NCBI RefSeq assembly: GCF_003691585.1
Contig: NZ_CP033169.1
Coordinates: forward strand, 434,001-498,000
Direction of reading: 5' to 3'
DNA length: 64,000 nucleotides
From: Biomaibacter acetigenes
Lineage (GTDB): Bacteria; Bacillota; Thermosediminibacteria; Thermosediminibacterales; Tepidanaerobacteraceae
Shown: positions 1 through 64,000 of the stretch, in pieces
Layout of the letters: each line of letters begins with the position of its first letter
How positions within the stretch are numbered: the stretch's first letter is position 1
Position numbers and translations under genes: made by a program
Notes under the pieces: model-generated
Database searches by the model: none
The model's input: only the letters and a program-made list of their open reading frames with translations
Told to the model about the DNA's origin: nothing

Positions 1-689
1 AGTTCATCGAAAGTGATTTCATTATTTGACCTATGCGAAGAAAGGCCGATGATGCGGGATTTACCATCGCTGCTTTTTTCGTCCGGGGCAAGGTCATCCG
101 TTTCAGGGAGAGCTTTATAATAGATTAAAGCCATAAAGACGGTGATGATACCAAGCACTGTAAAGATTCCGCCGTAGCTTCTTGTATAAAGGTATATGGG
201 GCCGCTCGTGGCAAGACCGATAATGAGCCCAAAGGACATACCCAGGTTTACTATTGCTGCGGCAGTAGCCCGGGCCTGGGGCGCTACGGTTTTCAACATG
301 ATGCCATAGGCGGAAGGATAATAAGCACCGGCGCCGAACCCATGTAAGGCCATAAGGAAAATCATCATGACGTAATTCCCGGTAAAAAGCCCAAAGCAAA
401 GCAAAGCGAATCCGGAAATGGCATACATGGCGGTCAGAAGCCGTTTTTTGCCTATTCGGTCGCCCAGCATGCCCGAAGGTATCTGCATAGCCACATAAAC
501 AAGAAAATAGCTGCTGGTGATGGTGCCGAGCTGAGTGCCGCTGAGGGAAAATTTTTCTCCTATGACGGAAAGCAGGGGGTAAAGGGTGGTCCTGTCGGTG
601 TAGAGCAGTGTCCAGCCGGCACACAGGAGTATCATAAGATTGATGGTCCGTTTATTAAAAAATTCACGAATAATATCCGCCTCCTTCAA
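1..689 (-). CDS. MFS transporter, N-terminal part (runs off the left edge)
   Basis: This is the N-terminal half of a major facilitator superfamily permease, an integral membrane secondary transporter; the substrate cannot be told. The reverse-strand reading frame is open from about 689 to base 1 and gives several hydrophobic helices. The signature loop between helices 2 and 3 is visible as GMLGDRIGKKRL (family form GxLxDRxGRRR). The first helix reads LMILLCAGWTLLYTDRTTLYP. A GGAGGCGG ribosome site at about 676-683 precedes an ATT codon, while a TTG lies at 687-689 and the first in-frame ATG is 11 codons further in, so the true start is uncertain. The overlapping frame at 115-624 on the same strand is only a shadow. 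The C-terminal half lies outside the window. Confidence 0.8.
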   Translation of the reverse strand, partial: MKEADIIREFFNKRTINLMILLCAGWTLLYTDRTTLYPLLSVIGEKFSLSGTQLGTITSSYFLVYVAMQIPSGMLGDRIGKKRLLTAMYAISGFALLCFGLFTGNYVMMIFLMALHGFGAGAYYPSAYGIMLKTVAPQARATAAAIVNLGMSFGLIIGLATSGPIYLYTRSYGGIFTVLGIITVFMALIYYKALPETDDLAPDEKSSDGKSRIIGLSSHRSNNEITFDE

Positions 690-721
690 TAGAAACCCCA
701 AAAGGAAAAATAGGGATGGCC

Positions 722-1855
722 CTATTGTTTCCGTATAATATATACTATCCCTTTCCAGGCCTTTAAGAACTGATCAACCCTGTACTCGCGCTTTACCGTT
801 TCATGAGTAGGGGCTGCAGGGTCGTTTACTATCACATGATCCGCCCCGTTTTTTGTAGTAAATCCCCGCACCACTATGAGATGGCCGTCGGTATCCTCGA
901 TAGGAGCATTGTCGAGCTCACCTTTATCAAAACTTATACTGGCGATTACAGGCCTTCCCTCAAATATTTCTTTTCTTATGTCATCCAGACTTTCGAACCT
1001 ATCCACGTAAGCTGTGAAACCCCGGCTTGCAGCAAAGGCGGTGTTGAAGGGCCAGTTGCCGTAGATCTTTGCGCCATTGTCAAATACCCCTTCAGCTGCA
1101 TTCTCTGCAGAGATGTCAAGGCTGTAATATTGCATTACCATGGAGACCGAAGTGGGACTGCAGATGACATTGGCGATCTTTGGATTTTGCTGCATCTGGG
1201 ATATCATGGGAACATCCAGGTCCTTTTCCAGATGAGTTTCCCCCGGTATCCTGTCGGTGTTGTTATAAGCAACAAAGGAAACCATGCGGACTACAGGGGA
1301 AACGGCTCCGTCGCCTAACAGGGCAACCCTGTATCTTATGCCATTTCCGCTGGCCTCACCGTTTAAGGCTATAGTGTCGATCATGACCCTGGAAATATCA
1401 TCCTCCTGCTTTTTTTCACTTTCGGATTTGATCCCTGTACCCCAATTTGCGATAGTAAACCAGGAAGACCATTTGTCTCCAGAACGCACCTGGGCCTGGA
1501 TCTTGATATATGTTTTTCCGGGAGTGTCGGCGTTCCAGGAAACCACGGCATATTTAAAAGGCGCTGTATCAAATGTTTGAGAAGTGTATGTACCTTCTTT
1601 CAGATAAGACCCATTCTGCTTTTCGAGCTCCAGCGCGCCATCTTCATGGGATGATACCCTGACGCCCTTCAAATCTCCCTTACCGAAATCCTCTACAGAA
1701 GTGTCCATGTGAAATGACCTGCCGGAGGATTGCTTAATACCGGTTTTGTTTTTGTCCATTTTGAAGAACCCCTTTCCTAAAATAATAATTGAAATTATTA
1801 AGATAATTATGATGAGAGGCATGTGAAATGTTTTTCCGGGTTTAATCAATATCAA
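722..1855 (-). CDS. Membrane-anchored C39-like cysteine peptidase
   Basis: A 377-residue protein with one N-terminal membrane segment (PLIIIILIISIIILG, about residues 13-27), so the rest probably sits outside the membrane. Residues 60-200 form a beta-rich region of unknown role. The C-terminal 160 residues look like a C39-like papain-fold peptidase (Peptidase_C39_2 type): the candidate nucleophile is in VICSPTSVSMVMQYY, the histidine in DGHLIVVRGF and the following aspartate in VIVNDPAAP. Substrate unknown; such proteins are often linked to wall or peptide turnover. A TTG at 1855 has an AGAGGG upstream; an ATG at 1822 just before the membrane segment is an alternative start. The gene is separate from its neighbours. 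Confidence 0.8.
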   Translation of the reverse strand: MILIKPGKTFHMPLIIIILIISIIILGKGFFKMDKNKTGIKQSSGRSFHMDTSVEDFGKGDLKGVRVSSHEDGALELEKQNGSYLKEGTYTSQTFDTAPFKYAVVSWNADTPGKTYIKIQAQVRSGDKWSSWFTIANWGTGIKSESEKKQEDDISRVMIDTIALNGEASGNGIRYRVALLGDGAVSPVVRMVSFVAYNNTDRIPGETHLEKDLDVPMISQMQQNPKIANVICSPTSVSMVMQYYSLDISAENAAEGVFDNGAKIYGNWPFNTAFAASRGFTAYVDRFESLDDIRKEIFEGRPVIASISFDKGELDNAPIEDTDGHLIVVRGFTTKNGADHVIVNDPAAPTHETVKREYRVDQFLKAWKGIVYIIRKQ

Positions 1856-2125
1856 TACCCTCTTTGGAACCGGTATGTTGGTTTATTTGTTGACTTATAC
1901 GGCATCACTTGTTTATACCGTTGTCCTTTAAGTATCAGATTAAAAGGAGTATAACATGATTATATTGTAATTGTATCAGAAAAGATAAAAGAATAATAGA
2001 TTTAGAGATGTTTTTCTGAAAGAAAAAGGATTTTAATAATATATGTCGAAATGTATATAAGAGATTTATGAAACTGTATTTCGTATGATGGTACATAACC
2101 ATTTACAAAATATCGGGAGGAAATC
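1856..2125. other. AT-rich intergenic region between divergent genes
   Basis: This 270-bp gap separates the peptidase (reverse) from the IclR regulator (forward), so it should hold both promoters. A short perfect inverted repeat, ATGGT-N5-ACCAT, lies at 2088-2102, just upstream of the regulator's ribosome site. It is a reasonable place for autoregulation by the IclR protein, but that is inference. No gene or RNA was recognised. Confidence 0.4.
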
Positions 2126-2896
2126 ATGCCGCAGGATAATACCGTCCAATCCATTGAAAGAGCAATAAATATATTGGAAGAACTAGCCGAAGAGAAGGAA
2201 GGACTTGGGGTTACGGAACTTTCACGGCGTCTGAACCTTCATAAAAGTACCGTCCACCGCCTTTTATCCACTCTTTTAAGCCTGGGCTATGTGGAGCAAA
2301 ACCCATACAGCGAAAAATATCGCCTGGGAATAAAGCTGCTTCACCTGGGGGGTGCCATCCTGGAGAGGATGGACCTCCGGAAGGAGGCCCACGATCTTTT
2401 AAAAGAGCTTTCTGATGAGGTCAACGAGGCTGTGCATCTAGTGGTTCCCGATGGTAACCGGGCCCTCTATATCGATAAAATAGATAGTAGCAGGACCATC
2501 CGCATGTACTCACAAATCGGGCGCAGAGCCCCCATGCACGCTTCGGCGGTGGGCAAGGCCATACTGGCTTTCTCTTCTGAAGATTTCGTGAGAAAAGTAA
2601 TCGATGAGGGATTGGAGAAATATACTTCAAATACCATTACAGATCCCGGTAAACTGGTGGAGCACCTTAAAACCGTCAGAGCCCGGGGCTTTGCCGTGGA
2701 TGATGAGGAAAACGAGGAGGGCATCCGGTGCGTAGGGGCTCCCATTTTTGATTACTCCGGCAGGGTTATTGGCGCATTAAGCATTTCAGGGGCTACAGTG
2801 ACAGTGACACCCGACAAGGTAAAGACCCTTGCGGCAAGGGTCAAGGAATATGCAGCTAAAATATCCCGGAGGATGGGATGGCCATTGAATAAATAA
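2126..2896 (+). CDS. IclR-family transcriptional regulator
   Basis: A 256-residue IclR-type regulator. Residues about 7-60 form the winged helix-turn-helix (SIERAINILEEL, then LGVTELSRRLNLHKSTVHRL and LGYVEQNPYSEKYRLG), the classic IclR N-terminus. The rest is the effector-binding domain, with the typical stretch RAPMHASAVGKAILAF and the C-terminal IGALSISGATVTV. The start is an ATG with GGGAGGAAATC in front. The Fe-alcohol dehydrogenase and the FAH-family hydrolase follow on the same strand, so it may control a small catabolic unit for an aromatic or sugar-acid-like compound. The effector cannot be read from sequence. Confidence 0.92.
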   Translation: MPQDNTVQSIERAINILEELAEEKEGLGVTELSRRLNLHKSTVHRLLSTLLSLGYVEQNPYSEKYRLGIKLLHLGGAILERMDLRKEAHDLLKELSDEVNEAVHLVVPDGNRALYIDKIDSSRTIRMYSQIGRRAPMHASAVGKAILAFSSEDFVRKVIDEGLEKYTSNTITDPGKLVEHLKTVRARGFAVDDEENEEGIRCVGAPIFDYSGRVIGALSISGATVTVTPDKVKTLAARVKEYAAKISRRMGWPLNK

Positions 2897-3021
2897 AATC
2901 TAAATGCTAAAATGGAAGATGGGTTAAGATGGAAATTAAATGCTATTTGGATCCAACATTGACCAAATAAGTTGGTGCGTTAAAGGTCTTGTTTAATAAT
3001 TTAATTTGGAGGTGTTTTGAT

Positions 3022-4173
3022 TTGAACTTCGAATTTTTTATGCCCACCCGTCTTGTATTCGGACCGGGGAAGGTTAAGGAAGTAGGAACTTATGTAAAAT
3101 TTATCGGTAAAAAGGCACTTATTGTGACCGGAAGATCCAGCGCAAAAAAGACCGGTCATCTTGATATGGTGACAAAAAGTCTGGAACAGGAAGGAATAAA
3201 ATGGCTGGCATTTGATGAGGTGGAACCAAATCCCTTTACCACCACCGTCGAAAGAGGGGCAAATCTGGCCAGAGAAAATCATGTAGATGTAGTAATAGGC
3301 CTTGGTGGAGGCAGCGCCATGGATACTGCCAAAGGCATAGCTTTTATGGCATTAAACGAAGGCCATGTGGCCGATTACATAGCTGGGAAGCAGGGCGGGG
3401 ATGTGCTTCCCATTGTACTTATTACCACCACCGCCGGAACAGGCAGTGAGGCCAACAATTATGCAGTGTTTACCAACCCTGAGACAAAAGTGAAAAAATC
3501 CCTGAAGTCTCCGAAAACCTACGCCAGGGTTTCCATCATTGACCCCGAACTCATGCTGACCGTGCCCAAAAAAGTTACGGCATCCACCGGGATAGATGTA
3601 TTTTTCCACGCCATGGAAGCCTATGTAGGGAGAAGGAGCCAGCCCTTCACCGATGCTCTGGCTCTGGAAGCCATAAGATTAGTGGCGGAAAGCCTCAAGG
3701 GCGCCTATGAACACGGAGAAGATATCCAGTACCGTGAACGTATGGCCTGGGCCAATACCCTGGCAGGCGTGGCCATAAATCTTTCGGGCACCTGCGGCAT
3801 CCATGGCATGGGACATCCCTTGAGCGGCATCTACGATGTACCCCATGGAGAAAGCCTTGCTGCAGTTTCTCTGGCTTTTATGCGCTTTAATATCTTTGAA
3901 GCTCCCGGGAAGTTTGCAAAAGTGGCCGAAGCCCTGGGAGTTGATGTAAGGGGCCTCACATTGTCTGAAGCTGCCGAAAAGTCCATAGAAGCCCTTCGAG
4001 ATCTGATGGATAGGGTGGGACTCCCAAAGAAAATTTCTGCCTTCGGCATCACCGAAAAAGACATAGACACTCTGGCAGAGCACGCTTATACCAAAATGAC
4101 CCATAACCTGGAAGCCAGCCCCAGAGTGCCCACGATGGATGATGTGAAGAGGATGTACATGGAATCGTTGTAG
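3022..4173 (+). CDS. Iron-containing alcohol dehydrogenase
   Basis: A group III, metal-dependent alcohol dehydrogenase that would interconvert an alcohol and aldehyde (or similar) with NAD(P)H in the cytoplasm. The nucleotide-binding signature is visible as GLGGGSAMDTAKG. Metal-binding histidines are in HGMGHPLSGIYDVPHGESL and in DVFFHAMEAY. It opens with FFMPTRLVFGPGKVKEVG, typical of the family, and has about the normal length (383 residues). The start is TTG at 3022 because GGAGGTG sits at 3008-3014 with 7 bases of spacing; an upstream in-frame TTG at 2989 has no such site. It follows the IclR regulator. The true substrate is unknown. Confidence 0.92.
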   Translation: MNFEFFMPTRLVFGPGKVKEVGTYVKFIGKKALIVTGRSSAKKTGHLDMVTKSLEQEGIKWLAFDEVEPNPFTTTVERGANLARENHVDVVIGLGGGSAMDTAKGIAFMALNEGHVADYIAGKQGGDVLPIVLITTTAGTGSEANNYAVFTNPETKVKKSLKSPKTYARVSIIDPELMLTVPKKVTASTGIDVFFHAMEAYVGRRSQPFTDALALEAIRLVAESLKGAYEHGEDIQYRERMAWANTLAGVAINLSGTCGIHGMGHPLSGIYDVPHGESLAAVSLAFMRFNIFEAPGKFAKVAEALGVDVRGLTLSEAAEKSIEALRDLMDRVGLPKKISAFGITEKDIDTLAEHAYTKMTHNLEASPRVPTMDDVKRMYMESL

Positions 4174-4190
4174 GAGAAAGTCAAAGAAAT

Positions 4191-4229
4191 AGCCCGCACT
4201 TGATTATCAGATTCAAGCTGCGGGCTGGT
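4191..4229 (+). terminator. Stem-loop after the alcohol dehydrogenase
   Basis: AGCCCGCA(C)TTGA at 4191 pairs with TTCAAGCTGCGGGCT ending at 4226, with one bulge. The T-tract after it is weak, so it is a likely but imperfect terminator. The next 200 bases up to 4426 are AT-rich and no gene was seen in them. Confidence 0.5.
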
Positions 4230-4426
4230 TTATATTAGACCGTTTAATATGATTTATTAACCAGCGGAACTCTCATAACTACAAAATGATTGTCATAAGC
4301 AAAAGCTATGTGATCTTCTTTCAACCTTAAATTTAAAAACGAGAAGGAAAATAAAAAATAATGTAGAATATATTATTCATAATATAGAACATAGTTCCAT
4401 AATGCAAAACAAAGGAAGGTGGCATT

Positions 4427-5182
4427 ATGATAAAATTCGTGAGGTTTGACGCGGGGCAGGGACCGGAATATGGCGTCCTGGAGGGGAATAAAGTATTTTC
4501 CATAAAGGGATCCATTTTCGGGGCCTGGGAAAAACAGGGCAGGAGTTTTGAGCTTCATGAAGTAAAGCTCCTGGCACCCTGTGAGCCCCGCAAGGTGGTG
4601 TGCATAGGCGTAAACTATAAGGAAGTAGTCAACAAGAAGGGCGATCCTATACCTGAGGAGCCAGTCATATTCCTGAAGCCCGATACGTCAGTAATAGGGC
4701 CTGAGGAAGCAATCATATCGCCGGAAGGGATAAAGGAGCTGAACTATGAAGCCGAACTGGTGGTGGTCATAAAGGATAGGGTAAAAGATGTATCGGTGGA
4801 AGATGCGAAAAATCATGTGTTGGGCTATACCTGCGGCAATGATATCACCGCAAAGGATTTCATGGAAAAGGGCAAGCCCTGGACCAAAGCCAAAGGATAC
4901 GATACCTTCATGCCCATCGGACCATGTATCGTGTCGGGTATAGATGGTGACAACCTCAATATCAGGATGTATCATAACGGCACGATGACACAAAACAGCA
5001 ACACTTCCGACATGGTCTTTAATGTGAGCCAAATAATATCCTATGTTTCTCACATTATGACGCTGAATCCGGGTGATATCATAAGCACAGGTACTCCTCC
5101 GGGAAAAGGGAATCTAAAGTCTGGAGATATCATTGAAGCCGAAATCGACAGTATCGGCCGATTGAAAAACACAGTGCGTTAA
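4427..5182 (+). CDS. Fumarylacetoacetate hydrolase (FAH)-family protein
   Basis: A 251-residue FAH-superfamily enzyme. The family hydrolyses or decarboxylates beta-diketone, oxo-acid and related intermediates using a divalent metal. Visible signatures are CIGVNYKEVVNKKG, PVIFLKPDTSVIGP, the metal-ligand region LNYEAELVVVI, the conserved GYTCGNDITAKDF, and ISTGTPPGKG near the C-terminus. Length matches the 2-hydroxyhepta-2,4-diene-1,7-dioate isomerase/oxaloacetate decarboxylase type. The start is ATG after GGAAGGTGG. It follows the IclR and alcohol dehydrogenase genes and is probably part of the same catabolic function. The substrate cannot be assigned. Confidence 0.9.
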   Translation: MIKFVRFDAGQGPEYGVLEGNKVFSIKGSIFGAWEKQGRSFELHEVKLLAPCEPRKVVCIGVNYKEVVNKKGDPIPEEPVIFLKPDTSVIGPEEAIISPEGIKELNYEAELVVVIKDRVKDVSVEDAKNHVLGYTCGNDITAKDFMEKGKPWTKAKGYDTFMPIGPCIVSGIDGDNLNIRMYHNGTMTQNSNTSDMVFNVSQIISYVSHIMTLNPGDIISTGTPPGKGNLKSGDIIEAEIDSIGRLKNTVR

Positions 5183-5187
5183 AAAAA

Positions 5188-5218
5188 GCAACCGCAGCTT
5201 TGCTGCGGTTAGCTTTTC
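5188..5218 (+). terminator. Intrinsic terminator of the FAH-family gene and probable intron target
   Basis: AACCGCAGC-TTT-GCTGCGGTT forms a near-perfect stem, followed by AGCTTTTC. It lies right after the stop codon of the hydrolase gene and ends directly at the 5' end of the group II intron (5221). Group IIC introns are known to insert just downstream of terminator hairpins, so this hairpin is probably also the homing site. Confidence 0.85.
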
Positions 5219-5744
5219 AAGTGCGCCCGGCATGGGCGATAGCTCGGCAGTGAAAGTCTGCTATGGGGCTGGCAGCGGCGACCATTAGCCAAACAGCAAG
5301 GGTGTCTACCGTGAGATAGAATCTGAAGGAAGCTGTAGGCAAAGCCACGGCCTGAGGAACACGAACCGCATATAAGGCTATACAGTTCGGATGAGTTTGC
5401 TTGACAAAACGAAATCCGGTGCTGCCAAGGAACTGCGTAGTAAATGCACAAGGTTACGGGGCGAAGGCTATCGCTCTTACCCGGGGAGGTCTGGCGGAAA
5501 CGTTAGGGAAACTAACAACCCGGGCTGAAGAGGCTCGGCTGAACTGTCAGAAGTCAGCAGAGGCCATAGTAGCCGGCACAGACGTCATGCCGACGAAGGG
5601 CCGAACACGAAGCGAGGGCCGGGGACCCACCGAAGGTGGGTGGTGGCAAGTTCGAGAAACATACAAAGACAGCAGAAAACCCCGAAAGGGGCCTACCCTG
5701 GGAAAGAAGCGGTGAAGCCGCAAGGGCCCCAGGGAGGGCCGAGT

Positions 5745-7073
5745 ATGTATCCGGCACAACCCGAGAAGATATCCCCGAAGGACCATGATATCCACCTGAT
5801 GGAGAAAGCAGTATCAAGAGAAAACATGACAAAAGCACTGCGACGGGTAGAAGAAAACAAAGGAGCGCCAGGCGTAGACGGCATGCCGGTAGAATCCCTC
5901 CGGTCACACCTACGAGAAAACTGGCCTCAGATAAAGGAACAACTTCTCACAGGGACCTATCAACCTCAACCAGTGCGCAGCGTCGAAATCCCGAAACCCA
6001 GCGGAGGAGTGAGACTGTTAGGAATCCCCACCGTCACAGACCGCCTAATCCAGCAGGCTCTGCTGCAAGTACTAACACCCATATTTGACCCGGAATTCTC
6101 AGAAGCAAGCTACGGATTCAGGCCCAACCGAAGAGCCCACGACGCAGTAAGGAAAGCACGTCAATATGTTCAAGAGGGATACCAGTGGGTAGTGGACATG
6201 GACCTTGAGAAATTCTTCGACAGAGTAAATCATGACATACTAATGGCCAGAGTAACTCGCAAGATAAAAGACAAGCGTGTATTAAAGCTCATACGCAGCT
6301 ATCTACAGGCAGGAGTAATGATAAACGGAGTAGTCATGATTACCGACGAAGGAACACCTCAAGGCGGGCCCCTAAGTCCACTTCTTGCCAATATAATCCT
6401 TGACGACCTTGACAAAGAACTAGAGAAAAGAGGCCACAGATTCGTAAGATATGCAGACGACTGTAACATCTACGTCAAAAGCAAAAGAGCGGCACCCATC
6501 TTCGATGGGTACCCGCGGGTAATGGAAAGCATAACAGCTTTCCTGAAGAATAAACTAAAACTCAAAGTAAACGAGCAAAAGAGCGCAGTGGACAGACCCT
6601 GGAAGAGGAAATTCCTCGGCTTCAGCATGTACATCACTAAAGATGGAACAACCAAGATAAGAATAGCACCACAGAGCATAGACAAAGTCAAGAACAAAAT
6701 CCGTGAGATAACCTCAAGAAGCAACGGACATGGAATAACACAGAGAATAGACAGACTAAACACATACCTCGGCGGATGGCTGGGATACTTCGCACTATCG
6801 GAAACACCCAGCAAACTTGAGGAACTCGACGGATGGATAAGAAGAAGACTCCGCATGTGCTTGTGGAAACAATGGAAGAAAGTTAAAACAAGATATCGAG
6901 AACTAAGGAATTTGAAACTTCCGGAATGGGTAGTCCATGAGCTTGCCAATGCCCGAAAGGGATACTGGCGTATGTCAGGGGTATTAAATAGAGCCCTCAA
7001 CAACGCCTATTGGCAAGGTCAAGGGCTCATGAGTTTAGTGAAGAGATATCAAGAAATTCGCAAAGCTTGGTGA
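5745..7073 (+). CDS. ltrA: Group II intron reverse transcriptase/maturase (class C)
   Basis: The intron-encoded protein assists splicing (maturase) and copies the intron into new DNA sites. Seen in order: RT-0/1 (ENKGAPGVDGMPVESL), PKPSGGVRLLGIPTVTDRLIQQAL, SYGFRPNRRAHDAV, VVDMDLEKFFDRVNHD, GTPQGGPLSPLLANI, and the catalytic RFVRYADDCNIYV. The maturase (X) domain follows, ending YWRMSGVLNRALNNAYW. No HNH endonuclease domain follows, as is normal for class C. The start is the ATG at 5745 with GGAGGG six bases upstream, giving 442 residues. A GTG at 5640 is in frame but less well supported. The stop codon touches domain V. Confidence 0.94.
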   Translation: MYPAQPEKISPKDHDIHLMEKAVSRENMTKALRRVEENKGAPGVDGMPVESLRSHLRENWPQIKEQLLTGTYQPQPVRSVEIPKPSGGVRLLGIPTVTDRLIQQALLQVLTPIFDPEFSEASYGFRPNRRAHDAVRKARQYVQEGYQWVVDMDLEKFFDRVNHDILMARVTRKIKDKRVLKLIRSYLQAGVMINGVVMITDEGTPQGGPLSPLLANIILDDLDKELEKRGHRFVRYADDCNIYVKSKRAAPIFDGYPRVMESITAFLKNKLKLKVNEQKSAVDRPWKRKFLGFSMYITKDGTTKIRIAPQSIDKVKNKIREITSRSNGHGITQRIDRLNTYLGGWLGYFALSETPSKLEELDGWIRRRLRMCLWKQWKKVKTRYRELRNLKLPEWVVHELANARKGYWRMSGVLNRALNNAYWQGQGLMSLVKRYQEIRKAW

Positions 7074-7107
7074 ACCGCCGTATACCGGACGGTACGTACG
7101 GTGGTGT
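7074..7107 (+). ncRNA. Group IIC intron domain V
   Basis: The 34-nt catalytic hairpin reads ACCGCCGTATACC...GGTACGTACGGTGGT, almost identical to remembered class C domain V. The lower stem ACCGCCGTA pairs with TACGGTGGT and the upper stem ACC pairs with GGT. It is intact. Domain VI has been pushed to 8735 by the IS110 insertion. Confidence 0.88.
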
Positions 7108-7124
7108 GTTGGTATGATAAAAAT

Positions 7125-7321
7125 GCAGGCTCTTCTCTGGTATAATTAGAATAGGGTTTCGGAGAAGGCTGTAGGCGGGGCGATTGTCCTCTCGCTGGGA
7201 TGAAATAAGCCCGTTGGTGTGTTTAATCGCCTCCTCGCCTCACCCAGTTGTGGCCAAGCCCACGAATAGGTGAATGTAAAAGCAACTCCGCCTGCCAACT
7301 TAATTGGAGAGGGGGTCGAAA
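7125..7321 (+). ncRNA. Candidate IS110 bridge RNA with target and donor guides
   Basis: The left end folds well. GGCG (7174-7177) and GGCGATT (7179-7185) pair with AATCGCC (7225-7231) and CGCC (7236-7239), enclosing an internal loop capped by GGG/CCC. One loop strand, GTCCTCTC (7186-7193), is the reverse complement of the right target flank GAGAGGAC (8734-8741). The other, TGGTGTG (7215-7221), is identical to the left target flank (7102-7108). A second stem, GTTG/CAAC (7247-7250, 7283-7286), encloses ATAGGTG (7266-7272), identical to the right element end (8728-8734), and CCAA (7254-7257), complementary to the left end TTGG (7109-7112). This is the architecture known for IS110 bridge RNAs. 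The exact 5' end is inferred from the junction promoter. The 3' end is not known. Confidence 0.7.
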
Positions 7322-8464
7322 ATGCGATTCATTGGTTTAGATGTGCATCAAAAATATGCAGAAGGGTGTGAGATCGGGCCAAACAAAGAAAAAAGACGTT
7401 TTCGGATAGCCAATACACGACAAGCATGGGAGGAGTTCGCCAAAACCCTAGATTCCAATACTCGTGTCGTCATGGAAGCTACCAGTAACGCCTTTTGGAT
7501 TCATGATATCCTATCTGGTTATCCAGGGCAAATTGTGATCGCCAATCCCTTGAAAACTCGTGCCATAGCTGAAGCTCGTGTAAAAACCGATGCCCTTGAT
7601 GCTCAAATTCTTGCTCAACTGTTAGCGGCAGACTTTATTCCTGAGTCTTGGATTCCGAACAAGGATGAGTACCAATTAAGAGTTCTGCTTCATCACCGAA
7701 TCCGTCTCGCAAAAATCCGTACTATGCTGAAAAACAAGATTCACGCTGCGTTAATTCGCAATGGAATCCAGTCTCCATGGAGCGATCTATTTGGGAAAAA
7801 CGGAAGAAAATTTTTAGAGAATATTTCGTTGCCGGAAACAGAGCAAATCATAGTTTGTTCATCATTAAAACTGCTGGATACTGTACAAAAAGAAATGGCG
7901 GCCCTCGAAGCAGATTTGTGTGCTAGGGCGAAAGAGAACCCAAATGTAAAATTACTGATGGGTATACCTGGCATTTCGGTTTTGAGCGCATTGACTATTC
8001 TTGCAGAGATTGGGCCAATTTCGCGCTTTTCGTCACCTAAAAAACTGGCATGTTACGCGGGACTGGTTCCATCTGTTCATCAATCCGGCAAAACACGCTA
8101 TGCCGGTAACATAACAAAAGAAGGCCGCAGCACCCTACGTTGGATACTGGTTCAGTGTGCACAGCGAGCAATTCAAAGCAAAGGGAAATTACGATCTTTT
8201 TATTTGCGTTTAAAGGAGAAGAAAGGGCACAAAATTGCGATTGTAGCTACAGCACGTAAGTTGCTGCATATAATATGGGCGGTTCTAACACGCCAAGAAG
8301 AATACATGGAACTCACAAAAAATTTGCTGGAAAGAAAACTAAAGAGTTTAACCAAACAAGCTCAAGCGTACGTAGTAGACATGAATGAACTGTTGCGAGT
8401 AATTGATGGCATCGAAGATGTATCGGAGAAAGAAACTCAGTCCTGGCTATTTGGAACAGGATAA
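7322..8464 (+). CDS. IS110-family transposase (RuvC-like DEDD plus Tnp serine domain)
   Basis: The recombinase moves the element through a bridge-RNA-guided reaction (known for the family). The N-terminal RuvC-like DEDD domain shows its acidic residues in FIGLDVHQKY, VVMEATSNAFWIHD and VKTDALDAQILAQLL. The C-terminal Transposase_20 domain shows LLMGIPGISVLSALTILAEIG and the catalytic-serine region VHQSGKTRYAGNITKEG. The protein is about 380 residues, full length for the family, with no frameshift, so it may be active. The ATG at 7322 is chosen because GGAGAGGGGG ends a few bases before it. An in-frame TTG at 7304 lies on the ribosome site itself. Confidence 0.93.
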   Translation: MRFIGLDVHQKYAEGCEIGPNKEKRRFRIANTRQAWEEFAKTLDSNTRVVMEATSNAFWIHDILSGYPGQIVIANPLKTRAIAEARVKTDALDAQILAQLLAADFIPESWIPNKDEYQLRVLLHHRIRLAKIRTMLKNKIHAALIRNGIQSPWSDLFGKNGRKFLENISLPETEQIIVCSSLKLLDTVQKEMAALEADLCARAKENPNVKLLMGIPGISVLSALTILAEIGPISRFSSPKKLACYAGLVPSVHQSGKTRYAGNITKEGRSTLRWILVQCAQRAIQSKGKLRSFYLRLKEKKGHKIAIVATARKLLHIIWAVLTRQEEYMELTKNLLERKLKSLTKQAQAYVVDMNELLRVIDGIEDVSEKETQSWLFGTG

Positions 8465-8648
8465 TTATTTAGCTTGCAGGATATGAAGCATATGAGCTTC
8501 AGTCCGTCTCCGTCAAGGGAAAGAGCATTGACTGATCTACTGAGCTATGGTGAACAATTAAGCAAGCTAGCCAAAGCAAGCCTGGTTAAAAAATCGAAAT
8601 GACCTGGCCTAGTATTATATTGCCTTTTTTACATTTGACAACTGTAAT

Positions 8649-8732
8649 TGCTTGAGAATTTTCGGAGCAGGACTTGCATTTTTTCATAGGTGCTTGAGAA
8701 TTTTCGGAGCAGGACTTGCATTTTTTCATAGG
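8649..8732 (+). repeat. Perfect 42-bp tandem duplication of the IS110 right end
   Basis: The unit starting TGCTTGAGAATTTTCGG and ending TTTTTTCATAGG occurs at 8649-8690 and again, without mismatch, at 8691-8732. Each copy ends CATAGG and is followed by TG, the apparent core dinucleotide. The element therefore has two possible right ends 42 bp apart. The reverse-strand frame crossing it is repeat-encoded noise. Confidence 0.92.
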
Positions 8733-8734
8733 TG

Positions 8735-8769
8735 AGAGGACGGGGGCTAATCGCCCCCTCCTACTCGAT
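8735..8769 (+). ncRNA. Group IIC intron domain VI and 3' end, separated from the core
   Basis: AGAGGACGGGGGCTAATCG followed by CCCCCTCCTACTCGAT forms the domain VI hairpin (GGGGGC/CCCCC) and ends in the CTCGAT usual for class C introns. It lies 1.6 kb from domain V because of the IS110 insertion. Confidence 0.8.
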
Positions 8770-8773
8770 ACAT

Positions 8774-9206
8774 TCATCCAGTTCCTTCGAACCTGATGGA
8801 ATTTTCAAGAGCTTCCTTCTATATATTGTTTTCAGGTTGAATATCGGTTATTATAGCCTGGGCATTTTCTTCTTTGCAAAGGTCGCCGGCCGAAAAGATC
8901 TCTGTGTCGAACACTTTTATATAATTTGAAGGCACCACTTCGCTGTATGAAGTGGTCACACCCGCCATATTTAGACCTGCAATTTTCCCCTGTTCCTTTG
9001 CTACCGGCCATATGCCATAAACCTTGCCGTTATATTCCGCCACATCTCCGGCGGCATAGATGTTTTCAACAGATGTCCGCATGTATTCATCTACCACCAC
9101 ACCGCGGTTTATGTTGATACCGGTGTCTTTCAGGATACCTATATTGGGACGCACACCTATGGAAAATACTACAAAGTCGGCTTCTACATCAAGACCCGCC
9201 TTTGAA
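8774..9206 (-). pseudogene. Remnant of an NAD(P)/FAD-dependent (rubredoxin-type) oxidoreductase
   Basis: The reverse strand encodes a middle fragment of a pyridine-nucleotide-disulfide oxidoreductase. It reads GLDVEADFVVFSIGVRPNIGI, then the FAD-binding signature VENIYAAGDVAEYNGKVYGIWPVAKEQGKIAGLNMAG, then NAQAIITDIQPENNI and a stop. Past the stop KEALENSIRFEGTG continues, which fits the family C-terminus, so part of the C-terminal region is deleted. The whole N-terminal FAD half is missing and the fragment runs into a terminator-like hairpin at 9212. Such enzymes often reduce rubredoxin, which fits the rubredoxin and rubrerythrin genes next to it. It is not expected to be functional. Confidence 0.8.
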
Positions 9207-9211
9207 GAAGG

Positions 9212-9235
9212 AGCCCGGCTTTTAGCCGGGCTTTT
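9212..9235 (+). terminator. Stem-loop at the broken end of the oxidoreductase remnant
   Basis: AGCCCGGC-TTTTA-GCCGGGCT is followed by TTTT on the forward strand. It abuts the truncated oxidoreductase, so it probably came in with the deletion and now ends nothing obvious. Confidence 0.55.
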
Positions 9236-9273
9236 AAAGATGTATGATAAGGGGGGGTGAGTAAACAGTTTTT

Positions 9274-9432
9274 TTAGGCTTCTTCGAACATATCTTTACC
9301 CACGCCGCACTCCGGGCAAACCCAATCATCGGGAAGGTCTTCAAAGGCGGTCCCCGGCTCTATGCCGTTGTCGGGATCACCTTTTTCAGGATCGTAGACA
9401 TATCCGCAAACTGTGCAAACCCATTTTTTCAT
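9274..9432 (-). CDS. Rubredoxin
   Basis: A 52-residue rubredoxin, a small one-electron carrier holding iron in four cysteines. It reads [19 protein letters not shown]...[29 protein letters not shown], with both CxxCG knuckles and the usual spacing. The start ATG at 9432 has GGAGGG upstream. It sits with rubrerythrin and Tpx and would pass electrons to peroxide- or oxygen-reducing proteins. Its likely reductase, next door, is broken. Confidence 0.96.
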
Positions 9433-9541
9433 GAAACGCCCTCCAATTTTTCATTAAGTTTATTAAACTATTCTTTCAGATTTTTTTACCGGCGAACAGT
9501 GCCTTTTCTCACTAATTAAACCTTGTGTCTACAAATATAGA

Positions 9542-9877
9542 TTAACCCCATTTGCCCTTGTTCATATGGGCTTTAAGCTCGGCCTTGACTTTTTGCTGGA
9601 TATCTATGGCTGCTGCCAGAGAAGATTTAAATAAGGATACACAGTTGGGGTCGAGAGCATCTTTTATACCTTTGTCGGATATTTCTTTTGCTTTTTCCAT
9701 GAGGGTCAAAAGCTCCATGTGCAAATTATTGGAAAATCTCGACCTCCCCACCAGATCTGCGGCCTGATCATCCAGTTTTACAAATTTATCTTTAGGAGCA
9801 CCACACTTGGGGCATTTTTCCGGAGCCTCATCTCCGTCGTAGATATAACCGCATACTGAACATTGCCACTTTGTCAT
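9542..9877 (-). CDS. Rubredoxin-like zinc-ribbon/helical protein
   Basis: A 111-residue protein. Residues 1-36 form a rubredoxin-like knuckle pair ([29 protein letters not shown]), shortened as in the C-terminal domain of rubrerythrin. The rest ([30 protein letters not shown]...) is helical and of unknown role. The ATG at 9877 is chosen because AAAGGAGGA lies just upstream; the longer open frame to 10027 has no support and crosses the encapsulin remnant. The context suggests a redox or metal role in peroxide defence. Confidence 0.85.
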
Positions 9878-9989
9878 AAGTCTTCCTCCTTTTTTATATT
9901 TAAGATATAATTTTTCCCGTATCGGTTTTATAACCGACAGGGCCGAACTTTTAAAACAAACTAACACAAAAAAACTTCGATGGGAAAAA

Positions 9990-10300
9990 TCATTTGCAAT
10001 TACCGATCTCCAGAGTGCAGATGGCATCGGGCCTTTTTATCCTGGGGATCACCATTTCCATGACCCTGAAAGTATGATTCATAGCTTAAAAGAGCAAACA
10101 GCTTTGGGCTTGTCACTAGAGCATAGGGGCCGTAAAAGCCTTTTAGGGAGAGAGCTTCAATGGCATGAACCACATCCTCGTAAGCCATTCCCGACTGATC
10201 CCAGTCGCTTAGAGGCAATGAAGTCCTTCCTTGCACCGTGAAAAACTCTGAGATCCCCAGTTCTGGTTTGCCGTTAAAGGCCTGATCGATTGTATAGGAA
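9990..10300 (-). pseudogene. Encapsulin shell protein remnant
   Basis: The frame right after the rubrerythrin gene encodes pieces typical of a family 1 encapsulin: FNGKPELGI, then RTSLPLSDWDQSGMAYEDVVHAIEALSLKGFYGPYALVTSPKLFALL. After an internal deletion, in another frame, the family C-terminus [28 protein letters not shown] appears (ending at about 9990). The N-terminal arm and roughly 60 codons of the middle are missing. Encapsulins enclose ferritin-like cargo, often encoded next door, so the neighbouring rubrerythrin may once have been cargo. The gene is dead as written. Confidence 0.82.
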
Positions 10301-10303
10301 GTA

Positions 10304-10807
10304 TCAGAAGCTAACGAATTTATCTTTAGATACGCCACATACAGGGCATTTGTCAGGGGCGTTGCTCTTTACGGTATAACCGCAGATGGGGCATACGTAT
10401 ACTTTTCCATCGTCTATGTCTTTGTCCATTTGAGCCATCTTTCTGGCATCATCATAAAGCACGGCATGGATCTTCTCAGCTTCGATGGCATAATGGAAGC
10501 TCTTTTCGGCAGCTTTTTCATCCTGAAGTTTTGCTACCGCATCATAGGCCGGGTACATCTCATCCACTTCGAAAGTTTCACCGTTGATGGCCACCTGCAG
10601 GTTGTCGGGAGTGCCATTTAACTCCTGCAATGCTTTGAAATGATTGGTGGCGTGCACCTGTTCGGCATAAGCTATAGCCCTGAAAAGCCTTGCTATGTTA
10701 GGTTTACCTTCTTTTTCGGCATTGTCGGCAAAGATGAGATACCTCATATGGGCCTGGCTCTCGCCGGCAAAGGCTGCTTTAAGGTTGTCCCTGGTCATGA
10801 TTTTCAT
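10304..10807 (-). CDS. Rubrerythrin
   Basis: A 167-residue rubrerythrin, a cytoplasmic peroxidase of anaerobes that takes electrons from rubredoxin. The N-terminal four-helix di-iron domain shows NLKAAFAGESQAHMRYLIFAD, the later helix AIAYAEQVHATNHF and the EAEKIHAVLYDDA helix, which carry the Glu/His ligands. The C-terminal rubredoxin-like domain shows VCPICGYTV and CPVCGVSKDKFVSF. The start ATG at 10807 has AGGGGG upstream. The encapsulin remnant begins directly after its stop codon. Confidence 0.95.
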   Translation of the reverse strand: MKIMTRDNLKAAFAGESQAHMRYLIFADNAEKEGKPNIARLFRAIAYAEQVHATNHFKALQELNGTPDNLQVAINGETFEVDEMYPAYDAVAKLQDEKAAEKSFHYAIEAEKIHAVLYDDARKMAQMDKDIDDGKVYVCPICGYTVKSNAPDKCPVCGVSKDKFVSF

Positions 10808-10987
10808 GATTATTACCCCCTGTATATTTTTTTATTGAAATTTACATCTTACATCCGGTATCTTATTTGCCGGGGTTAAACCGGAAATCCGTAGTCCTGG
10901 TTAATCTTTACGTTATACATATTCGATTTTATTTCTTGATAACCTGTCTTAATACATATAGTTTAGAAAAATTTCACAGGAAATTTA

Positions 10988-11515
10988 CTATACATCGGTT
11001 AAACATTTGATGGCATTTAAAGCTGCGTAATAGTTGGGTTCCTGACCTATTTCCTTCACATATTCCACATAACGGATAGTATCATCTTTGTCCACCACGA
11101 ACACTGCTCTTTGTAAAAGCCTGAGTTCCTTTACCAGAACTCCCCAGTTCTTGCCGAAGGAGGCATCCCGATGATCGGATAGAGTCCGTACCCTGTCCAC
11201 TCCTGCTGCGGCACACCACCTTTTCTGGGCGAAGGGAAGGTCCATGCTGATGGTTATGACTTCTACATCACTGCTGAAAGATACGGCTTCTTTGTTGAAC
11301 CTCCGGGTCTCGGTATCACACACCGGAGTATCCAGGGAGGGTACCGAAGTAATGAGTCTTATCTTGCCCCGGGTGGAAGCAAGGGTTTCCACTTCCAGGG
11401 CGTTGTTTAGAGCTTTAAAATCTGGTGCTTTATCGCCAACTTTCAATACCGGACCTACCGCTGTCAGAGGTTCGCCTTTGAAAGTTACATCACCATGACG
11501 TTCAATATCGGACAT
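10988..11515 (-). CDS. tpx: Thiol peroxidase (Tpx-type peroxiredoxin)
   Basis: A 175-residue atypical 2-Cys peroxiredoxin that reduces hydroperoxides using thioredoxin. The peroxidatic cysteine is in SVPSLDTPVCDTETRRFN and the resolving cysteine in AQKRWCAAAGVDRVRTLSDHRD, both at Tpx spacing. The N-terminus VTFKGEPLTAVG is characteristic. A clear promoter lies upstream at 11570-11599. It sits beside the rubrerythrin gene and completes the oxygen and peroxide defence cluster. Confidence 0.95.
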   Translation of the reverse strand: MSDIERHGDVTFKGEPLTAVGPVLKVGDKAPDFKALNNALEVETLASTRGKIRLITSVPSLDTPVCDTETRRFNKEAVSFSSDVEVITISMDLPFAQKRWCAAAGVDRVRTLSDHRDASFGKNWGVLVKELRLLQRAVFVVDKDDTIRYVEYVKEIGQEPNYYAALNAIKCLTDV

Positions 11516-11569
11516 TTAATTCCATCTCCTTATGTAAAATTTTCTTTACTAATTGGTGATTACAGGTAT

Positions 11570-11599
11570 ATTATAATAGTAATTATTATTGAATGTCAA
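11570..11599 (-). promoter_or_regulatory. Sigma-A-type promoter of tpx
   Basis: On the reverse strand TTGACA (11599-11594) and TATAAT (11575-11570) are separated by 18 bp, about 55 bp from the tpx start codon. Both hexamers are perfect. Confidence 0.75.
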
Positions 11600-11705
11600 G
11601 TCCCTTTGAAAAAATTATATGAAAAAAGTGCCGAAAAACGGCACATGTTGAAGAAAGCAAAATTCGATAAAAATATTTCCTTTTTTTGGACAAATGTGAA
11701 ACAAT

Positions 11706-12796
11706 TTATGAAAGCTTTAAAGCTTGCTTTTCGCGGTGACGCTCTATGGCCAGCTCTATAAGCTTGTCGATGAGCTCTTTATAGGGCAGCCCTGCGGCTT
11801 CCCACATTTTAGGATACATGCTTATCCTGGTGAAACCGGGGATGGTATTGAGTTCGTTTATATATATTATGCCCGATACCTTGCTCATAAGAAAATCTAC
11901 CCGTGCCATGCCACTGCAATCCAGAGCTTTGAAAGCTTTGACAGCCAGGTCCCGTATCTTTTCGGTTTCCTCCCCTGCCAGGGGGGCGGGTATTAGCAGC
12001 TTCGATTTGCCGCCATCGAAATATTTTGCAGTGTAATCATAGAATTCATGGCTTGGCATTATCTCACCCGGAAGGGAGGCTTTGGGGTCTTCGTTTCCCA
12101 GCACGGAACATTCTATCTCCCGGGCGGGGATGAACTTTTCTACCAGGAGTTTTCTGTCATATTCCGCCGCCAGCGTTATGCCGGATTTCAATTCCTCCCG
12201 GTCATGGGCTTTTGTTATGCCCACGCTGGACCCCATATTTGCAGGTTTCACAAAACACGGATAGCCGAAAGATGCTTCGACTTCGGATATTATTTCATCG
12301 AGCTTATGAGGAAGGTCCTTTTTATAAAACACCTTAAAATCCACCACCGGCAGGCCTGCCTGGCGGAGAATCTGTTTTGTAAAACCTTATCCATACATAC
12401 AGCCGAAGAACTTACGCCGCAGCTTACATAGGGTATGTTCATGAGTTCAAAGACTCCCTGGACGGTACCATCTTCTCCCCGGGGGCCGTGCAGTACGGGG
12501 AAAATAACGTCTATATAATGGCGGACCTCTTTGCCTTCCTCAAGAGAAATGAGACACCTGTAACCGGTATCCGGCGGCAGGAACGCCGGTATGGCTTCTT
12601 CTTGCCAGCTGCCGTCTTCAATTTTTGACACATCTCCGGGGAAAATGTGCCATTTGCCTTCTTTTGTTATGCCTATTGGAATAATGTCGTATTTTGTTTT
12701 GTCCATGACCTTTATCACAGAGGTGGCCGACATAAGAGAAACCTCATGTTCTCCGGATTGCCCGCCGAAAACGACACCGACCTTCATTTTTTCCAT
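11706..12796 (-). CDS. ddl: D-alanine--D-alanine ligase (single-base frameshift)
   Basis: The enzyme joins two D-alanines for peptidoglycan synthesis with ATP. The N-terminal part (KVGVVFGGQSGEHEVSLMSATSV, PVLHGPRGEDGTVQGVFELMNIPYVSCGV) and the ATP-grasp part (YPCFVKPANMGSSVGITKA, SGIIYINELNTIPGFT) are both clear. They lie in different frames. The join is at the run of four T (forward strand) at 12375-12378: adding one base makes VLQKQILRQAGLPVVDFKVF continuous. The start ATG at 12796 has AAGGAG at good spacing. Ddl is usually essential, so an assembly indel is more likely than a true mutation unless a second copy exists. Confidence 0.88.
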
Positions 12797-12880
12797 AAGA
12801 TACACTCCTTTCGCGATTTTTCGCAAGAAAAATGATTTCTACGCAACAGGTAAAAAACGATGAAATAACTTACATAACAA

Positions 12881-12909
12881 TTGACTTTTTAACCGTTACA
12901 AAATATAAT
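12881..12909 (+). promoter_or_regulatory. Sigma-A-type promoter upstream of the small ORF and phoH-like gene
   Basis: TTGACT (12881-12886) and TATAAT (12904-12909) are separated by 17 bp. The first gene downstream on this strand starts at 13110, so the leader would be about 190 nt. The -10 overlaps the left arm of a 13-bp inverted repeat. Confidence 0.6.
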
Positions 12910-12976
12910 CTTCCTAATATATTATTCATTATAATATAAAAAAAGTCTTGTAACAAACAAAAATATATTTTGTAAC
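12895..12976. repeat. 13-bp inverted repeat around the promoter
   Basis: GTTACAAAATATA (12895-12907) and its perfect reverse complement TATATTTTGTAAC (12964-12976) flank 56 bp of AT-rich DNA. A further TTGTAAC copy lies at about 12948. The left arm overlaps the -10 element, so this could be an operator pair. No regulator was identified. Confidence 0.5.
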
Positions 12977-13109
12977 AGCATTGACATATTTCATCACAAA
13001 AAATTAACTTTTTGATAATTTTTACTTAACAAATTCTTTGTATACTAAAATTGAAACATATTATCATGGTTAATGTATACAAAAAGCAGATAAGAAGGAG
13101 GAGGAGAAA

Positions 13110-13256
13110 ATGTTAAAGAATAGAATAAAAACACTGGAGCAGGAGAGAGAAAAACTTTTAAACCAGTGGACAAAAAACGAGGGTAATAAGGTCAATCTCC
13201 TGGTGCGTATAATGGAATTAGAAGAGCAAATCGAAGCCATGAAAAAAGGCGCCTAA
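13110..13256 (+). CDS. Small coiled-coil protein, function unknown
   Basis: A 48-residue open frame, MLKNRIKTLEQEREKLLNQ...IMELEEQIEAMKKGA, strongly charged and with heptad-like leucines, so probably one coiled coil. It has a very good ribosome site (AAGGAGGAGGAG) before its ATG, which argues that it is translated. It lies between a promoter at 12881 and the phoH-like gene that starts 23 bases after its stop, so the two may be co-transcribed. I do not recognise a family. Confidence 0.65.
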   Translation: MLKNRIKTLEQEREKLLNQWTKNEGNKVNLLVRIMELEEQIEAMKKGA

Positions 13257-13279
13257 AAATTTAAACAGGAGGTATGGCA

Positions 13280-14608
13280 TTGGAAAAGATTTATGTGCTG
13301 GATACCAGCGTCTTACTCAGTGATCCCAATGCCTTTTTTTCTTTTGAGGACAACGATGTGGTGATTCCGGCGGTGGTAATAGAGGAAGTGGACTCCAAAA
13401 AGAGCTATCAGGACGAAATAGGTCGAAATGCCCGCCGGATTTCACGGATTCTCGATAATTTCAGGAATATGGGCAAACTCCACGAAGGCATCCCCCTGGA
13501 AGTTGGAGGGACCTTCAGGGTGGAGCTGAACCACAAGGCCATGACCTTTCTGGCGGATTATTTCGTGGAGTCCAATAACGACAACAGGATTCTGGCGGTG
13601 GCAAAAAATCTGCAACTGGAGGAAAATCAGAAGCCTCAGCCCAAAAAGGTTATCCTGGTTTCCAGGGATGCTATCATGAGAGTGAAAGCCGATGCTCTGG
13701 GGGTTGAGGCTCAGGATTACCTTTCGGATAAAATAGTGACAGCCAGCGACTTCTACCAGGGGTATGTGGAAAAGGATGTCAATCCATCGGCCATAGATAT
13801 GTTTTACATGGATGGAAGCCTTTCGGTGGAATACTTCGATGAGGAAGCTTTTTATCCCAATCAATATGTTATACTGAAGGATGCTTACGGTTCTTCTAAA
13901 TCAGCACTGGGGCGATATTCTCTTCAGAAAAAATCCATAGTCCCCCTCTACTTTACTAAAGATACGGTCTGGGGGATTCACCCCAAAAATGCCCAGCAGA
14001 AGATGGCATTTGATCTACTTTTAAATGACGAGGTATCCCTGGTGACCATAACCGGCCGCGCCGGCACCGGCAAGACCCTGCTGGCCCTGGCCGCCGGGCT
14101 TTTAAAAACCGAAGATGAAAAGGTGTATAAAAAGCTAGTGGTGGCCCGCCCGGTGGTGCCTATGGGCCGGGATATAGGATTTTTACCCGGTGACAAGGAC
14201 GAAAAGCTGAGGCCCTGGATGCAGCCCATTTACGATAATCTGGAGTATATCTTCAGCGCCAGGAGCGGAGAAGATATTGAGGATATAATGGTGGGGCTTA
14301 AAAATGTGGAGGTTGAAGCCCTGACCTATATCAGGGGCAGGAGTATAGCAAAACAGTTTATCATAATTGACGAAGCCCAGAACCTTTCACGCCATGAGAT
14401 GAAGACCATAGTTTCCAGAGTGGGTGAAGGCAGCAAGATAGTGCTTATAGGCGATCCCGAACAGATAGACAACCCATATCTTGACTATTCCAGCAACGGT
14501 CTTTCCTATGTGGTGGAGAAATTCAAAGACCAGGCACTGGCAGGCCATGTAAACCTGATAAAGGGAGAACGCTCGCCACTGGCACAGCTGGCGGCGGAGC
14601 TGCTCTAG
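13280..14608 (+). CDS. PhoH-family ATPase with N-terminal PIN domain
   Basis: A PIN-PhoH (PhoH2-type) protein; family members are RNA-acting ATPases/nucleases. The PIN domain is at the N-terminus (YVLDTSVLLSDPNAF, then VVIPAVVIEEVDSKK and DNRILAVAKN, with its acidic residues). The C-terminal PhoH ATPase has Walker A TGRAGTGKTLLALA and Walker B FIIIDEAQNLS. I place the start at TTG 13280, since GGAGGT (13268-13273) sits six bases before it and directly abuts the ATG at 13274. About 442 residues, full length. A coiled-coil microprotein precedes it. Confidence 0.92.
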   Translation: MEKIYVLDTSVLLSDPNAFFSFEDNDVVIPAVVIEEVDSKKSYQDEIGRNARRISRILDNFRNMGKLHEGIPLEVGGTFRVELNHKAMTFLADYFVESNNDNRILAVAKNLQLEENQKPQPKKVILVSRDAIMRVKADALGVEAQDYLSDKIVTASDFYQGYVEKDVNPSAIDMFYMDGSLSVEYFDEEAFYPNQYVILKDAYGSSKSALGRYSLQKKSIVPLYFTKDTVWGIHPKNAQQKMAFDLLLNDEVSLVTITGRAGTGKTLLALAAGLLKTEDEKVYKKLVVARPVVPMGRDIGFLPGDKDEKLRPWMQPIYDNLEYIFSARSGEDIEDIMVGLKNVEVEALTYIRGRSIAKQFIIIDEAQNLSRHEMKTIVSRVGEGSKIVLIGDPEQIDNPYLDYSSNGLSYVVEKFKDQALAGHVNLIKGERSPLAQLAAELL

Positions 14609-14726
14609 CCAGTATTCAGAAGTTACCGCGATTCAAATGTTTTTTTCAAGCTTCTATGTTTAAATGTAAAATGGCGTTTTAGCCATTATTTTTTTTGTAA
14701 AAAGACAAATAAAAGAGAATTATTTT

Positions 14727-14780
14727 TGTAAAGAAAAAAATTTCCTCTCTTTTTATAAAAAAAGGAGGATTTTTTTATTT
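14727..14780 (+). terminator. Probable terminator after the phoH-like gene
   Basis: An A-rich arm with TTTCCTCTCTTTTT pairs with AAAAAAAGGAGGA and is followed by a run of seven T. The 215 bp between 14609 and 14824 contain no other recognisable feature; the nanE promoter should lie after this hairpin. Confidence 0.55.
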
Positions 14781-14824
14781 TATGTCTAATATAATAAATA
14801 GAAAAAGTTGAAGAGGAGATGTAA

Positions 14825-15544
14825 ATGACTATATTAGAAAAAATCAAAAACGGACTAATAGTCTCATGCCAGGCCATGGAGGATGAACCACTATACAGTT
14901 CATATATAATGGCGAAAATGGCTAAGGCGGCCGAAAGCGGCGGCGCAGTGGCAATAAGGGCAAATGGGTATTATGATATAAAGGCTATAAAAGCTGAAGT
15001 AAATTTGCCGGTAATAGGCCTTATTAAAAAAAAATATCCGGGTTATAAGCCTTATATTACGCCTACAATTGATGAGGTTGACAAAGTTATACAGGCAGGC
15101 GCTGATATAGTAGCTATCGATGCGACAAAATTGATAAAACCCGGGGATATAACAACCGCTGAGTTTTTTAATACAATAAAGAGAAAATATCCAGAGATGC
15201 TGGTAATGGCTGATATTTCAACATATGAAGAAGGCGTAAAAGCGTATAAACTTGGATTTGACCTGGTATCCACAACCCTTGCGGGATATACGGATTATAG
15301 CAGGAAATCGGACCAACCGGATTTTGAATTGATACAGGGATTAGCAGAGGACATTAAAATACCACTTATTGCCGAAGGAAGAATATGGACTCCCGAGCAG
15401 GCGGTGAAAGCAATAGAGCTGGGAGCATATGCTGTGGTAGTTGGTACGGCTATAACAAGGCCGCATGAAATAACAAAGTATTTTGTAGAACATATAAAGA
15501 AAGGCGGCGATGACCTATTCAGGAACAAAATGGCGTCATATTAA
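14825..15544 (+). CDS. nanE: N-acylmannosamine-6-phosphate 2-epimerase
   Basis: NanE converts ManNAc-6-phosphate to GlcNAc-6-phosphate in sialic acid and ManNAc use. The 239-residue TIM barrel shows the family features: GLIVSCQAMEDEPLY at the start, GGAVAIRANG, PVIGLIKKKYPGYKPYITPT, VMADISTYEEG, the STTLAGYTDYS loop and IPLIAEGRIWTPEQAVKAIELGAYAVVVGTAITRP. The start ATG is preceded by GAAGAGGAG. The operon continues with a regulator, a ROK kinase, a DUF4127 protein and an ABC sugar transporter. No sialate lyase (NanA) is in the window, so free ManNAc or another amino sugar could also be the input. Confidence 0.94.
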   Translation: MTILEKIKNGLIVSCQAMEDEPLYSSYIMAKMAKAAESGGAVAIRANGYYDIKAIKAEVNLPVIGLIKKKYPGYKPYITPTIDEVDKVIQAGADIVAIDATKLIKPGDITTAEFFNTIKRKYPEMLVMADISTYEEGVKAYKLGFDLVSTTLAGYTDYSRKSDQPDFELIQGLAEDIKIPLIAEGRIWTPEQAVKAIELGAYAVVVGTAITRPHEITKYFVEHIKKGGDDLFRNKMASY

Positions 15545-16368
15545 AAATAAGAAGTGTTTACAATTCGCTGACAAAAGCAGAAAAAAAAGTTGCAGATTAT
15601 GTATTTGAAAATCCCGAAGATATTATTTACCTGTCGGTTACAGAACTCGCTGAAAAATGTGGTATAGGTGAAACAACGATAATTAGATTCTGCAGACATA
15701 TAGGTATGACGGGGTTTCAGGAACTTAAACTCAATATGGCTAAGGATATAGTGGAACCCGAAACAAGTATTCATGAAAGTATTTCATATGATGATTCTAT
15801 TCCTATATTAGTCCAGAAAATAACGAATGAAAACATGATGACATTATCAAATACTGTAAAACTTTTATCTATGGATGCCCTGGAAAAAGCGGTAGATTTA
15901 ATAATTAATGCTGATAAAATAGAATTTTTTGGGGTTGGCGCCTCGGGATATACGGCATTGGATGCAAAATATAAGTTCCTCCGATTGGGTCTAAAAGTAG
16001 ATGCGAATCTGGATGCGCATATACAGGCAATATCCGCAGTAAACCTCGGGGAACGAGATGTCGCAGTCGGTATATCTTTTTCGGGCAGCACTAAAGATAC
16101 TGTTGAAACCTGTAGACTGGCAAAGAACTCTGGAGCTAAAGTTATATGTATAACAAATTATGCAAGATCACCTATCACATCCGTTGCAGATATTGTCCTG
16201 TTGACGGCTGCCAAGGAAACACCGCTTAGGAGCGGCGCGTTAACATCAAAGATAGCACAACTTCATTTGTTGGATATCCTGTACACTGCTGTGGCGATTA
16301 AAATGAGAGATAAAGCATTACAGGGACTTAATAAGACTGCTAAAGCCGTTTTAGATAAATTGTATTAG
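15538..16368 (+). CDS. MurR/RpiR-family regulator with no canonical start codon
   Basis: A regulator of sugar-phosphate genes. The DNA-binding part reads IRSVYNSLTKAEKKVADYVFENPEDIIYLSVTELAEKCGIGETTIIRFCRHIG, and the SIS domain follows (IEFFGVGASGYTALDAKYKFLRLG, VGISFSGSTKDTVETCRLAKNSGAKVICIT). The frame is open from 15514, but no ATG, GTG or TTG occurs before 15706, and starting there would remove the whole DNA-binding domain. An ATA at 15538, overlapping the nanE stop, or an ATT at 15517 are candidates. An indel in the sequence would explain it too. It probably senses the amino-sugar phosphate made by this operon. Confidence 0.85.
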   Translation: MLKIRSVYNSLTKAEKKVADYVFENPEDIIYLSVTELAEKCGIGETTIIRFCRHIGMTGFQELKLNMAKDIVEPETSIHESISYDDSIPILVQKITNENMMTLSNTVKLLSMDALEKAVDLIINADKIEFFGVGASGYTALDAKYKFLRLGLKVDANLDAHIQAISAVNLGERDVAVGISFSGSTKDTVETCRLAKNSGAKVICITNYARSPITSVADIVLLTAAKETPLRSGALTSKIAQLHLLDILYTAVAIKMRDKALQGLNKTAKAVLDKLY

Positions 16369-16376
16369 GTGATAGC

Positions 16377-17275
16377 ATGAAAAAAGTTATCGGTATTGAC
16401 ATAGGTGGGACCAAAATACTGGGAGGAATAATCGACTCTGAAGGGAAATTGATTGAAATCAGGGAACTTACCACCGATGCCGGCCAGGGAAGAGTTGCAA
16501 TATTAAACAATATTTTCAGAATTATAGACGGGATTATTGATAGAAACATTGAAGGCATAGGAGTAGGTTCGGCTGGGAGGATTAATTATAATACAGGTGT
16601 TGTGGATTATGCTACGAATAATCTTCCCGGCTGGTCACAATTTAAATTAAAAGAAGCTCTGGAACAAAAATATAATATCCCCGTAATTGCAGACAATGAT
16701 GTTAATGCGGCGGCAATAGGTGAAAAATGGGTTGGTGCAGCCAGGAATTATAAAAATTTTGTGATGCTTACCCTGGGGACCGGTGTGGGTGGAGCGATTG
16801 TTTTGAATGGAGATATAATTAGAGGTTCTCATTGGGGTGCAGGTGAAACAGGCCATATGATATTATATCCCGATGGGAGGCAATGTAACTGCGGCCATAA
16901 GGGCTGCCTGGAACAATATGTATCGGGGAGCGCCATATCTAAAAGATATAATCATTTGGCAGGTTTTGAAAGGGTAAGAAATGCAAAAGAGGTTTTTGAA
17001 CTTCTAAAAAAGAAAATGACAGTTATGCAAAAGCAGTCGTTACCGAGTTTATAAAATCTCTATCGACGGCAATTGTAAGCTTGAAAAATATAATAGATCC
17101 AGAGTTGTTCATTATAGGAGGAGGGCTGATAAATTCAAGAGAATTATGGTGGGATGAATTAATCAGATTACTCGGAAATGACGTGAAAATTGTCGGTGCT
17201 GTTCTTGGGAATAAAGCCGCTATATTTGGGGCGGCAAGGTTAATACTTGACATAGTATCTGATGAATACAAGTGA
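16377..17275 (+). CDS. nanK: ROK-family sugar kinase, ManNAc kinase-like (frameshifted)
   Basis: The kinase phosphorylates an amino sugar, most likely ManNAc given nanE two genes earlier. Visible are the ATP motif VIGIDIGGTKILGG, the catalytic-region Asp in VIADNDVNAAAIGE, LTLGTGVGGAIVLNG and the ROK zinc site GETGHMILYPDGRQCNCGHKGCLEQY. The frame breaks at the A-run 17006-17011 (CTA AAA AAG). A -1 shift there continues as ENDSYAKAVVTEFIKSLSTA and then DPELFIIGGGLI, giving a full-length kinase. The heptamer A-AAA-AAG is a classic slippery site, but a homopolymer assembly error is equally possible. Confidence 0.85.
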
Positions 17276-17289
17276 GGGGATGTTGAGGC

Positions 17290-18821
17290 ATGGGAACAAA
17301 AATTATGTATATAACGCTGGATGAGCGGCCATGTAACTTTATATATCCTGAAATGATCCTTGGCATCAGCGATATAGAGATCATAAAACCGCCTTTTGAA
17401 ATACTGGGATACAAGAAGAGGCCTGCTGATATTGATAAACTGGCCAAATGGATGAAGGAAAATATAAGAAGTGTGAGCTACCTTATAATGTCCATTGACA
17501 TGTTTCTTTTTGGCGGTCTTGTTCCATCCAGATTACATGAAAAATTTCTGGATGAATGTATTGATAGATTGAACATGCTTAGAGATTTTAAGGAGATAAA
17601 CAGGGATTTAAAGATATATGCTTTTAATCTTATTATGAGGGTTCCTTCATATAACAGCGCTGATGAGGAACCGGACTATTATGAGTTTTATGGAGAAAGA
17701 ATATTTCAGATGGGAGTTTTGACGGATAAGATAGAGCAAAATGTTGCATCTGATGAAGAAAAAGTTCAACTTGAAAGAATAAAAAATGAGATTCCTCGTG
17801 AATTTTTAAAAGATTATTTACAAAGAAGAGAAATAAATCACAAGGTGAGTCAGACAGTTGTGGATTTTGTCGAGGAAGGCATCATTGATTTTCTGATAAT
17901 CCCTATGGATGATTGTTCTGAATATGGATTTTCTGCAAAAGAACGCAGGAATATCATGAGTAAAATTCGTGGAAAGGGGTTATTCCATAAAATTTATTCA
18001 TATCCCGGGGCGGATGAGGTGGGCAGTGTATTAGTTGCCAGGGCATTTAATATGATAAAAAATTATGAACCGAAGGTATTTATAAGATATTCTTCAATTA
18101 TCGGGCCCACTTTGATACCCAGATTAGAAGATAGAAGTATTCATGAAACTGTAAAGTATCAAATAATTGCGGGCGGAGGTGTGGTTGTAGATAATTCCCG
18201 CGATTGCGATTTTGTATTGATGGTAAATGCACCTTCGCAAAATACTCTTAGATTCTACGACGGATATCAATCCATATTCAAAAAAATCGAAATAAATGAC
18301 CCCTTCAGGAATATAATGAATTCGTACTTGCCGCCAAATATTATATTGAGGAAGGCATACCATGTGCTTTAGCAGATGTGGCGCAGGTCAATGAAGCCGA
18401 TGAGGATATGCTGGTATTGCTTAAAAATTATAAATTATTGAATAATGTATTATCCTATGCTGGATGGAATACGTCATCCAATACGCTCGGCACGGTTATA
18501 TCCCATAGCATGATAGCTTCGTATTTCATCAAAAATGGGGAATTCAATCCTGAAACCGAATATGAGTCAAATAAATTCTTATTTCAAAGATATCTCGAAG
18601 ATTGGGGATACCAGAATCATATAAGGCGTTATATCATAAACCTGCTTGATGAAATGAAAGTGACTTATTTTGACCTGGGCGATAAAAAAGATGTTATAGC
18701 AAGTATAATAAGAGATAAATTATATGAATTTAAAAATGATAATTTAACTGGATTTGATTACGATTTTAAGGTATCGATCCCCTGGAACAGGCTTTATGAA
18801 ATTCAAATCAATTTTATATAA
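17290..18821 (+). CDS. DUF4127 family protein (frameshifted)
   Basis: A protein of about 510 residues of the DUF4127 family, whose biochemical role I do not know. It starts MYITLDERPCNFIYPEMI and has LIMSIDMFLFGGLVPSR, IPMDDCSEYGFSAKERR, YPGADEVGSVLVARAF and a C-terminal AGWNTSSNTLGTVISHSMIA. The first frame ends at 18372. The true continuation switches frame at 18316-18318, where a -1 change gives FRNIM-EFVLAAKYYIEEGIPCALADVAQVNEADED. Start ATG at 17290, after GGGGATG. Its place between the kinase and the sugar transporter suggests a role in the same amino-sugar pathway. Confidence 0.8.
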
Positions 18822-19037
18822 TTGATTTTTGAAAAAATCTAAGCCATAAAAACGCGTCTCATATAAATCATAAAATATAAAAAACAAGGGGGTATGTATT
18901 TTTTAAAAATAATCCTGGGTTGTATAATTTAAAAATTCAAGTTTCACCCGTTAGTGTCACCCAAATGCAGATTATATTTGTATCAGGCAATAAAAAATAA
19001 CTTAAAAAATTTAATTTTAGAAGGGAGAATCAATCAT

Positions 19038-20333
19038 ATGAAAAAAATAATATCTGAAAAAATAATATCAATACTTATCATTATCGTATTGAGCTTGGGG
19101 ATTGTGAGTTGTGGAGCAAAACAACAGAAAAATGAATCGGCACAAGATGCAGTTAAGAAAGAACCTGTAAAATTAGCATTCTGGCACCTATGGTCTGGAC
19201 CTGAAGCAGAAGCCCTTCAGCAGGTAGTTGATGAATTTAATAAAACTCACGAAGATATTCAGGTATCTTTGGTAAGTACTGATATTCAAAAGCAGCTAAC
19301 TGCACTATCTACCGGTAGCGGTCCTGATATAGCGGGGAATTTTTACTTCAATGTTGCCTCATGGGCAAGTAAAGGGGCAATGCTGGATTTAACTGATTTA
19401 ATTGAAAGGGACAATTACGATACTAACGATTTTGTACCTTCCACATTAAAAACTGTCACATTCAAAGATAGGCTTTATGCATTACCGATTGCAATGCATG
19501 TCAATATGATTTATTACAATAAAAAATTATTACAGGAAGCGGGATATAATAGTTTCCCCGAAAAACTTAGCGAATTTAAAACAATGATAGAAAAACTTAC
19601 CATAAAAAAGAATGGAAATTTAGAGAAACTTGGCTATGTACCTACTGCTGACCCGGGACTTTTCAATCTATCCGCATTATTTGGCGCAAAATATGTATCT
19701 GATGATGGGAAACAAATCTTAGAAGATCCGGCTATTATTAATGCTTTCAAGTTTGACAAAGAATTTGCGGATAAGTTCGGGTATGAAGATATAAAGAAGT
19801 ATACCTCATCTTTCGGAAAATATATGTCACCGGAAAACCCCTTCTTTACCGGCCAGGTGGCTGTCAAGTTTGATGGTGAGTGGCTGGCTGTAATGATTGA
19901 TAAATATGCTCCTAATTTAGATTATGGGATTGCGCCTCTACCATACCCGGATGATAAGCCGGAGTTAAAAAATGCAGGATATGCATCTCCAAGCATAATA
20001 TATATTCCAAAATCAACAAAGCATCCGGAAGAAGCCTGGACATTCTTGAAATGGTTGGTCTCTAAAGAACCAATGGTTAAATTTACTTCAAAAATCGGTA
20101 ATTTACCCGCCAGAAGAAGCGCGATGTCCGACCCTGCCTACAGCAGCATAAAAGGCTTTAAAGAATTTTTAGAATATGCGCAGGGTGAAAATGTTCGTTC
20201 AATTCCGCCCATGAAGCCCGAAGCCGAATATGTATCGGAATTGATAGCACAGTACGATCTTGTATTAAACGGAAGCATTTCTCCTGAAGAAGCGATGAAG
20301 AAAATCAAAGCAAAACTGGAACCTGAAATGTAG
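19038..20333 (+). CDS. Sugar ABC transporter substrate-binding lipoprotein
   Basis: A family 1 extracellular solute-binding protein (about 431 residues) anchored by a lipid: the signal peptide ends in the lipobox LGIVSCG. The mature part shows LAFWHLWSGPEAEALQQVVDEFNKTH, GPDIAGNFYFNVASWASKGAMLDLTDLIERD, LYALPIAMHVNMIYYNKKLL, and near the end SKSTKHPEEAWTFLKWL-type features. The ATG at 19038 is chosen because AAGGGAG precedes it and the signal peptide starts there. It is followed by two permeases but no ATPase, so a shared MsmK-type ATPase elsewhere is likely. Context suggests an amino-sugar ligand. Confidence 0.92.
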   Translation: MKKIISEKIISILIIIVLSLGIVSCGAKQQKNESAQDAVKKEPVKLAFWHLWSGPEAEALQQVVDEFNKTHEDIQVSLVSTDIQKQLTALSTGSGPDIAGNFYFNVASWASKGAMLDLTDLIERDNYDTNDFVPSTLKTVTFKDRLYALPIAMHVNMIYYNKKLLQEAGYNSFPEKLSEFKTMIEKLTIKKNGNLEKLGYVPTADPGLFNLSALFGAKYVSDDGKQILEDPAIINAFKFDKEFADKFGYEDIKKYTSSFGKYMSPENPFFTGQVAVKFDGEWLAVMIDKYAPNLDYGIAPLPYPDDKPELKNAGYASPSIIYIPKSTKHPEEAWTFLKWLVSKEPMVKFTSKIGNLPARRSAMSDPAYSSIKGFKEFLEYAQGENVRSIPPMKPEAEYVSELIAQYDLVLNGSISPEEAMKKIKAKLEPEM

Positions 20334-20351
20334 AGGTCTACCGCGTCGCAT

Positions 20352-20391
20352 GCGTCTTTCATCTTCACCTTTGGATGAAGATGAAAGACGC
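20352..20391 (+). terminator. Perfect 16-bp hairpin between binding protein and permease genes
   Basis: GCGTCTTTCATCTTCA (20352-20367) pairs without mismatch with TGAAGATGAAAGACGC (20376-20391), followed by CCTCTT. With no long T-tract it is more likely a 3' stabilising or partial-termination element, which would raise the amount of binding protein over permease. Confidence 0.7.
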
Positions 20392-20435
20392 CCTCTTACT
20401 GGGGAATTTACCGCAAGCGAATGGAGAGAAATAAA

Positions 20436-21341
20436 ATGAAAAACAGACTGAAAGATAATATATATGGAGTAATTTTTTCATGTCCCTGGTTAATCGGTTT
20501 TATTATTTTTACGATTTATCCAATTTTGCTTTCATTATATTACAGTTTTACTGATTTTAACATATTTCAACCTCCGAACTGGGTTGGAATGAAAAATTAT
20601 ATTGACCTTTTTCATGATGAAAATTTTTACAAAAGCATATGGAATACCACTTACATCACTATCCTGGGTGTGCCTTTAAGCATTATTTCCGGGCTTTTAA
20701 TGGCTATACTGGTTAATAACAAGGTAAAAGGGCAGTCATTTTTCAGAACTATTTATTTCATACCATCGATTATTCCTATAGTGGCATCATCCATTCTGTG
20801 GATGTGGTTATTCAATGCAAAAAATGGATTGATAAATGTTATTTTAAAAAGCTTACATCTTTATCAACCAGGCTGGTTGGTTGACGCCGCATGGACTAAG
20901 ATCTCCCTTATAATCATAGGAATATGGGGTAGCGGGATGATTATGGTGGTTTTTCTGGCAGCACTGCAGGATGTTCCCAAAAACCTTTATGAAGCGGCAG
21001 AAATTGATGGAGCTAACGGTTTGCAAAAATTCTTTTACATTACGCTGCCTTCAATATCGCCGGTAATTTTTTTTGAAGTTATAATTGGTATAATCGCATC
21101 ACTGCAATATTTTACCCAGGCTTATGTTATACTTTCAACTGATAGCTATACGGGGGCGAATGGGGGACCGGAAAATTCGATGCTATTTTACACCATCTCC
21201 CTGTACTACAACGCATTTCAATATCTTAAAATGGGGAAAGCTTCGGCAATGGCATGGATCCTTTTCATCATTGCATGCGTTATAACCTGGGGTGTGTTCA
21301 GAAGCTCAAATAAATGGGTCTTTTACGGTAGAGGTGAATGA
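20436..21341 (+). CDS. Sugar ABC transporter permease 1 (MalF type)
   Basis: An inner-membrane permease of the carbohydrate uptake-1 family with about six membrane helices. It begins IYGVIFSCPWLIGFIIFTIYPILLSLYYSFTDFN, typical of this subunit, and contains the EAA loop YEAAEIDGANGLQKFFYITLPSISPV that docks on the ATPase. The ATG at 20436 is preferred since GGAGAG lies seven bases before it; an ATG at 20421 overlaps that site. It pairs with the next gene and the preceding binding protein. Confidence 0.92.
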   Translation: MKNRLKDNIYGVIFSCPWLIGFIIFTIYPILLSLYYSFTDFNIFQPPNWVGMKNYIDLFHDENFYKSIWNTTYITILGVPLSIISGLLMAILVNNKVKGQSFFRTIYFIPSIIPIVASSILWMWLFNAKNGLINVILKSLHLYQPGWLVDAAWTKISLIIIGIWGSGMIMVVFLAALQDVPKNLYEAAEIDGANGLQKFFYITLPSISPVIFFEVIIGIIASLQYFTQAYVILSTDSYTGANGGPENSMLFYTISLYYNAFQYLKMGKASAMAWILFIIACVITWGVFRSSNKWVFYGRGE

Positions 21342-21342
21342 A

Positions 21343-22188
21343 ATGGTCGAAAAAAAATACGGTCGAGGTTATAAAAGGATTTACTGCTCATATTTATATA
21401 TTTTATTAATAATTTTTGGTATAGCTTTTATGGTGCCTATAATATGGATGTTGTCTACATCCCTAAAGACTCCCGCTGAGATTTATCAGCATCATCCTAA
21501 AATAATTCCGTCCAGATTAGAATGGCGAAACTACATTGATGCGGTTACATCAATTCCATATTTTAAATATGTCTGGAATACAACCGTGATTTCCTTTTTT
21601 TCCGTAGCAGGGCAATTGTTTGCTGCTCCGTTGGTTGCATATTCTATTTCCAAAATCAAATGGCCTGGTAGTAAAATAGTATTTGCCCTTATTATAAGCA
21701 CCATGTTTTTACCCTATCAAGTGACGATGATACCGGTGTATATGATTTATTACAAGCTCGGCCTTGTTGGAACTTTTGTTCCATTGATTCTCCCTAATTT
21801 CTTTGGCTATGCTTTTTACATCTTTTTGTTGCGACAGTTTATAATTACAATTCCCGATTCTTTAATTGAAGCGGCGAAGATAGACGGGGCTTCGGAATTT
21901 AGAATTTACTGGCAGATAATACTTCCCCTCATTAAACCGGCTTTAACGACAGTTGCAGTATTTACTTTCCTGGGAAGCTGGTCTGATTTTTTAGGACCGC
22001 TTATATATTTGAATGAGGAAAACATGTACACGTTATCTCTTGGATTACGGCAGTTCCTCACGGAACATAGCATCGCATGGGGGCCATTGATGGCTGCAAC
22101 TACAATTTTCATCATTCCAACGATAATAATTTTCTTTCTGGCCCAAAAACAATTTATCGAAGGTATCTCTACAACTGGAAATAAGTAA
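21343..22188 (+). CDS. Sugar ABC transporter permease 2 (MalG type)
   Basis: The second membrane subunit of the same importer. It shows IAFMVPIIWMLSTSLKTPAEIY at the N-terminus and the EAA loop IEAAKIDGASEFRIYWQIILPLIKPALTT, plus the C-terminal AQKQFIEGISTTGNK typical of MalG-type subunits. The ATG at 21343 lies one base after the previous stop and has GAGGTG upstream. It ends the amino-sugar operon. Confidence 0.92.
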   Translation: MVEKKYGRGYKRIYCSYLYILLIIFGIAFMVPIIWMLSTSLKTPAEIYQHHPKIIPSRLEWRNYIDAVTSIPYFKYVWNTTVISFFSVAGQLFAAPLVAYSISKIKWPGSKIVFALIISTMFLPYQVTMIPVYMIYYKLGLVGTFVPLILPNFFGYAFYIFLLRQFIITIPDSLIEAAKIDGASEFRIYWQIILPLIKPALTTVAVFTFLGSWSDFLGPLIYLNEENMYTLSLGLRQFLTEHSIAWGPLMAATTIFIIPTIIIFFLAQKQFIEGISTTGNK

Positions 22189-22224
22189 TTAAAAAAGGTA
22201 ACTACAAAGAAGGCGTTTTATCTC

Positions 22225-22253
22225 TTTACAAGTTTAATATATTAAAGTATAAT
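22225..22253 (+). promoter_or_regulatory. Sigma-A-type promoter of the amino acid ABC operon
   Basis: TTTACA (22225-22230) and TATAAT (22248-22253) are separated by exactly 17 bp, 35 bp before the binding-protein start codon. Confidence 0.75.
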
Positions 22254-22287
22254 AGGACCAGAATTTTTTCGGAGAGGAGAATTTCTT

Positions 22288-23190
22288 TTGAAGAAAATAT
22301 TTTCTCTTATTCTGGTTCTATTTTTTATTGCAGCAGTTGTAGCAGGATGCGGACAGAAAGCTGCGGACACTTCCGGGGCAAACACATCAAATCAGGCAGC
22401 CCAAAATAATCAAAACCAAACCGCCGAATCCAACAATTCCGGAAATGGCGCCGCCAATACAGGTTCGGACGATTCCCTGGAAAGGGTCAAGAAAGCCGGC
22501 AAGATAACCATAGGAATCGATGATGCTTTCCCGCCGCTGGAATTCCGGGATGACAAAAATCAGCTGGTGGGCTATGATATCGACCTTTCAAGAGAAGCCG
22601 CAAAAAGGCTGGGAGTTGAAGCAGAGTGGATACCCACCGAATGGAATGGGGTTATCCTCGCCTTGAACTCAAAGAAGTTTGACATAATCTGGTCCGGTAT
22701 GAGCATGACCGCCGACAGGGCAAAACAGGTGGAATTTTCTCCAGCTTACCTGAATGAAGCCCAGGTGGTGGTGGTAAAGGCCAATGATGACTCCGTAAAG
22801 ACCCAGGATGATTTAAAGGGCAAAATCGTGGGCACCCAGCTTGGCAGCACCAGTGAGGAAGCCGCCAACAAGATTGAAGGCCTGAAAGAACTCAAGAAAT
22901 ACTCTAAATTCACCGAGGCCTTCCTTGACCTGGCCAACAACAGGACCCAGGCCATAGTGGTGGACGAACTGGTAGGGCGCTACTACATGACCAAGAGGCC
23001 CAATGAATTTAAGGTAGCCTTCCCCCTGGTAAAAGAACCCATAGGCATAGCCTTCCGCAAAGAGGATAAGGCCTTGAGGGAAGCCCTGGTCAAGGTCCTT
23101 GAGGAAATGAAGCAGGACGGCACCATGGCTCAGATTTCCAAGAAATGGTTTGGAGAGGATATATCCACTCTTGAAGATATAAAATTTTAA
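22288..23190 (+). CDS. Polar amino acid ABC transporter substrate-binding lipoprotein
   Basis: A family 3 solute-binding protein, 300 residues. The signal peptide ends in the lipobox VVAGCG, then a Ser/Asn/Gln-rich linker tethers the domain LERVKKAGKITIGIDDAFPPLEFRDDKNQLVGYDIDLSREAAKRLG. The ligand-site pattern WSGMSMTADRAKQVEFSPAY is clear. The start is TTG at 22288 with GGAGAGGAG upstream. It forms an operon with the permease and ATPase; the amino acid is not known. Confidence 0.94.
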   Translation: MKKIFSLILVLFFIAAVVAGCGQKAADTSGANTSNQAAQNNQNQTAESNNSGNGAANTGSDDSLERVKKAGKITIGIDDAFPPLEFRDDKNQLVGYDIDLSREAAKRLGVEAEWIPTEWNGVILALNSKKFDIIWSGMSMTADRAKQVEFSPAYLNEAQVVVVKANDDSVKTQDDLKGKIVGTQLGSTSEEAANKIEGLKELKKYSKFTEAFLDLANNRTQAIVVDELVGRYYMTKRPNEFKVAFPLVKEPIGIAFRKEDKALREALVKVLEEMKQDGTMAQISKKWFGEDISTLEDIKF

Positions 23191-23252
23191 TTGATATTTC
23201 GCGTATCCGGGGTGGCAAGTTTGCCACCTTAATACTTTATTGAGGTGAACAA

Positions 23253-23903
23253 ATGGATTTCGTATACATGAGAAATTTGGTCCCGATCCTGGGGCTGGGA
23301 GCCGTGACCACCGTTGAGCTTACCATCCTCTCGGTGGTTTTCGGGACTTTTTTGGGACTCATACTGGCTCTTATGAAAATTTCTTCCAACATGTTTTTTT
23401 CCAGAATAGCGGGGTTTTATATCTATGTGATGAGGGGAACGCCACTGCTTTTGCAGCTCTTTGCCATCTATTACGGCGGACCGTCTTTAGGCATTAATCT
23501 ACCTCCCTTCGTGGCGGCGGTTTTGGGCATGAGCCTCAATTCTGCAGCCTATGTAGCGGAAATAATCAGAGCAGGCATTCAATCCATAGACAAAGGCCAG
23601 ATGGAGGCGGCCAGGGCCCTGGGCATGACCTACGGTCAGGCCATGAGAAGGGTGATACTGCCTCAAGCTTACCGGCGGCTCATCCCCCCTATGGGAAACG
23701 AGTTTATTGCCCTTTTAAAGGATTCTTCCCTGGTTTCCACCATCGCCATGGTAGAGCTCATGCGGGTAGCCCAGCAGATGTACGCCAATTCCTTCAAACC
23801 CATAGAAGTATTCACCCTGGCGGGTATTTATTATCTTCTTCTTACATCGGTTTTCACGGTGGTTTTCGGTAAGATGGAGAGGAGGTTCTCAGTATATGAG
23901 TAA
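23253..23903 (+). CDS. Polar amino acid ABC transporter permease
   Basis: A 216-residue HisM/GlnP-type membrane protein. It shows [43 protein letters not shown] and the EAA-like loop [46 protein letters not shown]. The start ATG has GAGGTG upstream. It overlaps the start of the ATPase gene by eight bases, so the two are translationally coupled. Confidence 0.94.
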
Positions 23904-24660
23904 AGCTTCGGCAAATATGGCTGGTGATGCTCCTATGATTTTTATAGAAAATCTGCAAAAATCTTTCGGGAATTTAAAAGTGCTGGATAACATAAACCTT
24001 GCGGTATCGCCCGGTGAAGTGGTGGTTATCATCGGCCCCAGCGGTTCCGGCAAGAGCACCCTTTTGAGGTGTATCAAGTATCTTGAGAATCCGGAAAGCG
24101 GCAGGATCTTTGTGGAAGGTCAGCCCCTGGAGCCCAAAAATAAATCTTTCAGGGCGCTGCAGCAGGAAATAGGCATGGTGTTCCAGCATTTCAACCTGTT
24201 CCCCCACATGACGGCGCTGGAAAATGTTATGGAAGGTCCGATAACTGTAAAGAAGATGCGCCGGGAAGAGGCTAAAAGAATCGCTATGGACCTTCTGGGC
24301 AAGGTGGGTCTGGCGGATAAAAGGGATGAATACCCCTCCCGCCTTTCCGGTGGCCAGAAGCAGCGGGTGGCCATTGCCAGGGCCCTGGCCATGCAGCCCA
24401 AAGTGATGCTATTTGACGAGCCCACATCGGCCCTGGACCCGGAGCTGGTGGGAGAGGTGCTCTCGGTCATGAAAGGCCTGGCAAGAGACGGCATGACCAT
24501 GATGGTGGTCACTCACGAGATGGGCTTTGCTAGGGAAGTGGCCGACCGGGTGGTGTTCATGGACGACGGCAGGATACTGGAGGAAGATGTGCCCCTCAAT
24601 ATCTTCAAAGCTCCCAGGCACGAGCGTACAAAAAGCTTTCTGGAAAAGATAATAGCATAA
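23896..24660 (+). CDS. Polar amino acid ABC transporter ATP-binding protein
   Basis: A GlnQ/HisP-type ATPase of 254 residues. Walker A is [15 protein letters not shown], the Q-loop is in [19 protein letters not shown], the signature is [17 protein letters not shown] and Walker B is [19 protein letters not shown], with the H-loop in [22 protein letters not shown]. It completes the three-gene importer. Confidence 0.95.
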
Positions 24661-24766
24661 TTACAAACGGCTGCATTCTACGTTAAGCTATAAGGTGCCC
24701 CGGGAATACAAATTTAGCTAGGACGGTTCATTTTACAAAGTCATACTTAACTTATAAGAAATAACT

Positions 24767-24808
24767 AAACCCCTTTAAGGATTCAAAATCTTTAAGGGGT
24801 TAGTTTTT
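24767..24808 (+). terminator. Terminator of the amino acid ABC operon
   Basis: AACCCCTTTAAGGATT pairs with AATCTTTAAGGGGTT and is followed by AGTTTTTTA. It lies about 105 bp after the ATPase stop codon. Confidence 0.8.
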
Positions 24809-24825
24809 TATATGTAGAATCTCTT

Positions 24826-25125
24826 TTGAGTGGCATTAGGCTATTTTTTTGGAAAAATATATTTGACAACATACATAATTTTCCGGAAGGACTTGCCGTT
24901 GGCGTGGGAGGTTTTTCAAAGGAAGCGCTGTCGCTGACTTTTGCCATAGGTATACAAAATGTTCTGGAAGGTTTGGCTGTGGCGGCAAGCCTCATAGCGG
25001 CCCGTTACGGGGTCGGTTACGCGTCAAGGGTGGCATTTCTGACAGGACTTGTGGAGTCTTTTGGGGCTATTGTAGGAGTTACCATGGTAAATTTTTCTGT
25101 GGCATTTTTGCCCTACGCTCTGTGA
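24826..25125 (+). pseudogene. ZIP-family metal transporter fragment
   Basis: About 90 codons of a ZIP transporter: DNIHNFPEGLAVGVGGF contains the conserved HNFPEG metal site and SLTFAIGIQNVLEGLAVAASL the second site, whose usual Pro is replaced by Leu. The first three helices and the end of the protein are missing, no ribosome site precedes it, and the frame stops after FLPYAL. It is a broken copy. Confidence 0.75.
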
Positions 25126-25128
25126 CCG

Positions 25129-25254
25129 AGGTGTTCCCCGGTGTTAAGGAATTCAGTCTTCTGGATGTCTTTCGGAGAGTCTGGAGGACGGGCAAGCCGG
25201 AGTACCGCGCGGCTGCCCGGCACCGAGAAGTCCTCCTGAAGGAGTGGCGGTAAA
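25129..25254 (+). pseudogene. Possible PAS-domain protein remnant
   Basis: Straight after the ZIP fragment the frame reads EVFPGVKEFSLLDVFRRVWRTGKPEY, then RAAARHREVLLKEWR, a stop, and NYVEPTYT. This resembles a segment of PAS sensor domains (form: FPGV.EFGLLDVFRRVW.TGKPE). Neither start nor remainder is present. The call rests on remembered similarity only. The rest of 25255-25400 holds nothing recognisable except the region expected to carry the gerA promoter. Confidence 0.4.
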
Positions 25255-25400
25255 ACTACGTTGAGCCCACCTACACGACATTGGTATCTTCTTTAATCTG
25301 CTCTGATTATTTTTTTTATTCATCCTATGCCGGGTTAGGGTAATTACTCATAGAATAATATGCCACACTATTAGAGATACTATATAAATACATAAAATAA

Positions 25401-26993
25401 ATGGGTGAAACAGGCATGTTTGGAAAAATAAAAAACCGCAAAAAGCCCATGAGGCAAGGCTCAAATGGTAAAAATGATAGTCTGGAAACGGTTGAACCCA
25501 TACCGAAATCAATAGAAGCAGTAAAAGTTCGACTTCAAGAAATATTTTCCGAGTGCAGCGATTTTATGCTTCGGGAGATTGTATGTGGTACAGATAGCTC
25601 GATTAAGATATTGGTAGCATATATTAATGGCTTTGTTGACAAAAGAGTTTTAAACCAGGATGTAATCCGCCCAGTCCTGGACAATTTTTCAAATGAAAAA
25701 TCCCGGGTGAAAGGGAACCGCATATCTGAAATACTCAAAGAAAGTATCGTCAACAACAATGATATTAAGGAAGCAGGATATATGCAGCAGGCGGTGGACA
25801 ATATTTTATCAGGGGAAGCTTTGCTTTTTATCGATGGGGAAGACAAGGCATTAATCATTGGTGTCAAAGCGCCGCAGGGCAGGCGGGTAGAAGAACCTGA
25901 TACTGAAGTATCCTTGCGGGGCCCGAGGGAAGGTTTTGTTGAAAACCTGCTCACAAACACTACACTCATCCGTAAAAGGATAAAAAACCCGAACCTGAAG
26001 CTGGAAATGATGCAGCTGGGGGAACAGACCAAAACCGATATCTGTATTTGTTACATCAAGGGCATTGCCAATGAACAGATTGTCCAGGAGGTAAGGAACA
26101 GGCTCAAAAAAATCAAGACCGATGCCATTCTGGATTCTGGATATATCGAGCAGTTTATTTCCGACAGCCGCCTGTCCCTTTTCCCCACTGTGGGATGCAG
26201 CGAAAAATGCGACAAACTGGCAGGCAAGCTGTTGGAAGGAAGAGTGGCCATATTTTGTGACGGGACCCCTTATGTCCTGACAGTCCCCTATCTTTTTATA
26301 GAGACTATACAGGCTTCCGAAGATTATTACGACCACGCTTTTTTTGCAACCTTTATGCGGCTCCTCCGTTTGCTTGCCCTGCTGATATCGAATTTGCTTA
26401 CAGGCCTGTATGTGGCAATGGTTGCCTTTCACCATACGGTAATCCCGTTCAAGTTGATGATTACCATAGCGGCTTCAAGGCAGGGGATTCCTTTTTCCCC
26501 GTTTACAGAAGCGGTATTAATGACATTAACCTTTGAACTGCTCCGTGAAGCAGGTGTTCGTATGCCAAGGCCTATAGGCCAGTCATTGAGCATTGTGGGA
26601 GCCATTGTGCTGGGGGAGGCGGCGGTTGCGGCTGGTATTGCCAGTAACATTATGGTGATAATTATCGCCATTACCGCTATATGCAGTTTTGTCGTCCCGC
26701 CGCTGATCAGGGCGACCATGTTGCTGCGCTTTGTGTTCCTGGCTGCGGCAAATTTTCTAGGTTTTCTTGGCTTATCTTTTGCGATTGTGGCAGTTTTCAT
26801 ACACCTTTGCGGGCTGCGCTCCTTCGGTGTGCCCTACATGGCTCCTTTTTCTCCGCTTACGGCTCCTGACCTGAAGGACTCCCTGGTTGTAGTGCCCATC
26901 TGGGCGATGATTACAAGGCCGAGGATATTACGGACTGAAAGCGGCCATGATGCAGCGGGGATAAAACGGCAGGAGGTGCGGTTTAAACGGTGA
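25401..26993 (+). CDS. Spore germination protein GerA family (operon 1, A subunit)
   Basis: The A subunit of a nutrient germinant receptor in the inner spore membrane. The 530-residue protein has a long cytoplasmic N-terminal part (SECSDFMLREIVCGTDSSIKILVAYINGFVDK, VSLRGPREGFVENLLTNTTLIRKRIKNPNLK) and a C-terminal membrane part (LTFELLREAGVRMPRPIGQSLSIVGAIVLGEAAV, LRSFGVPYMAPFSP). These are hallmarks of the family. Starts at ATG 25401 and 25416 are both possible. It opens an A-C-small-B operon. The germinant cannot be predicted. Confidence 0.95.
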   Translation: MGETGMFGKIKNRKKPMRQGSNGKNDSLETVEPIPKSIEAVKVRLQEIFSECSDFMLREIVCGTDSSIKILVAYINGFVDKRVLNQDVIRPVLDNFSNEKSRVKGNRISEILKESIVNNNDIKEAGYMQQAVDNILSGEALLFIDGEDKALIIGVKAPQGRRVEEPDTEVSLRGPREGFVENLLTNTTLIRKRIKNPNLKLEMMQLGEQTKTDICICYIKGIANEQIVQEVRNRLKKIKTDAILDSGYIEQFISDSRLSLFPTVGCSEKCDKLAGKLLEGRVAIFCDGTPYVLTVPYLFIETIQASEDYYDHAFFATFMRLLRLLALLISNLLTGLYVAMVAFHHTVIPFKLMITIAASRQGIPFSPFTEAVLMTLTFELLREAGVRMPRPIGQSLSIVGAIVLGEAAVAAGIASNIMVIIIAITAICSFVVPPLIRATMLLRFVFLAAANFLGFLGLSFAIVAVFIHLCGLRSFGVPYMAPFSPLTAPDLKDSLVVVPIWAMITRPRILRTESGHDAAGIKRQEVRFKR

Positions 26994-28171
26994 TGCGCAG
27001 GAAGGTTAAACTATTTAGAATAACCGCCATGCTTGCCGTTTTGTGCTTGGTACTTTTAATTCTGTCTGGCTGCTGGAACAACAGGGATTTGTCTGAACTC
27101 AACATGGTGACGGCGCTGGGAATAGAAAGGTCTGAAGATGGAAAAGTACTCGTTACTGTCCAGGTGGTGGAACCCGCCGCTATCCAGTCTACTACTTCAG
27201 GAAAAGGGAAAGGAGGCGGTGAGCAGCCGAAGCCCGTATTTACTGTATCATACAAAGGTGAGACAGTTTTTGACGCTTTAAGGAGCATGCTGTCTCAAGT
27301 TGACAAAAGGCTATTTTTAAGCACGACCCAGGTTTTGATCCTGGGCGAAAGGCTTTCAAAAGACGGGATTGTTGGAGTGCTGGACTTTTTCCAGCGGGAC
27401 CATGAAGTGGAATACGAAATGGATGTCCTTGTCGCAAAGGATACCACACCGACAGAACTTCTGCAAATAGAAAACGATATAGATCCAATTCCTGCCGTAT
27501 ATATAAAGAAAACTGTAGAAAATACGGTTTCAAGGGCAAAGGTAAAACGGACAATGCTAATTGACCTAATAAAAGATATAGGCAATAGCGGCAGGCAACC
27601 CGTCATCGGTCAGATAACAAAGGCAGGTGAAAAAGTAGTCAGGACGGAAGGGGCAGCAGCCTTTAAAGATGGAAAGCTGGTAGGTTGGCTTGGACCGTAT
27701 GCAACACGGGGATTTTTGTTTGCCACAGATAAAGTAAAAAGCGCCATCGTCAATATACCCGCTGATGACGGTAAAATATCCATGGAAATAATAAGATCAA
27801 AGGGAAAAGTTGATGTAAAATTTGAAAATGGAAACCCGGCTTTGTTGACTGTCCAGATAAGCCTGGAGGCAAATGTGGGGGAATACGAAGGAGAAGGAAA
27901 ATTGGCTTCCCCTGATGCCCTGCATAAGCTGGAGGAAATTTTAGGGGAGGAAATAAAGAAAGAAATAGGTATAGCAATAAAACTGGCACAAAAGGAATAT
28001 TCAAGCGATATTTTCGGTTTTGGAGAACAGATACATAAATACCATCCGCAGTACTGGAAAAAGGTAGAGAATAACTGGGACGATGTTTTCAGCAATCTGC
28101 CAGTAGAAATTAAAGTGGATGCCAAAGTAAGGCGGACAGGGGTTATAAAAGACCCGATTAAGAAGGATTGA
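26990..28171 (+). CDS. Ger(x)C-family germination lipoprotein (operon 1, C subunit)
   Basis: The lipoprotein subunit of the receptor, 393 residues. The signal peptide ends in LILSGCW with the lipid-attachment Cys, followed by NNRDLSELNMVTALGIERSEDGKVLVTVQVVEP, the standard opening. The C-terminal domain ends in VEIKVDAKVRRTGVIKDP. The GTG at 26990 (or ATG at 26993) overlaps the end of the A-subunit gene, so the genes are coupled. Confidence 0.94.
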   Translation: MMRRKVKLFRITAMLAVLCLVLLILSGCWNNRDLSELNMVTALGIERSEDGKVLVTVQVVEPAAIQSTTSGKGKGGGEQPKPVFTVSYKGETVFDALRSMLSQVDKRLFLSTTQVLILGERLSKDGIVGVLDFFQRDHEVEYEMDVLVAKDTTPTELLQIENDIDPIPAVYIKKTVENTVSRAKVKRTMLIDLIKDIGNSGRQPVIGQITKAGEKVVRTEGAAAFKDGKLVGWLGPYATRGFLFATDKVKSAIVNIPADDGKISMEIIRSKGKVDVKFENGNPALLTVQISLEANVGEYEGEGKLASPDALHKLEEILGEEIKKEIGIAIKLAQKEYSSDIFGFGEQIHKYHPQYWKKVENNWDDVFSNLPVEIKVDAKVRRTGVIKDPIKKD

Positions 28172-28178
28172 TGAGGTT

Positions 28179-28391
28179 ATGGTTATAGTCCTTATAGTAT
28201 TTGCAATTTTAGGATTTTATGACCTGTCCGGGTTTATAAAACGAAGAGAACCGGCAAAGGTAATTGTCATATACACTTTTTTTATGTCGGTAAGTTTAGT
28301 AGTAAGCCTGCTTCTTACGGCAGACAAAAGGCCTTCCAGCCCTGCCGAATGGATAGAATGGATGCTGAAAATGATCGGGGTGGTAAAGTGA
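28179..28391 (+). CDS. Small two-helix membrane protein in ger operon 1
   Basis: A 70-residue protein with two hydrophobic helices (MVIVLIVFAILGFYDL and VIVIYTFFMSVSLVVSLLLTA) joined by a charged loop. It sits eight bases after the C subunit and overlaps the start of the B subunit by ATGA-type coupling, so it is probably a real gene. It resembles the small extra (D-type) membrane proteins found in some germinant receptor operons. Function unknown. Confidence 0.7.
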   Translation: MVIVLIVFAILGFYDLSGFIKRREPAKVIVIYTFFMSVSLVVSLLLTADKRPSSPAEWIEWMLKMIGVVK

Positions 28392-29470
28392 TGGAGAACA
28401 CCAAAATATCCAGTATACAATTATTCCTGCTTAATATAGGGTTTCTTTACGGCAGCACTGTTATATTAAGCCCTGCGATAAGTGCGAGAAATGATGCCTG
28501 GCTAGCTGTCATCCTTGGAGGGCTGGGAGGAGCTTTGCTTGTATGGATGTATGCGTCCATTGCGTTATTGAACCCTACAAAAACACTGGTAGGAATTCTA
28601 AAGGACAGGTTTGGGAAGTATATCGGAACTTTGATTGCCATCCTGTACATATGGTATTTTATTCATCTGGCTTCCCTTGTGTTCAGGAACTTCGGCGAGT
28701 TTATAGCCACTGTGACTTTTCCCGAAACTCCTATGGTGGTAGTTATAGCGATTTTTGCGGCTCTGGTGCTTTACGGGGTAAACAGCGGGATAGAGGTTAT
28801 GAGCAGGTTAAGCGAATTGTTTGTCCCTTTTATACCTGTCACAGCCCTTATTACCAGCCTGTCCCTTATAACCACCCGTGATATTACAGCTTTCCTTCCG
28901 CTTCTGGAAGACGGGCTGGCACCTGTATTAAATGCAGCCCTGGGATTTGTAACATTTCCTTTCGGGGAAACAATTGTATTTTTAATGGTCTTTCCCCATT
29001 TGAATAAAAAAGAAAACCTGAAGAAAATCACAGCTTTTTCGGTTATTGTATTTATTGTGTTAAGCCTTTTGATTTTTTTCAGGTGTATAACAGTTTTAGG
29101 CCAAGACCTGCTATACCGTGCTGCTTTTTCGCCGCATTTAACGGCTCTACTAATACCGGGAGCCAATGTAGAACCGCTCATTGATATAAACCTGCTTATC
29201 GGTGGGGGGATAAAGATTTCCATCTGCATATATGCGGCAGCGAAGGCTTTAAGCCAGGTGTTCGGGATTGGCGATTACAGGAAATTGGTTACGGCAGTAA
29301 CAACATTTAGTGTAGTCCTTTCGGTTTGGGTATATGAAAACCAGCTTGAGATGTTTGAATGGGCACAAAAAGTCTGGCCGTACTATTCTATTCCTTTCCA
29401 GGTTGTGATTCCTTTCATACTTATTATTTTATCACTAAAAAAGGGAAAAATAATGACAGGCAATTATTAA
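28391..29470 (+). CDS. GerB-family spore germination permease (operon 1, B subunit)
   Basis: The multi-helix B subunit of the germinant receptor, an amino acid permease-like protein that helps bind the germinant. It reads TKISSIQLFLLNIGFLYGSTVILSP, AWLAVILGGLGGALLVWMY and YGVNSGIEVMSRLSELFVPF, all typical. The ATG at 28391 overlaps the TGA of the small gene before it. It closes operon 1 and faces the XRE regulator. Confidence 0.94.
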   Translation: MENTKISSIQLFLLNIGFLYGSTVILSPAISARNDAWLAVILGGLGGALLVWMYASIALLNPTKTLVGILKDRFGKYIGTLIAILYIWYFIHLASLVFRNFGEFIATVTFPETPMVVVIAIFAALVLYGVNSGIEVMSRLSELFVPFIPVTALITSLSLITTRDITAFLPLLEDGLAPVLNAALGFVTFPFGETIVFLMVFPHLNKKENLKKITAFSVIVFIVLSLLIFFRCITVLGQDLLYRAAFSPHLTALLIPGANVEPLIDINLLIGGGIKISICIYAAAKALSQVFGIGDYRKLVTAVTTFSVVLSVWVYENQLEMFEWAQKVWPYYSIPFQVVIPFILIILSLKKGKIMTGNY

Positions 29471-29856
29471 TTTTTGCCCACATAAGGAAGGATAGTTTTT
29501 ATTAGTTTTTTGACTAAATCTAATTCTTTCGGCGAGCACTTGTTGAGCAATTCGTTTAACTCTATGTCTTTTTTGCTATCAAAGGTATCATAAGTATTAC
29601 GGGCATCGTGAACATAATAGGCATGATAAGCAGTTTTTCCAAAAATAAGGTAATCTAAAGAAACATGTAAACAATTGGCGACTCTAACCAAAACGGGGAG
29701 ACTCATTTGCCTCTCTCCCCGCTCCAATTGCCCCACATAGTAGTCAGAAAGTCCTATGATTTCTGCAAACTCCTCCCGCGTAAGTCCGAGTTTTCCCCTT
29801 TCTTCCCGTATTCTCTGCCCGATTGCCTTGTTATCTATCTCCACATTTTTCTCCAC
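29467..29856 (-). CDS. XRE-family helix-turn-helix regulator
   Basis: A 129-residue regulator. Residues 10-65 form the Cro/C1-type domain (IGQRIREERGKLGLTREEFAEIIGLSDYYVGQLERGERQMSLPVLVRVANCLHVSLDYLIFG). The C-terminal 60 residues are helical with no known domain. It is divergent from the Spo0E-like gene, and a direct repeat in between could be its operator. Its stop overlaps the end of the convergent gerB gene by four bases. Confidence 0.92.
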   Translation of the reverse strand: MEKNVEIDNKAIGQRIREERGKLGLTREEFAEIIGLSDYYVGQLERGERQMSLPVLVRVANCLHVSLDYLIFGKTAYHAYYVHDARNTYDTFDSKKDIELNELLNKCSPKELDLVKKLIKTILPYVGKN

Positions 29857-29882
29857 TTTTTATTCACTCCCCACTACTAAAT

Positions 29883-29908
29883 ACTTTATCTAACTTAAAA
29901 CTTTATCT
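29883..29908. repeat. Direct repeat in the XRE/Spo0E divergent region
   Basis: ACTTTATCT occurs at 29883-29891 and again at 29900-29908, 17 bp apart, in the 140-bp gap upstream of the XRE gene. It could be an operator; no direct evidence. Confidence 0.35.
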
Positions 29909-30000
29909 GAATTTGCTATAAGCATATAATTATAATTTGCATTGAGCTAATTTTTGATGTAAAATTATGTTTATGGTTATTTTTACAGGGAGTGAACGGA

Positions 30001-30243
30001 GTGGACGGAAAAGATAAAATAGAAATAGCACGAAATATCCTCAATAATGCAGCAAATATGAACATGAGCAAAGAAATTCTCCTGAAAATAAGTCAAAAAA
30101 TTGATAAGTATATTGTTGAGTATTTTCGCAAAGGCGGAGGCCAAAAGGGTTCCTCAATTAGAGGAGTTACTTTTTCAAAAAATCTTCACAAATTTATCAT
30201 ATATTTTGCATATTTCTATCTTAAAATAAAACCGAAAAAATAG
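30001..30243 (+). CDS. Spo0E-like aspartyl-phosphate phosphatase
   Basis: A short protein whose N-terminal half matches the Spo0E family, two-helix phosphatases that remove phosphate from Spo0A and delay sporulation. The signature is MSKEILLKISQKIDKYIVEYF (family form LLxxSQxLDxxIxxY). The C-terminal 35 residues (SIRGVTFSKNLHKFIIYFAYFYLKIKPKK) are basic and hydrophobic and unusual for the family. The GTG at 30001 has GGGAG upstream; a GTG at 29992 is also in frame. It fits with the nearby germination genes as sporulation control. Confidence 0.8.
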   Translation: MDGKDKIEIARNILNNAANMNMSKEILLKISQKIDKYIVEYFRKGGGQKGSSIRGVTFSKNLHKFIIYFAYFYLKIKPKK

Positions 30244-30275
30244 GGCCAACAAAATTAAAAAACGGGGTGGTACAA

Positions 30276-31454
30276 TTGCTTTATTTGCATCATAATCCTG
30301 GTTTCATTAAAAGAACGTTGTCCCTGTTATTTTCGGTGTTTTTTATTCTTGCCATGACCGGGACAAAACCAGCATACGCGTACGGGAATTTGACGGTATT
30401 TACCCCTTATCCGGGAGTGACCGCACAGCCGGGAGGCAGCGTTTCCTTTCCTCTGACAATAAGCGGACCGCCCGGATATGTTACCCTCAAGGTGGCGTCC
30501 CTGCCTGCAGGATGGACTGGTCAGATTTATGGAGACGGCAGGGAAATCCATGAAGTTTTCATACCTTCCGATGACAGCAGCCGGGCGGAGCTCAGGGTGC
30601 AGATACCTCAGAGCCAAAAAAACGGGGATTATGACCTGACGGTGGAAGCCGTCGGAGCAAAGAGCCGGGCAACATTATCGATAAATATAAAGGTTAAGGC
30701 CGGCGCCAGCGGCGGCGATAAACTTGACGTGCAGTATCCTTCGCTCAGCGGTCCCGATACGGCGAGCTACAGTTTTCGCGCGACTCTGTCGAATAATAGC
30801 GGACATGGGCGCTTTTACAGTCTGGGAGCCAGCGCTCCCGAGGGATGGCAGGTTTTTTTCAAACCGGCCTATCAGGAAAACCAGATAACAAGCCTGAGTC
30901 TTGATGCGGGCAAAACTCAGGATCTTGATGTGACGGTTCAGCCGCCCAAGGGTGTAAAAGCGGGGAAATACAGCATAACGGTGGCTGCTGTTTCCGGCAG
31001 TGAGGCCGTCAAGACAAACCTGGAGGTGGTTATAACCGGAACTTACAGGTTGAATCTTACAACCCCCTCCGGGCGTTTAAATGCAGATGTTACCGCGGGA
31101 CGCAAAGGGGCGGTGACATTGCAGCTGGAAAACGACGGCAGCGCCGACCTCCAGAATATCAGCTTTTCGGCACAAACTCCCCAGAACTGGGCGGTAACTT
31201 TTGAACCTTCCAGCATAGACCGCCTGGCCAGCGGGGAAAAAAGGCAGGTAACGGCCTTTATTAACTCTTCCGGCAAGGCTATCGCCGGCGATTATGTGGT
31301 AAGCATTACTGCCTCCACTAGAGAAACCACGGCCGATGCGGATATTCGGGTGACTGTGCATACATCGACCCTCTGGGGCGTTGTGGGTGCGATTATAGTT
31401 ATAGGTGTAATACTCTGGGTAATGTGGACATTTAAAAAGTATGGGCGGCGATAG
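30276..31454 (+). CDS. Secreted NEW3-domain protein with C-terminal membrane anchor
   Basis: A protein of about 392 residues with a signal peptide (TLSLLFSVFFILAMTGTKPAYA), three or so tandem beta-sandwich NEW3-type domains (repeated pattern LPAGWTGQI / APEGWQVFF / TPQNWAVTFEPSSI, each followed by P...K.G.Y.ITV), and a C-terminal membrane segment (LWGVVGAIIVIGVILWVMWTF) with a basic tail. It would sit on the outer face of the membrane. TTG 30276 lies at good distance from GGGGTGG; GTG 30267 is the alternative. The ABC-2 ATPase and permease follow, as in other Firmicutes. Substrate unknown. Confidence 0.85.
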   Translation: MLYLHHNPGFIKRTLSLLFSVFFILAMTGTKPAYAYGNLTVFTPYPGVTAQPGGSVSFPLTISGPPGYVTLKVASLPAGWTGQIYGDGREIHEVFIPSDDSSRAELRVQIPQSQKNGDYDLTVEAVGAKSRATLSINIKVKAGASGGDKLDVQYPSLSGPDTASYSFRATLSNNSGHGRFYSLGASAPEGWQVFFKPAYQENQITSLSLDAGKTQDLDVTVQPPKGVKAGKYSITVAAVSGSEAVKTNLEVVITGTYRLNLTTPSGRLNADVTAGRKGAVTLQLENDGSADLQNISFSAQTPQNWAVTFEPSSIDRLASGEKRQVTAFINSSGKAIAGDYVVSITASTRETTADADIRVTVHTSTLWGVVGAIIVIGVILWVMWTFKKYGRR

Positions 31455-31456
31455 AA

Positions 31457-32434
31457 ATGGGACAGGATGGTATGATTTCAACTGTTGACCTTACGAAGAA
31501 ATACAAAGATATAACCGCGGTGGATAAACTTAACTTAACTATAAACGGTGGAGAAATATATGGCTTATTAGGACCTAACGGGGCAGGAAAGACCACTACC
31601 ATTCTCATGCTTATGGGATTGACGGAACCTACGTCGGGAAGTCTGCGGGTGGGGGGATATGATCCGATGCGCGATGCCCTGGAGGTAAAAAGAATAGTGG
31701 GATACATGCCCGACAATATTGGGTTCTATGATGACATGACCGGGCGTGAGAATTTGCGGTATACCGCCAGGCTGAACCGTATTCCCGAGCGGCAGGCCGA
31801 AATACAGATTCAAAACCTGTTGGAAAAGGTGGGACTTGTGGAAGCGGCAGACCGAAGGGTAAAGGAATACTCCAGGGGCATGCGGCAGCGGTTGGGAATC
31901 GCTGATGTGCTTTTAAAAAACCCGAAAATTATCATCCTCGACGAACCTACGCTGGGCCTTGATCCTGAAGGCGCGGAAGAGTTGCTGGATATTATTAGAG
32001 ATCTCGGGCAAAAAGAAGGCAAGACCATCCTGATTTCTTCGCATCTTCTTTATCAGATTCAATCTATCTGTGATAGGGTGGGAATTTTCGTTAAAGGGAA
32101 ATTGATAGCCGATGGAAAAATCGATGACCTGGCGGCACAACTTTCGGATGGAGAGCAGGTAATTGAAATCAGGGCCGAGCCTGTGGAGAAGCTTGCCGAT
32201 GCCGTGATGTCGGTGGCGGGAGTAAATTTCGCCGAAAGGCATGGAAATACGGTCATTGTCAAAGGCGACGGTGAAAATCTGGCGCCCCGCATCGTAGCAG
32301 AGCTTGCTGCCCGCAACATGGCCGTGTACCATTTGAATGTCAGGGGATATAATCTGGATGACATTTACCGGCAATACTTCCGAGGAGAAGAGGTGAAACA
32401 AATTGACAGCAACAACTTCTACTATCGGCATTGA
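31457..32434 (+). CDS. ABC-2 type transporter ATP-binding protein
   Basis: An export-type ATPase of 325 residues. Walker A is GLLGPNGAGKTTTILMLMGL, the signature is YSRGMRQRLGIADVLL and Walker B is IIILDEPTLGLDPEG, with the H-loop in LISSHLLYQIQSICDRVGI. The C-terminal domain is typical of CcmA/YxlF-type ATPases. It starts two bases after the NEW3 gene and overlaps the permease gene by 32 bases, so the three form one unit. Confidence 0.93.
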   Translation: MGQDGMISTVDLTKKYKDITAVDKLNLTINGGEIYGLLGPNGAGKTTTILMLMGLTEPTSGSLRVGGYDPMRDALEVKRIVGYMPDNIGFYDDMTGRENLRYTARLNRIPERQAEIQIQNLLEKVGLVEAADRRVKEYSRGMRQRLGIADVLLKNPKIIILDEPTLGLDPEGAEELLDIIRDLGQKEGKTILISSHLLYQIQSICDRVGIFVKGKLIADGKIDDLAAQLSDGEQVIEIRAEPVEKLADAVMSVAGVNFAERHGNTVIVKGDGENLAPRIVAELAARNMAVYHLNVRGYNLDDIYRQYFRGEEVKQIDSNNFYYRH

Positions 32435-33407
32435 AGGCGAAGATGTTGGAAAAAAGGTAAAGCGCCGGGGCAGCGGGAATCTTGAAACCATATTCAGGAA
32501 AGAACTGGCCGACCAGTTTTCCAGCAGTAGATTTTTTATTCTCTTTTTTTTAATTATGATAACAGGCGCCGTTTCCTTTTATGCTGCGATACAAAGCCTA
32601 CCGGCCGGAGACGCAGGAGACAATGAGTTCATACTGATAAAGCTTTTTACTACCGCTGCAAATTCACTGCCGCCGTTTACATGGTTTTTATCCCTGCTGG
32701 GACCGCTGGTGGGCCTGGCGATGGGATTTGACGCCATTAATGGGGAACAAAATCGGGGCACCATGAGCAGGCTATTGTCTCAGCCCGTATACCGGGATGA
32801 TGTCATAAATGGTAAATTCCTTGCAAGGCTTGTGGTGCTTGCCATAATGACTGTGGCTCTCGGCGGTTTTGTTGGGGGCATGGGAATATTCATGACAGGC
32901 GTTGCGCCAACGGTAGAAGAAATCTTACGGCTCTTGCTTTATTTAGCTTTGAGCGTAGTGTATATGGCATTCTGGCTGGCCCTTTCAATGCTGTTTTCTC
33001 TGCTGTTCAGACAGGCTGCCACATCGGCTCTGGGGGGAATAGCTCTCTGGCTCTTTTTTTCCATCTTTATTCCGCTGCTGGCAGGCATGGTTGCCGATGC
33101 GGTATTTCCGGCAAATGACCCATCTCAAACTGCATCTCAGTTTTACAATGTTGTATTGAGGCAAAATATAAGCCGCATATCTCCCTCGACGCTGTACAGC
33201 GAAGCCTCTTTGACGCTTCTTTCGCCAGAAGTGCGAACTCTGGGACCGGTGCTTCTTGAACAGATCTACGGCGCCATTCCCGGATTTTTGCCTCTGGGCC
33301 AGAGCCTTTTGCTGATATGGCCGCATCTTACGGGATTGATAGCTGCGACGCTCATCATTTTTGCCGTAACATATACTTTGTTTTTACGCCAGGAAATCCG
33401 GGCATGA
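32403..33407 (+). CDS. ABC-2 type transporter permease
   Basis: A 334-residue membrane protein with about six helices. It shows [30 protein letters not shown], then the ABC-2 region [36 protein letters not shown]-like segment, and ends in helices around [23 protein letters not shown]. The TTG start at 32403 has GAGGTG upstream. Together with the ATPase and NEW3 protein it probably forms an exporter; cargo unknown. Confidence 0.9.
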   Translation: [334 protein letters not shown]

Positions 33408-33427
33408 AGTAAATAAGCAATTTGCAG

Positions 33428-33469
33428 AAAAAATGATTTCACCATTATGGCAGGTGAAATCATTTTTTT
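33428..33469 (+). terminator. Terminator of the NEW3/ABC operon
   Basis: AAAAAATGATTTCACC and GGTGAAATCATTTTTTT form a perfect stem of more than 13 bp with a T-rich end. It separates this operon from the P-type ATPase. Confidence 0.88.
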
Positions 33470-33590
33470 CTTATATATTGCCCTTTTGATTATCATATGA
33501 TAAAATAATTACAAGATAACATTTGAACATATATTCAAGTGATAAATCAAAAAATCTATATAAAACTTTAATTGGGAGGGACGAGAAATT

Positions 33591-35708
33591 TTGGCATACA
33601 GGCTGGAGGGATTGGATTGCCCAAATTGTGCCGCAAAGATTGAAAAGGAACTGAGAAAAATCGAAGGGCTTTCGGAGGTTTGCGTCAATTTTTCCACAAA
33701 AAGCGTAGCCCTGGACCCACGGTACGAGCAAGCGGCTAAGGAAATCTTAAGAAGGGTAGAACCCAATGTTGAACTTATTGCTGAAAGCTCTGCGGATAAA
33801 AAAGAGGAATCCGAAGCCATGACAGGCGAACAAAAAAAGAGGCTTTTATATATTTTTTCTTCTGCAGTCTTTCTAATATCGGGGATAATAGCAAGCCCCC
33901 GGCTTCACGGCAGATTTGAATTCATAGAGTATGCCATCTTCCTTGCCGCATATTTTATAGCAGGGTGGGAGGTATTATATGCCGCCCTGCGCAATATCTC
34001 CAGGGGACAGGTTTTTGACGAAAACTTTCTCATGACCGCAGCCACTGTGGGAGCCCTGGCCATCCACCAGCTTCCCGAAGCTGTAGGGGTCATGTTGTTT
34101 TACTCGGTAGGAGAATATTTCCAGGCCCAGGCCGTTAACCGTTCCCGGCGTTCCATTGAAGCTCTCATGGATATACGGCCCGATTATGTCAACCTGAAGC
34201 TGGACAGTGGCATTGAAAAGGTGCCGCCCCAGCTTGTACGGGTTGGGCAGGTTATTGTAGTAAGGCCCGGGGAGAAGGTGCCCCTGGATGGCCAGGTTAT
34301 ATCAGGCTCCTCCTTCATGGATACTTCGGCCCTCACCGGAGAATCGGTGCCCCGCAAAGTGGAGCCCGGAGATACTGTGCTTTCGGGCATGGTGAACACC
34401 GAAGGCTTTCTGGAGGTAAGGGTGGAAAGAACCTTCGGCGAATCCTCGGTGTCCAAGATCCTGGACCTGGTGCAAAACGCCGCCGCCAGGAAAGGCCGTA
34501 CCGAGCAGTTCATCACGAAATTTGCCCACTACTATACTCCAGTGGTGGTGTTCACGGCAGCCGCCATAGCTACAATCCCTCCGCTGGTAATACCCGGGGC
34601 GACCTTTTCGGAATGGCTTTACAGGGCACTGACCATACTGGTCATATCATGCCCCTGCGCCCTGGTGGTATCCATCCCGCTGGGATATTTCGGGGGAATA
34701 GGCGGTGCCTCCCGCCGGGGAATCCTGGTGAAGGGGGCCAACTTCCTGGAAGTTCTGACTCATGTGGATGCCGTAGTGTTCGATAAGACCGGCACCCTCA
34801 CAAAAGGGGTTTTCAAGGTATCGCAGGTTCAGGCAAAAAACGGCTATTCGCGTGAGGATATATTGAAGTTTGCGGCCCAAGCCGAAATCCATTCAAGCCA
34901 CCCAATAGCAACATCCATCCGGGAGGCTTACGAAGCCACCGGTGCGGCCTTTGCAGCGACATCCGTGGAGGATTATCAGGAGATCGCAGGCCATGGGGTT
35001 AAAGCCCGGGTGGATGTAAACACCGTAATTGCTGGAAATGAGAGGTTGATGGAAAAGGAAGGCATAACTTACGATGTTCCACAGACCTCCGGCACCGTAG
35101 TGCATGTGGCGGTGGAAGGTAAATATGCGGGATATATCGTTATATCCGATGAAATAAAGCCCGACGCGAGAGCAGCAATAAAACACCTGAAGGCTCTCGG
35201 GGTAAAACATACGGTGATGCTCACCGGCGATGACGAAAAGGCAGCGGAGCTTGCCGCAAAAGAAATCGGAGTTGACGAGTATTTCGCAAATCTTTTGCCC
35301 CAGGACAAGGTTGCAAAACTGGAACACATCCAGGTCGGGGAAGGCGGCCGGCGCCGCAGGGTGGCTTTTGTAGGCGATGGCATAAACGATGCCCCGGTCA
35401 TTACCCGGGCCGACGTGGGCATGGCCATGGGCGGTTTGGGTTCCGATGCCGCCATAGAGGCCGCCGATGTGGTTATCATGGAGGATGCGCCTTCAAAGGT
35501 GGCGGACGCCATTAAGATAGCCCGCCATACCAGGAAAATCGTCATCGAGAACATCGTCCTGGCCCTTAGTGTAAAAGGAATTTTCCTGGCCATGGGAGCC
35601 GCGGGCATCGCCACCATGTGGGAGGCGGTGTTTGCCGATGTGGGCGTGGCTCTGCTGGCGGTGCTGAACTCCACCAGAGCCCTGGCCGCAGGATGGCGTG
35701 AAAAATGA
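33591..35708 (+). CDS. cadA: Heavy-metal translocating P1B-type ATPase (Cd/Zn/Pb type)
   Basis: A 705-residue metal-exporting ATPase. An N-terminal heavy-metal-binding domain carries GLDCPNCAAKIEKEL. The membrane metal site is VISCPCALVVSIPLGYFGG (CPC, type with a following SIPLG as in Zn/Cd pumps). The phosphorylation site is VVFDKTGTLTKGVF, the actuator loop is TSALTGESVPR, and the hinge is VAFVGDGINDAPVITRADVGMAMG. It would export Zn, Cd or Pb. The TTG start at 33591 follows GGGAGGG. It stands alone; no metal-responsive regulator is adjacent. Confidence 0.94.
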   Translation: MAYRLEGLDCPNCAAKIEKELRKIEGLSEVCVNFSTKSVALDPRYEQAAKEILRRVEPNVELIAESSADKKEESEAMTGEQKKRLLYIFSSAVFLISGIIASPRLHGRFEFIEYAIFLAAYFIAGWEVLYAALRNISRGQVFDENFLMTAATVGALAIHQLPEAVGVMLFYSVGEYFQAQAVNRSRRSIEALMDIRPDYVNLKLDSGIEKVPPQLVRVGQVIVVRPGEKVPLDGQVISGSSFMDTSALTGESVPRKVEPGDTVLSGMVNTEGFLEVRVERTFGESSVSKILDLVQNAAARKGRTEQFITKFAHYYTPVVVFTAAAIATIPPLVIPGATFSEWLYRALTILVISCPCALVVSIPLGYFGGIGGASRRGILVKGANFLEVLTHVDAVVFDKTGTLTKGVFKVSQVQAKNGYSREDILKFAAQAEIHSSHPIATSIREAYEATGAAFAATSVEDYQEIAGHGVKARVDVNTVIAGNERLMEKEGITYDVPQTSGTVVHVAVEGKYAGYIVISDEIKPDARAAIKHLKALGVKHTVMLTGDDEKAAELAAKEIGVDEYFANLLPQDKVAKLEHIQVGEGGRRRRVAFVGDGINDAPVITRADVGMAMGGLGSDAAIEAADVVIMEDAPSKVADAIKIARHTRKIVIENIVLALSVKGIFLAMGAAGIATMWEAVFADVGVALLAVLNSTRALAAGWREK

Positions 35709-35725
35709 GCAATCAACCCAAGGGG

Positions 35726-36289
35726 CTATAATCCCAGAACATCTGCAATTTCGGTCATGGCTTTGAGAGAAAGCTCCGCAAATTCTGCAAAGGGAATCCC
35801 CAGCTTTTCTATGGAGCGCATGGCATCCCTGTCGGCACCGGCCGCAAAGCGCAGTTCGTTCATCCTCTTGGTAATGGATTTCACCTTGACGCTGGAGAGC
35901 TTTTTATCAGGATACACCAGGGCTATGGCGGTGATAAATCCCGTTATGGGATCTGCTGCATACAGTGCCCGGTCGAAACTGTTTTTTATCTCGGTGCCGG
36001 TGGCCTGGTTGTGGGCCAGGATGGCATGATACATTTCCTCATTGCCAAAATTGATGCTCCTTAAAATCTCGACGGCTTTCGGCCCGTGCTGCTCGGGAAA
36101 AGTCCTGTAATCCACCATGTCCGCATCTAAATCATGCAGCAGCCCCGCTATGCCCCACTCGTCTTCTTTATCCGGGGCAAGCCTCCGGGCGAGAGCCATC
36201 ATCACTGCTTCCACAGCGTAGCAGTGTTTTACCAGATGGTCAGTATGTAGATACTCATTCAAGATTTCAATTGCCTTCTGCCTGTCCAT
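35726..36289 (-). CDS. HD-domain phosphohydrolase
   Basis: A 187-residue HD-superfamily protein. The metal-binding HD motif is in GIAGLLHDLDADMVDY, with a preceding His in LVKHCYAVEAVMMALARRL and a later HAILAHNQATGTE. Such stand-alone domains hydrolyse phosphate esters of nucleotides, but the substrate is unknown. The start ATG has AGGAGG upstream. It faces the P-type ATPase gene. Confidence 0.88.
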   Translation of the reverse strand: MDRQKAIEILNEYLHTDHLVKHCYAVEAVMMALARRLAPDKEDEWGIAGLLHDLDADMVDYRTFPEQHGPKAVEILRSINFGNEEMYHAILAHNQATGTEIKNSFDRALYAADPITGFITAIALVYPDKKLSSVKVKSITKRMNELRFAAGADRDAMRSIEKLGIPFAEFAELSLKAMTEIADVLGL

Positions 36290-36408
36290 TTTTATCCTCC
36301 TGTATTTTTATTGGCATTAGTTTCCTATATTATAACATAATTTGTCTTATATGTCATATTTTAAGGATAATAATGATAATTATGCAGAAACATCACTGAA
36401 AATGCAAA

Positions 36409-36449
36409 AAAATAGAGAGGCTCCTTTTCAGGAACCTCTCTATTTTTCA
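36409..36449. terminator. Terminator between convergent-side genes
   Basis: AAATAGAGAGG and CCTCTCTATTTTT form a strong stem with a 14-nt loop. It is placed just after the CotF-like gene (which reads on the reverse strand) and, with A on one side and T on the other, can work in both directions. Confidence 0.8.
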
Positions 36450-36476
36450 TACGGTAGTTAGCATGACATTAAATTT

Positions 36477-37028
36477 TTAGCTGGTAAAGCCCATGGGCTG
36501 ATACATGTTTATCATGGTATTGGTGGTGTTCTGCTGCATGGTGGGCACCTGATAATAGCCGCGGCTGTTCATATACTGCCACACATCATAGGCCTGGTCG
36601 GCGCAGTTGATGGCACCCTGGATAAGCATCCGGCGAAGCTCGGGATTGGCGCACTCGAGAGATGCCATCATTCTCTTGGATGCTCCCGTCTTGTGGATTC
36701 CCATGAGGGCGGAAGCCACATCCTGGTCATCTACCTGTTTTGCGGAAGGATTTGGTGTTGTCGGAGAAGGACTTCTCAGACCATAAGTTGGAGAAAAATT
36801 GGTATTGGCCCTGTAAGGAACAGCCTCCTGGAAACCTGCCTGGTTGATGGCCGATACCATATTGTTGTATTCATCCACCATGAAATCCAGCTGTTTGTTT
36901 AAAAGGCTTTTCAGCTGAGGATCCTTGCAGTGTTCGCCGTAAAGCTGGACGGTGTTAATGCCGGTTACGGTATCGGATAATACTTCATGCAGTTCCATTA
37001 CTTCATGGGCACCGAGATTTGCTGCCAT
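36477..37028 (-). CDS. CotF-like spore coat protein
   Basis: A 183-residue protein matching the Coat_F family (ferritin-like helical fold). It has MELHEVLSDTVTGINTVQLYGEHCKDPQLKSLLNKQLDFMVDEYNNMVSAI and then a second helical half with KRMMASLECANPELRRMLIQGAINCADQAYDVWQYMNSRGYYQVP, the hallmark QGY/RGYYQVP end. Members are linked to the spore coat, which agrees with the germination genes in this window. The ATG at 37028 has AGGAGG upstream. Confidence 0.9.
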   Translation of the reverse strand: MAANLGAHEVMELHEVLSDTVTGINTVQLYGEHCKDPQLKSLLNKQLDFMVDEYNNMVSAINQAGFQEAVPYRANTNFSPTYGLRSPSPTTPNPSAKQVDDQDVASALMGIHKTGASKRMMASLECANPELRRMLIQGAINCADQAYDVWQYMNSRGYYQVPTMQQNTTNTMINMYQPMGFTS

Positions 37029-37213
37029 AAGATGACCTCCTGTCTAAAAATTAATTTACATACAAAGTATAATATTCCACAACACCTTTGAAGATATTCT
37101 AAAATCGTGAAAGAAAAAAATTAAGCATTGTTTGACTTTTTGGTCAACATAAACAATTTAGAGGACTAAAAATGCGAAAAAATGCATAAAATTTATATAG
37201 TATCCTGTGGAAA

Positions 37214-37250
37214 TGTTTAGAGTTTGAACGGAATGTTTAAAAAATGAACA
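37214..37250 (+). promoter_or_regulatory. Two tandem activator sites upstream of the sigma-54 promoter
   Basis: TGTTTA-GAGTT-TGAACG (37214-37230) and TGTTTA-AAAAA-TGAACA (37234-37250) are two copies of one partly palindromic motif, with starts exactly 20 bp apart (two helical turns). They lie about 40-80 bp before the -24/-12 promoter, the usual place for an enhancer-binding activator. A related perfect palindrome lies at 38585-38607. Confidence 0.65.
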
Positions 37251-37290
37251 TAGTCGGTATTTGAAAGTCTGCCAGAGCTTGTTTTTTCAA

Positions 37291-37308
37291 TTGGCACAAA
37301 TATTGCTT
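37291..37308 (+). promoter_or_regulatory. Sigma-54 (-24/-12) promoter of the beta-oxidation operon
   Basis: TTGGCAC-AAATA-TTGCTT matches the consensus TGGCAC-N5-TTGCW, with GG and GC 12 bp apart. It lies about 45 bp before the thiolase start. Transcription would need an AAA+ enhancer-binding protein, which is not in this window. Confidence 0.85.
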
Positions 37309-37353
37309 ATATAAAAAATTACAAATTACATAAAAATTATTGGGGGTGGAATC

Positions 37354-38538
37354 GTGCGTGAAGTGGTTATTGTTAGCGCCGTGAGGACCGCCTGCGGCAA
37401 GTACGGAGGGAGCCTTTCAAAAAAGACACCTATAGAACTGGGGAGTGCAGTGATTGCGGAAGCCGTGAAAAGAGCGGGCATTGAGAAGGAAATGGTGGAA
37501 GAAGTAATATGGGGCAATGCATGGCAGGCAGGAGTGGGTCCCAATCTGGGAAGGCTGGTGACTGTGAAAAGCGGCCTTCCCGTGAGTACCTCGGCTTTTA
37601 CGGTAAATAAAAGGTGCGCTTCGGGGTTGAAATCCGTGGCGCTGGCTGCCCAGGCCATAAGGGCAGGGGATGCGGATGTCATGGTGGCGGGGGGAGCAGA
37701 GATGGCAAGCAGGGCGCCTTATCTTCTCCCTGAAGCCCGGTGGGGATACAGGCTGGGCGCAGGGGAGCTTCAGGACCACCTCCACCAGGATGGTTTCATG
37801 TGCCCTCTGGCGGGCATGATGATGGGCGCCACAGCGGAGGTACTGGTGGAGGAATACGGTATCACCAGAGAGGAGCAGGATGAATATTCCTTCATGAGCC
37901 ATAAAAGAGCAATTGCTGCCATGGATAGCGGGAAATTTACGGATGAGATCTTACCCATAAATATTGGTGATAAGAAAAACCCCAACGCAGTTTTTGCCAG
38001 CGAAGAAATTCCGAGGCGTGATATTTCAATGCAGGCTCTGGCAAAGCTTCCCTCGGTCTTCAAAGAAAAAGGCACCATAACAGCGGGTTCCAGTTCAGCC
38101 CTGTGCGATGGGGCTGCGGCACTGGTACTGATGGCCAGGGAAAAGGCCGAAGCCCTGGGAATAAAGCCCCTGGCAAAAATCCTGGCCCACGGTCAGAGGG
38201 GGGTAGACCCAACCCATATGGGGATAGGTCCCGTGGAAGCCGTTCCCATTGCTCTCAAAAAAGCAGGTATGACCCTGAAGGACATCGACCTGATTGAACT
38301 AAATGAAGCCTTTGCAGGCCAGGTGCTGGCGGTAGTAAGGGATCTGAACCTGGATATGGACAGGACCAATATTTACGGCGGAGCTATTTCCCTGGGCCAT
38401 CCCATAGGCGCCACCGGAGCAAAACTCGTAACCACCCTCATAAATGCCCTCAGGCAGGAGAATAAACATATAGGTATGGTTACCCTCTGTGTGGGCGGCG
38501 GTCAGGGAGAAGCCATGATAATAGAGAGAATGAGCTAG
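37354..38538 (+). CDS. Acetyl-CoA C-acetyltransferase (thiolase)
   Basis: A 394-residue thiolase that condenses two acetyl-CoA or cleaves 3-ketoacyl-CoA. The acyl-accepting Cys is in [21 protein letters not shown], the His in [18 protein letters not shown] and the second Cys in [20 protein letters not shown] is also present. The GTG start at 37354 has GGGGGTGG upstream. It heads the operon thiolase-HBD-acyl-CoA dehydrogenase-crotonase-EtfB-EtfA, driven by a sigma-54 promoter. Direction (butyrate formation or fatty acid breakdown) cannot be told from sequence. Confidence 0.95.
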
Positions 38539-38584
38539 ATTAAAGTGGAATTTTATCATGGAGGATATTTGCAAGCAGGCTACA

Positions 38585-38607
38585 GGATGTTCAAAAAGTG
38601 AACATCC
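38585..38607 (+). promoter_or_regulatory. Perfect palindrome related to the activator sites
   Basis: GGATGTTCA-AAAAG-TGAACATCC has perfect 9-bp arms. Its core TGTTCA-N5-TGAACA is the same motif as the two sites upstream of the sigma-54 promoter. It lies between the thiolase and HBD genes, has no T-tract and is probably not a terminator. Confidence 0.6.
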
Positions 38608-38647
38608 ATAAAAAATCCAGCGGAGGATTATAGTAAGGAGGGTTATT

Positions 38648-39499
38648 ATGGAATTTAAAAAAATAATGGTTGTGGGTGCCGGCACCATGGGACATGGTAT
38701 AGCTCAAGCCTGCGCCCAGCAGGGGTTTGAAGCGGTGCTCATCGATATGGAGAGGTCTCTTGTAGATAAGGCCATAGCCAGGATAAAAACGGGCCTTGAT
38801 AAAAGGGTCGAAAAGGGCAAGATGACCGCTGAAGAAGCGGATGCCATCATGTCCAGGATTTCAGGCGGAACGGAAATAGAAGCATATGAAGGGGTGGATT
38901 TTGTCATTGAAGCGGTGGTGGAAGATGTAGAAGTCAAAAAACAGGTCTTTGCCCGTCTTGATAGGCATTTTGGGCCCGAAGTAATCCTCGCCACCAACAC
39001 CACCGCCTGTTCCATCAGCGAAATAGCCGGTGCCACCCGGGAAAAGGGGAGGGTTGTAGGTATGCATTTCTTTAATCCCCCCGTCGTCATGAAACTGGTG
39101 GAAATAATCCCGGGCCTTGATACGGCTCCGGAGACGGTGGAGAAGACCCGTGCCCTGGCGGAGATGCTGGGGAAAACGCCCATAGTGACAAAAATAGAAT
39201 CACCTGCCGGAATTGTGAGCAGGGTACTGGCAGCTCTTTTAAATGAGGCGGTCAATGTCTATTCAGAAGGAGTGGCCGATCCTACGGAAATCGACACCGC
39301 AATGAAACTGGGGGCCAACCTTCCCATGGGACCACTGGAACTTATAGACATGATAGGCGTGGATATACATCTTGCCAAGACCGAAACCCTCTACAGGGAA
39401 TTCGGAGACCCTCGCTACCGCCCACCCTATATCCTGAAAAAAATGGTGAGAGCCGGGCACCTGGGGCGCAAGACCGGTCGGGGTTTCTATAAATATTAA
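38648..39499 (+). CDS. hbd: 3-hydroxybutyryl-CoA dehydrogenase
   Basis: A 283-residue NAD(P)-dependent enzyme for 3-hydroxyacyl-CoA and acetoacetyl-CoA. The Rossmann motif is VVGAGTMGHGIAQACA. The catalytic His is in VGMHFFNPPVVMKLVEIIPG and the end LGRKTGRGFYKY is characteristic. The ATG has AAGGAGGG upstream. It is gene 2 of the operon, with the palindromic site just before it. Confidence 0.95.
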   Translation: MEFKKIMVVGAGTMGHGIAQACAQQGFEAVLIDMERSLVDKAIARIKTGLDKRVEKGKMTAEEADAIMSRISGGTEIEAYEGVDFVIEAVVEDVEVKKQVFARLDRHFGPEVILATNTTACSISEIAGATREKGRVVGMHFFNPPVVMKLVEIIPGLDTAPETVEKTRALAEMLGKTPIVTKIESPAGIVSRVLAALLNEAVNVYSEGVADPTEIDTAMKLGANLPMGPLELIDMIGVDIHLAKTETLYREFGDPRYRPPYILKKMVRAGHLGRKTGRGFYKY

Positions 39500-39527
39500 A
39501 AAACTATAATATAAGGGAGGCGGCATT

Positions 39528-40679
39528 ATGAATTTTGATATGACTGAAGAACAGCAGATGATAAAAAGTATGGTGGCGGAATTTGCCGAAAAGGAGATTG
39601 TTCCTGTAGCGGCGGAAAATGACCTTAATGAGAAATTTCCATGGAGTATAGTTAAAAAAATGGGGGAACTGGGTATCTTCGGCACAGTGATTCCCGAAGA
39701 GTACGGCGGAGGAGGCTTTGATAACATCGCCCATGCTATTGTGGCTGAAGAACTGGGAAGAGTGGACTCTTCGGTAAGAGGCATTTATTCGGTACAGGTA
39801 TCGCTGGTGGCACTTACCATACTAAAATGGGGTAATGAGGAACAAAAGAAAAAATATGTGCCCCGCCTGGCTTCCGGCGAAATCCTTGGATGTTTCGGCC
39901 TTACGGAGCCCAATTCCGGCAGCGATGCAGTGAGCATGCAGGCCACGGCGGTGGAAGATGGCGACAGCTACATTTTAAACGGAAACAAGATGTGGATAAC
40001 CAATGGTGGAGTAGCAGACATTGCCCTGATATTCGCCAAGACCGATAAAAACGCCGGTGCCCGGGGTATCACGGCATTTATTGTGGATACTAAAACCCCC
40101 GGATTTTCCACCAGGGACATCCATCAGAAGTTGGGCCTGAGGTCATCCAATACAGCCGAACTCATTCTGACCGATGTGAGGGTTCCCAAAGAAAACATTC
40201 TGGGGGAAGTGGGCAAGGGATTCAAGGTGGCCATGAGCGCCCTGGACTTTGGCCGCTATACCGTGGCTGCGGGATGTGTGGGTCTGGCCCAGGGGTGCTA
40301 TGACGTAGCCAAAAAGTATGCCCTGGAGAGGGTCCAGTTCGGCAAGCCCATTGCCGGACATCAGCTCATTCAGGAGATGTTCGCCGACATGATAGTGGAT
40401 ATTGAAGCCGGCCGTCTTCTGGTATACCGGGTAGGGCATCTTAAAAATAAAGGAGTCCCCAATACCAGGGAAGTTTGTGTGGCGAAACTCTTCTGCAGCG
40501 AGATGGTAAACCGTGTAGCCTACAAGGCGCTGCAGGTCTTTGGCGGGTATGGATTTTCCGGGGAATTCCCCATTGAAAGATACTACAGAGATGCCCGCAT
40601 AAATACCCTTTATGAAGGAACAAGCCAGATTCAGAAGCTCATTATAGCCAACAAGGACCTGGGGATATCCGCCTTTTAG
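39528..40679 (+). CDS. Acyl-CoA dehydrogenase (short-chain/butyryl type)
   Basis: An FAD enzyme of 383 residues that oxidises acyl-CoA or, with electron bifurcation, reduces crotonyl-CoA. It shows CFGLTEPNSGSDAVSMQATA, MWITNGGVADIALIFAKTD, YALERVQFGKPIAGHQLIQEMFADM and the catalytic Glu in INTLYEGTSQIQKLIIA. The ATG follows GGGAGG. The EtfBA pair further down the operon is its likely electron partner. Length is normal. Confidence 0.94.
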   Translation: MNFDMTEEQQMIKSMVAEFAEKEIVPVAAENDLNEKFPWSIVKKMGELGIFGTVIPEEYGGGGFDNIAHAIVAEELGRVDSSVRGIYSVQVSLVALTILKWGNEEQKKKYVPRLASGEILGCFGLTEPNSGSDAVSMQATAVEDGDSYILNGNKMWITNGGVADIALIFAKTDKNAGARGITAFIVDTKTPGFSTRDIHQKLGLRSSNTAELILTDVRVPKENILGEVGKGFKVAMSALDFGRYTVAAGCVGLAQGCYDVAKKYALERVQFGKPIAGHQLIQEMFADMIVDIEAGRLLVYRVGHLKNKGVPNTREVCVAKLFCSEMVNRVAYKALQVFGGYGFSGEFPIERYYRDARINTLYEGTSQIQKLIIANKDLGISAF

Positions 40680-40688
40680 GTGCCAGGC

Positions 40689-40736
40689 ACTCACTTATTC
40701 TCACTTATTCACTTATGTAATTTTCCGAAAATTATT
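40689..40736 (+). repeat. Short tandem repeat and palindrome between ACAD and crotonase genes
   Basis: CTCACTTATT occurs twice in a row with a third, shortened copy CACTTAT, then TAATTTTC-C-GAAAATTA forms an 8-bp palindrome. The 170-bp gap up to the crotonase gene contains no gene. Role unknown. Confidence 0.45.
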
Positions 40737-40850
40737 CCAGTCAGGCCTTGAACCGGTTGGCAGCCACCCTAAAGAGATTGCCTCAGGGTCCATCGCTCGT
40801 CAAGTAAGATTAAAGAGGAAAGTTTCCTGCTTGGAGAGGAGATGATTATA

Positions 40851-41639
40851 ATGGATTATCAACTATTAGCGTATAAGCAAGAGGATGGCGTGGCCTATAT
40901 TACCATAAACCGCCCGGAGGTGAGGAATGCCCTCAGCAACAGGCTGGTGGATGAACTGGAGGAAGTGATATCACAGATCGAGAAAAATGAAGAACTCCGG
41001 GCAGTGGTAATAACCGGCGCTGGAGACAAAGCCTTCATGTCGGGCGCCGACATAAGGGAACTGGTGGAAAGAGACGCCATCATCGGCCGAAAGCATACCA
41101 GGCAGCGCCAGGAGCTTTTTAGCCGCATCGAAAATTTGAACATCCCGGTTATAGCCGCCGTCAACGGCTATGCCATTGGGGCTGGCCTGGAGCTTTCCAT
41201 GGCCTGTACCTTTAGAATAGCATCGGAAAATGCTAAATTCGCAGCATCGGAAGTGAAGCTGGGTATAATCCCCGGCGCCGGCGGCACCCAGAGGCTTACA
41301 AGACTGGTGGGAAAGGCCAAGGCACTGGAGATGATACTCTTTGGAGATATCATTGATGCTGGCGAAGCTTTGAGGATAGGCCTTGTAAACAAAGTGGTGC
41401 CCCAGGATAAACTTATGGAAGAAGTGTCGGCATGGGTAAAAAAGATAAAAGCCCTTCCCAAACTTGCCATACAATATGCCAAGGAATCCGTGAACCGGGG
41501 AGCAAATCTCGGCCTGGAACAGGGTCTCGCCCACGAATCCTACCTATTCGCCTTAGCCTGCACCACCCAGGACAAGAAAGAGGGCGTGGCGGCATTTCTG
41601 GAAAAAGGACGCCGAACTTTATTGGAAAATAATATATAG
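40851..41639 (+). CDS. Enoyl-CoA hydratase (crotonase)
   Basis: An enzyme of about 262 residues that hydrates crotonyl-CoA and similar enoyl-CoA. The oxyanion-hole segments are DKAFMSGADIRELVE and NGYAIGAGLELSMACTFRIA, followed by EVKLGIIPGAGGTQRLTRLVGKAKALEM with the catalytic Glu region. GGAGAGGAG (40833-40841) directly touches the ATG at 40842, so the ATG at 40851 with nine bases of spacing is the better start. Confidence 0.93.
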   Translation: MDYQLLAYKQEDGVAYITINRPEVRNALSNRLVDELEEVISQIEKNEELRAVVITGAGDKAFMSGADIRELVERDAIIGRKHTRQRQELFSRIENLNIPVIAAVNGYAIGAGLELSMACTFRIASENAKFAASEVKLGIIPGAGGTQRLTRLVGKAKALEMILFGDIIDAGEALRIGLVNKVVPQDKLMEEVSAWVKKIKALPKLAIQYAKESVNRGANLGLEQGLAHESYLFALACTTQDKKEGVAAFLEKGRRTLLENNI

Positions 41640-41728
41640 TTCTGGTATAGAAACTAAGTCCGCTGCCGGAGATTCAAAGGGAGGTTGACGCCCGGCCTTG
41701 AACATTAACATAAAAGAGGTGAATATGA

Positions 41729-42529
41729 TTGAAGATAGTAGTCTGTATAAAGCAGGTGCCCAGCACCGAGGCCAGGGTCCAGATGGATCCCATCAAAGGC
41801 ACCCTCATCCGGGAGGGAGTGGAATCGGTAGTAAATCCCTTTGATGAGTATGCCATAGAAGAGGGCATAAGGTTGAAAGAGAGATACGGCGGTGAAGTTA
41901 CGGTGATATCCATGGGTCCCCCCCAGGCCAAGGAAGCCCTGAAAACCGCACTGGCTATGGGAGCGGATAAAGCTGTACTCCTCAGTGATAGGGCCTTTGC
42001 GGGTTCGGACACCCTTGCTACAGCCTATACTCTTTCACTGGGTATAAAAAAATTAGGGGATATTGATATAGTCATTTGCGGCAAACAGGCCACCGATGGG
42101 GATACCGCCCAGGTGGGACCGGGGCTAGCCCAGCGGCTTAACCTGAGACAGATAACGTACGTTTCCAAAATCAGGGAAATCAATCTGAAAAATAGAAAAA
42201 TTACTGCCGAGCGTCTTATTGAAAGCGGCACCCAGGTGGTATCTACCGCACTTCCTGCCCTTATTACCGTGGTTAAAGACATCAACCAGCCCCGGATACC
42301 CAATATCTTTTCCATTAAGAAGGCCACCAGAGCAGAGATTCCCGTATGGGGCATGCAGGATCTGGGAGGAGACCCGAAGGATTTTGGATTTGATGGTTCC
42401 CCTACCCAGGTGGTCCGGATTTTTACACCACCTCCCCGGCAGGGAGGCGAGATAATCCAGGGAGAAGTGCCGGAGGCCGTAGCAAAGCTCATAGAGGCGC
42501 TTACCAGCAGGAATATAATCAATCTATAA
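41729..42529 (+). CDS. etfB: Electron transfer flavoprotein, beta subunit
   Basis: A 266-residue EtfB, half of the FAD-containing heterodimer that passes electrons to or from the acyl-CoA dehydrogenase. It starts KIVVCIKQVPSTEARVQMDP and has NPFDEYAIEEGIRLKERYGGEVTVISMGPPQAKEALKTALAMGADKAVLLSD and ADSDT-like AGSDTLATAY, then GKQATDGDTAQVGPGLAQRL. The TTG at 41729 has AGAGGTG seven bases upstream; the ATG at 41725 is out of frame. A bifurcating role is possible but not shown. Confidence 0.94.
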   Translation: MKIVVCIKQVPSTEARVQMDPIKGTLIREGVESVVNPFDEYAIEEGIRLKERYGGEVTVISMGPPQAKEALKTALAMGADKAVLLSDRAFAGSDTLATAYTLSLGIKKLGDIDIVICGKQATDGDTAQVGPGLAQRLNLRQITYVSKIREINLKNRKITAERLIESGTQVVSTALPALITVVKDINQPRIPNIFSIKKATRAEIPVWGMQDLGGDPKDFGFDGSPTQVVRIFTPPPRQGGEIIQGEVPEAVAKLIEALTSRNIINL

Positions 42530-42541
42530 GGAGGCCGGAAT

Positions 42542-43747
42542 ATGGCACTAAAAGTAATCAAAGAAAACTGCACCGGCTGCGGGCTCTGCGTGGATGTGTG
42601 TGCCTATAGCGGCATCAAAATAAACGATGAAGGTGTGGCCGAGGTTACCGAAAGTTGTATTTTGTGCGGCCAGTGTGTGGATGTATGCCCCGCCGGAGCA
42701 CTTATGATGGAAGAAAAAAAGGCTACAGTCGAAGATATATCCGACTATAAAGGTGTAATGGTATTTGTGGAGCATGAGTTTGGGAAAATACATTCCGTTT
42801 CATTTGAACTCCTGGGAAAGGGGAGAGAGATAGCCGATAATCTTGGAGTATCCCTTTCAGCCATGTTAATTGGTGCCGAAGGAGACAGTATGGCCCTGGA
42901 AGTGGCCCGGTACGACGTAGATACAATATATGTTTGCAACAGCACATGGTTGAAGGATTATCAGACAAACACCTATGTGGCCGAAGCGGAAAATATAATC
43001 AGGACATATAAGCCAGAAATAGTTCTGATCGGTGCCACCACCCTGGGAAGGGATTTTGCCGGCGCTCTGGCTGCAAGGCTCAAGACCGGTCTTACCGCCG
43101 ACTGCACCGAACTTTCTGTGGATATGGAAAAGCGCCTGCTCCTGCAGACCCGTCCTGCCTTTGGCGGAAACATCATGGCTACCATAATATCTCCTAACAG
43201 AAGGCCTCAAATGGCCACCGTAAGGCCAAAGGTCATGGCCATGCCGGAGCCGGTGAAAAATCCTGATGTACAGATTATCCAGGTACAGCCGGTGTCGGGA
43301 CCCCAGGATATGCTTCTTGACATACTGGAATTCATCCCCGATACCGCCGGAACGGTGAATTTAGCCGATGCTGACATCATAATATCCGGCGGCCGGGGCA
43401 TGAAAGGCCCGGAAAATTTCTCCATGCTCTTTGAACTGGCAGAACTTCTGGGCGGAGCCGTGGGTGCCTCCAGGGCCGCAGTGGACAGCGGATGGATGCC
43501 TTATGCCCATCAGGTGGGGCAGACCGGGAGGACCGTAAGGCCCAAGCTCTACATCGCCTGCGGCATCTCCGGGGCCATCCAGCACCTGGCAGGCATGCAG
43601 ACCTCGGAAAATATTGTGGCCATAAACAAGGACCCCGATGCCCCCATATTCAAGGTGGCCACCTTCGGCATAGTGGGCGACCTTTTCAAAGTAGTGCCGG
43701 AGCTCATCCGACAAATAAAATACAAAAAACAACAGATGGCATCTTGA
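42542..43747 (+). CDS. etfA: Electron transfer flavoprotein, alpha subunit with N-terminal ferredoxin domain
   Basis: A 401-residue EtfA. Residues 1-60 form a two-cluster ferredoxin domain: [15 protein letters not shown] and [16 protein letters not shown], enough for two [4Fe-4S] clusters. The Etf domain follows, with [45 protein letters not shown] and the FAD-binding end [56 protein letters not shown]. Ferredoxin-domain EtfA subunits are known from anaerobes with bifurcating systems. It ends the operon. Confidence 0.94.
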
Positions 43748-43755
43748 TTTCAAGC

Positions 43756-43787
43756 AAAACCGGACCAAAAAAATTGGTCTGGTTTTT
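43756..43787 (+). terminator. Terminator of the beta-oxidation operon
   Basis: AAACCGGACCAA and TTGGTCTGGTTTTT form a stem with one mismatch and a poly-T end, shortly after the etfA stop. Confidence 0.85.
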
Positions 43788-43802
43788 AATTTAACATATT
43801 CC

Positions 43803-43931
43803 TGGATGAATCTTTGAAAGCTTATGAAATAGTGTATCCCGCAGCGGGAGATGTAAACGCAGCCGTTGCCATGACCGTGGAAGAGATGGCAGAGCTTTTT
43901 AATAATAACTGGGTGAACGTTACCCTGTAGT
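43803..43931 (+). pseudogene. Unidentified 3' gene fragment
   Basis: An open frame with no start codon or ribosome site reads LDESLKAYEIVYPAAGDVNA, then AVAMTVEEMAELFNNNWVNVTL and a stop. The codon pattern looks coding, so it may be the tail of a lost gene. I do not recognise the family. Confidence 0.35.
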
Positions 43932-44020
43932 GAAAAAATTTAAGAAAAAAGGACAAATTACCCCAAAATTTTTATTTTACGTTGCGGAAATATATAACAA
44001 AAAAAGAGGAGGAATTTTCC

Positions 44021-44911
44021 ATGAAAAAGTTTCTGGCTTTAGTTATGATGTTTCTTCTTGTCCTAACAAGCAGTTCTATGGTCTTTGCAAAGGGGAGTGA
44101 AACTAAATACCTGGAGAAGAACCAGATTCAAAATCAGGAACAAATTCAGGAACAAAATCAAATCAGAGAAGAAGAGGAACAGGAAAAAAGTCAGGATATA
44201 GAAAATAATGGAGATATCACCGAAAATCAAGATATCAATAATAGCGACAATGAGGACGGGAATAAATTAAAACTTAATGAAAAGGTAAAGGAAAAGGTAA
44301 AAAACGAGATCGAAAACAAAACCCAAAATCAAGGCGATGAAAGTGAATTGCAAATTGAAGAAAAGTTGCAGGAGTTAAAATCGGAATTTAAGAATTCGTT
44401 AAAGGATAAGGAAAAAAGAAAAGAAATCTTAAAGCAGATTCGCGAACTTAAAAAACAGCAAAATGATAATACAACTGGCGTTTTTGTAAACGGTGAAGAA
44501 CTGAAATTTGATACGCCGCCCGTAATAAAAGAAGGTAGGGTTTTAATCCCTGTTAGAGCTGTGGTCAATGCTCTTGGTGCAGAAGTTAAATGGGACCAGG
44601 AAACAAAAACCGTTACAATAACGAAGGATGGGAAAACCGTAATATTGCAGTTAGAATCAAAAACGGCCATTGTTGACGGCCAGGAAGTTAAGCTGGATGT
44701 GCCTGCGGGAATTCAAAACGGCCGGACCATAGTTCCTTTGAGGTTTATAATGCAGGCCTTTAACTCCAATGTTGAATGGGATGGAGAAGATAATACCGTA
44801 ATCATCGATGATTCTGAACAAGACATGACGGATTCCACCGACGAAACACTATCTTCAGAAACCGTTCCTGAGGCCTCCGAAAGCGGGACAACGCAGACTA
44901 ATGCTCAATAG
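44021..44911 (+). CDS. Secreted copper-amine-oxidase-N-domain (stalk) protein
   Basis: A 296-residue exported protein. Signal peptide: MKKFLALVMMFLLVLTSSSMVFAKG. Residues about 30-150 are a Gln/Asn/Glu/Lys-rich low-complexity region. Then follow two Copper_amine_oxidN-type repeats (FVNGEELKFDTPPVIKEGRVLIPVRAVVNALGAEVKWD and AIVDGQEVKLDVPAGIQNGRTIVPLRFIMQAFNSNVEWD), a fold common in envelope proteins of Clostridia, and a Ser/Thr/Glu-rich tail. The ATG at 44021 is chosen for AGGAGGA and the signal peptide. Function unknown. Confidence 0.88.
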   Translation: MKKFLALVMMFLLVLTSSSMVFAKGSETKYLEKNQIQNQEQIQEQNQIREEEEQEKSQDIENNGDITENQDINNSDNEDGNKLKLNEKVKEKVKNEIENKTQNQGDESELQIEEKLQELKSEFKNSLKDKEKRKEILKQIRELKKQQNDNTTGVFVNGEELKFDTPPVIKEGRVLIPVRAVVNALGAEVKWDQETKTVTITKDGKTVILQLESKTAIVDGQEVKLDVPAGIQNGRTIVPLRFIMQAFNSNVEWDGEDNTVIIDDSEQDMTDSTDETLSSETVPEASESGTTQTNAQ

Positions 44912-45014
44912 AATTTTAAAGTAACACCTTAACATGCTGCAAACACAGTAAATCAATGGAAAATCTACCAGAGGGTATTTTTACATAAATATAGACAAAT
45001 TAAATTCAGAAGAT

Positions 45015-45043
45015 AAAACCTCGCTTTGCCGAGGTTTTTTTTT
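45015..45043 (+). terminator. Strong intrinsic terminator
   Basis: AAAACCTCG-CTTTG-CCGAGGTT is followed by nine T. It separates the stalk-protein gene from the signalling genes. The 44912-45241 gap holds nothing else recognised. Confidence 0.9.
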
Positions 45044-45241
45044 GATATTTTCGGTATGCAAATTTATTTTATATAGATTGTAAAAACAAAGATTGTAAAA
45101 ACATGATGATATTTGTTAAAGAATATAGTAAAATTAGCATATACAGCCGGCACATTTACAATAAAGACCTGAAAATAGAAAAGAACAACTATATTTTGCA
45201 AATAATAAAATTATTTTACTATACGGGAGGTTTTATTAATA

Positions 45242-45714
45242 ATGAAAGATGTCGTAATTTCAAGACTTGGTGAATTCGTGGAGGAACTGGCAAAAGAAGA
45301 TGAAAAGAAAAAGCATGGGAGGATTTTCTGGTAGACTTTGCCGAAGTTTGTGAAAAAGCGAATTTTAAAGAAGAATTGAAAGCCCCCATTTCCAATCTTC
45401 TGCAGCATATAAGCGAAAAGGAACTGTCGGACGGCGTAGGACTTTTACACGCTAAAATAGAAAATTTTCCCATAGTCGATGTTTATAAGGTGCTCACAGA
45501 AGTGCTCGGAGATATGAATAGGGAAAATCAGATGCGGATAACAGAACTCCGTGATATCCTTGCCGAACTTGCCACCCCGATTATACGGCTAGAGGGAATG
45601 CAGAGGAAGACTAGGGTTGTGCCTGAGGGGGCGGCGGAAAAGGTAGTGCGGGATTTTGCAATTAGAGAAGATGACGCAAGCGTTTTAATAGCAAGAGGAG
45701 GGATAGGGCTGTGA
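45242..45714 (+). CDS. Hypothetical RsbR-like signalling protein (frameshifted)
   Basis: A helical protein of about 157 residues once one base is added to the A-run at 45308-45312. The N-terminal piece MKDVVISRLGEFVEELAKED then continues as WEDFLVDFAEVCEKANFKEEL and ISNLLQHISEKELSDGVGLL. The end ITELRDILAELATPIIRLEG recalls the linker and first strand of RsbR/STAS proteins, but no full STAS domain follows, so this is only a suggestion. GGGAGG precedes the ATG. Its stop overlaps the GTG of the diguanylate cyclase gene, so it is coupled to c-di-GMP signalling. Confidence 0.55.
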
Positions 45715-46514
45715 GCGATTTAAAGAATTTTACTGTTGAATATAAAAACTATCTTTCCCAGTTTATTTTAAGGGGCGGACAGGACGACGTGCTGTTTGAG
45801 GCCTACCAGAATCTGATAAAACTGCTCGACGAGTCGTCTGCCCAGGCGGCAAACCTCCTGGATATTCACAACCAGGTTTTGAAAGATGTGCTTAATATAA
45901 GAAATGACAATGATATGGTCCAGTGGATATATATAGAAAGAGCTACGGAATTCCTCGCCCAGATACTTATTGCGACGGATGCCCTGCTTCTGTCTTTAAA
46001 AGAGAGTGTCGAAAGAGATCCTCTGACGGGACTTTATAACAGGCTGGCCATCGAAAAGATGCTGTCAAAGCTGTGGGCGAATGCTCAGATTTCAAAAACC
46101 CCCCTTACTGTGGCGATGCTAGATCTAGACAATTTCAAAGATGTTAATGACAGTTACGGCCATATAGTCGGGGATGAACTTCTGAAAGAAACAAGTTCTA
46201 TTATAAAGAAGAGCCTTAGGGATGGAGACGTGGTAATGAGGTATGGGGGAGAAGAATTCATTATTTTGTTGCCGGAAACGGACGGCAGAGGAGCGAAAAA
46301 GCCGCTTGAGAGGATAAGAAAGCGGATAGAGGATGGAGTGTTTACAGAAGCTAAGATAAAAGTTACCGCCAGCATAGGTGCGGCTGTGTATCCGGATAAT
46401 CGTCCTTTAAGTGTGGATGAAATAATAGAATTTGCAGATGCCGCGATGTACGAGGCTAAAGCAAGAGGGAAGAACAGGCTCATCTTTTACGGCCGGCTGA
46501 GCAGCGAAAAATAG
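45711..46514 (+). CDS. GGDEF diguanylate cyclase
   Basis: A 267-residue protein that makes cyclic di-GMP. The GGDEF domain starts at DPLTGLYNRLAIEKML and has VAMLDLDNFKDVNDSYGH and the active site MRYGGEEFIILLPETD (residues ~178-182). An intact inhibitory I-site, RDGD, lies five residues before GGEEF. The N-terminal ~100 residues (EYKNYLSQFIL..., LLDIHNQVLKDVL) resemble the helical RsbU N-terminal domain that binds a partner kinase; that is inference. The GTG start overlaps the previous stop. The soluble protein has no membrane segment. Confidence 0.9.
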   Translation: MSDLKNFTVEYKNYLSQFILRGGQDDVLFEAYQNLIKLLDESSAQAANLLDIHNQVLKDVLNIRNDNDMVQWIYIERATEFLAQILIATDALLLSLKESVERDPLTGLYNRLAIEKMLSKLWANAQISKTPLTVAMLDLDNFKDVNDSYGHIVGDELLKETSSIIKKSLRDGDVVMRYGGEEFIILLPETDGRGAKKPLERIRKRIEDGVFTEAKIKVTASIGAAVYPDNRPLSVDEIIEFADAAMYEAKARGKNRLIFYGRLSSEK

Positions 46515-46532
46515 TTGGAGAGGTGTGCTTAA

Positions 46533-47888
46533 ATGGAAGATAATTTTAAAGATCGACACATTATTCTGCCGCAAGTTCCGCCGGATGCCGGTTTAAGAGA
46601 AGTGGCGGGAAAATTACTGGACAGTGAAGGAAACCTGGTAATTGTGGGGAAAGAGGGAGAAGGTGCTCAGGGGTATATAGACTGCAAGTCGATAATAAAA
46701 TGGCTTCTTATGGGAGATGAAAGTGCAAAAATTACAGCCGGAGACATTGCTGTTTTGATAAAAGACGAGGATAGAGTGGAATTGTCCGGAGATATAGAGA
46801 GAATTATTGAAAGAATAAGTAAATGCGGAGAAATGCCGTTATTTGCCGGCGAAGGCGGAAGGTTAGCGGGCGGACTTTCACTGCAAAAGATGATAGCCGA
46901 GCTTGCCAGGTCTCACAGTGAAGAAAAGCAGAAGAGGACTGATATAGAGCATTTGATAGACATGATAATAGAGGTCCTGCCATTTGGGGTTGCACTGGTT
47001 TCCAGGGAAGGTGAGGTCATAAAGGCCAATGAGCTTGCAAGAAAAATAATGTTAGAAAATACTATAGGTGCCGAAGAAATGGAGGCAATAATAAAAGGTA
47101 ATTACCACAGCAGGGTATTCATAAGTAAAATGGGAACTTATTTTAAAGTTGCAGCGACCCTTTTAAAAGAGTCAAATTCCATTCTTATTGTTTATATAGA
47201 TGTTACAGTTGAGTATACCCTGATGGAAAAACTGAGAAACGCTCAGGGGGAAGTGGAAACGGCGTTCTCAGTGATGCTTCCAGACCAGCGGATTGAGGCA
47301 CGGTTAAAATCAATAGTAGAGTATATGGATGAATATGACGAAAGCACAGGCATGATAAAGATAACCGGTATTATCAAACAGGGCTGTTACAGGCATATCA
47401 TAAATATGCTCAAATTGATAGCAGATGCCTTTGGACAGGGTCTGATGGAACTGCCGGGCATGGATAAGAATACGCTTGTTCAGGCTACCATAATGCATGA
47501 TATCGGGAAGGTGCAGCCGGATTTGAAGATAGGAGATGCGGTAAATCCAAAAGAAGTATTCGAAAAGGGCTTTCTCCATGCATTTCGGGGAGCTTCTTTA
47601 AGCAAGTCGCTGTATGACATAAACGATGAAATATATTATATGATAAAATATCATCATCACGCGGAGAATGAATTGCCGGCCGATTTTCCGGATTACCTGT
47701 TACCCATGCACAGGTTTTTCAGATTGATTGACGGTCTTTCTGCCGGAATTACCCGCAGGGGTTCTAAAGTTGTAATGAAGGTAAAAGGTACAAGAATTTA
47801 TGTGAAAGAAGAAAGCAGTTTTCCGTATTATAATCAGGAAATAGAGATGGATATTTATACGGGATTCTTCGTCAACCATAAGTTGTAA
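46533..47888 (+). CDS. CBS-like/PAS/HD-domain signalling phosphohydrolase
   Basis: A 451-residue soluble protein. The N-terminal part (GNLVIVGKEGEGAQGYIDCKSIIKWLL) looks like half of a CBS domain pair. A PAS-like segment follows (EVLPFGVALVSREGEVIKANELARKIM). The C-terminal HD domain shows TIMHDIGKVQPDLKIG and YYMIKYHHHAENELPADFP, close to HD-GYP-type architecture but without a clear GYP. It lies 18 bases after the cyclase gene, so it may degrade c-di-GMP or a related nucleotide. That role is inferred from context. Confidence 0.75.
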   Translation: MEDNFKDRHIILPQVPPDAGLREVAGKLLDSEGNLVIVGKEGEGAQGYIDCKSIIKWLLMGDESAKITAGDIAVLIKDEDRVELSGDIERIIERISKCGEMPLFAGEGGRLAGGLSLQKMIAELARSHSEEKQKRTDIEHLIDMIIEVLPFGVALVSREGEVIKANELARKIMLENTIGAEEMEAIIKGNYHSRVFISKMGTYFKVAATLLKESNSILIVYIDVTVEYTLMEKLRNAQGEVETAFSVMLPDQRIEARLKSIVEYMDEYDESTGMIKITGIIKQGCYRHIINMLKLIADAFGQGLMELPGMDKNTLVQATIMHDIGKVQPDLKIGDAVNPKEVFEKGFLHAFRGASLSKSLYDINDEIYYMIKYHHHAENELPADFPDYLLPMHRFFRLIDGLSAGITRRGSKVVMKVKGTRIYVKEESSFPYYNQEIEMDIYTGFFVNHKL

Positions 47889-47930
47889 AGGGCCGGGGAA
47901 TTTTGATGATGAGGGGGGAGACCCCCTCTA

Positions 47931-47959
47931 TTTAAGTTGGATCATTAAGTTGGATCATT
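47931..47959 (+). repeat. Short direct repeat
   Basis: TAAGTTGGATCATT occurs twice within 29 bp, just before the poly-A tract. No function is evident. Confidence 0.5.
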
Positions 47960-47985
47960 TCGATTCCAAATAATATTTTAAAATT

Positions 47986-48043
<58 letters not shown>

Positions 48044-48142
48044 AAATTATAAAATTCATAAAATTATAGAAGGATTTTGGTAAAATATGTCGAATATCAA
48101 ACTCAGAATTTTAACCCATAGTCTTTTGGAGGGATTAATTGG

Positions 48143-49834
48143 GTGGAAGGAATATCGGTAAATGATGCATATATAATTCTAAAAAATGTAGGCGTTCTTT
48201 GGGTAGCCGGTAAAAACGGCGGAGACAAATTTATAAAATCGGTTACCATCATAGAAAAACCCGATGACTTTAAATGGTTGCAGGGAGGAGAGATGATTCT
48301 TGCAACTTTGCAGGAAGGGATAATGAATTTTTTTATAAAGGCTCAAGAGAGGCATGCTGTTTGTGCTGGTATTCGTTTGCACAATGACCGATTCTCTAAT
48401 ATCCCGGAAGAAGTGCGGATGTTGGCAGACAGTCTAAACTTTCCTCTGTTTGTAATAAATAAAAATGTGCCAAATTCGATGATATTAAAAAAATTATACA
48501 GTGCTATTTTGAGTCATGAAAAACTTGCACTTGAGAAATACAGGGAAATAATTTTATCGACTAATGAATTTTTGTTTTCTCACACAGAAGCTGATAAAAT
48601 ACTTGAAAGATTAGCCCGGATTATAAATAATAGCATTGTTCTCCTAGACGAGAATTTCAGACAAGTAAGCTCCGCCCTGAATATGGGTAAATACGCTGAC
48701 TTAATCAGTAACAAACAGAATGAGTTGTGCGAACTAATCAAGAGGTATGTGGAGATTTGCGGGTATTTTGGGCTGAATAAAAAGGCAGGTGAGGTGAATT
48801 TTTTATCACTGAACGAGAGAATTCTTGTTGTATTCTCCTTTATTCCTTTAAAGATGCTTGAAGGAAACTATGTAATTTTTACGGCGGTCGATAAGGGCAT
48901 CACTCAGGATGAGATCGAGCTATATAAAATTGCATTTTCCAGTGCGGCAATGGCCTTGGGCAATTACGGAGTTGGTAACGAAGAAGCCGCAGGAAGGGGA
49001 AAGCTTCGTGAATCGTTAAATTACGAACTTTTTTGTAAATTATTAAATCATACCGATGATTTCGGAGAATTGCTCGTCAATAGATTCGAAAAGACAGGGT
49101 TTAATCTATTAGATAGAAATTTCATTGCTATTTTCGAGATAAAATCTGATGATTCCTGCAAAACATTAAACAAAAACGAAAGAAATAATAATGATGTGAA
49201 GAAAAAGCTGAATAATATTTTCAGAAAAAACCTAAAAGATCGAAGTTCGCTTTTGGTGCCGAAGGACAATGAGTGGGTACTGCTTATCGGTTTTAGCGAG
49301 GACGAATGTGCAAAGGATGTACTGTATAAAAAGGCATTCCAAGAAATATTCGACCACCTGATAGTTGAAATCAATAATATGAATTTGAATACCTCTTTAT
49401 CTGCAGGGGTTAGTTCCTCGACGAAAAATATTGCCGGCATTAAGAAAGCCTATATGGAAGCCGGCATAGCAAAAGAGATAGGGAAGAGGGTCCGGAGTGG
49501 TGAAAATATCTTCTTCTATGAGGACCTTGGAATATATAAATTTTTATCCATCCCGGACAAGGATGAAATCTTAAAAGATAAAAGGATTCGGAGCATTTAT
49601 GAGTATGATAAAAAAAACAATGCAAGCCTAATAGACACATTGGATGCTTTTATGGATACCAATGGCAGGATAAAGGATACAGCAAAAAAGATTTTTACTC
49701 ATCCAAATACTGTAAAATACAGGCTGAATAAGATAAAGGAACTAGCCGGAGAAGAAATTTTGAAAAATGATAACAAAAGGCTTTACTACCATATAATGGT
49801 AAAAGCCCTTAAATTGATTTTAAAAAAAGCTTAA
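48143..49834 (+). CDS. PucR-family transcriptional regulator
   Basis: A 563-residue regulator. The N-terminal PucR sensor domain (SVNDAYIILKNVGVLWVAGKNGGDKFIKSVTIIEKPDDFKWLQGGEMILATL) is typical. A central degenerate GGDEF-like region (SLSAGVSSSTKNIAGIKKAYMEAGIAKEIGKR) and the C-terminal helix-turn-helix (LIDTLDAFMDTNGRIKDTAKKIFTHPNTVKYRLNKIKELAG) complete the family plan. Regulators of this family often control purine or amino acid use. GTG 48143 follows GGAGGG. The target here is unknown; the chemosensory operon lies directly downstream. Confidence 0.9.
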   Translation: MEGISVNDAYIILKNVGVLWVAGKNGGDKFIKSVTIIEKPDDFKWLQGGEMILATLQEGIMNFFIKAQERHAVCAGIRLHNDRFSNIPEEVRMLADSLNFPLFVINKNVPNSMILKKLYSAILSHEKLALEKYREIILSTNEFLFSHTEADKILERLARIINNSIVLLDENFRQVSSALNMGKYADLISNKQNELCELIKRYVEICGYFGLNKKAGEVNFLSLNERILVVFSFIPLKMLEGNYVIFTAVDKGITQDEIELYKIAFSSAAMALGNYGVGNEEAAGRGKLRESLNYELFCKLLNHTDDFGELLVNRFEKTGFNLLDRNFIAIFEIKSDDSCKTLNKNERNNNDVKKKLNNIFRKNLKDRSSLLVPKDNEWVLLIGFSEDECAKDVLYKKAFQEIFDHLIVEINNMNLNTSLSAGVSSSTKNIAGIKKAYMEAGIAKEIGKRVRSGENIFFYEDLGIYKFLSIPDKDEILKDKRIRSIYEYDKKNNASLIDTLDAFMDTNGRIKDTAKKIFTHPNTVKYRLNKIKELAGEEILKNDNKRLYYHIMVKALKLILKKA

Positions 49835-49964
49835 TAAGCCAATACCGTATATTTGGCCGAAATCGATAAAGGCCATTTTTGTTTTTTTAAGATATATGCT
49901 TTTTCTTACAAATTTCCTATAATATCTAAAAAATATTGTAAAAAACAGGAGGTTATGCGGGAAT

Positions 49965-51923
49965 ATGCCGGAAAAAAATTTTAAGACACTTGCCCCATTA
50001 AGCGGGGAAAGCACAGATACCGTAAGGATTGAAAAAACTGGTGTAAACCAGGCGGAAACAGCAGGGCGCAATATAGACAGGAAGCAGCTTGAAATGCAGA
50101 GGAAAAAGGCGCGCACCTTTGCAAAGAAACAGCAGGCAGCGGAAAGGATTGCGGCTGCCACCGAAGAGTTGTCATCGGGTGTGGAGGAAGCCTCAGGAGC
50201 AGTAGAAGAACTGAGGTCTTCCATGGAACAGATTGCCAGCGGAGCAGAGGAAGCGAGCAAAGCGACCCAGGAGTCACTGGCGGCCATTGAGCAGATAACA
50301 AAAGGATCAGAGCGGGCAGCGGAAAATGCCAGGCAGGCACTGGACCGAGGGAAGGCCATTCAAACGCTTATTGAAAAAACTGCTGAAGACATAGAAAAGC
50401 TTGTAGAAGGTGTTAACAAGGCATCTTCTAAAAATGAGGAGTCGGCAAAGCTTGTAGCACAGCTGGAAAAGCAGGCGGAAAACATAGGCAATATAATTAA
50501 GACGGTTGTCAGAATAGCCGATCAGACCAATTTACTGGCGTTAAATGCGGCAATTGAAGCGGCTCGGGCCGGAGAGCACGGTAAGGGATTCGCTGTGGTG
50601 GCCGATGAAGTAAGGGTGCTGGCGGAGACTTCTGAAAAGGCGGCTAATGACATAAGAGAAGTTGTAAATAGCATTCAGCAGGAAGTAAAGGTCGTAGTAG
50701 ATGCTATTAATGATTCGGCGGCTCAAGCGCGCTCTCAGGTGGAAAAAGGAAAATCAATAAATGAAGACCTGATTTCTGTTATCAGGGCAATGGAAGAAGT
50801 CATAAAAGCTGCAGCCATAATAAATGATCTCAGCCGCCAGTCGCTGCAGGCTGTCCAGGAATTCCAGAAGGGAGCAGAAATAATCGCAAGCGGCGCCGAG
50901 GAGCAGGCCAAAGCGACGCAGGAATCCCTCCAGGCGATAGACCAGCAGACAAAAGCCCTTTCTGACATAAGTCAGGCAGCCGCGGAACTTGCTGAAATGG
51001 CAGAGGAATTGAAAGATTCAACCGATACTCAAAAATCGTCGGAGAGCCTTGCGGCTGCGGCAGAAGAACTTTCTGCTGCTATTGAAGAAGCAAGCAAATC
51101 GGCAGACCAGATCATGGTGGCCCTTTCGCAGATATCCAGAGGTAGTGAACAGCAGGCAGGGGCGGCTGAAGAATCTTCCGGAGCCGCGGCGCAGATAGAA
51201 AAAGGGATGAAGACAATCAGCGAAGAGGCCCAGTCGTCCTTAAACAGGGTTAAAGAACTATCAGAATTGCTTGAGCGCAATAAAGCAAATGTAGATATGC
51301 TGATTTCCGGGATTTTGGATGCCATGAATGCAGGTAAACAAAATATTGAAAAGATAAAGACACTGGAATCCAGAGCTAAAGAAATCGATAAGATTGTGGA
51401 TACCATCGCTACAGTCGGTATTCAGACGAATATGCTTGCCGTAAGTGGAGCTATAGAGGCGGCAAGAGCAGGAGAATATGGCAAGGGTTTTGCGGTTGTA
51501 GCATCGGATATCAGAAATTTGGCTCAGGACAGCGCACGCAATGCTGAACAGATAAAAGAGCTTGTAAAGTCTATACAGGAACAGATAAAGATTGTACTGA
51601 TGGATACGGAAGCAATAAGCGAGTCTACAGTTCAGGAGGTAGAAAAAGCAAAAAAGACTTCAAAGGATCTTGATCAGATAGAAAAAGACATGAAAGCTAT
51701 ATCAAAAGGTACGGAAGAAATTGGTGAAGAAGCAAGGCAGAGCGTTCTGGCCATTGAGGAGGCAAAAAAAGGTGTTCAGCAGATTGCGTCTGCTGCAGAA
51801 GAGGCGTCCAGAGCCGCACAGGAAGCGGCTGCGGCAGGCAAGCAGCAGGCGGAAGGCGTGAGAGAACTTTCAAGAGCAATTGAGGAGATTGCGGCGTTGG
51901 CTGATGAACTGCAGCAGTCTTGA
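49965..51923 (+). CDS. Soluble double-hairpin methyl-accepting chemotaxis protein
   Basis: A 652-residue receptor-like protein without any membrane segment or sensor domain. It is almost all coiled coil with Ala/Glu/Gln heptads and contains two separate signalling tips: [20 protein letters not shown] (about residues 180-200) and [23 protein letters not shown] (about 480-500), each followed by the GKGFAVVA return strand. The second tip is diverged (AVSGAIEAA in place of ALNAAIEAA). Methylation-like EE/QE pairs flank both. It begins the chemosensory operon (MCP-CheW-CheB-HEAT-CheR-CheA-Hpt) and probably organises a cytoplasmic array. Input unknown. AGGAGGT is upstream. Confidence 0.9.
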
Positions 51924-51959
51924 GTTCTGAAAAGAATTAATTGATAGGGTGATAATTTT

Positions 51960-53483
51960 ATGGAATTAAATAAGAGCGAAAGGTCGATTGACAGCAGCCA
52001 GTACATCACCTTCTATCTGGGCAATGAGATGTACGGTGTGGCTATACAATATCTGCAGGAAATAATAAGGGTCCCGGATGTGATAAAGGTCCCGCGTGTC
52101 CCTCTGTATATTCGGGGCCTTACCAACCTGCGGGGGACCATCCTGACGATTGTGGATTGCAGGTTGCGCCTTGGGCTTGCAAAAGAGGAAGATACTGAGG
52201 CAAGCCGGGTGATTGTGCTGACAGCGGATGACAAAAGGCTGGGATATGTGGTAGATCGGGTGGCTGGAGTAATATCTATTCGAAGGGATGAGATAGAGGA
52301 AATATCCGGGGCAGAAGCTAAAGGAGATTTCCTGGAAGGCGTAGCAAGAATGGAAGATGGCGGAAAGTTGGTTATGCTGCTGGATGCAAATCGGCTCCTT
52401 AAATCCTGGGATGGAGAAGCCGGCAAAAAAAATGTGATTTGCCGGACTGTAAATAGCGAAGATAATAAGAAAAGTCCGGATTCTGCCGGTGAAGAGCAGC
52501 TGCAGCTCATCAGCTTCAAGATAGGTGACGAGGAATATGGGATAGAGGTGGCGAACGTCCAGGAGATAGTCCGTTTTTCCGAAGAAATCAACGAAGTCCC
52601 GAACACCCCTCCTTATATTCTTGGAATCATTTCCCTTCGCAGCAAAGTATTGCCCATTGTAAGCCTCAGGCGGTTATTTCGCATGGAGGAATGCGCCTTT
52701 GATGAGAAGTCAAGGATCATAGTAACTCATATAGACGAAGAAGACTGCTCATATACAGTCGGATTTAGGGTCGATGTGGTTTCAGAAGTGCTGCGCATCG
52801 CTAAAGCGTCAATTGTCTCGATGCCGCCGCTTTTGAAAGACAGGGATAGCGAAGAGATAAGCGGAATATGCAAGCTTGACGGCGCAAGGCGCCTGGTTTA
52901 TATCCTTGACCCTAAAAAGATGTTTTCCCACAGGCTGAAAGAAAGTGCTGATATATTACGGTCTTGCGGAGATGATGATAGGATGGAAGTTATTGAAGAG
53001 AGAGATGAAGAGGAACAGCTTGTGAGTTTCGTGTTGGAAGGTATAGAATGTGCATTTTCTATAGAAGACGTGAGGGAAATAATAAGGCTGACGGATATAG
53101 TGGCTGTTCCCAAGGCGCCGGATTTTGTCGAAGGTGTTATAAATCTGCGCGGCGTAATCGTGCCCGTCATTGATCTTCGTAAAAAGTTTGGATTAAAGGA
53201 AAGTGAACGGAGTGAGCATAACAGAATAGTAATCGTCGAGATTTCCGGCAGGTGTACCGGCTTCATTGTAGATTCGGTTAAAGAAGTTCTAAAGGTGAAG
53301 CGAACCCAGATAGAAAACACGCCCGAAATTCTGGTGGATGAAATAGATCAGAGGTTTATCAGAGGTATAGCAAAATTTGACGGAGCAAACAGGATGATTA
53401 TTCTTCTTTCTGCGGAAGAGGTCTTGTCGTGGAAGGAAAAAGAAGAGCTTATGGAAATTAACGAAGAAAAGTTAGGAGAATGA
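51960..53483 (+). CDS. cheW: Triple-domain CheW coupling protein
   Basis: A 507-residue protein made of three CheW domains in a row. Each opens with a short beta strand and the receptor-binding motif: [46 protein letters not shown], then [23 protein letters not shown]...[19 protein letters not shown], then [23 protein letters not shown]...[19 protein letters not shown]. Normal CheW has one such domain, so this may bridge several receptors or CheA units. It ends overlapping the cheB start (ATGA). It belongs to the same operon as the soluble receptor. Confidence 0.92.
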
Positions 53484-54599
53484 TTTCAGGTATGGGTAAA
53501 AAAATCCGCGTGCTTGTAGCGGACGATTCTGCTTTCATGCGCAGGTGCTTAAAAGATATTCTTGAAAGCGAAGAAGACATAGAGGTGATTGACACTGCCC
53601 GGGATGGGCTAGAAGCGGTAGAAAAGACCCAGAAAACTTTACCCCGATGTAGTCACCCTTGATATAAATATGCCGCACATGGATGGTCTTACGGCACTGC
53701 AGCATATTATGTCTCTTGCGCCCTGCCCGGTTGTAATTATTTCATCCCTCACTACGGAGGGGGCCTTAACCACCCTTGAAGCCCTTGAGCTTGGAGCCGT
53801 TGATTTCGTAGCAAAACCCGGGGGTACAATTTCACTGGGAATAAAACAGCTGGCCGATGAAATTGTGGAAAAGGTTAGAGCAGCTGCTCTTTCGAACAGG
53901 AAATTGATAGGTAGTTCAGGGTTTTTCAGAAAATCTGCCGGTGAAATTAAAAGGCAGGATGCGTCTGTAAAGATAAATAAGGCCAGGATTTTAAAAGATG
54001 AAATTGTTGTAATTATTGGAGTTTCAACCGGTGGGCCGAAGACTCTAATGGAGATATTGCCGCGCCTTCCTTCCGACTTTCCGGGGGCAGTGCTGGTGGT
54101 CCAGCACATGCCCCCGGCTTTTACGGAATCTTTTGCAAAACGCCTTGACCAATACTGCAATTTGCCCGTAAGGGAAGCAAGCGACGGAGCTGCTGTAGAG
54201 CCCGGAACGATTACTATAGCAAAAGGCGGGTGGCATCTTGTGGTGGAACAGGATGCGGGGAAATTGGGCCTAAAAGCCAGATTGACCGTGGAACCTGAAG
54301 AGGCGCTGTACAAGCCGTCTGTTAACATTACCATGAAATCGGTGCTTGAAAATATGGATGGCCGGAATATTATAGGCGTGCTGCTTACCGGTATGGGCGA
54401 CGATGGAGCCGATATGATGGTTGAGATAAGAAAAAAGGGCGGGTTTACTATCGCAGAATCGGAAGAGACAGCAGTGGTTTATGGTATGCCCAGAGCGGCC
54501 ATTGAGCGAGGCGGGGCAGACATAGTAGCACCCGCTTATAAAATTGGAGATATTATATTAAAGAAGGTGAATGAATATGCAAGAGTCTCGCATAAATGA
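53480..54599 (+). CDS. cheB: CheB-type protein-glutamate methylesterase (frameshifted)
   Basis: CheB removes methyl groups from receptors and is switched on by phosphorylation of its receiver. The receiver starts [20 protein letters not shown]. An extra A in the run 53633-53636 breaks the frame; removing it gives [20 protein letters not shown] with the phospho-Asp. The catalytic domain is complete: Ser in [14 protein letters not shown], His in [13 protein letters not shown] and Asp in [16 protein letters not shown] 53480 overlaps the cheW stop; ATG 53492 is an alternative. It is probably functional if the indel is an artefact. Confidence 0.88.
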
Positions 54600-55155
54600 G
54601 CTATTAAATTTGATGAAAAACGGCAAAAGTGAAAACGAACGCATAGTGGCGGCGCTTGATCTTGGAGAAGCCGAAGGTGAAAGAGTTGTGGAGGCCCTTA
54701 CAGGGCAACTTGAGGTAGAGACAAGCAGGGCAGTTCAGGAAGCGATAGTAAGTTCTCTTATTAAAATAAGGGACAGGTGTGTGGCTGAGTCTGCGGCAGA
54801 GCTTTTAAAGAACGAAGATGCATATATTAGAAACGCTGGAGTCGAAATACTTGCCCTTATTGGAGATTCGGCGCTGGATGTCATTGAAAAAATGATTAAA
54901 CACCCCGACAAAGATGTCCGTCAGCAGGTTGTCAATGCTTTGGGGGAGGGGCGTTTAAAGAAAGCGCCGATGATTTTAAGAAAAGTGATAGAAGAAGATG
55001 AAGATGAAAATGTTGTAGCAGCAGCAATTGAGTATTTAGGCGAAGTTGGCTGCGGCAAGGAAGACAGGGAAGTAATAATGCGGGCTGCCAAACGTTTTTC
55101 CAGCCCGTTTTTTGACTATACTGTGAAAACTGCTATAATGAAACTTTCAGGGTAA
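54571..55155 (+). CDS. HEAT-repeat protein in the chemosensory operon
   Basis: A 194-residue alpha-helical protein with HEAT/PBS-like repeats: NERIVAALDLGEAEGERVVEALTGQL, ETSRAVQEAIVSSLIKIRD, AYIRNAGVEILALIGDSALDVIEKMI, KDVRQQVVNALGEGRLKKAPMILRKVI and NVVAAAIEYLGEVG. Such repeats bind protein partners. It overlaps cheB by 29 bases (ATG 54571 with GAAGGTG upstream) and precedes cheR, so it is almost certainly part of the pathway, perhaps as a scaffold or substrate of methylation control. No enzymatic motif. Confidence 0.8.
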   Translation: MNMQESRINELLNLMKNGKSENERIVAALDLGEAEGERVVEALTGQLEVETSRAVQEAIVSSLIKIRDRCVAESAAELLKNEDAYIRNAGVEILALIGDSALDVIEKMIKHPDKDVRQQVVNALGEGRLKKAPMILRKVIEEDEDENVVAAAIEYLGEVGCGKEDREVIMRAAKRFSSPFFDYTVKTAIMKLSG

Positions 55156-55184
55156 AGGCTGTTTTTTTGAGATGAGGTGCAAAA

Positions 55185-56003
55185 GTGACGGTTGAAGAAT
55201 TTGTAAAGCTAAGGGATTTTGTATATAGAAAGACCGGAATTTATTTTGAAGAGCATAAAAAGTATTATGTTGAAAGCAGAATTGAAAGCCGCATTAGGGC
55301 AACCGGTCATGAAAATTTCAGAAGTTATTTTACATGGCTGCGATTTGACATGATGGGGAAGGAACTTCAAGAACTGGTCAATCTTTTGACGGTAAATGAG
55401 ACTTATTTCTTCAGGGAGTATTATCAATTGAAATGTTTTGCGGAAGAAGTTCTGCCTGAGATTCTGGATAAAAAGCGGGGAGAAAAGCTGCGGAAGATCC
55501 GCGTCTGGTCTGCCGGGTGTTCTACGGGCGAAGAACCGTATACGCTTGCAATAATTATGGAAGAAATGCTCGAAGACCTGGAAGGTGTAACCTGGGAGGT
55601 CCACGCAACTGATATCAATACTGAGGTCATGGAAAAAGCTGAGCTTGGTTTGTATTCAAAAAGGTCTGTCCGGTTGGTGCCCGAAGAGTACAAAATGCGT
55701 TACTTTTTAAAACGCGGAGAATTTTATGAAGTAATACCAAATATTAAAAAGAAGGTTGAGTTCTATCAGCTTAATTTAATGGATGCCGCAGAAATGCGAA
55801 AAATGAACAATTTTGATTTGATTTTTTGCAGAAATGTGCTGATTTATTTTGATGATGCATCGCGAAGGGAGGTGGCCCTTTACTTTTATGAAGCCCTGAC
55901 AGAAGGCGGCTATATATTTTTGGGCCATTCCGAGTCGATGAGCCGTATAACTCCAATTTTTAAACTGCGTCGATTTAAGAATGCATTCGTATACCAGAAA
56001 TGA
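55185..56003 (+). CDS. cheR: CheR-type chemoreceptor methyltransferase
   Basis: A 272-residue SAM-dependent enzyme that methylates glutamates on the receptor coiled coil. The N-terminal helical domain (FVKLRDFVYRKTGIYFEEHKKYYVESRIESRI) and NLLTVNETYFFREYYQLKCFAEEVLP are diagnostic. The SAM site is IRVWSAGCSTGEEPYTLAIIMEEM, and FDLIFCRNVLIYFDDASRREVALYFYEAL and GYIFLGHSESM follow. GTG 55185 has GAGGTG upstream. It pairs with CheB in adaptation. Confidence 0.94.
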   Translation: MTVEEFVKLRDFVYRKTGIYFEEHKKYYVESRIESRIRATGHENFRSYFTWLRFDMMGKELQELVNLLTVNETYFFREYYQLKCFAEEVLPEILDKKRGEKLRKIRVWSAGCSTGEEPYTLAIIMEEMLEDLEGVTWEVHATDINTEVMEKAELGLYSKRSVRLVPEEYKMRYFLKRGEFYEVIPNIKKKVEFYQLNLMDAAEMRKMNNFDLIFCRNVLIYFDDASRREVALYFYEALTEGGYIFLGHSESMSRITPIFKLRRFKNAFVYQK

Positions 56004-56017
56004 GGTGATGAAAGATT

Positions 56018-58333
56018 ATGAAACTCCGAGCTTTAATTGTAGATGATTCTGCTGCGGTCCGAGGCTTTCATGGCTCGATACTTCGGGATGCGGGGTTTGA
56101 GATAGAAGAAGCCGCCAACGGTTATGAAGCCCTGGAAAAATATTTCAAAAAAAAATTTGACCTTCTGCTGGTTGACGTGAATATGCCCAAAATGCACGGA
56201 TACGAGCTAATAAGACAGATAAGACAGCAGGAGCTTTACGGCTTTATCCCCGCCATAGTCATATCCACAGAGTCGGGAGAAAATGACTATTTGGAAGCCT
56301 TCCGAGCCGGAGCCAATCTTTATATAGAAAAACCTGTTGATCCAATTTACCTGCAGCTTTCCGCCAGGATGCTGACGGGAATTCATACAGACGACAACAT
56401 ATTATGCACAATTTCGGCAGATAGAAAAAAATTTTTGAGGGAATTATTGCATAATAAAGACGGCGATATATACGAGGTATCGCTGCAGACAGTCGACGCC
56501 GGCGCAATGGAGGTTGATATACTTGATGTTTTCTGCAAGCTGAGAGAAATCGGAGAAGTTGCACATATTGCTGCTGATACACAGAAATTGCCTTCGCTTC
56601 AAGATTTTGACCCTTCTATCCCCTATGTATCATTGACATTTGTTATCGTGACCGATAAAAGCGCGCAGGAGATAGAAAATGTTATAAGGGAAGCAGTGGG
56701 ACCTGAAAGCAGCATGAGGGTAATTGTATCTCCAGTGTCCTCAGAAGCAGGTGGGGATATTATAGAATCGGGAAGCCGTTCTGCGGATATTTATGCTAGT
56801 GAAGATAAGGTAGGCGAAGTGCTGGATTTGATCATTTCTCAACAGAAGGTATTCTACGAGATTGCCCAAACCCCGGAAGAACAGCGATCGAGGGGGGATA
56901 TAGTAATAAGTATATTGCAGAAAGCAGCAGAGTACATGGGCTGGATTACAAAGGGAGAAAGCCTGATTGAAGCATTTGAAAAAAATGAGGGCAAATGGCC
57001 TGATAGGTTTTTAGCTCTTATTAGCCGGATAATGGAGGACAAAGGAAAAACAGGCAGAAATGAGCAGGATAGTATCGGCAGAACGGCGGCTGTGGAAAGG
57101 GATGAAAAAGTTGCTGCAAAAACCAGCGGGGGTGACGGCGGTTCAGAGAGCGAAACAACAAAAACATTGAAGGTAGAACAGTCTAAAGTGGATGAACTCA
57201 TGAATTTGGTTGGTGAACTGATCGTGGTTAACAATGGCCTTTCGTATATGGTAAGAAAAGTTGAAATTAAATACGGTTTGTCGGAAATAACAAGAGAGTT
57301 AAAAGAAAGACATGTTTTGCTGAATAGAATAGGAAAGGATTTACAGGATATAGTTATGGGCTTACGGCTTCTTCCTATACGCTATATCTTTGACCGCTTC
57401 CCGCGAATGATTCGTGAAATCAGCAGGAAGTTGAATAAGAAGGTGCACCTTGTCACCGAAGGCGAAGAGACACAAATAGATAAAAATATCGTAACGGCTC
57501 TTTACGATCCGATGCTGCACATTATAAGGAATGCGATCGACCATGGCATTGAAGAACCCGAAGTTCGGCTGAAAGCCGGCAAGCCCGAAGAAGGCACGCT
57601 TGTTATGAGCGCCCAGCGTATAGGAGACAAAGTCGTGGTTGAAGTCAGAGATGACGGGCGCGGCATCGACCCTGATGTTGTACGGGCTAAAGCGGTTGAA
57701 AAAGGGTTTGTATCTATTGAAGAAGCAGCCGGGATGAAAGATGATGAAGCATTAGAACTTTTGTTCTTACCCGGTTTCAGCACTTTGGAAGGTGTAACCG
57801 AGCTGTCCGGCAGAGGGGTAGGAATGGATGTAATCCGGGATACGGTTAAAAAACTGGGAGGAAACGTGCGCGTGGTCAGCAAGGCAGGAACGGGAACTTC
57901 TGTATTTATGGAACTGCCTGTGACAATGGTGACATCAAGAGTGCTGCTCATTACCATGCAGGGCCGGCGCTACGCTTTGCCGCTCGAAAGCGTACGCGAG
58001 ATGGTAAAAATCAAAGCAGATGATATAAGGAGGATAAAAGGAAAAGAAATAGTTGTCATTAGGCAGGAAATAATACCGATTTTAAGGCTGCGGGAGTTTA
58101 TGGGGCTTCAAGGCGATACAGATAAGGGGTATGAGTTTGAAGAGTATCCGCTGGTTGTGCTAAATAGCGGCATGGCAGTGGTGGTGGATGAATTTGTTGG
58201 TGAGCAGGAAATTATCATAAGACCGCTTTCTGAGGAACTTTCTTCTGCCACCTGTTTTTTAGGCGCAGCCATACTGGGAGATGGAAATATTGTCCTTGTA
58301 CTGAATACTGAAGAACTGGCTGGAGGGGTTTAA
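56018..58333 (+). CDS. cheA: CheA-type histidine kinase with N-terminal receiver and no Hpt domain
   Basis: A 771-residue CheA variant. Residues 1-118 form a receiver (DD at 9-10, phospho-Asp53 in LLLVDVNMPK, Thr84, Lys105 in IEKP). Residues 130-340 hold a region resembling CheA P2-type domains. Then come the dimerisation domain (VDELMNLVGELIVVNNGLSYM), the ATPase domain (N box LHIIRNAIDHGIEEP, G1 EVRDDGRGIDP, G2 LSGRGVGMDVIRDTV, GTGTSVFMELP) and the CheW-like P5 domain. No His-containing Hpt (HxxKG) domain is present. That domain is in the next gene, so phosphotransfer must occur between two proteins. AGGTGATG precedes the ATG. Confidence 0.92.
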   Translation: MKLRALIVDDSAAVRGFHGSILRDAGFEIEEAANGYEALEKYFKKKFDLLLVDVNMPKMHGYELIRQIRQQELYGFIPAIVISTESGENDYLEAFRAGANLYIEKPVDPIYLQLSARMLTGIHTDDNILCTISADRKKFLRELLHNKDGDIYEVSLQTVDAGAMEVDILDVFCKLREIGEVAHIAADTQKLPSLQDFDPSIPYVSLTFVIVTDKSAQEIENVIREAVGPESSMRVIVSPVSSEAGGDIIESGSRSADIYASEDKVGEVLDLIISQQKVFYEIAQTPEEQRSRGDIVISILQKAAEYMGWITKGESLIEAFEKNEGKWPDRFLALISRIMEDKGKTGRNEQDSIGRTAAVERDEKVAAKTSGGDGGSESETTKTLKVEQSKVDELMNLVGELIVVNNGLSYMVRKVEIKYGLSEITRELKERHVLLNRIGKDLQDIVMGLRLLPIRYIFDRFPRMIREISRKLNKKVHLVTEGEETQIDKNIVTALYDPMLHIIRNAIDHGIEEPEVRLKAGKPEEGTLVMSAQRIGDKVVVEVRDDGRGIDPDVVRAKAVEKGFVSIEEAAGMKDDEALELLFLPGFSTLEGVTELSGRGVGMDVIRDTVKKLGGNVRVVSKAGTGTSVFMELPVTMVTSRVLLITMQGRRYALPLESVREMVKIKADDIRRIKGKEIVVIRQEIIPILRLREFMGLQGDTDKGYEFEEYPLVVLNSGMAVVVDEFVGEQEIIIRPLSEELSSATCFLGAAILGDGNIVLVLNTEELAGGV

Positions 58334-59239
58334 ATGGAATGGAATTACATTGATGCATATGTTGAAGAGACGGGGGAACAGCTTTCAAGTTTGGAGCAAC
58401 TTTTTCTGGAATTGGAAAAAAGACCTGAACAATCGGAGATTTTAAACGAGATTTTCAGGATTGTGCACACATTAAAAGGCTCATCAGCTACTATGGGTTT
58501 CATCGAAGTAGCAGATTTCAGCCATAATTTGGAGAGCTTTTTTGATAAGCTTCGAAAAGGTGAAATTAGTATTAATGATGAACTGGTAGACCTTTTCTTT
58601 AAATGCCTTGACGCCCTTAAAGAAATGACCACTGCAGCGATCAAAGGAGAAGTTTATAACGGCAATGCAAATAAGCTTACGGAGATTATAGACAATTTAA
58701 TACAAACAGACTCGACCAGTAAAATTAAAAGTCAGGGAGAAAATACCAAATGGCAGGTATCGGTAAGGATAAACAGTGATTGTATGATGAAAACTGCTCG
58801 CGCTCTGATAATAGAAAAATATATCGAGGAAATGGGTAACATATTAAGCATTGATCCACCTGTTGACGTTTTAATAAAAGAAAAACTTGAATGTGAAGAA
58901 ATATCGGCGGTAATTGAAATTCAAAGAGATGTCGAAGATGTAGTTTTGGGGCTGAAAAATATACCAGATGTAGCGAAAGTGGAAATAAGACAGTCTGATA
59001 AAAACCCTGACGGTGTGCGAATAAATTTAAGCATAGCGCATAAACCCGATGACCTCAAGCGCTTAAAAGAAGCATTGTTGCACGCCGATGAAATAAAGCT
59101 TGAGTTTAGCGAAAGGTATAAGATGAATCTTGCACTACTGCAGCTTGTACTTGCCGCTCACAGGGAAAACAGAATGGTACGTTGTGAAAAAGGCGGAGGC
59201 CCTGCAGTCAAGATGTTAAAGCTAATGGGTGTATTGTAA
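58334..59239 (+). CDS. Stand-alone Hpt (P1) protein, partner of the split CheA
   Basis: A 301-residue protein starting directly after the CheA stop. Residues 1-110 are an Hpt domain: YVEETGEQLSSLEQLFLELEKRP, then IFRIVHTLKGSSATMGF with the phospho-His at residue 45, and FSHNLESFFDKLRKGEI. Residues 140-300 (WQVSVRINSDCMMKTARALIIEKYIEEMGNILSIDP...) resemble CheA P2-type domains, as in the CheA gene next door. It supplies the P1 and P2 functions missing from or separated in CheA. Zero-base spacing implies tight translational coupling. Confidence 0.88.
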   Translation: MEWNYIDAYVEETGEQLSSLEQLFLELEKRPEQSEILNEIFRIVHTLKGSSATMGFIEVADFSHNLESFFDKLRKGEISINDELVDLFFKCLDALKEMTTAAIKGEVYNGNANKLTEIIDNLIQTDSTSKIKSQGENTKWQVSVRINSDCMMKTARALIIEKYIEEMGNILSIDPPVDVLIKEKLECEEISAVIEIQRDVEDVVLGLKNIPDVAKVEIRQSDKNPDGVRINLSIAHKPDDLKRLKEALLHADEIKLEFSERYKMNLALLQLVLAAHRENRMVRCEKGGGPAVKMLKLMGVL

Positions 59240-59267
59240 GTAATTTTTGCAAGCAAAATGATAAGGA

Positions 59268-59696
59268 GTGAATGTATATGAGATTTTCAAATGCTATAGA
59301 ATTAATCCGGAAGAAATTGTGGCCGAAATTACAGAACGAGAGACCGTGAAGGATATTAATGCTGTGTACGTTTTTGCTAGGGAATTAACAGAACTCGGGG
59401 TGCGGTTTACAATAGACGATTTTGGAAGTGGTTTTTCTTCATTCATTTATCTTCGTTACTTTGGCTGCTACTTTGCCAAGATTGGGGGTTCTTTAGTGCG
59501 TGATATAAATAGGAGCGGACGTTCAAGAATGATAGTAGAAAACATGGCAAAACTTTTGCAAAGGCTTTCGATAGAGGTAGTAGCAGAATTCATAGAAAAT
59601 CGTGAAATAGCTGAAATATTACATCGCTCAGGCATCCGCTACGGTCAGGGCTATTATTTGGGAATGCCGTCGATATGCCCTGGTTATAAAGATTAA
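59268..59696 (+). pseudogene. Truncated, degenerate EAL domain
   Basis: The frame encodes the C-terminal two thirds of a c-di-GMP phosphodiesterase (EAL) domain: INPEEIVAEITERETVKDIN, VRFTIDDFGSGFSSFIYLRYF and IRYGQGYYLGMPS. The first part, with the EAL motif, is missing. The usual KIDGSFV is KIGGSLV and AEGVE is AEFIE, so catalysis is unlikely. AAGGAG at 59263 would better serve an ATG at 59278 in another frame. It may be a remnant or a non-catalytic c-di-GMP binder at the end of the chemosensory operon. Confidence 0.7.
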
Positions 59697-59722
59697 TATT
59701 AAAATATGTCTTAATTTATAAC

Positions 59723-59950
59723 TTAAGGACCTTCCGCCGGGAAGGGTCTAAATACCCTTAGCCTGAGACCGGCCGCTGGAATTCCTTTATCTCTCAGGAT
59801 ATCTACGGCCAATTCCATTTCGGAGGCCATGGACCCCATTGAGAGGAGGAAGAATTCAGTCTTTTCGGTTCGATAGACGTCAAAAAGACCACCATGCCAG
59901 TGCCCTGTAAGTTTTTCATATTCCCGGGCGCTCAAATTGATAAACATAAG
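59723..59950 (-). pseudogene. Pyruvate/2-oxoacid:ferredoxin oxidoreductase alpha subunit fragment
   Basis: On the reverse strand a frame reads YEKLTGHWHGGLFDVYRTEKTEFFLLSMGSMASEMELAVDILRDKGIPAAGLRLRVFRPFPAE, which corresponds to a central part of a PorA-type subunit (family form: VAMGS..GT...VD.LR..G..VGLL..R.FRPFP). Both ends are missing and there is no start site. The upstream extension of the open frame to 60082 shows no coding similarity. Rest of the 59697-60177 gap: nothing recognised. Confidence 0.7.
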
Positions 59951-60177
59951 GCAAAATAAAATTGTCAAAATCGAGGCCCTGTCGAGATGGAAAAGCTTAG
60001 AACTGGGGAATGTATCGCCGGCGGAATTTATCGGTTGGCATTCATCCGTAAATGGCATAAATCTATATTTTGATCTGATCAATGTTTTGTGATTTTAAGG
60101 TATACCTGATTTTTACTTGGGAAAAAATATATTATCGAGGCGGCACTTTGTTAACGACATGAAAAGCCGGTGATAGA

Positions 60178-61812
60178 TTGTTCGGTTTCCGTAAGTTCAA
60201 AAGATTTATAAAGCCTGGCAAGGGCGGCATAAAAAAGCGGGATGACCCTTCGAACAGCAGATCAACTATAGGGGTATCCTATATGGAGTCTCTGGAAAAC
60301 CAGGTCCTTGGTAAAGACATGGAAAATAACCTTAACCAGCTCAAAACCATTCTCGACAGATGCAGTGATGTAATTTACCGGGAGTTTGTTTTTGCTCAAA
60401 ATGAGCAGATTAAGCTGGCGTTGATATATACGGACGGCCTGGCGGACAAAGGGCAGGTCAGCGACCAGATAATGCGCGCCCTGGCCCTGGAGGTACCGAT
60501 GGCTGTGCCGGGGCGCATTATCTCTAAGGCTCAGGCTCTGGAATTCATTAAAGAGCGGGGCCTTTGCATACACCAGATCAAGGAAACGAATAAACTGGGC
60601 GAAGTGGTCCATGCGATTCTGTCGGGGGACACCGTTCTGCTGGTGGACGGGCACGATACCGCCATAATCAACGGCGCCAGGGGCTGGGAGTCGCGTCCCA
60701 TAACCGATCCGGAAGCCGAACCGACGGTACGGGGGTCCCGGGAATCTTTCGTGGAATCTATCCGTGTCAATACTTCGCTTTTGCGCAGAAAGATAAAAAA
60801 CCCGAATCTCAAGATAGAATCCTTTCAAATCGGAAGGCTGTCGACTACCGATGTGGCCATAGCCTATCTGGAGGGAGTTGCAAATCCAGCGATAATAAAA
60901 GAAGTAAAGACAAGGATTGAAAGAATAAAAATAGACGCCATTCTTGAAACGGGTTACATAGAAGAATTGATAGAAGATGAACCGTGGAGCCCTTTCCCTA
61001 CTGTCAATCATACCGAAAAGCCGGACCGAGTAGCGGCAATGCTTCTGGAGGGGCGGGTAGCGGTTTTTGTGGACGGGACTCCCTTTGTGCTGACTGTGCC
61101 AAGTCTTTTAGTGGAGTTTCTCCACGCTTCCGAGGATTACTATGAAAGATTTATCTTTACTTCTGCGGTGAGGGTCATTCGGTATCTAGCAGCCTTTGCT
61201 TCGCTTATACTTCCCTCGCTTTATATCGCCATAGTCAGTTACCATCACGAACTGCTGCCTACGGCGCTTCTGCTGAGTGTCGCCGCACAGCGCGAAAGAG
61301 TGCCTTATCCGGCATTTTTTGAAGTCTTTTCGATGGAATTAGTATTTGAAGTGCTCCGCGAAGCCGGTATACGCCTGCCCCGGCCTATCGGTCAGGCCAT
61401 AAGCATAGTCGGGGCCCTGGTCCTGGGCGATTCTGCCGTAAGGGCCGGTTTTGTGGCGGAGGCAACAATTATAGTGGTGGCGTTTACCGGAATATCGTCG
61501 TTTACGTTTCATTACAGCGCCAGCATTTCTTTCCGCCTGCTCCGGTTTTTTCTGATGATACTTTCCGGGACTCTGGGACTTTTCGGGCTGACTGCGGGCG
61601 TTTCCGCCATATGTATTCACCTGTGCAGCCTGCGCTCCTTTGGAGTGCCATATCTTTCGCCGGTGGTTCCCACAGCATATTCCGACTTAAAAGATGTGGT
61701 CCTGAGGGCTCCATGGTGGGCAATGCTCACAAATCCTCGGTCTATTATCGGATATAATAAAAAAAGAGAGGCGTATGGTCTAAAACCCACGCCGCCGGAA
61801 GACGGGAAATAA
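60178..61812 (+). CDS. Spore germination protein GerA family (operon 2, A subunit)
   Basis: A second germinant receptor A subunit, 544 residues. It shows the cytoplasmic region CSDVIYREFVFAQNEQIKLALIYTDGLADKG and TVRGSRESFVESIRVNTSLLRRKIKNPNLKIESFQIGRLSTTDVAIAYLEGVAN, then the membrane region VLREAGIRLPRPIGQAISIVGALVLGDSAVRAG and LRSFGVPYLSPVVP. TTG 60178 is the likely start, after GGTGATAGA. It is clearly related to but different from the copy at 25401. The order in this operon is A-B-C. Confidence 0.94.
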   Translation: MFGFRKFKRFIKPGKGGIKKRDDPSNSRSTIGVSYMESLENQVLGKDMENNLNQLKTILDRCSDVIYREFVFAQNEQIKLALIYTDGLADKGQVSDQIMRALALEVPMAVPGRIISKAQALEFIKERGLCIHQIKETNKLGEVVHAILSGDTVLLVDGHDTAIINGARGWESRPITDPEAEPTVRGSRESFVESIRVNTSLLRRKIKNPNLKIESFQIGRLSTTDVAIAYLEGVANPAIIKEVKTRIERIKIDAILETGYIEELIEDEPWSPFPTVNHTEKPDRVAAMLLEGRVAVFVDGTPFVLTVPSLLVEFLHASEDYYERFIFTSAVRVIRYLAAFASLILPSLYIAIVSYHHELLPTALLLSVAAQRERVPYPAFFEVFSMELVFEVLREAGIRLPRPIGQAISIVGALVLGDSAVRAGFVAEATIIVVAFTGISSFTFHYSASISFRLLRFFLMILSGTLGLFGLTAGVSAICIHLCSLRSFGVPYLSPVVPTAYSDLKDVVLRAPWWAMLTNPRSIIGYNKKREAYGLKPTPPEDGK

Positions 61813-61831
61813 TGCGAAAAGGTGGTTACAT

Positions 61832-62926
61832 ATGCCGGAGAAAGAAATAATCGATGACAAACAGGCGGTTTTACTGATAATCAATATGATTCTGCCTACT
61901 GCGCTCTTGAGCCTGCCGGCGATAACGATAAGTATTGCAAAAAGGGATGCATGGATTTCGGCCGTTCTTGCCACGGGTATGGGATTGATTATCGGGCGGC
62001 TTGTATCCTCGCTTGTCATGAATTTTCCCGGAAAAACTTTCTATGAGTTTTCGGAAGAAATTTTGGGCCGCTTTTTTGGGAAAATTGTCGGGATATTTTT
62101 TATATGGTGGCTGATTCATACCTGCAGTGAAATTGTCAGGGAATACGGAGAGTTTCTTTCCACCGCCATAATGCCGGACACCCCGATAACGGTCTTTCTT
62201 GTGGTGTCCGCAATCATATCAGCATATGCCGTAAAGAGCGGTTTTGAAGTTCTGGCACGATTCAATTTGTTGTTTGCCGTTTTAATGGGGGTGTTTGTGC
62301 TGGTGTTTGCCATCTCTTTTATGAATGTAAAATTCGCCAGATTGCTGCCGATGTTTGATACGGGGATGGCTGACATATTAAAGGGGACATTGGTGCCCCT
62401 GAGCTGGATGGGAGAAGTGGTCGTGTTTTCCGTCTTTTCGCCTGTTCTGAAAAACTGCCGCAGCGTTGTGCGAATAACAGATATGTCAATATTATTAGTA
62501 GGGTTGCATTTTTTTATAGGCATTGCGGGCGTGCTCATGATTTTTGGACCCGAAGTGGGGTCGGCCATGATGTATCCGGTCTTTAACCAGGTCCGCATGA
62601 TATCGCTGGCAAATTTTATCGAAAGGCTCGATTACATCATTTTTATGTCGTGGGTGATCGGCGGCTTTATAAAGATTGGGATTTTTTACTTCGCGGCTGT
62701 TATAGGGGTTTCCTGGATGTTCGGGCTCTCCGACTACCGGCCCATTGTTTTTCCGGTTGGAATTATCATAGTTGCTCTGTCGGTCCTGATCCATGAAGGA
62801 ATAGTGAACCAGCTTGATTTTCTGAAAAATACCTGGCCTTTTTATTCGATCATTGTTTTCGAAGCTGGAATTCCGCTGCTGCTCTGGCTGGTATCGCAAA
62901 TTAAAAATCGGAGGCATAGCGCTTGA
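61832..62926 (+). CDS. GerB-family spore germination permease (operon 2, B subunit)
   Basis: A 364-residue membrane protein with about ten helices, the permease-like subunit of the second receptor. It shows DKQAVLLIINMILPTALLSLPAI, DAWISAVLATGMGLIIGRLV, YAVKSGFEVLARFNLLFAVLMG and FVEIG-like segments GGFIKIGIFYFAAVIGVSWMFGLSDYRPIVFPVG. It starts 19 bases after the A subunit and its stop overlaps the TTG of the C subunit. Confidence 0.93.
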   Translation: MPEKEIIDDKQAVLLIINMILPTALLSLPAITISIAKRDAWISAVLATGMGLIIGRLVSSLVMNFPGKTFYEFSEEILGRFFGKIVGIFFIWWLIHTCSEIVREYGEFLSTAIMPDTPITVFLVVSAIISAYAVKSGFEVLARFNLLFAVLMGVFVLVFAISFMNVKFARLLPMFDTGMADILKGTLVPLSWMGEVVVFSVFSPVLKNCRSVVRITDMSILLVGLHFFIGIAGVLMIFGPEVGSAMMYPVFNQVRMISLANFIERLDYIIFMSWVIGGFIKIGIFYFAAVIGVSWMFGLSDYRPIVFPVGIIIVALSVLIHEGIVNQLDFLKNTWPFYSIIVFEAGIPLLLWLVSQIKNRRHSA

Positions 62927-64000
62927 AAAAAAAGATTGCACCAATAATTTGGATGATAATAATAGCGACCATTCTGTCAGGCTGCTGGAGCCGGAAGGAG
63001 TTAAACGAGGTGGCCATTGTCCTGGGCACGGGTATAGATTTGATTAACGAAGGCCGAGTGAGACTGACCGTTCAGGTGGCGGTGCCGACGGCCTTCGCTT
63101 CGGGAGAAGAAGGCAAAGGCGGCCAGAAAGAGGCGGCAAGTATGGAAGTTTCTGCTGACGGAGCGACGATAGAAGAGGCGGAGAGGTACCTTGCCATGAA
63201 AATACCCCGGGAAATATACTGGGGGCACTGTGTCGCTTTGATAATAGGTGAAAATATGGCCAAAAAGGGAGTTCGAATGATTACGGATTTTTTTGAGCGG
63301 GACAGGGAACCGCGGGAGACCATGTGGGTGATGGTGGCGAAAGGAACGGCCGAGGACTTTTTAAAAACAAGTTCAATACTTGAAAAAACTTCTTCCCAAG
63401 CTGTGGGGCTTCTTACAAGGATGAAGACAGGTTATTCGGTAAAATTGATGGAATTTACCGAAATGCTTGCGGAGGATGGAATTCAACCGGCTGTAACGGG
63501 GGTCAAAGTAATTAATGAACATCATGTCACGGGCGAATCTCAGCAGAGCGGCGCAGGAAATAAAAGGCGCGTGGAAATTTCCGGCACGGCTTTGTTCAGG
63601 GAAGACAGGCTTGTGGGCTGGCTGGATGCCAACGAGACGAGGGGTCTTTTATGGCTAAAAGGCGAACCGGTAGAAGGAGTGATAACCGTTCCGGCTCCTG
63701 AAGAGCCGAATAAAATGGTTTCCATAAAGATAAAGCGCGGTAGCACTAAGAAATATGCGGGGCATTTTAATGATGCTCCTTATTTTACGGTAAAGATAAG
63801 GGTTGAAGGTGACATGGTTGAACAGCAGGGCAGGGAAAATCTGGCAACACCTGAAAGGATGAACGCCCTGGAAGAGAAGATGGCTTATGAAATAAGAAAA
63901 AGGGCGGAATTGGCGCTGTACAGGGCACGAGATATTTATGGAGTAGATGTATTCGGTTTTGGACAGGTCTATCACAGAAGATTCAAAAGTGAATGGAGGA
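62923..64000 (+). CDS. Ger(x)C-family germination lipoprotein (operon 2, C subunit; runs off the right edge)
   Basis: The frame from TTG 62923 to the window end encodes a Ger(x)C lipoprotein: KKIAPIIWMIIIATILSGCWSRKELNEVAIVLGTGIDL with the lipid-attachment Cys in LSGCW. Further on are GHCVALIIGENMAKKGVRMITDFFERDREPRETMWVMVA and, near the edge, RARDIYGVDVFGFGQVYHRRF. GGAGG (62910-62914) lies eight bases before the TTG, which overlaps the TGA of the gerB gene. Only the last C-terminal part is missing. It completes the A-B-C order of operon 2. Confidence 0.93.
   Translation, partial: MKKKIAPIIWMIIIATILSGCWSRKELNEVAIVLGTGIDLINEGRVRLTVQVAVPTAFASGEEGKGGQKEAASMEVSADGATIEEAERYLAMKIPREIYWGHCVALIIGENMAKKGVRMITDFFERDREPRETMWVMVAKGTAEDFLKTSSILEKTSSQAVGLLTRMKTGYSVKLMEFTEMLAEDGIQPAVTGVKVINEHHVTGESQQSGAGNKRRVEISGTALFREDRLVGWLDANETRGLLWLKGEPVEGVITVPAPEEPNKMVSIKIKRGSTKKYAGHFNDAPYFTVKIRVEGDMVEQQGRENLATPERMNALEEKMAYEIRKRAELALYRARDIYGVDVFGFGQVYHRRFKSEWR

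Follow-up and report, generated by a model that had tools for sequence, protein, structure and literature searches.

Gene content of the operon

The window, a 64,000-nucleotide stretch of the Biomaibacter acetigenes genome (contig NZ_CP033169.1, positions 434,001 to 498,000), contains a compact chemosensory operon at 49965-59239. Pfam searches of this interval identify seven co-directional genes on the forward strand, encoding a two-tip soluble receptor, a triple CheW, CheB, a HEAT protein, CheR, a CheA with a receiver domain, and an Hpt-P2 protein. The first gene (49965..51923, +) encodes a DosM-type soluble chemoreceptor, matched by PF00015 in several stretches (E 8e-68), whose two signalling tips lie near residues 194 and 494. 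A transmembrane stretch is absent by hydropathy and motif scanning, the highest 19-residue hydropathy being 1.27. Homologues of this receptor, 45-93% identical, are encoded by the first gene of the same operon in other Bacillota. The second gene (51960..53483, +) encodes CheW3, a protein of three tandem CheW domains (PF01584, three stretches, E 4e-104).

The cheB gene (53480..54599, +) encodes a receiver and a methylesterase, and is represented by PF01339 (E 9e-63) and a partial receiver match. DNA alignment places a +1 frameshift near 53630, leaving the frame open only from 53670. It is followed by a HEAT-repeat protein (54571..55155, +; PF13646, E 7e-29), which belongs to the conserved operon and is found in most annotated operons of this class in the Bacillota sample, and by a CheR methyltransferase (55185..56003, +; PF01739, E 1e-60; PF03705, E 7e-17). 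Downstream of the seven genes, and not counted with the system, is a probable gene fragment (59268..59696, +) that matches the EAL family PF00563 only over positions 107-236 of 236, its C-terminal half.

A CheA divided between kinase and Hpt-P2 protein

The original prediction described the CheA gene (56018-58333) as a receiver joined to P3-P4-P5 domains, with every ATP-site box and no HxxKG helix. Domain searches bear this out: Pfam identifies Response_reg, H-kinase_dim, HATPase_c and CheW, and the N, G1, F and G2 boxes are present, with the ATP-site residues N505, D545, G586 and G598. The receiver occupies 56018..56383 (+; PF00072, E 1e-25), and the dimerisation, ATPase and CheW-like core occupies 57143..58333 (+; PF02895, E 3e-16; PF02518, E 9e-17; PF01584, E 1e-19). 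Between them lies a linker (56384..57140, +), region X of this class of CheA, which aligns with split and P1-bearing homologues; it appears P2-like, with a beta-alpha-beta-beta-alpha-beta order followed by helices in a low-confidence model. A single-sequence model folds the receiver and linker poorly (mean pLDDT 50).

The stop codon of the CheA gene abuts the start codon of the next gene (58334..59239, +), giving the zero spacing that had been claimed. This gene encodes a stand-alone phosphotransfer protein composed of a P1/Hpt domain (PF01627, E 3e-17) with its phospho-His at residue 45, a P2 domain, and a STAS-like C-terminus. The part earlier called P2-like is matched by the P2 family PF07194 (E 2e-14). 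A motif scan of the interval finds a single HxxKG, that of His45 in this protein, and none in CheA. A hidden Hpt domain in the CheA gene, considered beforehand as the result that would speak against the split, was rejected, since Pfam detects none even at E 0.1. The operon thus encodes a bipartite CheA, that is, a P1-less kinase together with a separate Hpt gene.

The AlphaFold2 model of the Hpt-P2 protein (mean pLDDT 84.7) matches the P1 structures 1tqg and 1i5n, the P2 structure 1u0s and also 2lp4; among these are a P1-CheY/P2 complex and the Thermotoga maritima P2-CheY complex (2lp4, 1u0s). Pfam finds no CheW-like P5 domain (PF01584) in 58334-59239. At the C-terminus, STAS_2 is only sub-threshold in Pfam and the order of strands and helices in the model agrees with it; the tail may therefore be called weakly STAS-like, as a description of predicted fold and not of function.

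Membership in chemosensory class F9

The combination of genes, which the original prediction did not recognise, corresponds to chemosensory class F9. A two-tip soluble receptor and a triple CheW are described as unique to this class and define it (PMC9321776), the receptor having neither a sensory nor a transmembrane part. In the window, one tip motif of the receptor is at residue 194 and the other at residue 494, a transmembrane stretch is absent, and PF01584 occurs three times in the concatenated CheW. The class also has a CheA with its own P1 and a free CheY; here CheA has no Hpt domain and CheY is fused to it, the P1 being present in the CheA of 16 sister operons. Since F9 is defined by DosM and CheW3, a P1-less CheA and a fused CheY represent variation inside the class. 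In a kinase tree composed of CheAs from DosM/CheW3 operons and the other CheAs of the genome, the window kinase joins the DosM-operon CheAs on a 97/89 branch that leaves out both further CheAs of its own genome; the long branches of G004 and G338 fall outside this group.

Structural knowledge of the class comes from cluster I of Vibrio cholerae (DosM VC1403, triple CheW VC1402, CheA VC1397), whose DosM extends across two layers of CheA and CheW in a cytoplasmic array (PMC7534058). The two systems share a soluble receptor with two signalling domains, CheW3, and a cluster of CheA, CheB, CheR and CheY (PMC7534058, PMC9321776). Unlike the Vibrio cluster, the window has its P1 in trans on the Hpt-P2 protein, a CheY fused to the kinase, and a frameshifted cheB. 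Full F9 sets were found in 64 of 2781 species, mostly alongside another chemosensory class and flagella, and partial sets lacking cheA and cheY arose independently in several groups, Firmicutes among them (PMC9321776). The window genome fits this survey pattern, as it has flagellar genes and further CheAs. The earlier statement that no flagellar gene is seen thus holds for the window and fails for the genome, in which FliG, CheC-family genes and a canonical CheA lie in a che/fla locus at 1.50-1.52 Mb, with a third CheA at 2.96 Mb.

Distribution in Bacillota

A census of 398 Bacillota genomes with the receptor as query (E at most 1e-120), in which all loci were annotated by domain queries, recovered 34 F9-type loci in 32 genomes. 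Sixteen have a P1-bearing CheA with intact HxxKG (G004, G016, G018, G053, G072, G099, G134, G135, G144, G165, G194, G198, G242, G318, G339 and the second copy of G401), G165 being included though its contig ends after P1. Twelve have the split of the window type (the window, G015, G017, G024, G060, G089, G121, G171, the second copy of G278, G364, G383 and the first copy of G401), counting G024, whose contig ends ahead of the Hpt gene. One further locus is split in another way, and the last five are broken, incomplete or cut short (G001, G142, G231, the first copy of G278, and G297). The split operon therefore recurs in related Bacillota, as the proposed check of gene order elsewhere had asked. 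An additional split locus beyond the 34, G020, was found through a search with Hpt in a Tepidanaerobacteraceae genome bin (contig JASUSP010000013.1).

Several loci deserve separate mention. One genome, G401, has two F9 operons, of which one is split and the other P1-bearing (L074, L180). In G278 (L179, 6190-10604), about 2.5 kb between the two receptor tips interrupts the gene, probably through insertion of a mobile element. The array gene set of G339 is joined with a partner-switching module: DosM, CheW3 and CheB (L178, 11250-16425) are followed by an RsbR-like STAS protein, a second STAS-like protein, an anti-sigma-type ATPase, a SpoIIE-like phosphatase, a HisKA kinase and a stand-alone Hpt-P2. 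A CheA with P1 and the motif HTIKG is located well downstream of the receptor cluster (L185, 2485-4935).

Two genomes hold reduced loci. In the congener G001 (L061, L030), the receptor, 93% identical, and a truncated CheW lie on one contig, where the last EAL residues are joined to the truncated CheW (L061, 8781-9233), and a C-terminal scrap of the Hpt gene precedes spore-germination genes on another. The G142 operon (L065, 6146-12141) runs only from the receptor to CheR, without CheY, CheA or Hpt, and is followed by GGDEF-like and reverse-transcriptase-like genes.

Fusion of CheY to the kinase

The absence of CheY that was noted in the original prediction proved wrong in substance, as the receiver of CheA is the operon's own CheY, which is a separate gene in relatives. 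In G015 and G017, the gene preceding the kinase encodes a CheY of 136 residues, with which residues 1-122 of the CheA in the window share 88-89% identity. Comparison with the DNA of these two genomes places the approximate fusion point, GGAATTCATACAGACGA, at 56378..56394 (+), where the end of CheY passes into the CheA linker. The window DNA GCTGACGGGAATTCATACAGACGA consists of the cheY end (GCTGACAGGTATTAGGTAG in relatives) followed by the sequence found right after a degenerate P1 of the kinase, here termed pseudo-P1 (GTAATTCATACAGACGA), with ATT shared at the joint. Relative to both genomes, the window lacks about 420 bp, which hold the stop codon of cheY, the region for ribosome binding and the entire pseudo-P1 (about 136 residues), and the reading frame is kept. 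From this alignment, the N-terminal receiver of CheA is identified as the neighbouring CheY, fused by in-frame deletion.

The active-site residues of the fused receiver (D9/D10, D53, T84 and K105) are intact. Among the split operons in which this end of CheA is visible, the fusion occurs in the window genome only. Independent acquisition of the receiver as a CheA domain was rejected given the joint with the neighbouring cheY, and an assembly collapse that produced the fusion is unlikely because the joint shares only about 3 bp.

Origin of the split

The history of the split is recorded in the kinases of G015, G017, G171 and G024, which begin with about 130 residues matching an Hpt profile. This pseudo-P1 has Asp or Lys in place of the phospho-His and has lost the KG motif. 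Its hhalign probability is 89.6% against stand-alone Hpts and 91.1% against the P1 of P1-bearing F9 CheAs (E about 1e-6), compared with 1.2% (E 0.046) for an unrelated helical control profile (HEAT). In G015, G017 and G171, the pseudo-P1 kinase is accompanied by a full Hpt-P2 gene, and a free-standing cheY lies ahead of it. Replacement would be expected to leave this arrangement, in which the P1 of the kinase is dead and a live one is encoded next door.

The phylogeny of P1 domains points in the same direction. Stand-alone Hpt P1s cluster with canonical CheA P1s, away from the P1s of P1-bearing F9 CheAs, with support of 99/96 in a tree that leaves out the pseudo-P1s and the long branch G004. 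The stand-alone Hpts also carry the PF07194 P2 domain, which Pfam does not find in the sampled P1-bearing and pseudo-P1 F9 CheAs. An AU test leaves a grouping of Hpt P1s with F9 P1s unrejected (p 0.19), likewise a single Hpt clade (p 0.31). Given the former value, descent of Hpt-P2 from an ordinary, flagellar-type (canonical) CheA is likely but short of proven. In a concatenated tree of five operon proteins, a 99.5/93 branch separates P1-bearing operons from split operons with Hpt-P2, and G338 falls inside the P1-bearing side. The simplest interpretation of these sequences is that the Hpt-P2 split arose once; the concatenated tree favours this, and by the kinase tree alone the two split sub-groups may or may not form one clade.

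These data bear on the plainest alternative, in which an ordinary CheA broke in two and a receiver was added independently. The original prediction had pointed to relatives with the two genes fused in normal order as a sign of an indel, and CheAs with their own P1 do exist in the same operon, as such a breakage might lead one to expect. Their P1, however, probably belongs to another lineage, and those sampled lack a Pfam P2, so that replacement is a better fit than plain breakage. A split common to 12 related operons is also at odds with an indel confined to a single gene. The Hpt-P2 gene stands after the kinase gene and not before it, and the P2 domain it carries was not found in the P1-bearing F9 CheAs tested. 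The pseudo-P1 persists on the four kinases described above, three of them beside a full Hpt-P2 gene, and the receiver is the adjacent cheY. Plain fission is accordingly disfavoured by the pseudo-P1 and the P1 tree, and is regarded as very improbable.

Under replacement, the starting point would have been an F9 operon whose CheA was of the ordinary kind with P1, and this operon would have acquired a separate Hpt-P2 gene of the flagellar-CheA type. The native P1 would then have lost its His, decayed and later been deleted; in the window, the cheY stop codon would have been deleted with it. We infer this order of events from the forms present in living relatives.

Proposed working and output

The locus is best understood as an F9-class cytoplasmic chemosensory operon whose bipartite CheA arose by replacement and acts through phosphotransfer in trans, a reading considered highly probable. 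Its domain content, gene order, pseudo-P1 intermediates, fusion joint and selective constraint can be read in the DNA and protein sequences. By analogy with characterised members of these families, the two-tip receptor would combine with CheW3 into a soluble array of two layers, in which P5 would anchor the P3-P4-P5 kinase. Because the kinase lacks a phosphorylatable His, P4 would pass the phosphate of ATP in trans to His45 of Hpt-P2. The P2 domain would dock a receiver and hand the phosphate on, this receiver being the free CheY in relatives and the kinase-tethered CheY in the window. With CheY fused, the output could only be an array-tethered receiver or a phosphate sink, unless Hpt-P2 serves a CheY encoded elsewhere. 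A fuller scenario extends the stepwise replacement in trans: a phosphotransfer module descended from a flagellar CheA would have taken over the F9 kinase, the native P1 would have died and been deleted, a stress-type cytoplasmic array would have been rewired to a new set of receivers, and, in this genome, the cognate CheY would then have been immobilised on the kinase as a tethered sink. This scenario is offered tentatively.

Besides CheY, the usual target is CheB, whose receiver part here holds the frameshift. Since the operon encodes no free CheY and its CheB is not intact, three readings are left: service to another CheY, a tethered sink, or decay. In the first, Hpt-P2 would link the F9 array to the flagellar pathway by carrying phosphate from the F9 kinase to the flagellar CheY at 1.51 Mb. 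Free CheY-size receivers are encoded elsewhere in the genome at 1.51 Mb (1509768) and 2.96 Mb, and the former adjoins a CheC-family gene and the flagellar locus. The clustering of the Hpt P1 with canonical P1s (99/96), and a canonical-type P2 that structurally matches the T. maritima P2-CheY complex, would suit such a partner. In relatives, the simplest partner is the conserved CheY encoded within the operon, and a flagellar link is considered unlikely.

Decay is suggested by the cheB frameshift and by the loss of most of the operon in the congener G001. In cheB, one extra base near 53630 (within 53480-53670), missed in the original prediction, separates the receiver from the methylesterase in comparison with G015, G017 and G142; it can be a real mutation or a sequencing error. 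On this account, the fusion and the frameshift would have left a remnant with neither an adaptation enzyme nor a diffusible output, heading for loss. The survival of only a receptor, a truncated CheW and an Hpt scrap in G001, the loss of cheY, cheA and hpt in G142, and the EAL fragment downstream of the window operon are consistent with it. The remaining genes are nevertheless intact, the kinase and receiver motifs are complete, the deletion kept the reading frame, and a single-base indel may be an artefact of sequencing. Purifying selection is also evident across the operon (dN/dS 0.09-0.28), although this value, being measured between the window and G017, covers mostly the time before the fusion. 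Decay is conceivable and somewhat short of an even chance.

Comparison with known split CheAs

Bipartite CheAs, in which a P1-less kinase lies beside a separate Hpt gene as it does here, were described by Berry et al. (2023, PMC10782961). According to that study, 1.7% of CheAs lack Hpt, some of them because the operon encodes the Hpt in a gene of its own. The sections consulted contain neither pseudo-P1 intermediates nor a P1-P2 replacement of this kind. N-terminal receivers have likewise been reported on a few CheAs, and the window kinase has additionally gained its receiver from the adjacent cheY. In the CheA3/CheA4 pair of Cereibacter (Rhodobacter) sphaeroides, which is the studied example (PMC10782961, PMC6829392), the P3-P4-P5 kinase CheA4 likewise phosphorylates a separate P1 protein; a cytoplasmic array and degenerate second domains after duplication are further likenesses. 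CheA3 differs in that it carries a P5 itself, together with a phosphatase region for CheY6, whereas the Hpt protein of the window has P2, a STAS-like tail and no P5. A model predicts ultrasensitive or bistable output from a split kinase when its phosphatase activity has been separated as well (PMC3591291). Kinases consisting only of P3-P4-P5 have also been reported from Caldicellulosiruptor and Thermoanaerobacter tengcongensis (Hamer et al. 2010, PMC2829493); compared by description, they too are P1-less and come from thermophilic Bacillota, and they were not linked there to F9 operons or Hpt-P2 partners.

A limited search of open-licence literature returned no account of a split F9 CheA, of pseudo-P1 intermediates or of such a CheY-CheA fusion. 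The split as such has been reported before; the stepwise route within F9 and the fusion of CheY to CheA appear to be new. Such divided kinases are rare, and arguments about how they arise have relied mainly on a single example, that of Rhodobacter. Among living relatives of the window operon are a P1-bearing CheA, a dead P1 beside a new Hpt-P2, and a P1-free kinase, to which the window adds a clearly derived CheY fusion. The natural separation of P1-P2 makes the phosphate flow of F9 arrays testable with small soluble proteins.

A second and independent type of split occurs in G338 (L177, 686-5476), where a P2-P3-P4-P5 kinase is encoded with an Hpt-CheW(P5) protein. This P1 protein with its own P5 resembles the arrangement of Rhodobacter CheA4/CheA3.
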